Part shown: piece after piece, positions 1-64,000 of the stretch
How the letters are laid out: every line of letters begins with the position of its first letter
Position numbering within the stretch: position 1 is the stretch's first letter
Source of the DNA: Opeltia flavorubescens
Lineage: Eukaryota; Ascomycota; Lecanoromycetes; Teloschistales; Teloschistaceae
Assembly: GCA_000442125.1 (NCBI GenBank)
Contig: KE546982.1
Coordinates: 344,608-408,607, forward strand
Direction: 5' to 3'
Length of the DNA: 64,000 nucleotides
The notes under the pieces: generated by a model
Seen by the model: the letters and a program-made list of their open reading frames with translations, nothing else
What the model was told of the DNA's origin: nothing
Database searches by the model: none
Made by a program: the position numbers and the translations under genes

Positions 1-1749
1 GCATGAATAGAGCGTCCTTGGCGGATGGCGATAATGTAGTGTGGATATGAGACTGTAGTAGGGCAGTGTATGATTCGGCTCTGGACAATGCGACGTCATA
101 CTCCCCGCGTAAATCGAGGGCCCGTGAGAGGGCTGAATGGTCCCTTTGACGGAGAAGGACAATTATCCGGCTATTGTGTGATTTGGCATCCGACAAGATC
201 TGCTTCGTCGTAAGAAGAGGCTGTAAGTGATACGAAGGCCGAGGACGGGGAGTGGATAAGAAGACAAAGACCGCTATGGAAACCAGAGCGATGATAATAA
301 GGCAAGTGTATGAACAGCAGCAATTACCGAAAGATGGCTGAGATTGGGGCGGCCTGGGCGGGTTGGAGCCTAGCTGCGGTTGTGGTCGGATGTGTTGTGG
401 CCGTGGCAGCTGGGAATCTGGTTGCGATCGCGGTCCGGAATCTGTCGGTGGTAGCATTCGGGAGTTCGTTGGCACTGGTATTGGGGGATTAGATGGCTCT
501 ACAAAGGAAGTGTTTGATGGCGATAGTCTTGCTAGTGCTGGTCCGAGATCTGGCCATAGGATGTCAGGGCTGGTCCGAGGTGAATTGACAGAGTCGTCAG
601 GGTTGGCAGTGTTCCTTGGCTGGACGGTTCTACTGCGATGTAGACTGGCGGAAGGCGGGGTTGGGAGATTCGCGGTTCCTCCTGGCTGGACATTTCTACC
701 GCCGTGTTGCGATCGATCTACCTTGAGACTGTCAGCTCTTCTGCCTGTTGATTGATGCGAAGGTTACCTCTGGTGGATAGCCATTGCGCATCCGGGGACA
801 TTGATGCTCATCATCGTCGGGCTGGCTCCAATCCATAGTCGGTGGTGGAAGAACCATCGTTCCAGGAGTCTGTGGTTCGAGAGCAGTGGGATGTTGCGTA
901 TTGTCAGATCAGCAAAGCCTGAGTATTCTACAAAAAGGTTGTCAGCAAAAGAAGCTGGGATCTGGGAAAGAGCTGAAAACTATGGATAGAGGATGATTTT
1001 CTTCTCTAACATGGAAGAGACAAAGACAGGACTGAGACGGCGGCTGCTTGCACATCTACCCGAGACATGCCACCGCCACACAGGTCCAGGCCCCGGAGAG
1101 CGGTGTCTCTTTGCAATACATGACGGGATACCCCTGGGTAGCATCTGCATCTAGTCATTTGGATGTTATGCGCTCACTGGCAAACAATATAGAACGTGAG
1201 GTGTCAAGTATGGTCGTGCTAAAAGTGCGCTTGGCTGCAGCCTAATTTTGGAGTGTCACGGGAAGGACAAAACCCAAGATATCCGATCAGTCAAAGGAAC
1301 CAACCGTTGAACCTCAATCATCGAGCAAACCAGTAGGGGCAGAGGCAGAGAAACAAACGGCTCCTTTCCCTAGCGTGCCACTGGCCGCCCTGACTAGCTG
1401 TCTTCAATCCCATGTCCTACAACATACCGGCTGCTCCTTTGATCGGGAGATACCAATGAACCAAGACCTTTTACTTACTCCAACCGGCCCGTTTGCTGTA
1501 TGTCGATAGCCGGGCGTGAGGGGGTCTCAATGTATCGACCATCTTGCCAAGTCTATAACCCGGCATCCTTGCGCTCATTGATTTCCCCCTATATCAAGGA
1601 TCCAATCACCGAATATCCTTATCTCGGCATAAGTACTCTGCAAACCGGCCAAACAAGTAAAGACTCTCATCGGCTTCCTGATCCATTTCAAAATCAACAG
1701 TCCACACTACCTTCCCTGCCTCACTCCGCCAATCCTCAATCTTGTCCAA
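1..1749. other. Left-edge region with no supported gene
   Basis: GC-balanced sequence with only short open frames that overlap one another in different registers. The longest, at 363-755, and a hydrophobic 60-residue frame at 310-492 have low-complexity Gly/Val/Leu composition and no recognisable motif. Around 610-700 there is an imperfect duplication (the phrase GGCTGGAC followed by TTCTAC occurs twice about 60 bp apart). I see no gene, RNA or transposon end that I can support. Confidence 0.5.
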
Positions 1750-2367
1750 ATGACGGCTATTCCGCAGATGTTACTCCAGAACGCAGCAGCCATTCAATAC
1801 GCTCTTCTAAACAGCGTGACATCTGTTCAGCGTACTCTCTTCCACAGTATTGTAGTCTTCCAGGCCAGACTTTTTCTTGCTATCGATCGAGCTTTCGGAG
1901 CTGGGGGCACCACCGCAGACGCAGTCTTGATGGTAATGGAAGGTTGGCGGTGGTACGCCTGGTTCGCTCTACGCAAAAACGTCCACGCTGTACAAGCGAA
2001 TTGGGAAGGAAACCTCGGGCACCTCCGCGCCATTCTCGACGAGAAAGTCCACTCGTTTGGCCTTTCGTTATATCGAGGATACATGGGGAAGGCATGCTAT
2101 GCACTCCATCGAGGCTATTTGGTTGTCCGGCAGAAGCACGCGATTTTGTTTCATTGTCTCCGGCTCCTGCAGACTGCCCTTGCCGCAATTTTCCAACTGG
2201 ACGAGGATGTGGCTTCTATCGTTGTCTGGATCGTTTACACCATTATCATGCTGGCGATCCTTCATTGTTTACGCCGCCTGGTCACAGGGATATACCATTT
2301 ATCGCGTACACTTGCTCGCGTTGTGTATCTGCCGATTAGGATCCTTCGCCTTTTCCTCCCCGCGTAG
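1750..2367 (+). CDS. Small putative membrane protein, 205 aa, unknown function
   Basis: Single-exon frame starting at a true ATG in a reasonable context (CCAAATGAC). I do not recognise the family. The first 150 residues look like amphipathic helices rich in Ala, Leu and Arg, with several Trp and Tyr. A hydrophobic stretch at residues 154-174 (SIVVWIVYTIIMLAILHC) is a likely transmembrane helix. It is followed by a basic helix (residues 175-200, many Arg) ending at LFLPA. No signal peptide is evident, so a tail-anchored or single-pass protein with a positive C-terminal segment is the simplest reading. It converges on the kinesin-like gene, whose stop is 560 bp away on the other strand. Two other frames are also open over part of this stretch, which lowers confidence that this frame is the coding one. 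What is seen: hydrophobicity and start. What is inferred: membrane location. Confidence 0.45.
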   Translation: MTAIPQMLLQNAAAIQYALLNSVTSVQRTLFHSIVVFQARLFLAIDRAFGAGGTTADAVLMVMEGWRWYAWFALRKNVHAVQANWEGNLGHLRAILDEKVHSFGLSLYRGYMGKACYALHRGYLVVRQKHAILFHCLRLLQTALAAIFQLDEDVASIVVWIVYTIIMLAILHCLRRLVTGIYHLSRTLARVVYLPIRILRLFLPA

Positions 2368-2929
2368 GGATGCTGACCGGCTGCTCCGGACTGTACTAGA
2401 TACTTGCCGTCTCTGACAGGTCATGCACTGGGGGCTTGGGAAGATTTGGCGGACCATGATCTGTGTTCTCAGGAGAGTGATTTGGAAGGTATACGTACAG
2501 GATCTTATGACATGGCTTTGCTGCAATGATGATATTTTTTTGAATGTGCAAGGCGACTGGTGCCTAGGTGACGATAGACTTGTGATTATCAACGAGAGAT
2601 TGTGTCCTCTTTTGCGCTAGATGTATTGAGAATATTGATTGTGTATTGCTAAATCAATGAACATGGTTATTGGTTGCTAGACTCTATAGAAATTTCGCGG
2701 AATTCAGTGACTGGATCCTACGGAGTTGCGAACATCAGTGACCGTGGGCGGTAATAGATGGATGTCCATTCACGTATACTTATGCACTGATATACTATCT
2801 AAACAGCCTCTTTCCTTGTCGAAGACCAGGTTCAACTATCCTTGGACATAGATTCAGAAAATTTGCTTCCACCTTCGGATCGTCGTCCTTTCGCAACTCC
2901 TTTCGCTTGGTAATCTGAACTATCGCTAT
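2368..2929. other. Convergent intergenic region
   Basis: About 560 bp between the stop of the 205-aa gene and the stop of the kinesin-like gene on the opposite strand. It would hold both 3' untranslated regions. A 65-codon frame at 2423-2620 has no recognisable feature. I see no RNA gene or repeat. Confidence 0.4.
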
Positions 2930-4690
2930 CTACATACGGTCCGATCCTTTCCCCTCGGGTGAAATTGCATTTCCCTTTGTCCTCGATCTTTGCCCGGCTT
3001 TGTACAATCGGGGCGAAGCGTTCTTTTTCGCCTGGGTGATGGAAGCCTCCCCTTGGCTCGCCGCGGCTGACCCGGCGGCATCCTTCTTCACTGCATTATT
3101 GGAGAGATTGACTTCCTGCGACGCGGCCGGCCCGGAGGCATCATTCTTCACTACAATGTCGGAAAGATCGACTTGCTGTGATCCAGAATCAGGGGAATCC
3201 TCCTCCTTCTCCTCAGGTAGACTGTCTGGATACTCTGACTCGGCGTGGTAAGACCGGGTAGGATCTCCCTTCGCGGAGAAGGCTTGTGATAGCTAACGCC
3301 GTGAGCAGACACAAAGGTAAGGAGTAATCAACTTACTCACATCTTTCACGTACTTGAGAGTCGTTAGCGTTGCGCCCTCATCCTTCACGAGTGGGCTTAG
3401 ATGGGCTAGGTATACCACTGCCGTCTCGGGAGCAAGGAAAGGTTTTAGAAGATTTAGAAGCTGCACCGTGTTACTGATAGTAGACCATTGAAAATCCAGT
3501 TACATTACTTTGTCATGCTTTGCTATCGTTTCTAGTTTCTTCTTCTTCGCTCGATTGACGAGAGCGCTTCGGAGATTCAATCGGCTACTGTTAATGAATT
3601 TGGTTTCTGGCTGTTGATCATTACTGCTCATATCTGGTGTCTCGCTCCCTGCTAGATCAATAAAACAGATTTCGTATTCGCTTTCTCGTGGATAATAAGG
3701 ACTATGAGAGCGAAATCGGAGCATGTAGATGAAATGTCCACGAGAGGAACTTGTGGGGTTTTCATGAGTCGGGCGGCTTGATCGAAGTGCCCACGCTTGC
3801 TGTAATAAGGCAACGGCGTGGCCTCGATCGTTGATAGGATGCTGGATCAGACGTTGAACCTTTGTTCCCTTATCGGCAAGATCTTTAGTACCATCGATAC
3901 TATGCTCTGCGATGCTGCAATGAACATCGGTCTTTGAGACTACCGAAAATCGATGAGAGCTAAGGGTATCGAAATGGGATTCAATGGCCGATTGGATGAT
4001 AGCGTGCGGACCTTGGAACATGGTATAGGATTTACCCGTATTGCTTTGTCCGTCCGCTATAATGCATATCTTTCGCGACGATTTTTGAGAGCTATCCATG
4101 AAGAGATGTTTCAAAACTTTGTTTAGCCGGGCATTACCATAACGTGTATTAAAACGAACATAATAGTTGACCGCAGTATTGATATCGTATCCGGATGCTT
4201 GACTGAGCCGAACATAAGGGGAAGGATACGTGAAGCATTTTAGTTTCAGCGACGTTGGCTCCAGTTCTTCAAGGGCCCTACCCCGAATTCGTACAACAAT
4301 GTAGGTATTTCCTTGAAACTGGGCGACGGATCTGTAGTTGATGTCAACCAGTTCATCTTCATCGAGTTCGAAGGGATCTACAAAAGGTGACGGCGTGCAT
4401 TGCTGTTCAGCACGTGATACTTCTACCTCATCACGGACAATATTCTCGGCAGAATCGTGAACTTCTTCCGGTAAGCCTGCATCTGGAGCGGCGTCCTTTA
4501 CATCTTCCCCAGACTCCGCACTGGCGCTTTGTTTGACCGTATACTCTGATTGGGAAGAGAGATTTGTTGCGTTGGTATCAACTGGTGTTGCGGTGCCGAC
4601 TTGAGATACAGCTACCGGAAGCCATCTCAGGCAATGCCAAGGGCTGAAGAGGAAACAGCAGTCGTAATGCTCGCTTATAGCTTGACGCAT
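2930..4690 (-). CDS. Divergent kinesin-like motor protein, about 554 aa, three exons
   Basis: Predicted exons on the minus strand are 4690-3509, 3460-3341 and 3292-2930, separated by two introns of exactly 48 nt (donors GTAATG and GTGAGT, acceptors GTGCAG and CGTTAG), all in phase 0. An acidic N-terminal region (about 1-125) precedes a motor-like domain. Its parts are an opening strand with RIRGRA (133-139), a P-loop GQSNTGKSYTM (214-224), a switch I-like NPTSSSRGH (311-319) and switch II DLAGSE (345-350). Exon 2 supplies the final strand and helix (LSPLVKDEGATLTTLKY), where kinesins normally have a SP..ET..TL signature. Switch I departs from the consensus NxxSSRSH: it has one extra residue and Gly in place of the second Ser, so ATPase and motility may be altered. 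No long coiled coil or cargo domain is visible. The 120-residue tail is Lys/Ala/Ser-rich with a doubled unit (S-Q-x-V-D/N-L-S). Kinesin superfamily membership is well supported; the subfamily is unknown. The ATG at 4690 was chosen because it is the first in frame. Confidence 0.75.
3293..3340 (-). other. Intron 2 of the kinesin-like gene (48 nt)
   Basis: Donor GTGAGT after the GAT codon, acceptor CGTTAG, phase 0. It joins the end of the motor to a Lys-rich tail frame that stays open to the stop at 2930. Confidence 0.6.
3461..3508 (-). other. Intron 1 of the kinesin-like gene (48 nt)
   Basis: Donor GTAATG follows codon Lys394 and acceptor GTGCAG precedes CTT-CTA. Reading through would stop within two codons. 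Splicing restores a frame whose product matches the expected end of a kinesin motor domain, which is strong internal support. Confidence 0.7.
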
Positions 4691-4852
4691 TGTCACTATC
4701 GGCTTATCGGTGACCGGCGCTTGGTGAAAGCTGCACGGGCTGGCGTTAGCCAGCTTTCTTTACTTGAATCAAAGAGCAGATTGAATGGAAGATTCTGCAG
4801 GGATGGACAATGATATCTATATAAGGAACAAAATTGGTTGCCATCTAAGTTA
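4691..4852 (-). promoter_or_regulatory. Probable promoter of the kinesin-like gene
   Basis: This 162-bp gap separates two minus-strand genes. It contains a TATA-like element (TTATATAGATA on the minus strand, near 4820) about 125 bp before the ATG, and an inverted repeat GCTGGC-GTTA-GCCAGC at 4739-4754. The gap is short, so the promoter may extend into the upstream gene. Functional roles are inferred. Confidence 0.3.
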
Positions 4853-5419
4853 TTATAACGAGACTAACCATTTAATACCGGAGCAGACAGGATATATAAA
4901 TCCTACAACGTAAACCCAAAGGATTTCTGTCCGTAGTAGCCAGTATTCCCAGTAGACTCGACTCTTGAATGATAAAAACTGCCTTAAGATGCATGCTCTG
5001 ATAAATTGGTCAATCACCACAAGTATGAGACACCAAGATAAAATGCTCATGATGACGAAAACCACGATCCGAAGCCCCAGTACCGCCCAAAGGGGCCATG
5101 CTTGCATATTCAGCAGTGTAGAAAGGGTACGCCGAAGCCATTTGGCCGACTGGATATAACCTTTCAGCAGTGACTTTGTGGAAAGGACTGGCCGCTGACT
5201 TACTTTACTTGTGGTTTGAGAACTCTCCATAAAGTCAGATTCTTTAAACTTCTGACCAAAGTCGTCAATAGCAAGTCGATCGTACGTAGCTATCCAAAAA
5301 ATTCTCCCGGGGGCGCAGATAGAAGGTACGGTCCAGGAGGAGTTGTGCAGGTATGGGGGAGAACCAACCAGTGGCAAAATGTTTGCTCCAAGCAAACAAA
5401 ATCCGAGAAGAAAGAACAT
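4853..5419 (-). CDS. Putative secreted or membrane protein, 188 aa, unknown function
   Basis: Single-exon frame. The first true ATG is at 5419, although the frame stays open a little further upstream. Residues 1-19 (MFFLLGFCLLGANILPLVG) look like a signal peptide or signal anchor. A short Cys- and Pro-containing ectodomain follows (CAPGRIFW at 35-42), then a polar stretch rich in Ser, Thr and Lys (55-100). Two hydrophobic segments come next, at about 108-136 (VVFVIMSILSWCLILVV) and 162-182 (ILWVYVVGFIYPVC). Basic residues lie between the two segments. I do not recognise the family. It lies 162 bp upstream of the kinesin-like gene on the same strand, and the two may be co-expressed. Like the 205-aa protein on the other side of the kinesin gene, it combines a late transmembrane helix with a basic amphipathic segment, but no clear sequence identity links the two. 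Confidence 0.5.
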   Translation of the reverse strand: MFFLLGFCLLGANILPLVGSPPYLHNSSWTVPSICAPGRIFWIATYDRLAIDDFGQKFKESDFMESSQTTSKVSQRPVLSTKSLLKGYIQSAKWLRRTLSTLLNMQAWPLWAVLGLRIVVFVIMSILSWCLILVVIDQFIRACILRQFLSFKSRVYWEYWLLRTEILWVYVVGFIYPVCSGIKWLVSL

Positions 5420-6027
5420 TCGAAACACCGACACCAATACCACGCCACAAAGATTCAAACACTGTTAGCCAACACAAACACGGTGATTCCACCAGTCCAT
5501 AAGCCAGAACAAGCCACTGTTGCACCCTGGACCTAAACTGTCTTTGGGATATGTCTCACCGACACGTTCGAGCGCGGCTCTTCCTTTGTCCACTATCAAC
5601 GAGAGACTCCTGACAGCCAGAACAGAGGGTGAGACCCTGATCAGTCCCGTGTTTCGTCCCTTTCACAGCGAATATATCTCCGTCTCATACCGCGTGTGTT
5701 GACCTACCGTTTCTCCGCAACGTCTAGCAGGACCAGCGAAACATCAGTGTTCCATGCACACTCCCAGGAGACGGTAATGATACCAGTGAACCCTCGTAGG
5801 TACCAAGCGTGGTGCCCAAACTTGACCCTCAGTCTTCATTGTTTCACGCCACAAGACCAATCTGCCCAAGCACTATGGACATAATAGCGACGCAGCTCCT
5901 GGTCCCAGTTGTGCAAGCCAATCTCACTCTCTACTGCCTTCCAAGTCGTCCATCGTCACTGCGGATCACCATTACCCACCGCACAGCTTACTTGAACGAT
6001 TCCCGTACACCCAACCGGCCGAGCGAT
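5420..6027. promoter_or_regulatory. Divergent intergenic/promoter region
   Basis: About 600 bp between two divergently transcribed genes (188-aa gene on minus, unknown nuclear protein gene on plus). It is rich in pyrimidine tracts and short CCA/CAC phrases. A hydrophobic minus-strand frame (5525-5265) overlaps the start of the 188-aa gene but lacks an ATG. No distinct regulatory site is identifiable. Confidence 0.35.
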
Positions 6028-7175
6028 ATGGATCTCCACGAGAGCCACACGAAGCTAGCCGCGTTCTTAGGAGATCGAGCGGTGAGTCTCCTCGTCCACG
6101 TCTGAAGACGCCACAAGCTAACGATACTATACCCTGGCAGTGTATCGATGCCCTTCTTACCACCTCCTTCAATCCCTTAAGCCCGTCACAGACCGACACC
6201 TTATCCAAGCTTGTCCAGCATCTTGAGAGCCTCTTCGAATCAGATCACGAGGACGGTACGGAGGATGAGAGCCCCGTGCAGCCTAAGAGCCGGAAACGGC
6301 GCAACAGCGGTTCTAGCAGCAAGGATGCGCCGGAAAAGAAGAAGTCGGCCGTAAAGGCTCACCCCTTTGCCCGCTTCATACGACTCAAGAGCGTGATGAT
6401 GGCGCCGGGGATCCTACGACACCTGGAGATGCATCGGTTCAGACCGGAGCCCTTTCTCCACGATGATAGGTTATTGAGACATCGACGGCTGGACTTCTCG
6501 AGCGATCAAAACCGCAGCGAAGCCTTCTGGGCCACGTATCGCTGGGCCACCGCCCTTATCAAGCGGCGAGCTGAAGACCATCTCCGTTGGTGTTTCACCA
6601 TGATATTGTACTACGACTTGACCCAGATTATCCGACCCCGATCATCCGGCAAGGTAGGACCTCTGATGCTGGCGCAGATGGAGGAATACCTGGGCCCTAT
6701 GCAGGAGCAAGTTGGGATTCCGACGACCACGATCCTCAAGCGTGTGAACCAATGGGCTCGGTATGGAAAAAAGCTGTGTCTTCTATGCGCCGAGTTTGGA
6801 CCCGGCTGTCTCTTCTATCTTGCCGACAATACTCTCTTTTCGGAAGACTTGTGGGGAATTATCCCGTGTGACTGCTTGGGATCGAATGCTGACCTTGATG
6901 GTAGCCTCGAACACCGTTTCCGCACCTCGGGCCCCTACCGGAACGACGCATTCGACCATCTTCATCACCTAGGACTGAAGGAAAAGGCAGATAACTCCGG
7001 CGCCAATGACCTTGGTCGCAACATCCGCCACTATCTTATTAATCCCTTTCAGAGCGGGGAAGCGATGGGCAATGATGATTTACGGATTGACCGACGACAC
7101 GTTCACGAGCCACGTCACGGTGATGAGGATGATCATCCCCAGGACGAGACTGACCCGGTAGATATGGTTGGATGA
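6028..7175 (+). CDS. Unknown, probably nuclear protein, about 362 aa, two exons
   Basis: Exon 1 is 6028-6081 (18 codons from ATG) and exon 2 is 6141-7175, joined in phase 0 across a 59-nt intron with donor GTGAGT, a good branch site GCTAAC and acceptor GGCAG. I do not recognise the family. The N-terminal part is acidic and helical (around KLVQHLESLFESDHEDG). A basic bipartite-type nuclear localisation signal follows (KSRKRRN and PEKKKSAVK), then a globular region of about 220 residues with many Trp, Arg, Leu and a Cys-containing LCLLCAEFGPGC. The last 40 residues are rich in Asp, His and Arg. The 3' end is uncertain: another frame at about 7172-7276 encodes a basic helical stretch (around ESRRVIRKVKLEL) that could be a spliced C-terminal exon. 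The gene ends about 500 bp before the RIP-degraded block yet looks intact. Confidence 0.6.
6082..6140 (+). other. Intron of the unknown nuclear protein gene (59 nt)
   Basis: GTGAGT donor, GCTAAC branch-like site about 26 nt before the acceptor, CCTGGCAG acceptor. Reading through the donor meets a stop, while splicing keeps a single long frame. Confidence 0.7.
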
Positions 7176-7690
7176 GGAGAGCGACGAATCGGACGGAGGC
7201 CATGCGCGAGTCACGACGTGTCATTCGTAAGGTCAAATTGGAATTAGGGGCGTTCAAGAATTCACGCGAAGTGAAAGATTGAATGTAAGTTAGGAAGGTA
7301 AGAGCAAGTTTAGATCGAAAAGGTTCCTAAACGAGTAGAGTAATATTATTTCGATCTCTATATTGATTTATACATAAGGGGGCATCAAATCGATCTCGGT
7401 TTCGCGGAGTTTGTTGTTATCCATGCGTCGTTCCAGTCTTCCTGCCCACCCTATCTCGTTGCACCTAACACGGACCTCGTCGATCTCCCAAGTATATTAC
7501 CGCTCTATAATCGCGGAATATACACAGGTAATCGATTACTGAATCAGGTGTATTATAGTGAAGTCTGGGGAAAGGATACAGATAACAGCGGCCTTGGATC
7601 ATAGAGCCGCTATCCCATCCCTGGTCATGGCATTAAAAAGCTTGGCGCTCTATTCTACCACCCCTCTATAGCGCGTCGCGATTTAGATAG
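7176..7690. other. Transition zone into the AT-rich block
   Basis: Base composition slides from balanced to AT-rich over about 500 bp. Up to about 7,680 the sequence still has ordinary CA and TG dinucleotides. After that they almost vanish. No gene is seen apart from the possible C-terminal exon mentioned for the preceding gene. Confidence 0.5.
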
Positions 7691-10600
7691 CAAAAATATT
7701 CTCTAAACGCTTTTACACTACTATTACTACTGTATATATTTATTTGTAATACCTAAATATATTAGTAATAATATTAATTATATTTCTATCGAGAAACCTA
7801 TTAAAAAATCTAAAAAGCTTCCGCCGGCGCTATAAAGGTTGTTTATATATAAATCTATACGAATTTATAATATATTTATATATAGTAAAAACCTTTTATT
7901 AATATATATTAATAAAAATAATCTATATAAAATTTTTACGCTTTTTTTTATTAATAAAATTCTATTTATACTAGTAAATAATACTGAATTTTATATAAAA
8001 AATAATCTAGATTTTTTAATAATATACGGTCGTTTATAAAAATCTATTATTTTTTCCGAATTATAAATTTATATCGCTATTTATATTTATATAAATTTAT
8101 ATAATAAAATTATATTTAAAAATTTCTAAAATATAAATAAAAAAAAAAATTTTTATATATAGCTATAATAAATTATATAAATAAAACGCGCTAGTAATAA
8201 ATTAGTCGCTATTTTTATATATTTTTTTTATTTATTTATAATATAAAAAAAGTTCTATTAAATAAATTTCTAATTATTAAATAATAAACTTTAAATTTTA
8301 TTTAAAAAATACCAGCGAAGAAATATTTATTTAATTATTAATAAAATTATTTAATAGTTTATAAATCGAATAAAAAAAAATATTTCTAATAAATTTTAAC
8401 CGAAAGGTTTTAAAATATAAAAACTAATAAATAAAAAGTATATACTAGATTAACTTTATTATATAAAAAATAATAACGCAAATAATAATTTTTTTAATCT
8501 AGATTAATTTTAGATTAATAATAAATAAATAGAATTTTTTAAAATTTAAACGGTTATTTTAAATTTAATTAGCTAGAAGAATATAAATAAAAAAAATATA
8601 TATATTATTTAACTAGATAATTTTTTTATATCGGTCCACCTATTTATTATACAAAAAAAATTTTTTAAATATTATCGATATAATATATATTTAAAAAACT
8701 ATTTGAAAAAAAATAAAAAAATAAATTAGTATTAAATTTTAATACGTATATAAAAAATCTAATAAAAATTTTTATTATTTATTAACGAAATTGAAATTTA
8801 AATATAATATATAATTAAAATAAAATAAATTATATAATTTATTTTTAAAAAATAAAAAAGTATTTAAATTTATATAAAGAATTAAAAATACTATATTAAT
8901 TATAACTATTATATATTTTAATATAAAAAAGATAAATTATTTTCGATATTATCTAGCTATAATAGCTAGAAATACGTGTATATCTAAAAGAATATTCGGA
9001 AAAAATATAATTAAATTATTTACTATTCTTTAATTTATTAATTTTTATATTTATTTTATAAACGGTATAAATATTATAAACTAAATATATTTTTATTATT
9101 TTATTTAATAAATTTATATAAATAATTAAAAATTACTCTAGTATTTTTTATTAAATATCGCTATTATTAATATTTATAAAATTATTTATTATTCGCTAAA
9201 ACGCTTTTATAATAAACTATAGAATTATTATATATATAAAAACTTTAGAAAAAGTTTCGCTAGAAGTTTATTCGCTAATTTAATATATTTAAACTAGAAA
9301 AAATCGTTTATATATAAATTAAAGCAATATATAAAACAATAAACTTATATTTTAAATTTTAACTAGCTAGTATATATAATAAAAAATAGATACTATATAG
9401 TTTATTAATTTCAATACTAAAAAATTAAAAAACGGTAGATATAAAAAATATTAGCGGATATTTTAACTAATTTATTATTATTTAGCGGAAAAAAACGCTA
9501 GTAAACCTCTTATAATTTATTTAAATATATATTATATAATATAAATCTATATAATAATCTAATCTTTTAAAATAAATATTTAAATATATATAAATAGCTT
9601 TATTACTATTGAATTTGGATATATTAATAAAAAAATATTATAATAATATATAAAAAACGCCAAACTTTTTAATATTATATTTAACTAGAAATAAACTAGT
9701 AAAAACTTCGAAAAAATAGTAATATTATTAAATATTTATTCGAAATTTATATTATTTATTTAATTCGCTATTTTAATAAAATAAATTTATAATATAGCGA
9801 AAAAAATCAAAAAATATTTTAAAATAAACTGCTAAAAGTTAAAATTATAAAAAAAAATATAATTTATTAAAATTTTGATTTTTTTACTATTTTATAATTT
9901 AATATTAATATTTATTTTTTATTATTATATTATTATTAAAATTAATTATTTAAAATATTTATATTTATTATTTAATAAAAAAATTTTTTATTAAATAAAA
10001 AAACTCAAAAAATATAAATAATACTAGAATTTTTAAAAGAAATATAATAAAAAAATAAAAAATAATATTTAAATTGAAAATTTTTAATTTAAATATAAAA
10101 TAATATTTTTTATTAAAATTATTAAAGTAAAAAATAGTAATTTTAAAAATTTTAATAATATAAAAAAAAATAATTTTAAATTTTTAATATAATTATATAT
10201 AATTAAAAAATAAAAAATAATTATAATTTTTTAAAATAATATAAAAAATTAAAATTATTATTATAATATTTTCTATTATTATTAAATTAATAATATAATT
10301 AAAATTCTTTATTATATTATAAATATATTATATACTAAAAAAAAATTATATTTATTAATTAATAATTATTATAAATTATATTAATCGATTTAAATTCAAA
10401 AAAAATAGATATTATTAAAAAAAAAAAATTAAAAAATTTATATATTATTAATAAAAAAAAACTATTAATTTAAATAAATTTATTAGATAAAATTTAATAT
10501 TTTTTTATTTTAAATTATAAATTTATAATTATATTTTTTACTATAGAATTATATTTCTATAAATTTTAATTAAATAAATATTTTAATTTTTTAAAATTTA

Positions 10601-13489
10601 TAACTAATTTAATATTTTAATATTATTAATTATTATTAAAATAAAATTTTTTAAATTAATTTAAAGATATTTTATTTTTTAAAAATTAAAATTTATTAAA
10701 TTACTAGAAAATTATTATTAATAAATAAATTTTTTTTTAATAATTTTTAATTTTCTTTTTTATAATATAAAATAAAAAATAAATTAAAATTTTAGAAAAA
10801 AATATAAAATTTTATATATTTTTATAATTATAAAAAAAATTATTTTTTTAAATTTTAATTAATATTAGAATTTTAAAATAATAAAATATATATAATTTAA
10901 AAAATTAATAAATATATTTAAAATTATAATTTTTTTTTAAATTTATTTAATAATTAATTTTAAATAAAAAATATAATTAAATTAATTTATATATTAATTT
11001 AATTAGAAATTTATTATAATTTTTTTAAAATTATATTTTTTATAATATTTATTTTATTATTTTCAATAAATATATTTAAATTAATTATTTAAATTTAATT
11101 TTATTTCTAAAATAAAAATTATTTTTTATTAATTTTTCGACTCGAAATAAATATAAATTTTATTTATTAATATTAAATATTTATAATTTTAAATTTAATT
11201 GGTATTATTAATTATTAAAAAAATTAAATCGCTTTAAAATTTTTAAATTGATTTTTATATTTATTTTTTTTTATTTTAATTTTATTATTATTATTATTTA
11301 ATAATAAATTTATTAATATTATTTTCGATTTAATTTTCGCGTTAATAGATTTTAAATACTATAAAAGCAGTATTACTATATATAATAAATTGATATTAAT
11401 ATATTTTATTAGTTTTATATTTATCGAATATTTTTAACGGTTTATAATTATATAATATTCGATTGAATATTTTTCTAATATATTTATTCTATAATTATAT
11501 TTTAGCTATATTTAATTATTTTTAAAAAATCGATTTATTATATAAAAAAAAATAGTTATATATTAAATATTCGCTTTCGATTTTAAATTTAGATATTTAA
11601 TTATAAAATTTTATATTAAAATAAAAAAATTTTAATTTTATTAAAAAAATTTTATAATTTTTTTTATCGAAGTTAATAATATTTTATTAATAATTATTAA
11701 TTATAATCTAATATAAAAATTTTAGTAAATATAATATATAATTTTTTTATATTTAATTTAGCTTTAATATTTAATCGTTAAAAAATATATTTATAAAACT
11801 TTTCTATAAATATTTTAATATCGAAAAATTTTATTATTTTTACTAGATTTAGTAAATATTTAATATCGATAATATTTAAATATTATATATTAACGATTGA
11901 AGTTTTAAAATTTTATACTAGTATTTTAAAAGTTTAATTATATAGTATATCGATATTATTAAAATTTTTTAATATTATAGTAATTATTTTATTAATTCGA
12001 TTTTTAATTAAAATATTTTTAACTTTTTTATTTTAATAAATTAATTTTTAAAAATAAATATATAAAAACGCGGAACTTTTATTATTTAATAAAATTTTTA
12101 TTTTAATTTAAAGTATTTTTTTTTATTAATTTTATTATCGAAAATTATTTATAATATAATATTTTATTATAATTATATTATAGGCTATAAATTCGATAAA
12201 TTCAATAATATTAATATATATAAATTCTTAAAATTTTTATATTTTCTAGACGAATAATTTTATAAACTTTTTTTTTAAATTATAAAAATATTTTATTATT
12301 TATAAATATCCAGATTTTTTATATACTATTTTAAAAATTATATTATAAATTTTATAACTAAAATTATTAATAATATAATAATATTATAAAATTAATCTAT
12401 TAGCAATTAAATTAATATATAATATTTGGTATATATATTAGATAGATTTTTCGAAATAACTTTTTTAAATTTTATTTATATATTTTTTTTAACTAGATTC
12501 GCAAATATTTAATTTATTATATATATTATTATCTATAATATTTATTTTTATATATTTATTTTTCTAGTATTTATTATATACGGCGTATCTTTTATATATA
12601 CAGCTCGATTTTATTATAAAATTATATCTAGTACTTTTATATTAAAGCCGAAAATAGAGCTTTATTTTATAAATAACTAAACGATTTATATATATTAGTC
12701 GTTACTATTATATTATACTAGAAAAAACTAGAGTATTTATTTAACCCCGAAAAAAAAACGGTAAAAAAAAAGTATATTTAATATAATTTCGTTTATATAA
12801 CTAGTTATATATTTAACTAGAAATTAAACGCTATTAATTTTAGCAACTATATATATAATAAAAGCGAACTAGCGATAATAATATATAGCGGAATATTATA
12901 ATAATAAAATTATTTTTAGAATTAAATAATATATAATTTCGATTATAATATTTCGAAAAATACCGATAAAAATATTATTAGTATAACGCTGGGAGAAGCT
13001 ATAATAAATAATAAAATAAAAGCGATATAAACAATAAAAAATATACGAAAATTTTAAAGAATAGTATTAGATAAAAAAATAGATAAATAAAATATATAAA
13101 TATAAAAAAATACTATAAATAAAAAAAAAAATATTATTTTACTAAATATTAGAAAATTTATATAGTTATTTTTATTATTATTATTATTTTTAGTATTTTT
13201 TTATATATTATTATATTATTTATTTAATTAAATCTATTTTATAATATAAATTTAAATCTATAATATTATTATTTAATTTTATATTAATATTATTAATATC
13301 GTATATAAAATATTATAATAATATTAAATATTTTTTATATTATATCTATATTTTTAATCTATACTAATAATATATAGCGAAAAAATAAATTTATTCTTTT
13401 ATTTTTATTAAATATACTAGATATTTTTTTTTATAGCTAAAATATAATCGAGTTTTTAATCGTTTTCAAAACTTATATAATAATTACTG
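7690..13489. mobile_element. Unresolved RIP-degraded transposon remains
   Basis: The most AT-rich part of the block, especially 9,800-11,300 where G and C are very sparse. I find no LTR pair or terminal inverted repeat here. The stretch around 9,000-9,560 may be the end of a retroelement pol region, but the degradation is too deep for a family call. Very old fossil material, broken beyond counting. Confidence 0.5.
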
Positions 13490-13492
13490 ATT

Positions 13493-13672
13493 ATTACACG
13501 TACTATTATATATATATATATATATAGCTTTATTATAATATAGTAATAAAAAGCTGCGCTTACCGTTACGGAAATAACTACTAGTATTAGTAGTAGATTC
13601 TCGATAGATTCAATCTATAACTTTATATATTATAATATTTAATTTACTATTGTATATATTTACTATAAATAA
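13493..13672 (+). repeat. 5' LTR of the outer gypsy fossil
   Basis: Matches 37,650-37,830 over its whole length apart from RIP-type transitions. The exact ends are uncertain by about 10 bp. Confidence 0.65.
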
Positions 13673-15944
13673 TAGTAATTAATTTATAGTAATAGCAAAA
13701 GGGATTATTTAATCGTCTTTTTTTTACTAGATTATTAATTTTTCGGGAGTATAAACTATTAAGTTTTTTTTTTAGCTTATAGCCAGCTCTATTATATTAT
13801 TATCTTTTTTATATTTATTTTATTAGCAATCTAGATTATATTTTAATTTACCTATTTAAATATAATACAAGTACTATTAAAAAACTTTATTATTTACTTC
13901 CGTTATCGTTTTATTCTATAATTAATATATTTATAGAATTGTAATTTATTTATTAATTTTTAATTCGTTTATCTAGTTTTTATCTAAAATACTTTTTTTA
14001 TCGCTTTTTTATTTAATCTCGACTATTTTTTATTATTATTTTAAAGATTCCTTATTATTTTAGCCTGAATTCCCCGGTCGGCTGGTAAAAAATATCGAAA
14101 TTTTTACTATAACGGTATCTATTTAATAAGTTTAATAACTATTTTAAACTATAGTATTTACTATTATATTAGTATATTATCTTAACGGTTTTCTAGCTAC
14201 TAATTATATTTATATAATTTTTATTAGCTTTAATACTAATTAAATACTAGTATATTTTACTATTAAATATCGCTATTTAGAAAAATTAAAGGATTTTATT
14301 TATTTTAAATCTTTTAATTAGTTAAAAAATTATTTAATAGATTTTAATAATTTTATTTAGCTTTTTAAATAGACTTTTAATTATATAAAAATTAAAAAAA
14401 CGATTAAAACCTTTAATACTAAAATAATCGAAATTTTTTAGTATTTATAGAATTTTTTTTCGGAATTAAGTACCGGTAATAACTCCAGGCTATTATAAAT
14501 CGAAAAATAAAGTAAAAAGAAGCTTAAAAACTTTAAAAATTAAAATCGAAATATTTAAAAAATTTAAAATAATTAAAACTATTTAAACTATTATTTAAAT
14601 AAAAATATTTTATTAATCAATTTTTATATAGATTTAATAGGAAATAGTTCTAATAATTTTTAAAAAAATTAAAATTTTTATATAAATTATCGTATAAATT
14701 TAATACCTTTTTCTAAAAATATATTTAAAAAAACGCTATACTTTAAAAATATATTAAATATAACGGCTAATAATAATTTTTAATTTATAGGTAATTAAAT
14801 TCTATTATTTTTTACCTTTTTATAAATATAATAAAATTAAAAATCGATTATTATTATAAATATAATAGCTATAATAAATATTTAAAGATTATTACTAGCT
14901 AATAATATATTTATAACTTTTTTAAATATTTAATAATAATTTAAAAATATCGATTTCTTTAATTTAAATTCTAATATTTAATTTATAAAAGTAAAGGATA
15001 TTTATAATATATATTATAATATATATAATTTTATTAATCGTTTAAAAATTAAATCTATTATTATAAATATTAAACTATTAGCTAAATATTTAGATATATA
15101 TCTTCTAGATAAAGCGGACGAATAGTATACTAGCTAATTTAGATTTTTTATATATATTAATCTTTATAATAACCCTTTAAATATTATAGAATAGATTAAA
15201 ATTTTAAAAAAAAATTTCGAGATTTATTAAATAAATTATTTATATTATTTAAAGCTATTAAATATATAATAAATAATATATATAATTAAAAAAACTCTAT
15301 AGATTTTATTTTTTCTATTATTTTAAATATTTAAAACGCTAGAATTACTATTATTAAAAGTATTTAAATATTATTTATATATAAATATATTAAAAAATAT
15401 TTATAAAAAAATTTATTATAATTTATATTTATATTTATAATATCGGCGTTATTAAATAAATTATACTTTTATAAAAATATATAATATAATATTTATAAAC
15501 GGTTATAAAAATAATCGATTAATATATTATATTTTAAATTAAATATAAACTAGAATATTAATTAAAATTAAAATTAGTATAGTATAAATAATCTATTTTT
15601 TCGTTTTAATAATAATTTTTATAAAGTTTATTTTTATTATAAATCTATTATTTATAGTAGTTATTCGAATAATTAATATATTAATAAATTTTATAGTAGT
15701 AAATAAAATAATTAAATAACTAATAGTTATTTTCGATAGTAATATTATAATTATATATTAAACTAGCTATTTATATAAATACTAAATTAAATTAATAGAA
15801 AATAGTTTTTTAATAATAGCTAGCAGGTTTAAATAAAATAAAAGCTAAAAAATATATAAAACTTATTTAATATTCTAGAATTTAGATTAAATTTTAATAT
15901 AAATTTTTAAAATTATAATCAAAACCCTTTTAAAAATAATAATA

Positions 15945-16160
15945 ATTATTTATAATATTACAGCTATACCGTATAAGTAAAAAGCTAATAGGATAAATAG
16001 AGCTGGATAGCTATTATAGCTCGAAAAAGGCCTTTTAAATATATTTATCTAATTAAATTTAGCGCTTTTTAACGCCTATATTTATTTAATTATAGATTTT
16101 ATAGATAAATAATTTTTTACCTTTAATATAATACTATTACCTTATATTTATTATATAATA
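15945..16160 (+). repeat. 5' LTR of family A copy 1
   Basis: Shares with 32,108-32,322, 40,141-40,349 (reverse), 47,121-47,327 (reverse) and 49,033-49,240 the core CTTTTAAATATATTTA followed by AAATTTAGCG and a run of similar phrases. Confidence 0.7.
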
Positions 16161-18989
16161 AATAATAGTAATTAAAAGTAACCTATATAAAATATAATAT
16201 TATTAATTTTCGTATATATATATTATTAATTATTATATAGTACTAGATTTTTTAAATAGGTTTAATACTTTTTTATTTATTAAACTACCGTTTCCGTATT
16301 AATATACGGTTAATAGAATTAATTAAAATATATTCTAGCTTTTAATTCTTCTAATAAAATTCTAGGTACCTTTTATAATAATTTAGAGGATTTAACCGAC
16401 TTTATTATTATATTAGTTCTTATTATAACTATTTTTTATATTAAAACGTTCTAAAAATATATTAAATAATTTTTAAAATAGAATTAAACTTTTATAATAA
16501 TCTTTAAAATTTATACCGACTATATTTATAAAAAAAGTTTAGACCTATACTATTCTTTAATATAGAAATCGTTTAATAACCGAGCAATTTAAAATATAGC
16601 TTTTATTATTATTTACTCTATAGATTAGAATAAATATTTATAGAATTTTATTAAAATAATAAACGATTTTTATAATAATACTATTATAATCTTTAAAAAT
16701 AAAAACTTTTAAGTTTATATTTAAAAATTAACTACGAATTTTATTTAGAATAGTTTAGATTTTTATTTTTATTTTTTAAGCTCGCTAGAAGATTTATAAT
16801 AGTTTAATAAATTTATAAATATTACTAATTTTATTTATATATTTAAGTAGTAAAACTATATTTCTAATATTAAATCCAGCCTACTTTATTTAGTAAAATT
16901 AGAAAGGAGCGTTATACTATCGCTAGATATAATAAAAATTCTATTATAATAATAATAGGATAGATTTATAAATAATAGTAATCCGCTATAATAATAATAA
17001 ATTTTTCTAGATAAATAACTATTTATAAATACCTATCTAGTTTAATTATTAAAAATTTTTATATAGAACTTTTAGAATTAAATAATTATTATACCGGTAA
17101 ATTTAATAACTATATTAATAATTATTAAATCGTAATAAAAGGTTTATAATATTAGTTTATTTTAATTAAATAGTAATAAACCGCTTATAAAGTTTATAAA
17201 ATTATATAATATTTATTATAATATATACGCTTTTATATAGTATATAAAAATTCAATATAAAATAATAAATATATTATTAATACGCTATAATTTAGATTTT
17301 TATTTATAAAATAAAATAGCTATATATTTTATTATTATAATTAGTAAATTTATTTATAAATTATTATAATTAAATAAAAATATTAAATTATAATATATAT
17401 TTTTTAAAAACTATTTCGGCGAGTTACTATTTATTATACTAGTATAACTAAAGTAGATATATTATATTATTAACGATATATAGATTTAAAAAAACTTTTT
17501 AAAATATTTTAATTATATTATTATTAAAGTAAAAAATATAAAAATAATATTTATTAAAAATATTTAAATAATAATTAGTATTAACCATTTTAATATCTAA
17601 TTATAAATATTAATTCTAGATAAAACTATAATAATTATTATTAAAACTTTTTATAAATTTTTTTAAAATAAAAAGAATAATTAATTCGATATTTATAGTA
17701 GTAATAAAAACCGCGAGATATTAAAATTAAACCTTTTATAAAAGAATAAAAATAAATAATATAAAAGAGTAATAATATATTAATTATTATAAAATAACTT
17801 TTTTTATATATTTAAATATTTATTTATATACCTGAACTATATATAAAAAAACCANCCGAATATATTTCCTATTATATACTAATACTAGAATTTTTCTACA
17901 GCTTTATAAGCTTTATTTATTAAAAATAAGTCTAGTATATAAAATAATTAGCGTACTATTTAAAATAATTATTAGTAGTTCCCGTTTAAAGTTATTACTC
18001 CGTTATAATAAAATTAAACCAAAAATTAATAAAACTACGGCTATTAATAATATAATAATAGCTAGAAATTATATAAAAGCCGCTAGCTATATAATTAATA
18101 AGCCTACTTTTAATAGAAAACTTTTAGCGAGTAGATTTTAAACAATAAAATAGAATAGTATTAAAATTATAAAAACAGCTTTTATTAATTAACGGACTAT
18201 ATTAGAATTAAATATATAATAAATAAAAAATTTAATAAAACTTTATATACTACTATTAAAGATTCTAACGAGTATAATAATATAATAGAATTCTACTATA
18301 TTATAGTAAAATATATAGAATTTAAATCTAAATTTATAAAAATATATTAATACAATAAATATAACGAAGATTTTAAATTAAATAATATTTTATATTATTA
18401 CCTACGCGCTAGCTATAATAAAAAACTATTTTTAATTATAGCTATTATAGTTAAACTAACTATTAAACTAAATATTCTAATAGTATTAATATATATTTAT
18501 TTAAAACTAATTAAATTATTTAAAAATATACTAGAAATTATTAAACTAAAAGTTATTAAATAGCTGCTATTATAAATATTCTAGTTAATTTATTTAACTG
18601 TAAAAAATACGTTAATAATAAGCTTTACCTTTTAAAAATATTATTATATAATTATAAATACTCGTTTATAACCTAATATAAAAAATTATAATTTTTATTA
18701 GAATATAAACTATATAATAAATTTAATCAATCGAAATTTTTTATTAATATAACTACTATATACTATAATTTAAAAGATACCAACTTCTATAAATATTAAA
18801 AATATTAATAAAAAGCGATATAATATTATTAAATTTATAATTATTAAAATTTTTAAATTTTATAAAAAAGCTATAAATTTTATTATTATTATATATAAAT
18901 TCTATTTAGTAGATAATTTAAACGCTAATATATTTATTAATATTAATATTATAAAATTTAAAAATATTAATATATATTTATTATTACCA

Positions 18990-19278
18990 TTAAATTATAA
19001 AAGCAATTAATATTTGAACCCCCGGTAGAGATTATATAATGGAAATAATATATTAAATTACTAGTATAGCGGGCTTTTTAAAAAATTGAAACGGGGTTAT
19101 TTAAATAATTACTACTTAATATAAAATAAATATCTTTTTAAATATATAGCGATTTTTTTTACTTTCTATTAAAAAATAAAAATTAATTCTTTAATATATT
19201 TAAATATAAATATTATAAGCAGTTCTTTTATAATAATTTACGCTTTTAAATTAGTTTAATTATATTTAATATATTATA
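18990..19278 (+). repeat. 5' LTR of the innermost gypsy fossil
   Basis: Aligned with 27,876-28,164 at a constant offset of 8,886 bp over 288 bp. Differences look mostly like C/T and G/A transitions. Confidence 0.7.
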
Positions 19279-22200
19279 ATTCTAATTCTTCTATTTTTTT
19301 ATATTTAAAGGCCTAAATTATTATTAAAGATATATACTAGAAAAACTTACGGTTATAATAAAAAAAGAAATAATAATAATAGTATAATTACTAATTTTTA
19401 GAATTCGAATATTTAATCGAAAACTATACGTATAAATTTAATAAATAAATCTTTTAATATAACTAATCTAATAATTCTTTAAGATAAATATATTACGAAA
19501 CTATCTAATAACGTTATAGAATTGTAGTAGAATAATAGTATTCTTTTAGCGGAATTAACGCCGAGTTCTAGCACTCGTCGTTGTAAAGATAAAAAGCTAA
19601 TATATAATATAACTCCGTCCTTTTTATTATCTAATTTAAATAGTAGTAACTATAATAATAATAAATTTTTAAATACCTCTTTAAATATATAAACGGAACG
19701 GGAAATTAAGAATTTAAAATATAAAATAGAAAGAGCTATTAAATATACTCGTCGTTTTAAAAAAACTAGAATAGTTTATTAATAAATTTAAATAATATTT
19801 TAAAAGTTTTATATATTTATTAATATATCTACTTCTATTATTCCGTTTATTAATACTAAACCTTTTATTATTATAAAACTAAAAGGTATTAAATTAGTTT
19901 TTTTACCGGATTATCCGTCGAAAAATAGCTTTACTAGCTATTAGATATAGATATTACGAATAGATACGATATTTAAATTATTATAGAATTCGTTTCTAAT
20001 AAATAAAATAAAAATTCGGTTTACTATATTATTATTAAAAGGTAACCTTTTAATATAATAAATTTAATATATAAAAATAGATAAAATAGATATAAACTAG
20101 TTTAATTTTTATAAATAACTATTTAATCTTTTATTAAATAAAAAAAGTCGATTTTTAAATTTTTTATCGAAGTACTATACGTTAAAATAAGGTATAATAA
20201 TATTATAAAAGTTTTATAACTAGATAAAANNNTTTAAAAANTANNTACNNGAGTTATTAAAAGAATAATATATAATAAATTTTATTATAAAATTTAAACG
20301 CGATATTTAAACGCTAGTATATTAGTTTAAATATATACTTAAAAATAAAATAAAAAATAAATAAATAGCTTTAGTAATTTATATAAAAGGTATTATAAAA
20401 GGTATTAATATAAATATCTTCTATAAAAAGCTTTTTTTTTCGAATTAAAATAACTAGAATAATTAGGTTTTAAAAAAGCTTTATAGTAGTTATATAAGGG
20501 ATAAATAGAAATAAAATAACTATAAACTTTATAGCGGGCCCTTTATAAAATTAAAAAATAGTAAAAATATTAGTTTAAAGAGTTAAATTAAATAAAATAT
20601 TATAATTATTATAAAAAAGGTTATTATTTTATTAATTATTTTTATATAAAAAAATTAATAAAAAAAATATCTATTAAAAGTATTAACTCTAACGTTAATA
20701 GAAATTCTAATATAGTTTTAAAAAATAATTAAATTTAAGCGAAATCTTAATATTTAAATATCGTTTAATTAAAATAATAAAAGGAATTAAAATAGTATTC
20801 TAATTTTATATAAATAATTAGATTAAAAGGGTTTCTATACTATTAAACACGGAATTAAATATTAACTATATTTTATAAGCTAAAGTAGTAGAATAGAATC
20901 TTATTTTAATAAATACTAATTATTTTATATTAAACTAGCTTTAAAACTAGTAGTATTACTATTATAAGATCTATAATCTTAAATAAACCTATATTAATAG
21001 CTAGAGTATAGAATAAATAATTTCTACTATTTTTTTCTACGCTATCGATTTAGATAAATATAATATAATTTTAGATATTTTAGAAATCTATAAAACTGGC
21101 CAACTTATTAATATATAGGNTATAAAATAGCGCTTTCTTATTAAAATTAATCGAATATAGATAAACCGTCTATAAATTTTTAGACGATCTTTTAAAGTAT
21201 ACTCTATTATATATACTTTAATAGTATTAGTAGTAAAAAATCTAATTAATATTAGTAATATAAAAATTTTATACTAAATTAAAAGCTTTAAATTTATATT
21301 TTCCGCGATAAAATCGAGTAAATTATTTTAATTAAAATCTAATAATTTTATTATTAATTTAATAAAAAGTAAAAAGTTTTTATATAAATTAATATATAAC
21401 CTATTAAATAATAAATTAAAGGAATTACGCCGATATTTTAAAAAAACTTTTAAAGATAGCTGAATTTAATATTTAATCTTGCTTATAGAAGTTTTTATTT
21501 TATTTATACTAAAAAAAAATAATAGATTATATTTATATATAAATTATTATAATTTAAATACGATAATAATTAAAAATTAGTATCCGCTTTCTTTAATTAC
21601 TAAAACTTTAGATTATTTATATAGCGTAAAAAGATTTATAAAAATAAATATATATAATATTTATTACTAGATTAAAATTAAATAAAAAAATAAGTAGAAA
21701 ATAATATTTTATACTAGATATAAATATTTTAAATTTTTTATTATATTTTTTAGCCTAATAAATACCTTTATAATCTTTTAAATATATATTAATAAAGCGT
21801 TAATAGAAATAGTTAATATTTTTTATATAATATATTTAGATTATATTCTAGTATATTTAAATTTTAAAAAAAAATACTAAAAATATATTTGTATAATTCT
21901 ATACTAATTCTATAAATACTAATTATTTCTAAATCTAAAGAAATATATATTTAATATAAAATAACTAGAATTCCTAAAATATATTATATTATTTAACGGA
22001 ATAGAAATAAATTTTAAAAGGATAAATATAGTCTAGAATTAATCTATTCCGAAATTATATAGAAATATTTAGGTATTTTTAGGCCTAATAAATTTCTATT
22101 AATAATTTATTAAGTATTATTCGAAGATTATAGTATTTATAATTAACCTACTAGTTGGTATAAAAAATAGTAAAAAACTAGAGCTATTAAAATAGAATAA

Positions 22201-24799
22201 TACCATTTAAAAAACTTTTAAAAAATTAAAAAAGGCTTTTACTATAGTACCGTTACTAAAATATTTTAATCTAATATATAAAATTTAAATCGAAATAAAT
22301 ACTTTAAATTTTAATATTTTTAGTATTATAACTTAATTAAATAATAATAAAGTTTGTTATCTAATAGCTTTCTAATTAAAAAAACTAATAATAGCCGAAT
22401 AAAACTATAAAATTTATAATTAAAAGCTACTCGCTATTATTAAAATTTTTAAAAAATAGCGGTACTATTTTAAAAAAGCCTAATATATTATTAAAATATA
22501 ATTAGATTATAATAATTTAAAAGGATTTATATATATTAAATAATTTAATAATAAATAAAAGCGTTAGATTATAAAATTAATAATTATAAATTTCGAGATC
22601 TTTTATTAAACTAGGAAATCGAATCTAGTAGATTTTTTATTAAAAAAATTAGATTACTAAAGAATTAATTTTAAAGCTTTAATAATAATATTTATATTAT
22701 AATAAAAACTATTTTTTATTAATAATATATTATTTATACCGGCGGCGGTAAAAAAAATAAAAGTAATATACTTATATAAAAAATATAAAAAAAGATTTAA
22801 AAAACTTTTATTAAAGGTTAATATTTTTAAAAGATTTAATAATAGTCTACCGGTTTAAAAATTTTATAGTATATTAATACTAATAACGCTCTATAAAAAC
22901 TCTATTAAAAGTTTTTAAAAAAGAGATTTACCTTTTAATAAAAAAGGTATAATAAATTCTATTATTAGAATAGCTAGTTATAAATAGCACGTTCTATATT
23001 AAATAGTAAAAAATACTACTTCTAGTAAAACGATTTATAATAATAGTTTAATAAATATAAAAAAAATAATTTTATAGCTTTAATAAAATAATAATTTTAT
23101 TATTATTATAAAATATAATATTAAAAACGTTTATAAAAGGAATCCTAAATATATAAAAGCCGGATTATAAAGTTTAGGAATAAAAGACGAGTTATTATTT
23201 TACGGGTTTTTATATATTTTAAAGGACTTTATTATTTATATAAAACTTATAATAAAATATTTTAATAACTTTTTAACTAATTATTTTAAAATAGAATAGA
23301 TAATAAAATTATTTTACTACTAGTATTAATAGCCTAATTTAAATAAAAAAATTAAGGAATATATATAAATATATAGTATTTATTAATATATAAAAGTATA
23401 CTAGGATAAATTATATAGTAAACTATAATCCCTTTTTATTTCTAACAGTTTATATTAAAAAATTACCTTGAATTTTATAATAGGATTACTATAGTTAAAA
23501 TACCGTATAAGTATAACTAATACTATATTAGTAATAATAGACCGGTATTCGAAAATAACTATATATATTCTATATTTAAAAATAATTAATATAGTAAAAT
23601 TTGTAGATTTATTCTTCGAAATAGTAATTTATAAAAAGATTATTTTAAAAGGTATTATTAATAATAAAAGCTTATTATTTATAAACGAATTCTAATCTAA
23701 AATCTATTACCGCTTAAAGATAAAAAGGAAATTAAATACTACTTTTTATCTATAAACGAATAGCTAAATAAAGTACTAGAATTAATCGCTAAAATACTAC
23801 CTTCGAATCTATTTAAATAAAGAGTAGTTAAATTAAACAGAAATTTTTTTTATTATAGAATTTACGTATAATAATAGTATCTATTCTATTATAAATAAAA
23901 TACTATTTTTTTTATAAATAAAAGTATACCCGAATCTAGAATTTAATATTATAAATAATATTTCTAAAAAAAAAGCCTATAAAGCTAGTATACTAATAGT
24001 AAAAAAATAAATAGAGGAATTAATAAAATTATATAAAAAGCTAAGCTAGAAATAATAAAAAATATAAAAAAGATAAACGAAATATTATAATCGTTTTTAT
24101 ATAGATATAAAGTTTAGTTTAAATAATATAATATTTCTATTATTAAAAAATTTAAAATTAAAAAAACTATTTAAAAAATTTATTTATTATTATACTAAAC
24201 TATATTATATTAAAAAATATATTAGTTTTTAAATATATAAATTATTATTATTATCTAGTTCGCGTATTTATAATATCTTCTATATTTTTTTATTAGAAAA
24301 TTATTAGTAAAGAAAAAAGTAAAAGATTTTTTAATACTTATTTCCGAAGTTTATAAATAATAAACTAGAGTAAAAAATAAAAATAATTTTGAATAAATAT
24401 ATTAAAAGATTTAAAAATAAAACGGAATAGTATTTAATTAACTAAATAGATTAATTAAAAAAATATAATTTATAATAACCGAAATTAGATCTAGTAAATA
24501 TTAAAGATTTAATAAAAAAATTTAATTAAAGTTAAAAAGAATTACCGAAAAAATATAAAAGAAAAAATTAAATATATAGTTATACTACCCGCTATTTTTT
24601 CTAAAACCTTTAATAAACTTTTTATAAATTTTAATAATATTATATCTAAATTGAAAATAAATATAGAAAAAAATAATATAATTAATAAAATTTATATTAA
24701 ATTTCTAAAAACTAATTAATTTATTTAAAAAAAATTTATTAAATATAAATTAAAAACGAATTTAAAATAATAAATAAAATTTATTAAATTAAAATTTAA

Positions 24800-27700
24800 A
24801 TTTATTTAATAAAATAAACGTTTACTAATAGTTATATTCTATTTAATTTTTTTATATTATATCTCCGTATATTATTCTATAACTCGCTATACTTTTTTAT
24901 TCTATAATTTACCGCGCTTTTTTATATTAATAAACTCTCGGTTTATTTTCTTATATTAGCCCCGTTAGTTAATAAAACTTTATTAGTAATTTTATTAATA
25001 GTTATACGGTAATAAAAAATAGTATTATTCTTTAAAGTCTTTAGTATTTTAGAAATCTTGGATATTTTTAGAGTTTTTAAAGTTTAAAGGCCCTAAAGCC
25101 CTTTTTATAGTACCGGATTGCCCTATTTAATTAGTAAAATGGATAGTTTAAAGGATAGAAGTTCTATATTAAAAATAGCTCCTTTCTTTTTATTATATAT
25201 ATCCTTCTCTAGTTCTTTTCGTTAGTATTTCTATTAGTAGTTCCCTTTATTAATATTTCTAATAATAGTTTACTACTAGTTTAATAAAAAAAAAATAAGT
25301 AGTTATAAAAGTAATATTAGTATTAAAAATTTAAAGAAATTAATAATCGAAATAGTATTATTCGATTAAAAAAATATTATTTAATTTATTTCTTTTTTTT
25401 TAAAAATATCGTTTAATTTATTCCTTTTTTTTTAAAAGTATTATTTAATTTATTTTTTCCTTTTTTAAAACGCTATAGCCGAAGTTTTATCTAAAACGTT
25501 ATAGTCGAAGCCGTTTTCTATTATTATACTAATTTTTACGTATTTTAAACTAATTTAAAGGCGATAAAATAAAATATAGATCTATAGTTTATAATATCGA
25601 AATAAATTATAGGTTTACGTCTACCTTTTATTAAACCATACCCTTAAATTAGCTTTTTTTCTTTATACTTTTTTAGCTCGCTAATATAACTATTTCTCCT
25701 GCTTTTCTATTTAATTCGAAGTTGCTTTTAATTTTAATAAATTATTTAGCTAGATAAATAATAAAGAACGGCCTATAACGATTAGCGCTTTAATATTTAA
25801 TTTTAGGGGCTTTAATAAAACCGGATCTTATAATTATTAAAAAAAATTAGTAGAAAATTATAAAATTTAATATAAAAATAAATATATTAGATTTAATAGG
25901 CTGGCCGGCTTTTTAATAAAAATAGACTATTTCTAGTTAGTTTAACTACTACTTAAAACCTTTTTTAAATTATTATTAAAAACCGACCGTTATTTTAAAT
26001 ATAAATAAGATTTTTATTAGAATTAAATAGTATAATAGGCTACCGCTTTATATTATTTAGCTATTTATTGATTTAAGGCGAAGTTATTAAAAAAATCGGC
26101 TTTTAAAAATATACAGGGTAATATTAAAAGCCTTAATATAAACCTAATAATAAATTTAACGAAAAAATTAATTAGTATTAAACTCGGGTAGATTATTATT
26201 AAAAATTATATAAAAAATAATAAAAACCGTATTAAATTTTATTAATTAAATTCCTAGTTATTAAATACCGCTTTTATTATAGAAAATACTCTATTTAAAA
26301 ATAATTAATTAAAATTTAATAATAAAATTTTATTATACTAGCTATAAATTAAAAGCGAATAAATTAAAAGTAAAAAATTTAATAATAATTTACTATAATA
26401 TAAAAAAAGTTTATTTTTATCGCTATTAATTATTATAAATTTGGACCTTTTTTTTTTTTTTATTTCTTTTATCTACATTGTTTAAATAGATCTCCTTTTT
26501 TTATAAAAGAATACTTATTATATAAAAATCGTTAAAACGAGCGGGATTAGGTAAATAAATTTATTTATAAATTTTTTAATTTTATAAAAACTTTTAAAGC
26601 CCGGCGCTAAATTATTTAAAATTTTATAATAGAGTTTTTCTTATTAAAAAATTTAGAAAAAAATCTTTACTTTAATTTATAAATAGATTTCGGTTATAAA
26701 AAAATAAATTTAAACCTAGATAAAAAAAATAATAAACTTTTATAAATATAAATAATTAACGACCTATATATAGTATATTATTCTTCTATTTTAGCTTATA
26801 TATCTATTATTCGAAATTACAAATTTTTTAATAAAAGTTTTTCTATTCGGTAAAATCCTAATAAATTTTATATAAAAGTTTATTATTATAAATTAGTAGT
26901 AAATCGGTCTAGTTATTAATTAAATTTATATTTCAATTATAAATCTAGAAATTCTAAATAATTTCTACTAGCTTCTTATTTATAAAAGGTATAAAATTTT
27001 ATTTTTAAATAGTATCTAAATATTCCTAAAAATTTCTAAAATATTTCTATATTATTAACCGTATAAAATAAAGAATTTAGATAGAATTTATATAAAATAA
27101 TCGATATATTAATAAATTTATTATTAAATAATTTTAAATATTTTTATAATTTTAGCGGTATATATAATATAAAGGCTTTATATACTCCTTTTAGTATAAT
27201 ATATATAAAATTTTATTATTAAAAGACGCAGTTTTTAGTAGCGCGTAAAAGTAATAACTATATAATAAAGGCCCTATATTAATTTAAATTATAATTTAAA
27301 CAGTTATTTAAATTTTAAATTATTATATAAAAGCTTTATTTATTAAAAAATAAATATAAAAATAAAAAAATTTATTATCGATATTTTTAAAAATTTCGCT
27401 ACTAATAGATTTACTATTACTAGATAAACTATTAGATATTATAATATTTACGATAATTAGTAAAAAAAAAAAAAAATAAGATTTTTATAAAAGCTTATAT
27501 TTATTTATTAATACGATTATTAATCTTTTTTATATTATATTAAAATAAAATTTATATATTAAATAGAAAAAAATTTCCAATCCCTTTAATTATAATAATA
27601 TTATAACGTTTTTCCTATTTTCTTTCTATTTATAAAAGTATATATAACGCTATAAACTTTTAACGGGCCTTTAACGAAATTATAGTAGTAGGAAAATAAT

Positions 27701-27875
27701 AAAAATTAATAACTATTTCTATAATTAATAATATTACTATAAATAACTTTTTTTTTTTCTATTAGATTTTAAACGGTTTTTAATAAATATTTATTTAAAT
27801 ATTTTAAATAGTTTAAATTATTTCTAAACCTCGATATTAAAATTAATATTTTAAAAAAAAAAGCAATTATTATTA
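24800..27875. other. Unassigned 3-kb stretch inside the innermost gypsy fossil
   Basis: Sequence between the chromodomain-like end of pol and the 3' LTR. This is longer than the usual untranslated tail of a Ty3/gypsy element. It may be another insertion or an additional element-borne region. No family could be read through the RIP damage. Includes a short tandem repeat at 25,365-25,470. Confidence 0.4.
25365..25470. repeat. Short tandem repeat, three imperfect units of about 34 bp
   Basis: The phrase TTTAATTTATT followed by a T-rich run and AAAA(C/G/T)-rich end occurs three times in a row. Later units end in AAAGTATTA and AAAACGCTA. Confidence 0.5.
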
Positions 27876-28164
27876 TTAAATTATAGGAGCAGTTAGTATT
27901 TAAACCCCCGGTAGAAATTATATAATAGAGATAATATATTAAATTACTAGTATAGCGAGTCCTTTAAAAAATCTAAATAAAGTTATTTAAATAATTACTA
28001 TCTAGTATAAAAAAAATATATTTTTAAATATATAGCAATCCTTTTTATTTTCTACTAAAAAGCAAGAGTTAGTTCTTTAATATATTTGAATATATACGCT
28101 ATAAATAGTTTTTCTATAATAGTTTACGCTTTTAAATTGGTTTAATTGTATCTAATATATTATA
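27876..28164 (+). repeat. 3' LTR of the innermost gypsy fossil
   Basis: Partner of 18,990-19,278. It ends at an AATATATTATA phrase, as does the 5' copy. Confidence 0.7.
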
Positions 28165-31100
28165 TTTATCTACTAATATAATAACCATTAGCTTCTATAA
28201 TAATATAGTAGTACTAATTACTACTAGTATTAAAAGTACTAGAATAAACGCTATCGTTTATAATATTTAATATATTATAATACCGCTATACGCTAGTAAA
28301 ATTATTAAAATCGCTAGCCTATATTAAAGCCTTTTAAATTTTCCGTAAAATTATAACTTTATTTATAAACTAAAAATTCTAAATACTTTTACTAGCTATA
28401 CGTATATTATAGATTATATATTTAAATAAATCTATATTTAAAATAATATACTATTTTTTATTTAATTAGCTATAAAAGTTTAACTAGATATTATTTAAAA
28501 ATATAAAGCTAATAAATACTATTAAATTAGTTTAAAAAATTATAAACTAGTTATTAAAACATTAAAACAAAAGTTTAAATAATTTTTAAAAAATTTTAAA
28601 CGCTATATAATAATTATTATAATAGCTATTATAACTTTAAATACCGCTATTATACTATTTATTAATTTTAACTATCGGATAAAAATAGTATATTTTATAA
28701 AAATAACAATCTTTAAAATATAAACTAAATAAACTATTTTAGCTACCACGATTAAACGCTATCTATACCTATAATAAAATACCAGTAATATAATTAATAT
28801 ACCGGAATTAAAATATATAAATATTCTATTAATAAAAAACTAAAAATTAATTTATAAATCTAGATAAACCTATATATATCCCGTTAATATCTATAATAAA
28901 AAAATTATTAATAAAGCCTTTAATAAATTTTATAAATAGAATTAAATAAAATAAATTATTATAACTATTCTATTTTTATTTCTTTATTTTATAATATAGA
29001 AAAATACTAATTAAAACTTTAAAAACCGTATTATTATCAATATTTAAATATTTAATAAGATTATAATACTAAATATTTATCTAGTTTTACTATAAATAGA
29101 AATTCTAATATAGATTTATAGCGCTAAAATTTTTTTATAATTAACTTTATAAGTTTTTTTTACTAATTATATATTAACTAATAATATTACTACTATCTAA
29201 TAATAGTTTTATATCGAAAGTAAAAAACGTTTAAAATACCGGTAATAGATTATTATAACTTTCTAACTTACGTATAATAAATAATAGATAAAATTTTATA
29301 CCTATTTTATTTCTTTTATAAAGTCTATATCGATAATATTATAATTTTTTCCTCTTTAATAAAAGAGCACGTAGAATATTTTAACTAGATTTTTAGTATA
29401 TTTAATATTATAAATCTATATTTATTACCTATAAAATCGTTTATTAACTATATATTTATATATTTATTAAATTAAAAAATTAATATTTTCGGGTTTATTA
29501 TAGCGAAAAATAAACTAGAAATAATTTTAAAATTTTTATTTTTATATACGCTCTAATAATTAAAAAAATATTTAAATTTAATAAACTACTTTTAATAGTA
29601 TATTTGTAATTATATAATTATTATAAAACTATTTTAAAAACGTAAAATTTATATAAACCGCGATATTACTATTAAAAGTAATATTTATAAAAAAATTGCT
29701 ATTTAAATTCTACTAGTAGTATTTATATTTAAAAAATTTAACGCGTTTTATTATCTATAAAAGCTTTTTTTATTATTATTAATTTTAATTTTATTTTAAT
29801 AAAAGTTTAATATTATATATAAATTTAAACGCTAGTAAAAAATTCGATTTTATAATTTATATCTATTATAATATAAACGAAGCTATCTAAAAAATAAGCG
29901 AAAAATCTAAATAAAAATCTAAACGATTAATTTTATTCTTTAACCGTTTATTATTAAATATTAAAATATACTATTAATTTATAAAATTAAAGGTTATAAA
30001 TATCGTTTAAATAATTAAAAAAATCCGCTATATAATTAAAATAATTAAATATATTACTATTATTTATACGGATTATTCTATTATAGTTAATATTTTATAC
30101 TAGACTAGCTTAAATATAATATTTATAAAAAAGCTTAACTTTTATTTAATATAAACTTTTAAATATTTTTAACGCTTTTAATTTAATATTTATTATAAAC
30201 CTAAAATTATAAATATAATTCTAGATATATTATTAAAACTCGCTAGCTATAAATACTATTTAAAAATAAATAAATTATTAAATATAAATATTTTTATAAT
30301 ATATTATTTTTTAGTAAATCTAATAGAAATATTAATCGAATTCCGCTAATAATTAATCGATAAATATATAAAAAAAAATTATTAGATTAAAATTAAAAAA
30401 TCTATTAAAGCTAATATAAAACTAAATAATAATATTATTAAACTATTATATTATATTATTAATATACTAATCTATTTTAATAATAATAAGTAAAGCTTAT
30501 ATTTAATAATACCTATAGATATAAAAAAAAAATATTCTAACTAGTATATAATAAAATAAACTATTCCGATTATATATATATATATAAACGCCTAATAAAA
30601 GGCTTTTATATATATAATATATTAACGAAATTATATAAATTTATTCGCTATTACTTATAATATTAAATTAACTAAATATTTTATTACCGCCTATATAAAA
30701 TTTTATAATTAGTATTTAGCTCAATAAAACTATTTTATACGTTTATTATCGATTTTATCTTTATTCTACTAAAATTATATAAGTAATATAATTATTATAT
30801 ATTAGTAATAGATAAATTTATTAAAATAATTATCTATATATTTAAAAAAACTATTTAAAACGGTAAATAATAGGTTAAATAACTATTAAATAAATTAATA
30901 AAACTAAATTAAAATATACCGCGAATAATAATTTTAAACTATAATAAAAAGTTTATAAATTAATTATAGTACTAGATATTTAAAATATTAAAGATAGATT
31001 TATAATATTCTACTATTTAATATTTATAAATTAATAATATATTAGAATAATTTAATTAAATTACTAAAATTACTATACGCTATTATATTACTATATTAAA

Positions 31101-32107
31101 CGACTTTAAATTATAATTTACTATTCTTTTATAAATATTAATAGCTTTTAATAATTTTATAAACTATAATTTTATATTTAAAATATTTAATTAAATATTA
31201 TTTAAATTTAAAATTTATTAAATAATAGATTTTTTATATCTATTAAATTTTAAATAAACTATTTAATTAAAAAATATACTAGGTTTTAAAACTTCTATCG
31301 ATATTTCTATTAAAGAATTAACTATTTTTCTAGTTATAATATAAATAGCTTATTATTATAACCCGATTATTTTAAAAATTAATAAACCTATAAATATATT
31401 TATAATATAAAATATTATAATATTTATAATTATAAAAGAGTACCGGTTTATATATATTAATATTAAAAATATTATTATTTTTATTATAATAAAAATAAAA
31501 AAATATTATAATATATACTATTATTTAATTTATTTTAAAATTAATAATTTTATAAAAATATATTTTTATTAAAATTATAATATATTAAGGTTTATATTTA
31601 AAAAGATTAAATAATAACTAGTAGACTTTTTTAAAATTATTAAATATATTAGATTATTAATCTATTATTTAAAGCTATTATCTATTATAAAAATTTATAA
31701 TATAATATTAATAATATATTTAAAGTCTACTACTAATTTTAATAATAATTTCTATTAGCGCTATTATATATCTATACTTCTAATCGTTATTAATAATAAT
31801 AAAAAGTTTAAAATTGAATAAATCTTCCGTAAACGCTATATCTATAAAAATAAAAATTTTTCTACTTAATATTTTATTTATTAGATTAATTATAAATTTA
31901 AAAATAATTAATAAATATCCGAATATTATTTAAATAATATTAAAATATTAATAAATAAATATAAACGCCGTTTTAGTCTAAAATCGGCTTTAGATTATAA
32001 TAAAGCCGTTAATAATATTAATATTAGTATTAAATAATAGGAATAAATTAAAAAACCGTTTATTAATAAAGAGGAACCTATTATTAAAAGCTAATAATTT
32101 TATTTAT

Positions 32108-32322
32108 TACCGGTATCCATTATAGCTATACTATATAAATAGAAAGCTAATTAAGCAGGTAGGACTAGATAGCTATTATAACTCGAAAGAGGCCTTTTAA
32201 ATATATTTATCCAGTTAAATTTAGCGTCTTTTAGCGCCTATATTTATTTAGTTATAGATTTTATAGATAAATAATTCTTTACTTTTAATATATTACTATT
32301 ATTTTATATCTATTATATAATA
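32108..32322 (+). repeat. 3' LTR of family A copy 1
   Basis: Preceded by a purine-rich stretch (AATAAAGAGGAACC region) that fits a polypurine tract. The sequence core matches the other four family A repeats. Confidence 0.7.
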
Positions 32323-35300
32323 TATAAAAACCCCGAGTTTATTAAAATAATATAGAATATAAATTTATAAATATATTAAATATTTTTTTAAAAATAAAAA
32401 ATAAAGTAAAATAATTCGAGAATTTTTAAAATTTTTTTACTAAAATATCGATTAATAAAATAGTAACTATAAATTTAAAAATTCGTATAAAAATAATAAT
32501 TATATTATTTATAATTATATTATTTATAACTATATTATTTATAATTATAATAACAAATAAAATAATTATTTTAATAGAATAATTAAAAGTAATTTCGTTT
32601 TTATTAAATTAATTAGTATAATTAAAAAATATAATCAATATTATAAAAAAAAATTTTTTAATAACGCGTTTTATAAATATTTTTATCAAAGTATTTATAT
32701 TTAAAGCTAAAAAAAAATATTAAAAATTAAATTCTATATTTTAATTTCTAGCTAAAATATATTTATATTTATATATACCCTTTTAATATTTTATACTAAA
32801 ATTATTAAATTTATAGCTATAAAATATTTAAATAATAAAAAATATATATTTAAAATATCTAAATTCGTTATTATAACTATTAGTTTTATAGAAAATAAAT
32901 TTATAAAATAATTATAGTTTAATATAAATTTTATTATAAATTTTATAAATAAAGCTTTTTTATTTTTTTATTTATCTAGAATAGTTTTTAAAAAAATATC
33001 TACTATTTTAAATATTAAAAATATAAAAAAAAAATTTTACAATATATTTAAATTTATAATTATATTTATATATATTTCTATTAAAAATAACTATATAGTA
33101 TTTATTAAATAGGAAATTTATATTATTAAAAGAAATTTAAAAATATTTCTATCTATTATAATCGGGATATAATAACTATTAAAATTTATTAAAATCTAGA
33201 AATTATAATTATATCTATTTTAAAAAATAATATAATAAATATTATTATATATTCTAGTACTAATATTATAGTACTATTATATATAAATATAGCTATTTTA
33301 ATTATTAAATATAAATTAAAACCTATATAGCTACTAGATAATAAACGGGATTTTTTTTTTAAATTTAAAAAATTTAAAAAGCTTATTATTTTTACCTATC
33401 TAGTTAATAAAAAAATAAACTATATTTTAATATAAAATAATATAGATTTTTTTATTAAACTATTTTATAAAACTAAACTAAAAAAAATTATAAATAATAA
33501 CTTGAAAATTATAAATTATTATATAATATTATTAGATAATATACTATTTATATTAAAACCTCTAAAATAATATCGAAATTAGTTTAAAAAATCGATTATT
33601 ATAGGTATTATAGCGTTTTAAGTAACTATTAGCTTAATATCCTCTAATAATTTTAGTATAAAAACCGATTATACGTTAATAGAAAATATTATTTAAATTA
33701 TCGAATTAATAATTTATAGTATTTAAAATATAATTTTAACTATTAGCTAAATAGTTAATAGTTATTTAAATTTATAACGCGATACTAGTAATATTACTAT
33801 TTTAAAAAAGAATTTTATAGATATTCCGCTAGTAAAAAATTAGTATTATATTTATAAATTTAAATAAATAAAAATTTATTTAATTGGATAAAAAAATAAA
33901 AAAATTATTAATTAAAAATTCGATAAATTATATAATTAAAGCCGTTTAGAATAAATATTTATATTAATATCTTTTTCTTTTCTTTATTTTATAATATAGA
34001 AAATATTTAAAAACGGTTCTATTAAAGGCCGTATTATAATTAATTTTAGAACTTTTAATAAAATTATTATATTAAATATTTATTTTATTTCTATATAAAT
34101 AAAAATTTTAGCGTTTATTCGCTAGACGAAATATATTTTTATAATAAATTTTATAAGTTTTTTTTACTAATAATAAATTAAATTTAAATATTAGTATTAT
34201 TTTATAATAATAAATTATAAAAATTAAAAAATATTTAATATATTAATTATAAAATATAAAAATTTATTTATATATATTTAATAAATAATTAATATTATTT
34301 TATATCTATTTCGCGCGTTTTATTATTTATATATAAATAATATTATTATATTTTTTAAAAGTTTTATAAAGTATATTAAATATTTATACTAAATTTTTAG
34401 TATATTTAATCGGTTAAACTTTTACTTTTTTTTAAAAAAAATATTTTTAAAATATTTATCGATAAATTTATTAAATTAAAAAATAAATATTTTTAAATTT
34501 ACTATAATAGAAAATAAATTTAAAACGATATTTAAATTAATATTTTCTATAACTTTAAAATAATTAAAATACTATTTAGGATTAACCGGTTATTTTAAAT
34601 AATATATCCTATATTATACTATTATAATAAATCCGCTATAATAACGAAAAATATATTTTAATTTAACGCTCCGAAATTTAAAAGAAAATATATAAAAGAA
34701 AATAACTATAAAAATTTATTTAATTATATTTATACTAAAAGAATTTAACGTTTTTTATTATCTATAAAAATTTTTTTTTTCGCTTATTATACTAAAATAT
34801 TTTAATAAAAGGTTTATATTTTATATAAACTTTAATATTAGTAAAAAAATTAGCTTTATAGTATATATATACTATAATATAATTAAAAAAAATAATCTTT
34901 TAATAAAATTTTATAATATTTTACTATCTAATTTATATAGTAATTTATCGAAAAATCCTATTTTATTTAATAAAAATAATATATAAAATAATTAAAATAA
35001 GTATATTAAATTTAAATAAAAATTTAAAAAATTTATTTTATTTTTTAATAAACCTTTAATAAATATTAAAATAAAATATTAATCTATAGAATTTAAAATA
35101 ATTAATATAGTTTAAACTATTAAAAAAATTCGCTATATAATTAAAGCTTTAAAATAAATAATTATTTATTTAAACTATTTAATAGCTATATTTATTATTA
35201 AATAGTTAAATATAAATATATATTTTATTAATAAACTAAATTTACGTTTAATTAAAATATTAAAATATTTTTAATATTTTTATTTAAATATTCGCTATAA

Positions 35301-37649
35301 ACTAGATAAAATTAATATAATACTAGATATATTATTTTATTTAATTAGTAAAAAAAATTATAAATTTAATAATTAAAAAATATTAAATTTATTATTTTTA
35401 ATTTACTATTTTTTTTTATTATTAGTTAAAATATTATTAAAATTTCGCTAATATTTTATTTTAAACTATAATAATAAAATAAAATAAATAAAAATTTAAT
35501 TTATAATATAAACTAATAATTAACTAAATAAAAATATAATTAAACTACTATATAAAATCGTTTAAAATATTATTTATTTTAATAATTTTAAAAAAGGTTT
35601 TAAACTATATATACCTAGTTTTATAAAAAAAAATATTTTTTAGCTTACGTATAATAAAATAAACTATTTAAAGTATATTAAAACTTATAAATAATTAATA
35701 AAAAGTATCTATATATATAATATATTAAAAAAGTAATATAAATTTATATAATATTATTTATAATACTAAATAAATTAAATATCTAAATATATATTTTATA
35801 GTTTTTTATAACCTATTTTTACTTTTATTAAACTATTTTATATTTTAACTATTAATTTTATTTTAGGCCTTTTTATAATAAAAAATAGATTTAATTATAT
35901 ACTATTAATTATTAATAAATTTAATAAAGCCGTATTATTTTTTTTAAAAAAAATAATATTTTTTATAATTTAATAATTAAAAAAATTATTAAAATATTTT
36001 TTAAATTTTAATTAAAATATATTTAAAGCTATTATTTTTAATAAAAATTATAAATTTATATTTAATTTATAAAAGTAAATATTTAAAGTCTTTAAAATAA
36101 ATTTTTTTTTTTTTATTATTTAATATTTATAGATAAATAATATATTAAATAAATTAAATTAAATAATAAAAATTATAATATACTATTATATTATTATACT
36201 TTTTAATTCTAAATATTAACTTTTTATATTATCGCGAATATTTATAGCGTTAAATAATTTTATTAACTATAATTTTATATTTAAAATATCTATAAAAATT
36301 ATATTTAGTTTTAAAATAAAAAAAATTTTAGATTTAATATATTTAAACTATTTAAATAATATTAAAAATATTATTTTTAATATAAATACTATTATTTTTA
36401 TTCTATAATTTATTATAATAAATATATTTTCTATTATTATAAAAGTATAAAACTAGTATTAAAATATAATTTCTAATATTTTACTAGCATTTTAACGGTT
36501 TATCCGGCCTATTATATAGTTAAATACTTTTTAAAATCCGGTTATTACAAAGAAATATATATCTATTTATATAAATACTAAAAACGCTATTATATTTACT
36601 ATTATAAAAATAAAGGATAATTATAATTTTAAATATATAAAAAAGTTTTTTTTTATTAAAAATTATATACTTTTAAAATTTTATAAAAGTTATTTTATTT
36701 TAAATTTTTTTCTATTATTAAAAAAAATTAGTTAATAGTTTATAAAACCTTTTTATATTATTAAATATATTAACCGGTCTATATATAAATTTAAGCTATT
36801 TAAATAAATAAAAATCTATAATATTATCTTTATTATATACCTAGAGTTTATTATTAACCCGGCTAGAGATCCTTTTAATAGGTATCGAATTCCTATACTA
36901 TCACTAGTTATTAATAGTAATAACAAGTTTAAAATCGAACGAATTATTATAAAACAAAGAATTCGTAAAAATAAAAAATAGAGTATTTAGTATTTAATAC
37001 GATAAAAAGGTTATAAATTTAAAATAAATTAATTAATATTTTTATAAAAGTTTAAATATATTAAAAATTTTATTTAAAATTATAAAAATATATTTAAATT
37101 AGTAAATGCAATAATAAATAATACTAGAGATTAGATTTATACCCCCTAGTTAATTTCGCAAATTCTACTAGTTTAAATCTTTTTATACGTTTAAATTCCT
37201 TTATAATATTATCCGAATAATTAAATCGATCAAATCGATATCTTTTATACTTCGATTTATATTAAAAATATATAATAATCGAAATATAGAACTAAAAATA
37301 CTATATAAAAAACGATTTAAAATATATCTATTTAATATACTCGATAGTAATATTCTTCTAGCTGCTATAACGTAAATTTTTCTATAAAAGCGGAAGTAAA
37401 TTCACGGTTAATAGAATAAATTATTTACGGTAATACCGTTTACAATAATTTTTAGTAATTAGATTAAAGGTTTTTTATAGTATTTATATAAATAAATAGG
37501 TAAAGAGTATAAAAAAGAGTTCGCAGGAAAATTTATAGAATACGTTTTATTATTTTAGCGTATAGCTATTTATTTATATATTTATTTATTCCTTTTATTT
37601 TTTTATTTATATATTTCGGAATAAAATATTTGTTCGGAATAAATAACTA

Positions 37650-37830
37650 TTATATATACTATTATATATATATATATATATATATAGCTTTATTGTAATA
37701 TAGTAATAAAAAGCTGCACTTGCCGTTATAGAGATAACCACTAGTATTAGTAGTAGATTCTCGGTAGATTCAATCTATAACCTTATATATTATAATATTT
37801 GATTTGCTATAATATATACTTATTATACTA
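37650..37830 (+). repeat. 3' LTR of the outer gypsy fossil
   Basis: Partner of the repeat at 13,493. It retains somewhat more G and C than the 5' copy (for example GCTGCACTTGCCGTTATAGA here), so the two copies were mutated unequally. Confidence 0.65.
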
Positions 37831-39426
37831 ATAGTTTATTTATAAATATATTCGCTAGTTATTTAAATATTATAGATTAATATATAATATTATTATTAAA
37901 TTTTTATTTAAATATTTAAAATAAAATTTATTTAAATAATATAAATTATTCTAGATTAAAAGTATATAAATAATATAAATTGTTTTTTTTATAATAATTA
38001 AAATAATTATTAATTATAATAAAAAAATTTTTATAATTTATATATTAATAATTCGCTTTAAAATAACTATAAATATTAAATAACTAAATAATAATACTAA
38101 TAAAAAAAATATAAATAAAAACCTTAAATCGGTAATTATACTAGTAGTTAGATCTATATAACTATTATTTATAAAAAGGATTAATTTAGAATAAAAAACA
38201 AAAATTAAAATTATATTATTTAGAATTAAAAATATAAAATCTAGTTTATATATATAAAAATTATTTAAAAGAATTAATATATTTAAAATATATTTTTTAA
38301 AATACTAATAATAATATAATAATAATAATTATTATAGATATAATTAAAAAAAAAAGAATATTAATTAAAAAAATACTAATAAATTTATATATAAAAGGAA
38401 ACTAACTATTTTATTAAATATAATAAATATAAATAAAATTTTTAAAAAGATTCTAGATTAAATATTAGAATTATTATTATAAAAAATACTAATAGTTTTA
38501 TTAAAAATAAAATAGCGATTTTATTAATATAAAAAATCGTTATTTATATTATATAAAAAAGCAGTTATAAAGCTTATAATAGTATATATTAATATTATAT
38601 AAATAGAATATATTATAGATAAAAATTTATATATAATAAAATATTTAGAAATATATATAAAAGTTAATAGCTATTTATTAACTATTATAATTAATAACGG
38701 CTCCGAAATTAATATTATTAATAGTAGTTACGCGTGTAAAACTTATATAATATAGTATATTAACTTTATTTTATAATTTTTAAATATTAATAATAAAATA
38801 ATAAAATTTTTAAATATATATAATAATATTAAAATTAATATCGACGGTATTATATAATATATACCGGTTTTTATAATAGAAAATTATATATATAATATAA
38901 TTTTTAATTATATATATAAATATAAAATAAAAGTTTATATATAAAATAATAATAATAAAATTTATTATATTATAATAATAGATTAAAATAATATATAAAT
39001 TATAATTTATATAATACTAGCTAAAAGTATAATTAATTATCTAATATATAAAGTTTATAAAAAAATTTTAAAAAAATAAATAGGTTTAATATTAATATAA
39101 AATCTATTTATTTATAGTAAAATTGAATAATATAATTAAAAATAAATTATACGTTTATTATAATAGAAAAATTTATAATTATTTTTCGTTTTTATTTAAT
39201 AATAATAGAAAATACTATATTAAAACTTTTATCTAATTATATATATTTAGAATATTTATTTAAAATATTTGATATAATAGTTATATAGTTTATAATTAAA
39301 AAATTAGTTTATATTACTATTATATATAAATATAAAATATAAAAAATATATTTAATAAATACTATTATTATTAACGGTTCGATTTTAAACGGTTTAATAA
39401 ATTAGAAAAATATTATATAAAACTAG
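37831..39426 (+). mobile_element. Fragment of a fossil gypsy-type element
   Basis: Follows the 3' LTR of the outer element. A gag-like region is followed by a protease-like trace around 38,690-38,720 and a further pol-like region up to about 39,420, where the RIP-free island begins. No LTR was found, so this is a truncated fossil broken throughout. Confidence 0.4.
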
Positions 39427-39800
39427 CACTGGGCCACCGTCCCAATGGGATTTTGCTGCTGGCAGCTGGCAGCTGGCAGCTGGTAGGGCTGGCAACTGGT
39501 AGGGCTGGGAACTGGTAGGGCTGCCAGTCAGCGCAGTACAGCTAGAACTTCTACGCGCTATAGCGCCACCAATTTTAATCTGATTTTCAAAATTTTTGTA
39601 GTATTAGAATGCGCTCGTTTAGCGCTTCAAAATAAGCTACTATGCATANTACTGTGCACGAGACTGACGAAGTTATTTAACTGTAAAAAAACCAGCTGTT
39701 TTGGTGGTTAGAGGCGCTAACCGGATTTATAACTACAAACGTTCGATACCAACCGATAAGATTTATATTTATTTCGGGTCGGGAAGCCGATAAGGGACGT
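39427..39800. other. RIP-free GC-balanced island, possible MITE
   Basis: About 370 bp of ordinary composition with abrupt borders against AT-rich DNA on both sides. It begins near CACTGGGCCACCGTCCC and ends near GAAGCCGATAAGGGACG. Near its left end it has a tandem run: GGCAGCT three times, then three units of about 16 bp containing GGTAGGGCTGG. CGTCCC occurs inverted near both ends, which hints at short terminal inverted repeats, but no target-site duplication is clear. Its length lies near or below the few-hundred-bp size RIP needs, which could explain its escape. An assembly join is an alternative. One ambiguous base lies inside it. Confidence 0.45.
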
Positions 39801-40140
39801 TTTTTAATATATATATAATATTTTTAATATTAAATATTATAATCTTTTATAGATTAAATATAATAAATAATTAATATCAAAATTTATATTAAATATAAAA
39901 AGTATTAGATTTATATTTAAAAACTAGAATATATTATTTATTAAATTAATATATTATTTATAAAACGAGATTTTTTTATAGAAATAATATATAAAAAATA
40001 AACTATATTAATATAAATAATTATCGAAATTAAATATATTAAAAATAAAATTATACTAATTTAATAAATTAAAATAATTCTATATAAATTATAATAAATA
40101 ACTAGATTTTTTATATTTAAAGCGTTTTATAAAACGATTA

Positions 40141-40349
40141 TATTATATAATAAATATAAAATAATAGTATTATATTAAAAGTAAAAAACTATTTATCTAT
40201 AAAATCTATAATTAAATAAATATAAATATTAAAAGGCGTTAAATTTAATTAAATAAATTTATTTAAAAGGTTTCCTTTAGGTTATAATAACTATTTAGCT
40301 TTATTTACTCTATTAACTATTTATTTATATAATATTGCCGTAATAAATA
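40141..40349 (-). repeat. 3' LTR of family A copy 2
   Basis: Reverse complement matches the family A LTR core. The adjoining internal sequence resembles that before 32,108. Confidence 0.6.
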
Positions 40350-43300
40350 TCGATAATAAATAAAACTATTAATTTTTAATAATAAATTTTTCTTTATTAA
40401 TAAACGGTTTTTTAATTTATTTCTACTATTTAATATTAGTATTAATATTATTAATAGTTTTATTATATTTTAAAATCGATTTTAAATTAAAATAACGTTT
40501 ATATTTTTTTATTAATATTTTAATATTATTTAAATAATATTCGAATATTTATTAATTATTTTTAAATTTATAACTAACCTAATAAATAAAATATTAAATA
40601 GAAAAACTTTTACTTTTATAAATATAGCGTTTATAAAAAATTTATTCGATTTTAAANTTTTTATTATTATTAATAATAATTAGAGGTATAAATATATAAT
40701 AATATTAATAAAAAATATTATTAAAATTAATAATAGATTTTAAATATACTATTAATATTATATTATAAATTTTTATAATAAATAGTAGCTTTAAATAATA
40801 AATTAATAATTTAATATATTCGATAATTTTAAAAAAATCTACTAATTATTATTTATTTATTTTAAAAATAAATTTTAATATATTATAATTTTAATATAAA
40901 TATATTTTTATAAAATTACTAATTTTAAAATAAATTATTTAATAATCTATATTTCAATATTTTTTTATTTTTATTATAATAAAAATAATAATATTTTTAA
41001 TATTAAAATATATAAACCGGTATCTTTTTATAGCTATTAATATTATAGTATTCTATATTATAAATATATTTATAAATTTACTAATTTTTAAAAAAATCGG
41101 GTTATAATAATAAACTATTTATATTATAGCTAAAAAAATAGCTAGTTTTTTAATAAAAGCGTCGATAGGAATTTTAAAGCCTAATACCTTTTTTAATTAA
41201 ATAATTTACTTAAAATTTAGTAAATATAAAAGGTCTAATATTTCACAAGTTTTAAATTTAAATAATATTTAATTAGGTATTTTAAATATAAAGCTATAGT
41301 TTATAAAATTATTAAAAACTATTAATATCTATAAAAAAATAATAAATTATAGCCTAAAATCGTTTAATATAATAATATAATAGTATATAATAATTTTAGC
41401 AGTTTAATTAAACTATTCTAATATATTATTAATTTATAAATACTAAATAATAGAATATTATAAATCCACTTTTAATATTTTAAATATCTAATATTATAAC
41501 TAGCCTATAAACTTTCTATTATAATCTAAAATTATTATTTTTAATATACTTTAATTTAGTTTTACTAATTTATTTAATAAATATTCGATTTATTATTTAC
41601 TATTTTAAATAATTTTTATAGATATATAAATAATTATTTTAATAAATTTATTTATTATTAATATATAATAATTATATCCTTTATATAATTTTAGTAGAAT
41701 AAAAATAAAATCGATAATAAATATATAAAATAGTTTTATTAGATTAAATACTAGTTATAAAATTTTATATAAATAGTAATAAAATATTTAATTAACTTAA
41801 TACTATAAATAATAGCGAATAAATTTATATAGTTTTATTAATATATTATATATATAAAAGCTTTTTATTAAATATTTATATATATATATATAATTAGAAT
41901 AGTTTATTTTATTATATATTAACTAAAATCTTTTTTTTCTATATTTATAAATATTACTAAATATAAACTTTATTTATTACTATTAAAATAGAATAGCGCG
42001 TTAATAATATAATATAATAGTTTAATAATATTATTATTTAGTTTTATATTAGTTTTAATAACTTTTTTAACTTTAATTTAATAGTTTTTTTTTATATATT
42101 TATCGATTAATTATTAATAGAATTCAGTAAATATTTTTATTAAATTTACCGGGAAGTAATATATTATAAAGGCCTTTATATCTAGTAATTCGGTTATTTC
42201 TAGGCGGTATTTATAGCTAGCGAGCTTTAATAATATATCTAAAACTATATTTATAATTTTAAATTTATAACGAATATTAAATTTAAAATATTAAAAATAT
42301 TTAAAAATTTATATTAAACGGAAGTTAAATTTTTTTATAAATATTATATTTAAATTAATTTAATATAAAATATTAACTATAATAAAATAGTTCGTATATA
42401 TAATAATAATATATTTAACTATTTTAATTATATAGCGGATTTTTTTAACTATTTAAATAATATTTATAACTTTTAATTTTATAAATTAATAACGTATTTT
42501 AATATTTAATAATAAGCGGTTAAAAAATAGAATCGATCGTTTAAATTTCTAATTAAATTCTTCGCCTATTTTATAAATAGCCTTATTTATATTATAATAA
42601 ATATAAATTATAAAACCGAATTTTTTACTAATATCTAGATTTATATATAGTATTAAGCTTTTATTAAAATAAACTAGAATCGATAATAAAAAAAAAAGCT
42701 TTTATAAATAATAAAATATATTAAATTTTTTAAATATAAATACTACTAATAGATTTTAAATAATAGTTTTTTTATAAATATTATTTTTAACGGTAATATT
42801 ACGGTTTATATAAATTTTATATTTTTAGAATAATTTAATAATAGCTATATTATTATTAATATATTATTAAAAGTAGCCTATTAAATTAAAATATTTTTTT
42901 AGCTATTAAAGCGTATATAGAAATAAAAATTTTAAAATTATTTTTAGTTTATTTTTTATTATAATAAATCTAAAAGTATTAATTTTCTAATTTAATAAAT
43001 ATATAAATATATAATTAATAAATAATTTTATAAATAATAAATATAAATTTATAATACTAAATATATTAAAAATTTAGTTAAAATATTCCGCGTATTTTTT
43101 TATTAAAAAGGAAAAAACTATAATATTATTAATATAAGTTTTATAAAAAAAACGAAATAAATATAAAATTTTATCTATTATTTATTATAAATAAACTAGT
43201 AAAAATTATAATAGTTTATTATCGGTATTTTAAACGTTTTTTACCTTTAATATAAAACTATTATTAGGCGGTAGTAATACTATTCATTAATCTATTATTA

Positions 43301-46300
43301 ATTAAAGAAGTATATAGAATTAATTATAAAAAGGATTTTAATACTATAAATTTATATTAAAATTTCCGATTATAATAAAATTAAATAGATATTTAATATT
43401 ATAATTCTATTAAATACCCGAATATTAATAATAATACGGTTTTTAAAACTTTTATTAGTATTTTTCTAAATTATAAAGTAGGAAAATAAAAATAAGGTAG
43501 CTATAATAGTTTATTTTATCCGATCTTACTTATAAAATTTATTAAAGGTTTTATTAATAATTTTTTTATTATAGATATTAATAAAGTATATATAAATTTA
43601 TTCGAATTTATAAATTTATTTTTAATTTTTTATTAATAGAATATTTATATATTTTAACTTCGATATATTAATTATATTATCGGTATCTTATTATAAACGC
43701 GGGTAATATTTAATTAAAATAATTAAAGCAGTTCGTTTAATTTATATTCTAAAAATCGTTATTTTTATAAAATAAACTATTTTTATTTAATAGTTAAAAT
43801 TAATAAATTATATAATAATAGTATTTAAAACTATAGTAGCTATTATAATAACTATTATATAACGCTTAAAATTTTTTAAAAACTATTCGAGCTTTTATTT
43901 TAATATTTTAATAGCTAATTTATAGTTTTTTAAATTAATTTAATAATATTTATTAGTTTTATATTCTTTAACGGTATCTAGTTAAATTTTTATAGCTAAT
44001 TAAATAGGAAATAATAAATCGTTTCGAATATAAATTTACTTAAATATATAGTTTATAATATATATATAGTTTATAAAAGTATTTAATATTTTTAATTTAT
44101 ATATAAAATTATAATTTTATAAAAAATTCAGTAGATTTTAATATAAACCTGCGACTTTAACAGTTCTACTAATATATAACGGTATTATTATATATTAAAT
44201 ACTATAGACAATTATACTTATTTTAATACTTTTAATACTAATAGTAATTAATACTATTATATTATTATAAAAGCTAATAGTTATTATATTAATAAATAAT
44301 TATATATCGATATTTTTAAACTTTATAATATTAATATCGATAAATATATTAGCGCTTAGATTATCTACTAAATAAAACTCGCGTATAATAATAATAAACT
44401 TTATAGCTTTTTTATTAAATATAAAAATTTTAATAATTATAAACTTAATAATATTATATTATTTCTCGCTAATACTTCTAATATTTATAAAAGCTAGTAT
44501 TTTTTAAATTATAGTATATAGTAGCTATTTTAATAGAAATTTTCGATTAATTAAATTTATTATATAGTTTATATTTTAATAAAAGCTATAATTCTTTATA
44601 TTAAATTATAAGCGAATATTTATAATTATATAATAGTATTTTTAGAATATAAAACTAGCTATTAATATATTTTTTATAGTCGAACGAATTAATTAAAATA
44701 TTTATAATAGCAGCTATTTAATAATCTCTAGTTTAATAACTTTCGATTTATTTTTAAATAATTTAACTAGTTTTAAATAAATTTACGCTAATATTATTAA
44801 AATATTTAACTTAATAGTTAGTTTAATTATAATAGCTATAGTTAAAAATAATTTTCTACTATAATTAACGTATAGATAATAATATAAAACGTTATTTAAC
44901 TTAAAAATTTTATTATATTTATTATATTAATATATTTTTACTAGTTTAAATTTAAATATTATACGTTTTATTATAATAAAATAAAATTCTATTATATTAT
45001 TATAATAGTTAAAATCTTTAATAGTAGTATATAAAGTTTTATTAAATTTTTTATCTATTATATATTTAGTTTTAATAAAATCCGTTAATTAGTAAAAGCT
45101 ATTTTTATAATTTTAATACTATTTTATTCTATTATCTAAAATCTACTCGCTAAAAGCTTCTTATTAAAAATAGACTCGTTAATTATTCAGCTAGCGGCTT
45201 TTATATAGATTTCGGCTGTTATTATACTATTAATAATTATAACCCTATTAGTTTTTAATTTAATTCTTTTATAAAAGAGTAATAATTTTAAATAAAAACT
45301 ACTAATAATTATTTTAAATAATACGCTTATTATTTTTTATACCCGGCTCGTTTTTAATTAACGGAGCTTATAAAACCGTAAGGAGTTTCTAGTATTAATA
45401 TATAATAGAAAATATATTTAGCTGGTTTCTTTATATATAGTTCGGGTATATAAATAAATATTTAGATATATAAAAAGAGTTATTTTATAATAGCTAGTAT
45501 ATTATTACTCCTTTATATTATTTATTTTTATTCTTTTATAAAAGGTTTAATTTTAATATTTTATAGTTTTTATTACTACTATAAATATCGAATTAATTAT
45601 TCTTTTTATTTTAAAAAAATTTATAAAAAGCTTTAATAATAATTATTATAGTTTTATCCGGAATTAATATTTATAACCGGGCGCTAAAATATTTAATACT
45701 AATTATTATTTAAATATTTTTAGTAGATATTATTTTTATATTTTTTACTTTAATAATAATATTATTAAAATATTTTAAAAGATTTTTTTAAATCTATATA
45801 TTATTAATAATATAATATATCTATTTTAGCTATATTAACGCAATAGATAATAGCTCGCCGAAATAGTTTTTAAAAAATATATATTATAGTTTATTACTAT
45901 CGTTTAATTATAATAATTTATAAATAAATTTACTAATTATAATAATAAATTATATAATTATTTCGCTTTAAAAATAAAAATCTAGATTATAATATATTAA
46001 TAATATATTTATTGTTTTATATTTTATTTTTTTATACTATATAAAAGCGTATATATTATAATAAATATTATATAATTTTATAGATTTTATAAGCGGTTTA
46101 TCGCTATCTAGTTAAAATAGACTAATATTATAAGCCCTTTATTATAATTTAGTAATTATTAGTATAATTATTAAATTTATCGGTATAATAATTATTTAAT
46201 TCTAGAAGTTTTATATAAAAATTTCTAGTAGTTAAATTAAACAGGCGATTATAAATAATTATCTATTTAAAAAAATTTACTACTATTATAATATATTACT

Positions 46301-47120
46301 ATTATCTATAGATTTACTCTATTATTATTATAATAAAATTTCTACTATATTTAGCGGCGATATAACGTTTTCTTCTAATTTTATTAAATAAAATAGGCTG
46401 GATTTAATACTAAAAATATAGTTTCGCTATTTAAATATATTAATATAGTTAGTAATATTTATAAATTTATTAAATTATTATAAATCTTTTAGCGAGTTTA
46501 AAAAGTAAAAATAAAAATTTAAATTATTTTAAATAAAATTTATAACTAGCTTTTAAATATAAATTTAAAAGTTTTTATTTTTAAAAATTATAGTAGCGTT
46601 ATTACAGAAATCGTTTATTATTTTAATAAAAATCTATAAATACTTATTTTAAACTATAGAATTAATAATAATAAAAGCTATATTAATTTAAATTACCCGG
46701 CTATTAAAAAATTTCTATATTAAAAAACGATATAAATCTGGATTTTTTTTATAAATATAATTAATATAAATTTTAAAGATTATTATAAAAGCTCGATTTT
46801 ATTTTAAAAACTATTTAATATATTTTTAAAACTTTTTAATATAAAAAGTAATTATAATAAAAGCTAGTATAATAATAAAATCGATTAAATCCTTTAAATT
46901 ATAATAAAAAATATCTAGAATTTCGCTAGAAAAACTAGAAACTAGAGTATATTTTAATTAATTCTATTAACCGAATATTAATACGGAAGCGGTAGTTTAA
47001 TAGGCGAAAAAGTACTAGATTTATCTAGAGAATCTAGTACTATATAATAGTTAATAGTATATATATATAGAAGTTAATAGTATTATATTTTATATAAATT
47101 ACCTTTAATTACTACTATTT

Positions 47121-47327
47121 ATTATATTATAAATATAAAGTAATAATATTATATTAAAAGTAAAAAATTATTTATTTATAAAATCTATAATTAAATAAAT
47201 ATAAGCGTTAAAAGACGCTAAATTTAATTAGGTAAATATATTTAAAAGGCTTCCTTCGAGCTATAGTAGCTATTTAGCCCTATCTGCCCTTTTAACCTTC
47301 TGCTTATATAGTATAACCGTAATAACA
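47121..47327 (-). repeat. 5' LTR of family A copy 2
   Basis: Least RIP-damaged of the family A repeats: the reverse complement starts TGTTATTACGGTTATACTA and retains AAGGGCAGATAGGGC. Confidence 0.65.
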
Positions 47328-48899
47328 ACCGGTTTTAAAATTATTCTATAAAAATATATTAATATATTATTATAATTATATATTAGTTATTAATATTATA
47401 AACGATTATTTAAAATTAAAATTTTATTGAATTCGACGATAATATTTTAAACTAGTCTAATAATATAAAAATATAATTCTAATATAATCGCGTAAAAGTT
47501 ATTTTTATTCGAAATTTTAAATAATAAAATCTAGATTCAAATATTTTATAAATAATTATAAAAATATCTAGCCTCGTTATTTAATTTAGTTTTCGGGAAA
47601 AGCGCTAATTAATTTTTAGATAATTTATAGCGGATAATTTTTTTTTAAATAGCTTTTAATATAATTAATAATTTATTTTATATTAGTTATTATTCTAAAA
47701 TAAAATTATAAATTATTATTTAATTAATATTTTAACGGAATTTTAATATTATAAAATCTTATAATAAAATTATCGATATTAAAATTTTATCGATTTTTTT
47801 AATTATTAATTTCGCGATTTTAATTTAATCGATTTTAATAAATATAGTTTATATTATATTCGGCGCAAAAAATTTTAATTTTAAATAGCTAGTATTAAAA
47901 TAATTAATTATATTAACTTCAATTTATTTAAATAATTTGATCGATTATTTTAATAAAATATTATAGTTAATTTTATTAGAATTTTTATAAAATTTAATAA
48001 CTTTTAGCGCTAAAAGTTTTTTATTTTATTTTAAATATTAAATTTATAAATAATCGATTTATTTAATTTAATTTCGTAAATATATAATTATATAAAATAT
48101 TTTTATTGCGAATAATTACTATTACAATTTAATATATAATTAAAGTTTTTTCAATATTTTTAATTATAAAATACCCGATTTATTTAACGCTCGAGCGATT
48201 ATCGTATATAAAATAGAAATTTTATTTTTTATTATTTTTAATAAGAATTTTATATTAAAACGCGGGAAAATTAATTTAATAATTTTTAATCGAAATTAAA
48301 ATATATTAATAAATCGAATATTATTAAATTTTAACAAAATTATATAATATAAATATATTCAAAACTTATATATATTAGAATAAAAAAAATTTATTTAATC
48401 GAAAAAATAAACGATTAAAAATAAAATCGATTATTTAAATTTTTATTTAAAATTTTTATTTATTTGAATTAATATAATTTTAAATTATTAAATCGAATAT
48501 TTTATTAATATTTATTATTAATTTTTAAAATATTGAAATAAATAATATTATAATAAATATTTTATTAATAAAATATTATTTTTTTAAATAATTTTCGTTT
48601 ATTAAAAAAATTATTTTTGAAAATATAATAATATATTTAGAAATATTATAAATAAAAACTATAATAAAAATATATTTTTATTATTAATAATAAATAAAAA
48701 ATAAATATTCCTTTAATAGCTGATTTTATCTAAATTTTATTGCTAATAATATAAAAATTAATTATTATATTATAATATAAATAAATCTATTAAAAAAAAA
48801 CTTTTAAATAAAAAATTTAATAGATAAATATTATTATTAAATTATTAAAGCAGTAAATATTTTAATTTTAGATAAAAATTATATAATAGTATTAAAATA
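47328..48899. mobile_element. Unresolved RIP-degraded remains
   Basis: AT-rich with scattered CG-containing words. No LTR pair or pol trace could be assigned. The right part probably belongs to the truncated family A copy ending at 49,240. Confidence 0.4.
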
Positions 48900-49240
48900 T
48901 TAAATTACTAATATTATAAACTTTAAAAATTTTTAATTCTATATTAAATAATAAAAATAAATTTAATAACCGTTTTATAATAAAAAAAAATCTATTTTTA
49001 AAAACGATTAATTTTATTTATTATCGATATTTATTATAATTATATTATATAAATAATAAATTAATAATATAAAAAAAATTAAATAATTATTATAATTCGA
49101 AAAATTTTTTTTAAATATATTTATCTAGTTGAATTTAATATTTTTTAGCGTTTATATTTATTTAAAAATAAATTTTATAAATTAATAAGTTTAGATTTTT
49201 AATATAATACTATTATTTTATATTTATTATATAATAAAAA
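48900..49240 (+). mobile_element. Truncated 3' end of family A copy 3, with 3' LTR
   Basis: The repeat at 49,033-49,240 matches the family A LTR. The 130 bp before it match the sequence before the 3' LTR at 32,108, including the AACCGTTT phrase, so this is an element end and not a solo LTR. Fossil, broken. Confidence 0.55.
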
Positions 49241-49504
49241 ATAAATATAATATTTAAAAATTTTAAATAAAAATTATATTATTGAATTATTATATATATT
49301 CTAGCGGCTATTTATAGATTAATATATTTATTTATTATTTTAATTTAGTATTTTTAATTTGAAAAATTATTATAAAATATAATTAAAAATATAAATTTAT
49401 AGAATTTCTATATATAAATTCTATAATAGCTAGTGAAAAAATCGAGAAATAGTATTTCGACCATTTTACAGATAATATATAAATTTTTTTAGTATTTAAT
49501 ACCT

Positions 49505-50275
49505 CGATATATTAAAGAGCTTTATTGGATATTTGGGAACAGTATTTGCCTGGAGTTCTAACCTTGACTGCCCAAGTTGTTTTCCGTGGGTGTGGCGCTG
49601 TAAGCAGGCAAAGCAGTTTGAAAGCACTGGAGAGGGAGCCTACAGTATCGAGGAGCACCGAAGTACTTAGGGAGTGTGCATGGTGTTCGTGTCCAAAGTC
49701 GGAAGAAAAAGATGACGTCACTAAGGCTCCCCTGGCAGCCCGAGGCGGAATGATTCCGCTTCGCGGGCAGGCCGAGGTTGTTTTCTCAATGTTCGCCGCA
49801 GTCCGTCTGCTCACAACTCGCACTTCGCATCTTCATGGCAAAGCCAGCGATGAAAATCCTAGGCTTGTTGAATCACAACCCAAATGCTGATGAATAATGA
49901 TGGTCTGGGGAAATAGTCCTGATCGGAGGTATCAGACATATCCACTTGCTCCTATGGAGCCGGCCCCGGGACTCTTTATTCACATTCTGCAAAGGATTCA
50001 CTGATATTCCCCTCCATCGGATGTAAGCTCATCAAGCACTTCATGCACTGCATATAGGACTCACTTCAGCTGGTCGCTGGACTCCGCTGCATCGGTATGG
50101 GGGAAGTGACGGTGGGGTTGAAGCAGGTACGGTAACTCAGATCGGAAGGAGCGCTCGGTCATATTCTCATTTCCACGAACATGTTCAACGCTTGGCCGGG
50201 TGAGGCAATTTCGCTTCAACATCAAAACTACCTTTTCTGTACTAGCTTCACATTACTCTCTCCTCGCCTCCAAAG
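49505..50275. other. Right border of the AT-rich block and probable Ulp1-gene promoter
   Basis: Composition switches to balanced within about 30 bp at 49,505-49,530, much sharper than the left border. Overlapping frames on both strands at 49,512-49,890 lack true ATG starts or motifs. Pyrimidine-rich stretches from about 50,160 to 50,270 just before the ATG at 50276 resemble a fungal core promoter and leader. Confidence 0.45.
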
Positions 50276-53077
50276 ATGACTTCTTTTTCAGCTCAGGATC
50301 TTGCCGTTCAGTGCCAGAATTTGTCAGCGAAGAAATGTCTTCAGGTCTGCTATGACACGGTTGTTTCACACTTGCAGAAGGCAAGAATTCAAAGCGCCGC
50401 GTGCGCTGTAGCTATAGAGCGGACGTGTTCTTATCTGCGATCGGAGGAGACTCTTGGGAGATTCGGCCCCGGCACTACCGAGCAATGGATTGTATGTCTC
50501 GAAGAAGAGCACGGCATCAACAGCATCCGGAAACAAATCACAGCCGGTTTACGGTACAGAAACGCTATGGCGGCGGCAGAGGCCACGATCATGGCACACT
50601 GGCACATCCCCCTCCACGATGTCTTCATCCATGACTCCTTCACCAAAAGCATCTCCCTATCCCTCGCCAAGAGCCTTGGTCGCCTCGCCAAGATCCTCCC
50701 ACTCACTCAGGCACGCACCGAGATCAAGAGCGCTATCACCCTTCGGATCGAAAACACAGGCAGCACATTGAACCACGCCTGCCCCCGGGACATTACAAAC
50801 ATCCTATCACGACTGCGGGAAGAGAAAGGAGGTCATGAGAATCGTGTGGAGGATATGGAAGACCAGGATTTGGAAGAGAAGTGTCAGAGTCTTGAAGATG
50901 AAGACGTAGAAGAGGAGTGTCAAAGCCTTGAGAATGAAGCCGGGGAAAACGAAGGTCACAGGCTTGAAGTTGGAGACTTGGAGTGGGAAGGTCAGAGGCT
51001 TGAAGATGAGAACTTGAACGAGCGAGGTCAGAGGCTTGAAGTTGAGGATTTGGAGGAAGGTCAGAGCTTTGACAATGAGCACCTTGATCCACGCGATTCC
51101 GATCAAGATGAAGAGCCCTCGCCCGTCAATCACGCGGCTACCAAAATTACCCAGCGAAAACGTAAACACAAGGCCAGCCATCATCTCTATCAGCCAAGCA
51201 AGAAGAACGTCAACAGGAATTCCACTCCAGTGCCACCGATTGAGGTTGCTCGGCGGGCACCCTCCTCTCTCCCCTTCGGCACGCCTTCAGATGATCGGAT
51301 CGGAGAAAGTACGTCGACCAGTCCTATCGATCCGCATGACTCCAGTCCCCTCTCACCAATTGGCGCCGCCAATATCTCAGCCTCACCGGTCTCCTTTATT
51401 CCGGATGTCCATGATACAATCGACGCGGGCTTTCCGACCGCTCAAAGAAGAGGACTGCACCAGTCAGGCACAAGAGGAAGCGTTGCCGTCGCAAAAGGCG
51501 GCAATCTCGTGGGAGATGCTCTGTTGCCGGGGAAGAGCGAAACCTCACTGGGGTCCGACTGCTGTATACTGGATGACCGTAATAAGGTTGCTCCCCAGCC
51601 GGCGACTTCATCCCTGGATTGTGTACCCAACAACACCGTCGAAGGTGCTCAGACGTCGCTGGCTCCGGGTAAGATGCTTTCGACCACGGCCATCCAGTTG
51701 ATCCTCCATATGATCGCCGACGGCATAGGATACTGCTACGACCCAAGCTACTTCAACGCCGATGAACCTCGAAAGATCAGCGTTCCCAACCGGGCCCCGG
51801 ATGCCCGGCTTTTGATCTTGCCGTTGAATCGTCGCAGGCATTGGACAGTAGCCTTATTCGATCGGGAAGACCATAGCATCGGGTACTACGATCCTTTGCA
51901 TGGCAGGACCGGAGCGGCTTCGGAAATGTCTCTGTTGCTCAAACACTGGAACCAGATCGACGAAGGCAACGAGTGGACATCAAAGCATATATCTGGCCCT
52001 CAGCAACCCAACCACGAGGACTGCGGAATCTACGTCCTCGTCACAATCTTCTACATCGCAGCGCAGCGAGTCCCTCCCCGTGATCTTGACGGTGATCTGT
52101 GGCGGTACATATTTCGAGATTCCTTGAGAGGCACATCCGACAGGCAGAGTATTCGTACACTCGTGGTCGCACGCAGCAAGCTAGGTGGGCTTTCTATCCA
52201 TTCCCTATCCCTTCATTCCGACTCGGTGAACCTCCTGTGACGATATACTACAGATGAAGAAGTAACCGTATCGGTACCAACGTCCTCGACCTCCGTGCGC
52301 GAAACTATATGTATCTCCGTCTCTTCAATTGCCCACTCCGTCGGCCAATGCCGGCAGCAGCTTTCAACAGCTCGAGCCATTCATGTCGAACGCACCTCCA
52401 TCGTCGATCTGATCACCCACATCCATCAATGCGCTGTTACGACCGCTGCCTCGGCACGTCAATCGCACGACTGCGACGTTGAGGAATACGACAAGCACAC
52501 GGTCATCATGCGGCAATACAACGCCCTTGGTACCATGCGACAGGAGAACATCTGGCGACTCATGCAGGCGGAGTCGGCCAAGGTCGAGCGACGTATCAAA
52601 GTCGAAAAGGCCAGAGCGGAGGATTGCGAGAAGCGGGAGAGACAGCTGGCGACTGGACTGTCCACGGCTAGGTTTGTCATTCATTCCTGTGCTACCTACT
52701 CCTTCACTCCATCACATGTTCGACGCCTGAAGCCTGGTAGTCTCTTCATCCACCGCGATCCTGTTTCATTCCCTACTCATCCTTTCTCCTTCCTTGCTCC
52801 CCCTTTTCTCCTTTCCTCCACGCGCTCCTTTCACTTTACTCCCTCCTCTCTCATGTTCTCCTGTTCCTCCATGGCCCTCATCCCTGGTGCCTCATGTCGC
52901 TTATACTTCGTCTTCCCACGCAGGACCGCACTTTCCCAATGGGGACTCATCGTTCAAGACCGGGAATCGTGCCTCAAGTCTGCGATGCAGGAGCTTACGG
53001 GCCTCAAAATTGATCTTAAAGAGCAGCTGGAGAGGCTTGATGGTATCGACCTCACGGATCTTGTTGCGATAACCTGA
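50276..53077 (+). CDS. Ulp1-like (C48 family) cysteine peptidase with repeat region and coiled-coil tail
   Basis: Predicted exons are 50276-52184, 52254-52671 and 52924-53077, giving about 826 aa. The N-terminal 190 residues are helical and unassigned. Residues 198-268 hold six copies of an acidic 12-residue repeat (DLEEKCQSLEDE type). A basic patch (QRKRKHKA, 293-300) may be a nuclear signal, and a Ser/Pro-rich linker follows. The C-terminal peptidase part shows the Ulp1 signature: His522 (RRRHWTVALFD), Asp539 (IGYYDPL), the oxyanion Gln577 (GPQQPNHEDCG) and nucleophile Cys583 (EDCGIYVL). All four catalytic positions are present, so activity on SUMO- or NEDD8-like conjugates is plausible. 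Exons 2 and 3 add a tail with a Lys/Glu/Arg-rich coiled coil (around SAKVERRIKVEKARAEDC). Without splicing the first frame would stop at residue 654. The architecture differs from the housekeeping Ulp1 and Ulp2 enzymes and resembles expanded accessory C48 families of fungi. Substrate unknown. Confidence 0.75.
50867..51080 (+). repeat. 36-bp tandem repeat inside the Ulp1-like gene (about six copies)
   Basis: In-frame degenerate repeat coding for 12-residue acidic units ending in SLEDE, SLENE, RLEVG, RLEDE, RLEVE and SFDNE. The last copy is one codon shorter. Copy number probably varies between strains because the unit is in frame. Confidence 0.8.
52185..52253 (+). other. Predicted intron 1 of the Ulp1-like gene (69 nt)
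   Basis: Donor GTGGGC, acceptor TACTACAG, phase 1. It bypasses the stop at 52238-52240 and joins a downstream frame that would otherwise have no good start. The donor is non-optimal, so an unspliced 654-aa product is the alternative. Confidence 0.5.
52672..52923 (+). other. Predicted intron 2 of the Ulp1-like gene (252 nt)
   Basis: Donor GTTTGT, acceptor CCACGCAG, phase 2, with a very long pyrimidine-rich stretch (about 52,740-52,880). The length is a multiple of three and it has no stop, so retention would insert 84 low-complexity residues. The composition break on both sides favours an intron. Confidence 0.55.
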
Positions 53078-53493
53078 CAAGGATAGTTGGATTGACACCA
53101 TTGCTCTACGATTAATGACTGTACGCTATGCATGTCATCTTTGTCGGAATAAATATTGATTTTGGGTGCTGGTACGCTTTATTTGGTAGGGAACATCATG
53201 GAGCTATAAGCTCAACGGAATCATGGGAAAGGATTGGGCTGGATGGCGATGGCTAATTGTATGTTGAGGAGAATTATAGGAATGTAACAGGACGGACTTG
53301 GCGACTTTAAGCTAGACGGACCCGAGATTTGATTCTATGCCTCTTCGCCCTCTGACCCCCGCAAATGCAATGCACATAAACGATGCTCTCCAATTCATTA
53401 TTATATCAAGTTCTCGTCAACTCTGGAATGCTAACAGTGGGTATCAATCCATCCTGCTAACGCCCCTCTACCGAAAGAATTACACGCCCTTGC
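53078..53493. other. Intergenic, no gene seen
   Basis: 3' flank of the Ulp1-like gene facing the end of the HNH relic on the other strand. No motif supports a gene here. Confidence 0.4.
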
Positions 53494-54712
53494 TCAATCT
53501 TCCAAACGGCACTCCCACTCTAATTGCTCTATACAACACATTCGCTGTTCGTCCTCGGCGATGTCCTGACCCCAAGCGGGAAAGAGACTCTTCATCTCAC
53601 TCGAATTTACCGCGCCGCCGTGCTCCTGTATATCATCTAACCACTGCTGCTCTTTCTCCATGTGCTTCCTCCACCGACCGTGTGGACCAGATCTGGCGCG
53701 CTCGGCGGCAATGGCGGACTCGTATAGGGCTCTACTGGCCTCGCGGCCTTCGTCCCAGCTGCTGAGGGGTCCCGAAGATTTTGGGTCGTTGCCGCCACTT
53801 GCAATGCTTTGTGAGCTTGTAAGGTTGGGGAGTTCTTGGTGGGATCTGCTCTCCGGTGCCGTAGGGGTCGCGGCATCGGGGTTGCGGATACCATGGTGTT
53901 CCTCCGATGCAACTCGAGCGCGTTCCACAGCCGTCCCACGGTCGTCTTCCCCATCGTTCCTGACTCTCGTCTTGAGCGCTTGGTGGTAAGTATGGGTAGG
54001 CTCGGGGTTCGTGATGCGCTTTGGTTGGCAGGCTTCCATGAACCGCCGTACTTATAGCACTCTTCGGCATCGACAAGCTCAGATGTGCCGCTCTCCACCC
54101 GCAGCAGATGGCACTCATGCCCTTATTGTAAAAAGCCCGAGAGCATCGTGAAAATTGCCCGAGCGAAACGAGCGGACATGCATTCCCGTGCGACTCCGAG
54201 ATGATGGAGTCTAGCATTGTGGTAGAGATCAGCCAATCCCTTGGAGTAAGCCAATACATGTGTATCAAACTCGGCGCCTCCGTTTGCATTGTGTTTCGGT
54301 GTGTGGACAAATCGCATCCTGTCCCAGCCTCGATGCAAATCCGTGCGGAGGAGCATGGTATTCGATGTATCATTGATCCCCTGCCTTCCCCCATACCTAG
54401 TACCCCATATCAATTCATTCGGTTGTCCTGATAGCATTGTACTTCAGCGAGAGGGCAAGTGACGGTTATCGCACCCCTCTGTATAAGCAGTCATCCGGCA
54501 TAACGGGTCCTGTAAAGCAATAGCGTCAGAGCTTGTATTGAGAGCCAAAGTCCCAAAGAGCCGGCAGGTATTTCGGTTACTACCTTGCAAACAGACTTAA
54601 CCATACCTTCGATCTATATCTGATTTCAATAGAGTCGCCTTGAAAGCGAGTCGAGCCGCGAGAACTTTCTCACGAATCTGGTCGTTGAAATCAAGTCAGG
54701 AGAAATCCCGCT
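53494..54712 (-). pseudogene. Relic of a fungal HNH-domain protein gene
   Basis: Minus-strand pieces in order: 54,700-54,607 (helical stretch around REKVLAARLAFKATLLK, ending at an AG-GTATGG donor); 54,510-54,440 (DPLCRMTAYTEGCDNRHL, the Cys/His entry to an HNH fold); 54,390-54,123 (INDTSNTMLLRTDLHRGWD and RMRFVHTPKH, the second half); and an Arg/Glu-rich C-terminal part to 53,494 (around AERARSGPHGRWRKHME). This order matches ascomycete proteins with an HNH_2-type nuclease domain. The pieces lie in different frames, and a TAA interrupts the frame just after SGFLQ near 54,120, with an upstream CAA-to-TAA type context typical of RIP. I therefore call it a pseudogene. Splicing could explain one of the shifts but not all of them. 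Confidence 0.55.
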
Positions 54713-55740
54713 TGAGGAGATGACAATACACGTCTCCACTCTGGTGTATGGGTCTTTGATTCCTTCATCCACCAATTATCACTGCCTGATATCTCCTAGC
54801 ATCGCGGGCGGTGAGACGGTGTCGACTTTCCTTGCAGCGACAACACACTACCTCCTTAAGGACCCACAGCATTCGGGCTACTCGCGCCTTTAAGACGGGA
54901 TCCGCCAACGGTACAGCACGGAAAGCGAGATTGACGCTCAGACCGCGCAACAGCGACCATACCCACAGGCCGTTAATTCAAGAAGGCCTGAGAATCTGCC
55001 TACCGGACAGTCAGGGTTTCCCCCGACTGAGTCAAGGGCAGACGAATGACGGACGGTTTGTGCCCAAAGGGGTGAGCACTAATAATTTTCCCAGAAGAAC
55101 CCGTCCTTTGGAGGCGAAATAGATGAATGCTAATGTGAGATTCGACGGAAGAGTACACAAGTGCATGGACCGTCACACACGACGAGCGCAGTACCCCCAA
55201 TCCTATGACATTCAAAGCAGAGGGCTGGCTTGATGGCGACACCGAAAATGTTAGACAGCCGAGTCAACTGTTCGGCCTGGGACCAAGAGGGTGTTTGGGT
55301 CGGAAGTAGGTCATGAAATCTCGGCGTGACTGGAAATTTGGTTTCCATTTCGGATGTTATGGCTTGAGTAGCCTGACCGATTTGGCTTTGGCAGAGACAG
55401 TGAGCCTTGCTTTCTTTGAGCACCGCCACTGGTCCTAGTGGGGATCTAAAAATCCATACTCTGGAGCGAGATCTTGTGCACTTCTCCGTTATGGAACACC
55501 CCGATTACATCATCCCAACTTGTATCCCCTCAATGACCCACCATCTCCTCATTATATCCATTCCGATCATTTCAACACCCCTTATCTCCTCTCATGATCT
55601 CTTCTGCAGCTCAGCCCCTACATTGTCCCCAGGCGCCAAAGTTAACGTACCCTTGCGCCTCGAGAATATCTTCCTTTCCACCTCCTCTTTTCACTCCCCC
55701 CCTCTTTGAAAGAACCCTGTACTCTCTAAGCAACGTCACA
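54713..55740. other. Region with no assignable gene
   Basis: A 99-codon minus-strand frame (55,429-55,130) with several Cys and a 61-codon one (54,950-54,765) lack motifs I recognise. They could be further debris of neighbouring relics. Plus-strand frames here are low in complexity. Confidence 0.35.
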
Positions 55741-55854
55741 ATGAAAGCCATGTACTCCGATTGGGCGAATTTTCGACCTAGGCAAGCTGGGGCACCGTCG
55801 GAGAAGGTGAGGAAGGTTCCTCGTGGACGGCCGGTGGTTGATAGTCGGTTCTGA
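55741..55854 (+). CDS. Possible small ORF, 37 aa
   Basis: An ATG in good context (GTCACAATGAAAG) follows about 120 bp of pyrimidine-rich promoter-like sequence. It opens a 37-residue basic peptide (MKAMYSDWANF ... GRPVVDSRF). The start region looks like a genuine fungal gene start, so this may be the first exon of a lost gene or a small secreted-free peptide gene. No family known. Confidence 0.25.
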   Translation: MKAMYSDWANFRPRQAGAPSEKVRKVPRGRPVVDSRF

Positions 55855-56199
55855 GAAGTAGAAGTATTGGCGTTGGTTTCGTTTGAAATAGATGGGTTTG
55901 TCCAGCGGGTGGGGTCGAGTGTGTGAGCGTCTGGCCAGTGTTGCTCTGTGTGGTGGGTTGCAGGTACGTTGAGGTAGACTCTGCATCCTGTAGGAAGGAG
56001 TACTGGCTTAGATCCTTCGGGCGTGGTGACCTTGACGGGAGTTGGGCGGGTGACTATCTTCGTGATCTGCTGTGGCGCGGGAAAAAGGCGAAGGGTCTCG
56101 TGCTATTGTGGCATCGCACATTAGCTGTTCAGTCACTCGAGGCGACGAACTCTCCTCACTTGCTTTCGACATGATGAAAACACTCACCATGAACCCATA

Positions 56200-57195
56200 T
56201 GTGTAATTCAACTTGTCGAAATCGTTCGTGTAAGTAAGCTTCATTGGCCGTCGTCTCGTATCTCGCCAAGAGGTGAAGGAACAGATTACCCGTCACCTCC
56301 GTCTCGGTGAAGGCTTGCTTCTTCGTCGGCGCTGCCGTTGCGTTCTCACGCTTCCCGGCAACTTTTGCTTCATCGGCGGAGGCGCGTAGGACAGATGTAA
56401 GCAAGTTTCCGCGGGCGGATCCTGGAATGTAGCTATTACCACCATAGCTACTGTGGACCTCGTGCTTTTCCGATCGTATCATCTCCTGCATATAGGCTTC
56501 AAACTCCTCTTGCGCAATGGCTGCTGTTCTCAAAGGACTCATATATATCATTCATCGCGGTAGGAGCAGCACAGGTATTGTGTTCGCCATCGTGGTTGTC
56601 ATCGCGTCCAGGAAGCCAGATGTATAGCCGGTTGGAATTGCATTTGCACTGGCGCTCAACGTACCTTCGTTCCATTCGAGATCTCGCCTAGAATCGTTTT
56701 TGGCAATCACCGCAAGCGTCAGACCAAGGAGGATGGATGATACCAGACAGAGGCCAGACGGCGCATCTGTAGCTTCGTTTCATGCCAGACAAGGTCATTG
56801 GCCCCTGTACTGTCGGCAAAGGGAGGAGCTGTGATACGCAGATGGAAACGGAAAGCTGTAGTCGTCACATTTGGACCATAGATCTCGAGAAGCTCTATCA
56901 AGATGAAGACTGAGTCAGCTACGAGGTATATAAAGTACCGGCGATGTTGAGGAAAAGATGGCAGGAAAACATTGAGCAACTGACTGTGTTTATCACGCGG
57001 TTTTGTGAACTCATTCCTTCTCTTCATTGCGTCCCAGCCCATCGGCGCATCATACACGCAGCAAACACCTCGCCGTTTTCATCATGAGCTCTGCGCTTGT
57101 CCTCGAACGACCAATCTTTGATCATCAACCGGCACCATCGCGGCCACCCTTTCCCCTCGAGTAAATGGTTGTGATACATCCATCGGAGAATTGGA
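56200..57195 (-). pseudogene. Cytochrome P450 relic 1, N-terminal anchor and C-terminal half missing
   Basis: Minus-strand pieces follow the P450 order. First comes a start-like stretch with WPRWCRLMIKDWSFEDKRR (57,150-57,090). Then EFTKPRDKH, a stopless intron of about 80 nt ending TTGATAG, and EIYGPNVTTT with FRFHLRITAPPF (helix C region, near 56,840). Next is IPTGYTSGFLDAM with YMSPLRTAAIAQEEFEAYMQ, and finally TETEVTGNLF followed by LLARYETTAN, the helix I oxygen-binding motif (56,260). Beyond helix I the similarity stops: the ExxR and heme-Cys segments are absent. The usual membrane anchor is also absent, and the start abuts the acyltransferase relic. At least one frame change separates the pieces. 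As a heme monooxygenase it would be dead. It was probably part of a secondary-metabolite pathway. Confidence 0.65.
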
Positions 57196-57196
57196 G

Positions 57197-58260
57197 TCAA
57201 GATGTAGCATATCTAGCAAAATGGTCAAAGGCTATATGAAGCGACGAGATATCCGGGCTGCTTGCTGCCAGTCGTATTGCCTCAGAGAATATTTGACAAT
57301 TCTTAGCAATGTAGACATTGCGTCTGATGCCGGTTGCGACTGAGGACAATGGTGTATTGGGCGATAGGACTGTAGAGATGGGTAAGCGTGTCATGCAGCA
57401 GAAAATCACATTGCCAACATAAAATGGTGATAGTGGTGGGTCGAGGATCCTGCCACCGTCAATTGCATCCGTGGCAATAGAGTCTCGGCTTTCATCTCAG
57501 GCCTGACCCTTTGAAAGGGGGAAAGCGAGCGCGCGGTATGCTTACCCAGAGCAAAGCCACGAGTGCGTCGCCTGAAGAGATGCAACCTGGTCCTTGTGGT
57601 GCACTGTCTTGTTTGAGCCGCTGGATTGATTGAGAGCTGAAGGTGAAAAGGCATGTCTTGGTCTCGGGGCTTCCCGGAGCGGTGGCAGCGGCTGGAATAT
57701 ACTGAGATTCTCTTCCCGGATGAATTGAAGGCTGCCTTTGGAGGTTCTCTGGAGCGTGCAGGCCCAGAAGATGCCAAAGGTTAGTGCTACCCTTTAGCTC
57801 GTCATATCTTGCCTTTGATCTGGTCTTGTCGATTCCTGGCGATGTGAATTGCATTTGTATGCGGTCACCTTGTACCTTCCTGTTCGTAGGATCCTGCGGT
57901 TCCCGGCAATTCTGAGACCATCTTTTAAGAATTGACGAGCTTGCTCTTGCATCGGCAAATGAATGGGAGCAGCAGAAGGAAAATCAAGCAGCCACCGGGA
58001 ATCAGGTTGATCTGNGCAAATACGACTTCATTCGTTCTTTCAAGGTCAGCAGTTAAAGGTGCCAGAATCTTAGTACCAAGCTTACCTTGAGCCTTTATAT
58101 CACTGCACGAATGGTCCCATCCAGAATGACCCTTGGTAAGATCATTGACAGTCCAGAAGTTATGAAGGTAGTGCTCCATGTACCCAAGCTTTAAAATACC
58201 GGGGCGTAGACCTGAAGCTTGACTCGAATCAAAATGAGGCTTAGAGGAGTTTACAGTCAT
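57197..58260 (-). pseudogene. BAHD-type acyltransferase relic
   Basis: Minus-strand pieces match fungal O-acyltransferases of the transferase family that includes trichothecene acetyltransferases. TVNDLTKGHSGWDHS precedes INLIPGGCLIF and the catalytic HSFAD (HxxxD, near 57,940). TCLFTFSSQSIQRLK and SSGDALVALLW follow (near 57,580), then IDGRRILDPPLSPFYVGNV (near 57,430). The C-terminal DFGWG block is absent and the gene ends at P450 relic 1. HSFAD lies in a different frame from the preceding GGCLIF, and another shift separates SSGDALVALLW from the IDGRR segment, so it is broken. One base at 58,014 is ambiguous. A minus-strand frame at 58,486-58,241 (LYDFSLLDESIPPLHQ) may be its N-terminal part. 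Confidence 0.65.
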
Positions 58261-58499
58261 CCAGGGCCTTTTCCCAGACTACATTGTATTTTTGCTCCAA
58301 TGTGAGGATGAAGGCCTGGTGGAGAGGGGGAATACTCTCGTCCAGTAGACTGAAGTCGTACAGACGGTGCCGAGCACCGAGATTTTCCCGCGAGCCCTGG
58401 ATCACACCGACGTCGTTGTTTGGTAGTATCCAGGGACAGCAGATTTTCCAAGGTGACCGTCGAACATGTGTAGCTCTGACAGACAATACTGCACCATCC

Positions 58500-58990
58500 T
58501 GCGAGCTTACGCGATTATCAAGTAAACTTAGGGAGGAACGCTAGCCTTTCTTGTCCTGGGCTTTAGAGCCTCCTTTCCGCCATGATGCGGGCCTCTCTGC
58601 ATAAATTTAGTCGGCAGTGCAGAAGGCAGGAAAGTCCTGAGAAACCCCTGATTGATCCTTATCACAGGCTTCACGTCAAGCACCCAACTCCGGCGGAGAA
58701 CATAATCACAACCCTCTCCATCCCCGAATCTCGGGCATGCCATCGGGTCGCAACGCAACTCTAATGGCGTCAGGATTCTTCTACGCTCCTCGACGACTTT
58801 CGAAACTGAATGCNGCAGTGTACACATTCTCGTGTTCGTGTGGTTGACAATGATTCTACCATTACCTTCCCAATTCGTTTTAGATCGTCAAAGTATTGAA
58901 GTCTTCGTGAAGCGATAGCTGGCAGCTGAAATGGGCGAGGATTTATGCAGCGTCGACGTCTTTGCTGGTGCGGTTACTGACTTGAACGCC
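58500..58990. other. Gene debris of unknown origin
   Basis: A minus-strand frame (58,827-58,528, one ambiguous base at 58,814) with a Glu/Arg-rich start (VVEERRRILTPLE) is open but unrecognised. Its position between the acyltransferase and P450 relics suggests further cluster debris. Confidence 0.3.
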
Positions 58991-59345
58991 TTGTCCACAA
59001 TCCCGCCCCCTCACTTCTTCGTGCCCCTTGTCCCAGACCTGACAGTCTCATTGACAGTCTTAGCCGGCGCCCTCTTCTCCTTCTTTGCTCCGGCGCCACT
59101 TCCCTTGGGGCATCCCTTTCCCTTCTTCGACGGCTCGAAAGAGGAGACTATGTACCCACCCACTACTTTGCCTGCTTCATCAAGAGATCAACAGCCTACA
59201 AACCGCATCTGCTGCTCTTCTCCGAGAGTTTCCTTCGGTTAGTCAGCCTTCTTTGTTGCGCCTGGTTTCCGACCAGCTGTCTTCTTCTCTTTCGCTGGAG
59301 GAGCAGGGGCAGCGGCGACTTTGGGAGTAGCGCTACCCTCGGACT
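58990..59345 (-). pseudogene. Lys/Ala-rich, AT-hook-like protein tail
   Basis: Minus-strand stretches APAPPAKEKKTAGRKPG and, after a stop and some 100 bp, KKGKGCPKGSGAGAKKEK and RAPAKTVNET. Both resemble the basic C-terminus of a chromatin protein with AT-hook-like GRKPG/GxPKG cores. This is unlike any P450, yet it runs on in frame from P450 relic 2. Either two unrelated genes were fused by a rearrangement or the similarity is composition only. Confidence 0.35.
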
Positions 59346-60935
59346 GACTCAAAAGCAGCGGATCAAATCTCTGGCAATCTTTCATGAAGCTGTCCATCTT
59401 CGTCAGTTGCTTCAACGATTGTTTGCTCATCACTCCGCTGTGCCTAGCCATAACTTCTTCAATCTCCTCCCTGCGAGGCGCAATGTACTCGAGGCGAGCG
59501 CAAAGGTCGAGATGGCGCTGCAGCGCTCGTGTGAATCGCCGCAAAACTCGGTTTGAGCTGGATGGTCGCTACAAACTCCTTCTCAGCCTCCTCCCCTTTC
59601 GCGCTATCCAGCATCCATTGAAGGAAGTCCATTGACCAGGTCTTCATTCTCGCCCGATCTTCGAGGATGGGCACGATGACACGCTTGGCAGTGAGATGGT
59701 GGTCCTTGATCTTTGTGAGAGCTGGCATGGAGCGGGAAACGAGCGGCCTGATGAAGTGGGGATACAACTCGAGTCAGTCGTCGAACCATGATCCATAACT
59801 CGTCGGTTTAATCACCTTCAGTTTGGGGCAAGTGAACCTTGAACGCGTCCTCGATTGCTTCGTTGACTGGAGCTGGAGTCTCGTCCAAATGTTGGTTTAA
59901 TTGCAGCTTGGCGACACGTGGGTACGGCGTCGAGCGATTGCCCATTGTCGTGTATTTACCCCCGAACATCTATCGCAACATGAGCTGTTGTATCTCCTTG
60001 ATCGATGGGGCAGACTTTACCTCGAATTAGTGGGCCAACAAAGTCAACCTCGTTGACCGGAGCCGGTTTGAGCTCTTCTACATACTTGGGCGGTATCATC
60101 AGACGTTCTCCCAAAGGAGTTTGTATGTCAAGTGGCCGGGCCTTGTACAGTACTAGGTCAAAAGTCTCCGCGACACCCCACTTTTACACCAAAACCAATA
60201 CATTTCAATTCCATATATCTGCACAACTCGGTATGTAAACCTTCTATTTTTAGTTTTATATACTAAAATAATCATTCAAACTCTCACTGTATAAATATCA
60301 AATATTGATTTTCTAAGGAGTCGAAATAGAATAATCTGTCGAAGAATAACCTCGTTATAAAACCGCGATTCTACGCGTAAATTTCGCGTTTTTAAAGTGG
60401 TGATGAGTACTAAACAACCCTAGAGGAGAATAATGCTGTTATAAGCTTAAAGAAGAAGATATATAATTAATAATCTTATTAAGAACTACAATCCTTAAAT
60501 ATTTTATAACATTCTGTTAACTGCGTTATCTGTTACCGGCTTGCGAACATGGTCACTTTTGGTGTAAAAGCGGGGTTCGCGGACACTTTTGACACCCTAC
60601 TGTACTGTTGATCGCCCTCCCTAAGCGCCATATCAGCGCCATGTCTGAATCGTCGCCTTGCCTCTGCGAGAGTACATTTGTCGATACAGGCGAATGGTGC
60701 ATCTGCGTATTGCTGCCTCTTTGGCTTGCTTGCCCGAGCAATCTGCGCAAGGACGGCGATGAGACACACGAAGGCATGGAAATACGAATTGGTATTGGTA
60801 TGGGAAAGCAGCCCAGGTACGAATACTTCTACCCATCGCTGGAGGAATATAATGGCGACTGTACAGACGAAGGCGTAGAGAAGAGGCTCGGCGTCAGCGA
60901 GGAGCGATAGTACTGACGGAGGGAGATGATGACTA
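59345..60935 (-). pseudogene. Cytochrome P450 relic 2 (ent-kaurene-oxidase-like group), split by a MITE
   Basis: Minus-strand order: a hydrophobic anchor (LLYAFVCTVAIIFLQRW, near 60,880), ARRRFRHGADMALREGDQQ (to 60,605), the inserted MITE, then KARPLDIQTPLGERLMIPPK with YVEELKPAPVNEVDFVG (60,144-60,030). These are followed by KYTTMGNRSTPYPRVAKLQL with HLDETPAPVNEAIEDAF, YPHFIRPLVSRSMPAL, KDHHLTAKRVIVPILEDRAR, FLQWMLDSAKGEEAEKEF and FAAIHTSAA, which replaces the usual helix I motif in this group. The last part is EEIEEVMARHSGVMSKQSLK and KMDSFMKDCQRFDPLLL (59,350). After FDPLLL the sequence switches to an unrelated Lys-rich tail, so the ExxR-to-heme half is missing. Frame changes occur after FAAIHTSAA and near DFVG. 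Dead enzyme, formerly oxidising a terpenoid-like or other lipophilic substrate by family analogy. Confidence 0.7.
60148..60602. mobile_element. 455-bp MITE with about 48-bp terminal inverted repeats, TA target site
   Basis: The left end CAGTACTAGGTCAAAAGTCT is the inverted counterpart of the right end, whose complement reads CAGTAGGGTGTCAAAAGTGT. The match continues through TCCGCGA, ACCCC and CTTTTACACCAAAA. TA flanks both sides (60,146-60,147 and 60,603-60,604), as expected for the Tc1/mariner/pogo superfamily. The interior is AT-rich and non-coding, so this is a non-autonomous element. It sits inside P450 relic 2, and removing it with one TA joins GATCAACAG to TACAAGGCC in frame, so the insertion point is precise. 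Confidence 0.8.
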
Positions 60936-61059
60936 CTCGTAATGCAATCGCGCCTTCCCCACCAGCGAGGATTATACATATTAGATTCTTACATAGCACG
61001 AATCCAAGCCAATCTCCATCGTCATCATTACCAACAGCGGAGGCATACGCTACACCCAA

Positions 61060-62065
61060 TTGCAGCAGCATCAAAAGCTCGGATACAGAGAGCTGCCCTT
61101 CCAAGCAATCAAGGGCTACAATCCAGCTACCGATATTCCCAACCTGTCAGGCAAAACGCTCTTGATCACTGGTGGTAGGTCACTGGCTGACTCCTCCATT
61201 TGTTGACCTAAAAATCACCAAGAAGCTGATGAGGGTCTCATCCTCAGGAACGAATGGCCTAGGTAAACAGGCCATCCTCACTCTATCCAAACATTTCCCG
61301 GGACGCATCTTCTTCACGGGTCGCAATGCTACAGTCGCCAATGAGATCATTGCAACTCTCAAGAACCTGAATTCCAACGTTCAAATCTGAACCAGCTCTC
61401 CCTCGCCTCCGTGCAAAGTGCAGCTCAATCATTCCCCTCACAGGCCTCCAAACTTGATGTTCTGATCATCAACGCCGGCGCCATGGCTACCGATCCCGCC
61501 CTCGGCACGGACGGGTACGAAAACCAATCCGCCACCAACCATATTGCCCACGCTTTGTGCGTCAGACGCCTTCTTCCCACCCTCAAGTCCACAGAGAGCG
61601 CTGGAGGAAAGGCACGTGTCCTCTTCTTCACCTCGCTGGGGTTGATGTATCCTTTCCCTGGTGGTGTCCAGTTTGAATGCCCTCAAAACCACTCAAGACT
61701 TCGGTCCCGGCTCGCAATGGGCCCGCTAGGGCTAGAGCAGGTTGGCTAACGTGCAGTACCCCACGGAACTGGCACGACGTTACCCCGATATTACCTGGGA
61801 GAGCCTGCATCCAGGGAAGGTCAACACGGATATCATTGGGCGCTTGAAGCCAGACCAGAAGGAGCTATTGCACCAGATGAACAAGGTGATCGTGGAATCC
61901 GAGGAGGGCGTTTACAACACGTGCTGGGCTGCTACAACGAAGAAGACTGATCTCGTGAATGGAGAGCTCTACCTCCCTGTGGGACATAAGGGTGAGCAAA
62001 CAACCGAGTCGGCGGACAAGGAGCTGCAAGGGAAGTTATGGGAATGGATCCAGAAGGCGTTGTAA
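61060..62065 (+). pseudogene. Short-chain dehydrogenase/reductase relic
   Basis: Plus-strand pieces in SDR order. PNLSGKTLLITG ends at 61,174. A 73-nt intron (61,175-61,247, GTAGGT to CCTCAG) follows, then GTNGLGKQAILTL, completing the TGxxxGxG cofactor motif. FTGRN comes next, then SKLDVLIINAGAMA (NAG motif, 61,470) and ARVLFFTSLG. The active-site segment near 61,720-61,750 should read YGQSK. Here it is TAG-GGC-TAG-AGC-AGG, so the catalytic Tyr and Lys of YxxxK are both lost. LANVQYPTELARRYPDITW and LHPGKVNTDI follow to the stop at 62,065. There is also a frame change after NVQI (61,390) and another after 61,660. The second TAG fits a CAG-to-TAG change of RIP type. By family, an NAD(P)-dependent oxidoreductase; now dead. 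Confidence 0.75.
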
Positions 62066-62213
62066 GCTTTCATCTGAGCGGTTATCTTCCTTCAAGAAGA
62101 TTTACGAGGAGCTGAGCTTGAGTTGTAGTCATGTTGCAGTATCATTCAATATTGAATACTTGCTTCGAGTCCTATTACAATGTACGGAAGGTTCTCCTAC
62201 AGTCAATGCAATC

Positions 62214-62483
62214 ATGGATCTTCTCAAGAGTCTATTACCCACAGCATTGTCTAGCAATCATGGCAATATGGCGAAACGTCGTCACAATGAGCCCGATCAA
62301 AGCCCAGACATCATATGCATGACAGAAGCTGACTTACGCCCCTCAAATAGAGTGCGACGCTTCCTTGAACGGTGTCTGGATCACCCTGAATTGGCTCTGT
62401 ATGATGATGATGATGAAGACCATCCATTTCTTCTAAATGCTTTCGACAAAAAGCTTTGGTTCATTTTCACGAGCGGACGGTAA
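62214..62483 (+). CDS. Hypothetical protein, 89 aa
   Basis: Frame from ATG (MDLLKSLLPTAL) through a basic stretch MAKRRHNEPDQ and an acidic run YDDDDEDHPF to ending FTSGR. The charged, non-repetitive composition looks protein-like, but no family is recognised. It is downstream of the SDR relic in the same direction. It could be part of a larger lost gene, because the frame is open well upstream. Confidence 0.3.
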   Translation: MDLLKSLLPTALSSNHGNMAKRRHNEPDQSPDIICMTEADLRPSNRVRRFLERCLDHPELALYDDDDEDHPFLLNAFDKKLWFIFTSGR

Positions 62484-62875
62484 TGGCTTTCTGCTCAGGA
62501 CTGACAAGACTAGGTGAAAGGTGACGCAGGACAGTGTGCAAGGAGAGCTCGTGATAGATCAGATCTGTAATCAAGAGGATTGAAAGATGAATGGATTCTC
62601 CTTGAAGTCATATTGTGCCTATCTCTCGTCCCATGAGTAATACTCATGCTAGAGCCAACTATCGCATTCCCTTCCCGTTGAGGATCTTCGTCCTTCATCA
62701 TCCACGTGAACTATATTCGACTTCGATAGGATGATCATTGGTTATGTCCTACCATCCTCTCACGCCAGCTTACTCCGCACTCTGAAGCTGATCCGACCCT
62801 TCGGTGGCAAAGCACTAACAAGCCAATAGCTCATATCGGGCTCTGGCGTCCAATCATATGCCAGCACCGTCGTAA
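62484..62875. other. Intergenic, no gene seen
   Basis: About 390 bp between the 89-aa frame and P450 relic 3 on the other strand. A 63-codon minus-strand frame has no recognisable motif. Confidence 0.4.
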
Positions 62876-63690
62876 TCAGTAGATACTCAACTCCAGGCGT
62901 TCTCGAGGGTATTTGGTAGAAACAGAACCAAGAGAGTCCCCATTTACCTTTCGGGCATTGTGAGTTGAAGGTCGTACGTATTGACCAAGATAGCCAGCGA
63001 AGCCAGCATCTCGTTCTTCGCGAAGAACCTCCCCGGGATATATCTTTACACCGCCGCCAAAGGGAACAAACGCACCCATGGTCCCAGCTAAGGAAAACAC
63101 CGGTTTGCCCTTCTGCCCTGCCTTCAGCTCTCCATCGCCTCCTTTCCCCCCCTTCTCAAAATCCACCCTCTTCTTTCCGTTACTCACGTCGCTTTTCTCC
63201 AACCCCGCCTCTGATACCAGTCGCTCAGAATCCTTCCCGCCTAGACCTGGAGTGGCAACTTTCACCGGCACACTCATCCTATCGTCCTCGTACTTCGAAA
63301 ACCGTTCCGCCCAGAAATCATCCACATCATGGTACTCCTCGTTTGCGCCGCCGCCCGTATCCCAGCTGAAAGATTGTACTGCCCTTCTTGAACAGCCATT
63401 TTCCCAAGCGGTAGTCGGTCTTCTCGGGCAAACGCCTCGGCACTACGGCGATGCGGAGGCACAGAGTCTCTGCGTACACGGATTGGAGCAGTGGTTGGGA
63501 TGCTAGGGAGGGGAGGTTGAAGGAAGGGGCGTTTGTGGCGGGGGAGACGGAAGAGAGAGTACAGGTAGAGAGAGATCTCGGAGCGGGCGCGAGCGAGGAG
63601 GGATGGGGAACGTAGGAATTCGAGGATGAAGTAGATGGTTGCGGGAACGGCGTTGGCGTGGGCGCCAATCGACTGCAGGACTGGTGCAGC
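62876..63690 (-). pseudogene. Cytochrome P450 relic 3 (CYP7-like fungal group), C-terminal half only
   Basis: Minus-strand pieces from helix I onward: HANAVPATIYFILEFL (near 63,640), SPSLLARARSEI, and in another frame PSFNLPSLASQPLLQSVYAE with TLCLRIAVV (helix K, near 63,460). PEKTDYRLGKWLFKKGS follows, then in a third frame WDTGGGANEEYHDVDDFWAE (near 63,320) and the heme region FVPFGGGVKIYPGE (near 63,055). Two essential positions are lost: the ExxR arginine is Cys (ETLC) and the heme-ligand cysteine is Tyr (KIYPG where family members have KICPG). Frame changes add to this. The group resembles fungal P450s often annotated as oxysterol 7-alpha-hydroxylase or prostacyclin synthase-like. The N-terminal half is absent: just beyond 63,690 a P450 N-terminal piece runs the other way. 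Confidence 0.75.
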
Positions 63691-63696
63691 ATGGAG

Positions 63697-63880
63697 CTCT
63701 ACCTGGGCATATCCTCAGTCAAGTTCTTTGCAATGGCGAAAATCGCGCACGAGGGCTACGTCAAGAATGGCCGCAAAATGCTGAGGTTCTGCAATTTGCC
63801 GATGACACTGTGGATGGTGGAGATGTGGTTGGCCGGTCTCGGATTTAGCTTCCTAGCGATCCGATCGACCCTCAAGTAAG
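63697..63880 (+). pseudogene. N-terminal fragment of another cytochrome P450
   Basis: Plus-strand frame SVKFFAMAKIAHEGYVKNG followed by RKMLRFCNLPMTLWMVEM matches the early region of fungal P450s, where a GYxKYG..F motif precedes the first beta sheet. It lacks a membrane anchor and no helix C or I follows before the window ends. It may continue past the edge, or be a fragment joined head-to-head with relic 3. Confidence 0.5.
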
Positions 63881-64000
63881 CTGGGAGGCTGCAATCGCTC
63901 GCTTCGAGGATCCCTTGGATCCCACCATGATACTGCTGGCCAGCACTTAAACCCTTAGCACTGCCGCAACAATCCAGGAATGCTGCTCGGATGTCCTGTT
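63881..64000. other. Right edge, nothing assigned
   Basis: The frame of the P450 fragment ends at a TAA that overlaps a possible GTAAGC donor, so a spliced continuation beyond the window cannot be excluded. Confidence 0.3.

Follow-up and report, generated by a model that had tools for sequence, protein, structure and literature searches.

Decayed cytochrome P450, acyltransferase and dehydrogenase genes beside an AT-rich block of Opeltia flavorubescens: probable remains of a secondary-metabolite gene cluster

About six neighbouring decayed enzyme genes occupy ~54.6-63.7 kb of the window (the whole 64-kb stretch of Opeltia flavorubescens DNA that was analysed), and they are probably the remains of a dead fungal secondary-metabolite gene cluster lying beside a 41-kb RIP-type block. 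The first-pass annotation had named at least three P450s with an extra P450 fragment, a BAHD-type acyltransferase and a short-chain dehydrogenase (SDR), and the presence of these families is borne out by Pfam, solved-structure and frameshift-aware matches. Its statement that none of them is intact also holds, as no intact frame was seen among the relics. The borders it proposed (56200..63880) enclose the right families and miss the left edge, since the set begins ~1.6 kb further left, with P450-A at 54636-55304 followed by P450-B, whose C-terminal part covers 55613-56100. The gene order is P450-A (+), P450-B (-), BAHD acyltransferase (-), P450-D (-), SDR (+) and P450-C (-). The features are as follows.

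54636..55304, plus strand: P450-A relic, I-helix to heme motif (alignment to P450 L003, Pfam p450)
55613..56407, minus strand: P450-B relic, C-terminal half (Pfam p450, alignments to L047 and L043)
57226..58417, minus strand: BAHD-type acyltransferase relic (alignment to L026, Pfam Transferase)
59014..59343, minus strand: Lys-rich fragment of another gene (two other genome places, 67-80% identical)
59239..60988, minus strand: P450-D relic (middle part aligned to L019, CYP51 chains and the P450 at C2:1415245)
60145..60605, no strand: MITE-like inverted-repeat element of 461 bp (inverted arms)
60997..62063, plus strand: SDR relic (alignment to L031, Pfam adh_short)
62939..63711, minus strand: P450-C relic (heme part aligned to a relative, upstream part read by eye)

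In the main test each relic was aligned, with frameshifts tolerated, to relatives from this genome, and the best antisense score served as control; the relatives were the unchecked longest open frame of each locus, and included three loci picked for their likeness to P450-D. All six relics score above antisense, with the smallest margin for P450-C, and every best alignment requires frameshifts or stops. Most relics exceed 130 codons in alignment, P450-C covering only 73. When all open frames of the relative loci were compared with the region by plain tblastn, P450-A, P450-B, the acyltransferase and the SDR were supported. On these sequence comparisons, three P450s are well supported and the fourth is likely.

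P450-A aligns to L003 with a score of 138 (best antisense 49), with 2 frameshifts and 1 stop across 176 codons, some of which may be introns. Its pieces joined by X match Pfam p450 with an E value of 8.5e-7, and the match to PDB P450 chains reaches only 0.0022. P450-B gives a Pfam p450 match of 5.5e-18 (C18:400311-400709) and an E value of 9e-5 to CYP51 chains. It scores 133 against L047 over 55613-56160 and 122 against L043, the latter alignment reaching 56407, with a best antisense score of 57 in both cases; its N-terminal extension to ~57212 was recognised by eye only. Motif reading shows the heme-binding Cys to be kept in both P450-A and P450-B.

The BAHD relic scores 190 against L026 (best antisense 41), with 4 frameshifts over 367 codons. 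Its pieces joined by X match Pfam Transferase at 4.4e-5 and 22.7 bits, which is exactly the cut-off, and a hydroxycinnamoyl transferase chain is matched at 8.5e-4. The HxxxD motif is kept as HSFAD at ~57951-57965 (-), in a frame that differs from that of the preceding piece. The relative L026 itself has no DFGWG motif in its longest open frame.

Homology of the SDR is clear by alignment: 61241-62063 scores 426 against L031 (best antisense 40), with 110 identities in 266 aligned codons, 3 frameshifts and 2 stops, and the pieces joined by X match Pfam adh_short at 7.7e-14. The first part (60997-61175) was recognised by eye, except for its end, which is matched by relatives. The TGxxxGxG cofactor motif was likewise seen by eye only, and is split by a presumed intron at ~61176-61248. 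Where L031 has YGQSK, the YxxxK active site reads stop-x-x-x-R, so that the catalytic Tyr has become a stop and the Lys an Arg. The clear homology together with the lost YxxxK marks it as an SDR relic and not a working enzyme.

P450-D is recognisable in its middle part (59367-59773), which scores 104 against L019 (best antisense 52) and matches CYP51 chains at 2e-6 and the P450 at C2:1415245 of the same genome at 4e-5. It has no Pfam match, reaches an E value of only 8e-4 in plain tblastn against the region, and its heme end was not found; the place where that end would be expected is occupied by the Lys-rich fragment. The N-terminal part (59808-60988), identified by eye only, aligns no better than antisense (54 vs 52) and is split by the 461-bp element. 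The whole element matches only itself, and its assignment to a MITE family was rejected, as no other copy is present among the genome matches listed.

The identity of P450-C is the least clear of the six. The heme part (62939-63172) scores 77 as compared to a best antisense score of 57, and one of the shuffle controls (10 letter shuffles per query) reached 61. By motif reading, FGGGVKIYPG has Tyr at the Cys position. The Pfam match (positions 334-415, E 0.034) lies below the cut-off, and the solved-structure search returned no P450 and a single chance-level match (E 1.5). The upstream part (63328-63711) was read by eye only; it scores 62-63, as compared to 63 for the wrong end of L047. Near 63.5 kb, plain tblastn without composition correction also matches non-P450 frames at E values down to 3.5e-7, a caution that chance matches arise easily in this stretch.

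The proposed dead cluster has to be weighed against a gathering of unrelated pseudogene fragments at the edge of the AT-rich block, whose enzymes never formed one pathway, a reading that we consider unlikely. Unrelated gene pieces are also present here, as evident from an HNH_2 match and from the Lys-rich fragment, which has relatives at C16:1313070-1313330 and C21:526999-527232; the inverted-repeat insertion points the same way. Furthermore, the closest relatives of the six relics are scattered over C1, C2, C3, C11, C13, C14 and C17. Such scatter of unclustered best relatives had been named beforehand as a sign against a cluster, and within this genome it is formally seen. It is not decisive, because these relatives are distant paralogues (26-41% identical) and not orthologues; those of P450-D, the acyltransferase and the SDR found in a six-frame search are at most 38% identical, self-matches aside, and for the P450-C pieces and one P450-A piece no genome relative is listed at E <= 0.001. 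Searches of the genome brought up no close copy from which the relics could derive; this speaks against assembled fragments and leaves a recent local duplication unsupported as their source. The length of most relics, P450-C excepted, also argues against gathered fragments, as do the acyltransferase and the SDR among them and the density of P450s. Four P450s within 9.3 kb were obtained in 1 of 20,000 random placements, and three within 6.4 kb, when P450-C is omitted, in 252 of 20,000; both comparisons rest on the 92 of 144 genome P450 candidates that were scored, and both ignore the general clustering of P450s. Among the listed P450s, at most 3 occur per 9.3 kb elsewhere in the genome, and without P450-C the density of the region equals that of three other places.

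It is less likely still that P450-C and P450-D derive from a single P450 that a rearrangement broke in two, which would leave three P450s only. L019 is the best relative of both, through different parts (152-307 for P450-D and 370-446 for P450-C), which speaks for a split. However, the K-helix region is apparently present in both, being covered by the Pfam match of P450-C and by the alignment of P450-D to CYP51 chains, which ends there. In addition, the order is wrong for a single minus-strand gene, and the SDR lies in between.

That an intact cluster merely seems broken through assembly errors is very improbable. The region contains two single Ns (58015 and 58814), yet an open frame of 664 aa occupies 50246-52240, 2.4 kb from the relics, and in each of the P450s at C10:103709, C7:1617276 and C16:1346376 a single frame free of stops spans more than 400 of the 462 model positions, which indicates that the decay is local. 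Eighty-four of 100 genome P450 stretches have no stop, a weak control, as the stretch of P450-B is itself among the 84. The lesions, moreover, include catalytic residues, the 461-bp insertion and the foreign gene fragment. Killing of the genes by RIP leaking from the block, which ends ~5 kb from the relics and has only 5% of its C bases followed by A, is hardly credible either, since the relics themselves have no RIP mark (A follows 26% of the C bases of the right arm, where the TA/AT ratio is 0.62, or 0.44-1.01 by kilobase) and many lesions are indels.

The dead cluster, the preferred reading, is called by its tailoring set, as no backbone gene was found with it. The earlier remark that a backbone synthase is not visible agrees with a genome-wide search of three families (polyketide synthase, NRPS and terpene cyclase): among the matches listed, no polyketide-synthase (KS), NRPS (condensation) or Terpene_syn_C_2 match lies within 300 kb on C18, where the only KS matches are at 39877-40737. 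Inspection of the stretch to the right, as had been advised, yielded no backbone gene in the first 9.9 kb, in which a BIR domain was the sole Pfam match in six frames; for a further 29.7 kb, ORFs of at least 130 aa were listed and read by eye. Six-frame Pfam searches of 49.5-54.4 kb, 55.5-64.0 kb and the next 9.9 kb showed no transporter or pathway regulator, and Rfam gave no match in the 64-kb window at gathering thresholds.

The first-pass annotation had regarded the set as typical of a terpenoid, polyketide or alkaloid pathway. A decayed tailoring group with a P450 density above chance stands, whereas a single pathway and a product class are not established. Three to four P450s, one BAHD acyltransferase and one SDR would once have modified a small molecule as adjacent tailoring genes, and all six may have belonged to one pathway. 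The backbone gene would be gone from the neighbourhood or belong to a class outside those searched. Selection would then have been lost, followed by decay through small indels, stops and catalytic-residue changes, and further through insertion of the inverted-repeat element and through joining to a piece of another gene; this order of events is likewise conjectural. A terpenoid product is a guess, held at somewhat less than even, and rests on terpene-cyclase matches ~2 kb from a distant P450-A relative (C3:340661) and ~1 kb from a distant P450-D relative (C2:105336, outside the P450 list). It is improbable that what survives here is all that is left of a terpenoid-type cluster so far undescribed in any species, which comprised four or more different P450s along with an acyltransferase and an SDR and was lost after coming beside an expanding RIP-mutated block.

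Searching the literature for this set of enzymes in one cluster returned nothing relevant. The region is ordinary in kind, as dead clusters have already been published in fungi (PMC3538735, PMC6480918, both available in part). According to the available part of PMC3538735, the bikaverin cluster of Botrytis cinerea B05.10/T4 lacks its backbone gene and carries stops and small deletions in two enzyme genes; here too, the backbone is missing and the decayed cluster is still recognisable in place. In Botrytis, however, regulator and transporter genes remain, and a functional cluster exists in other strains and in Fusarium, while neither gene type was found in the six-frame-scanned stretches here. 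Partial zearalenone clusters with pseudogenes, which account for patchy distribution in the Fusarium incarnatum-equiseti complex, are similar in their partial state, but keep a pseudogenised PKS (PMC6480918, in the part available), whereas no backbone relic is seen here. The accessible text of PMC4210507 places secondary-metabolite clusters of Leptosphaeria maculans in AT-isochores, a comparable association of metabolite genes with RIP-mutated AT-rich blocks; the present genes, in contrast, lie beside the block and not inside it, and are dead.

Taken alone, a dead cluster alters no general view. The region is a small, fairly clear example of the loss of chemistry in fungi, in which a tailoring set decays where it stands, close to an AT-rich block of RIP type. 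Were the orthologous cluster to be found intact in a relative, these relics would be useful for dating the loss and for predicting which compound went with it.

The enzyme-family pieces between about 54.6 and 63.7 kb switch frame repeatedly when read as stop-to-stop frames. Each relic was aligned, with frameshifts and stops allowed, to relatives from its own genome, each represented by its longest open frame. The P450s were compared with 33 loci, of which 30 are Pfam P450 loci and three are relatives of P450-D; the BAHD acyltransferase was compared with three loci and the SDR with four. The opposite strand of the same DNA served as control, and the best score of each relic was set against the best antisense score of any query.

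Relics, with alignment score against best antisense score, rough lesion counts and best same-genome relatives (C1, C2 and so on are contigs)
54636-55304 (+), P450-A: 138 against 49; 2 frameshifts and 1 stop in 176 codons; C3:340661
55613-56407 (-), P450-B: 133 against 57; 3 frameshifts in 163 codons; C14:1416940
57226-58417 (-), BAHD acyltransferase: 190 against 41; 4 frameshifts in 367 codons; C13:1159243, C11:345455
59239-60988 (-), P450-D: 104 against 52; 1 frameshift in 131 codons; C2:1415245, C2:105336, C17:134704
60997-62063 (+), SDR: 426 against 40; 3 frameshifts and 2 stops in 266 codons; C1:481895
62939-63711 (-), P450-C: 77 against 57; 2 frameshifts in 73 codons

The lesion counts are rough because the relatives are only 26-41% identical, and, as the alignment has no intron model, some lesions and larger insertions may be introns. 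The sole part of P450-C that stands out is the heme part (62939-63172); its upstream alignments score 62-63, no better than a wrong-end match of the P450 locus L047 (63), and one letter shuffle of P450-C scored 61.

A six-frame Pfam scan of 55.5-64.0 kb, with X placed at stops, recovered P450-B (p450, E 5.5e-18) and the SDR (E 0.001, below its own cut-off); the one further entry, DUF6013 (E 0.016), did not reach threshold. When pieces were joined by X, the values were 3.1e-20 for P450-B, 7.7e-14 for the SDR, 8.5e-7 for P450-A, 4.4e-5 for the BAHD relic (Transferase, exactly at the curated cut-off) and only 0.034, under the cut-off, for P450-C. The Pfam search gave no match for P450-D, which matches CYP51 chains among solved structures (E 2e-6, 128 residues) and, in its own genome, the P450 C2:1415245 (E 4e-5), C2:105336 (E 6.5e-5, absent from the P450 list) and C17:134704 (E 2e-4, a stretch adjoining a P450 match). 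Solved structures also matched the BAHD relic (hydroxycinnamoyl transferases, best E 8.5e-4), P450-B (CYP51, best E 9e-5) and, weakly, P450-A (P450s, best E 0.0022); no P450 was found for P450-C. By their motifs, P450-A may resemble isotrichodermin-hydroxylase-type, P450-D ent-kaurene-oxidase-type and P450-C CYP7-like P450s.

The YxxxK site of the SDR reads stop-x-x-x-Arg, where its relative at locus L031 has YGQSK. The BAHD relic retains HxxxD as HSFAD, in a frame differing from that of the preceding piece. Motif reading places the heme cysteine in P450-A and P450-B, and Tyr instead in P450-C. P450-D has no recognisable heme end; a Lys-rich piece comes next (59014-59343, -), which, with two other genomic places on C16 and C21 (67-80% identical), forms a small duplicated family. 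The N-terminal part of P450-D, as drawn by eye, contains a 461-bp element (60145-60605) with imperfect inverted ends (34 bases at 79%, 20 at 95%) and no other copy among the matches listed for the genome. Between the SDR and P450-C lies an 89-codon open stretch from ATG without Pfam match (62214-62483, +).

The broken frames are unlikely to reflect an assembly error, because P450s elsewhere read without a stop in a single frame over more than 400 of the model's 462 positions (e.g. C10:103709, C7:1617276, C16:1346376), and a nearby 664-aa frame with an Ulp1-type (C48) peptidase domain (50246-52240, +), about 2.4 kb left of P450-A and beside the AT-rich block, is open along its whole length. Of the listed P450 stretches, 84 of 100 are stop-free inside, a weak control, the P450-B stretch being among the 84. 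The decay is probably local.

The window is C18:344608-408607 in a genome of 34.4 Mb and 23 contigs; an apparent intron, the number of P450s and the base composition are consistent with a filamentous fungus. Within the window the AT-rich block spans about 7.7-49.5 kb (about 41 kb), with 12.6% GC over 8000-49300 and 2.7% in its lowest kilobase. In the block only 5% of C bases precede an A and the TA/AT ratio is 1.18; the right arm gives 26% and 0.62. Such near-absence of CpA together with a high TA/AT is the signature of repeat-induced point mutation (RIP). Both arms, at about 50% GC, show no such signature. The block is a RIP-type AT-isochore and possibly the centromere of contig C18; centromeres are reported to lie within AT-rich regions >30 kb (PMC9910759), and AT-isochores to hold metabolite clusters (PMC4210507). 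Across the block from the relics lies a kinesin motor domain (3500-4759, -; Pfam E 1e-18), perhaps truncated, the match covering only profile positions 74-271 of 327.

The 100 listed P450 stretches correspond to about 86 genes, a lower bound with 92 of 144 candidates scored, and at most three of their starts fall within 9.3 kb, at three places. When 89 P450 genes were placed randomly in 20,000 trials, four fell within 9.3 kb in one trial, and three within 6.4 kb, as without the weak P450-C, in 252. This null takes no account of the overall tendency of fungal P450s to cluster, a tendency that in turn points to metabolite clusters. The SDR and BAHD relics among the P450s strengthen the case for a cluster. 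The first-pass annotation, which proposed a graveyard of a secondary-metabolite cluster, held that best matches scattered over unrelated, unclustered genes would refute it; within the genome they are, to the letter, scattered, which counts against a cluster. As paralogues of 26-41% identity they say little on the ancestor.

The annotation's remark that no backbone synthase is visible here is supported for the three domain families searched. On C18 the only listed ketoacyl-synthase matches lie at 39877-40737, about 360 kb off, and neither condensation nor Terpene_syn_C_2 is among the listed matches. Elsewhere, a giant NRPS (C11:169714-188103, one open frame of 6899 aa) carries 9 of the 16 listed condensation-domain matches. 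Six-frame scanning of 49.5-54.4 kb gave, besides the Ulp1-type frame, an HNH_2 match (E 8e-5, about 54309-54389, -) at the relics' left edge. Rightward, the first 9.9 kb beyond the window hold a BIR domain only (six-frame Pfam), and in the next 29.7 kb no enzyme of the relic kind was recognised among ORFs of at least 130 aa read by eye. The four 9.9-kb stretches right of the window (C18:408600-448200, loci L010-L013) contain seven ATG-started frames of at least 200 aa, so this region either has few genes or has genes that are small or rich in introns. The best P450-A relative, C3:340661, lies about 2 kb from a terpene-cyclase match (C3:338128), itself containing stops, and C2:105336, a distant relative of P450-D, about 1 kb from another (C2:106593); these neighbours are the sole, weak hint of a product class.

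Dead clusters are already established in fungi, with the bikaverin cluster of Botrytis cinerea (PMC3538735) and zearalenone clusters of Fusarium (PMC6480918) as examples. The present relics would add one more case.
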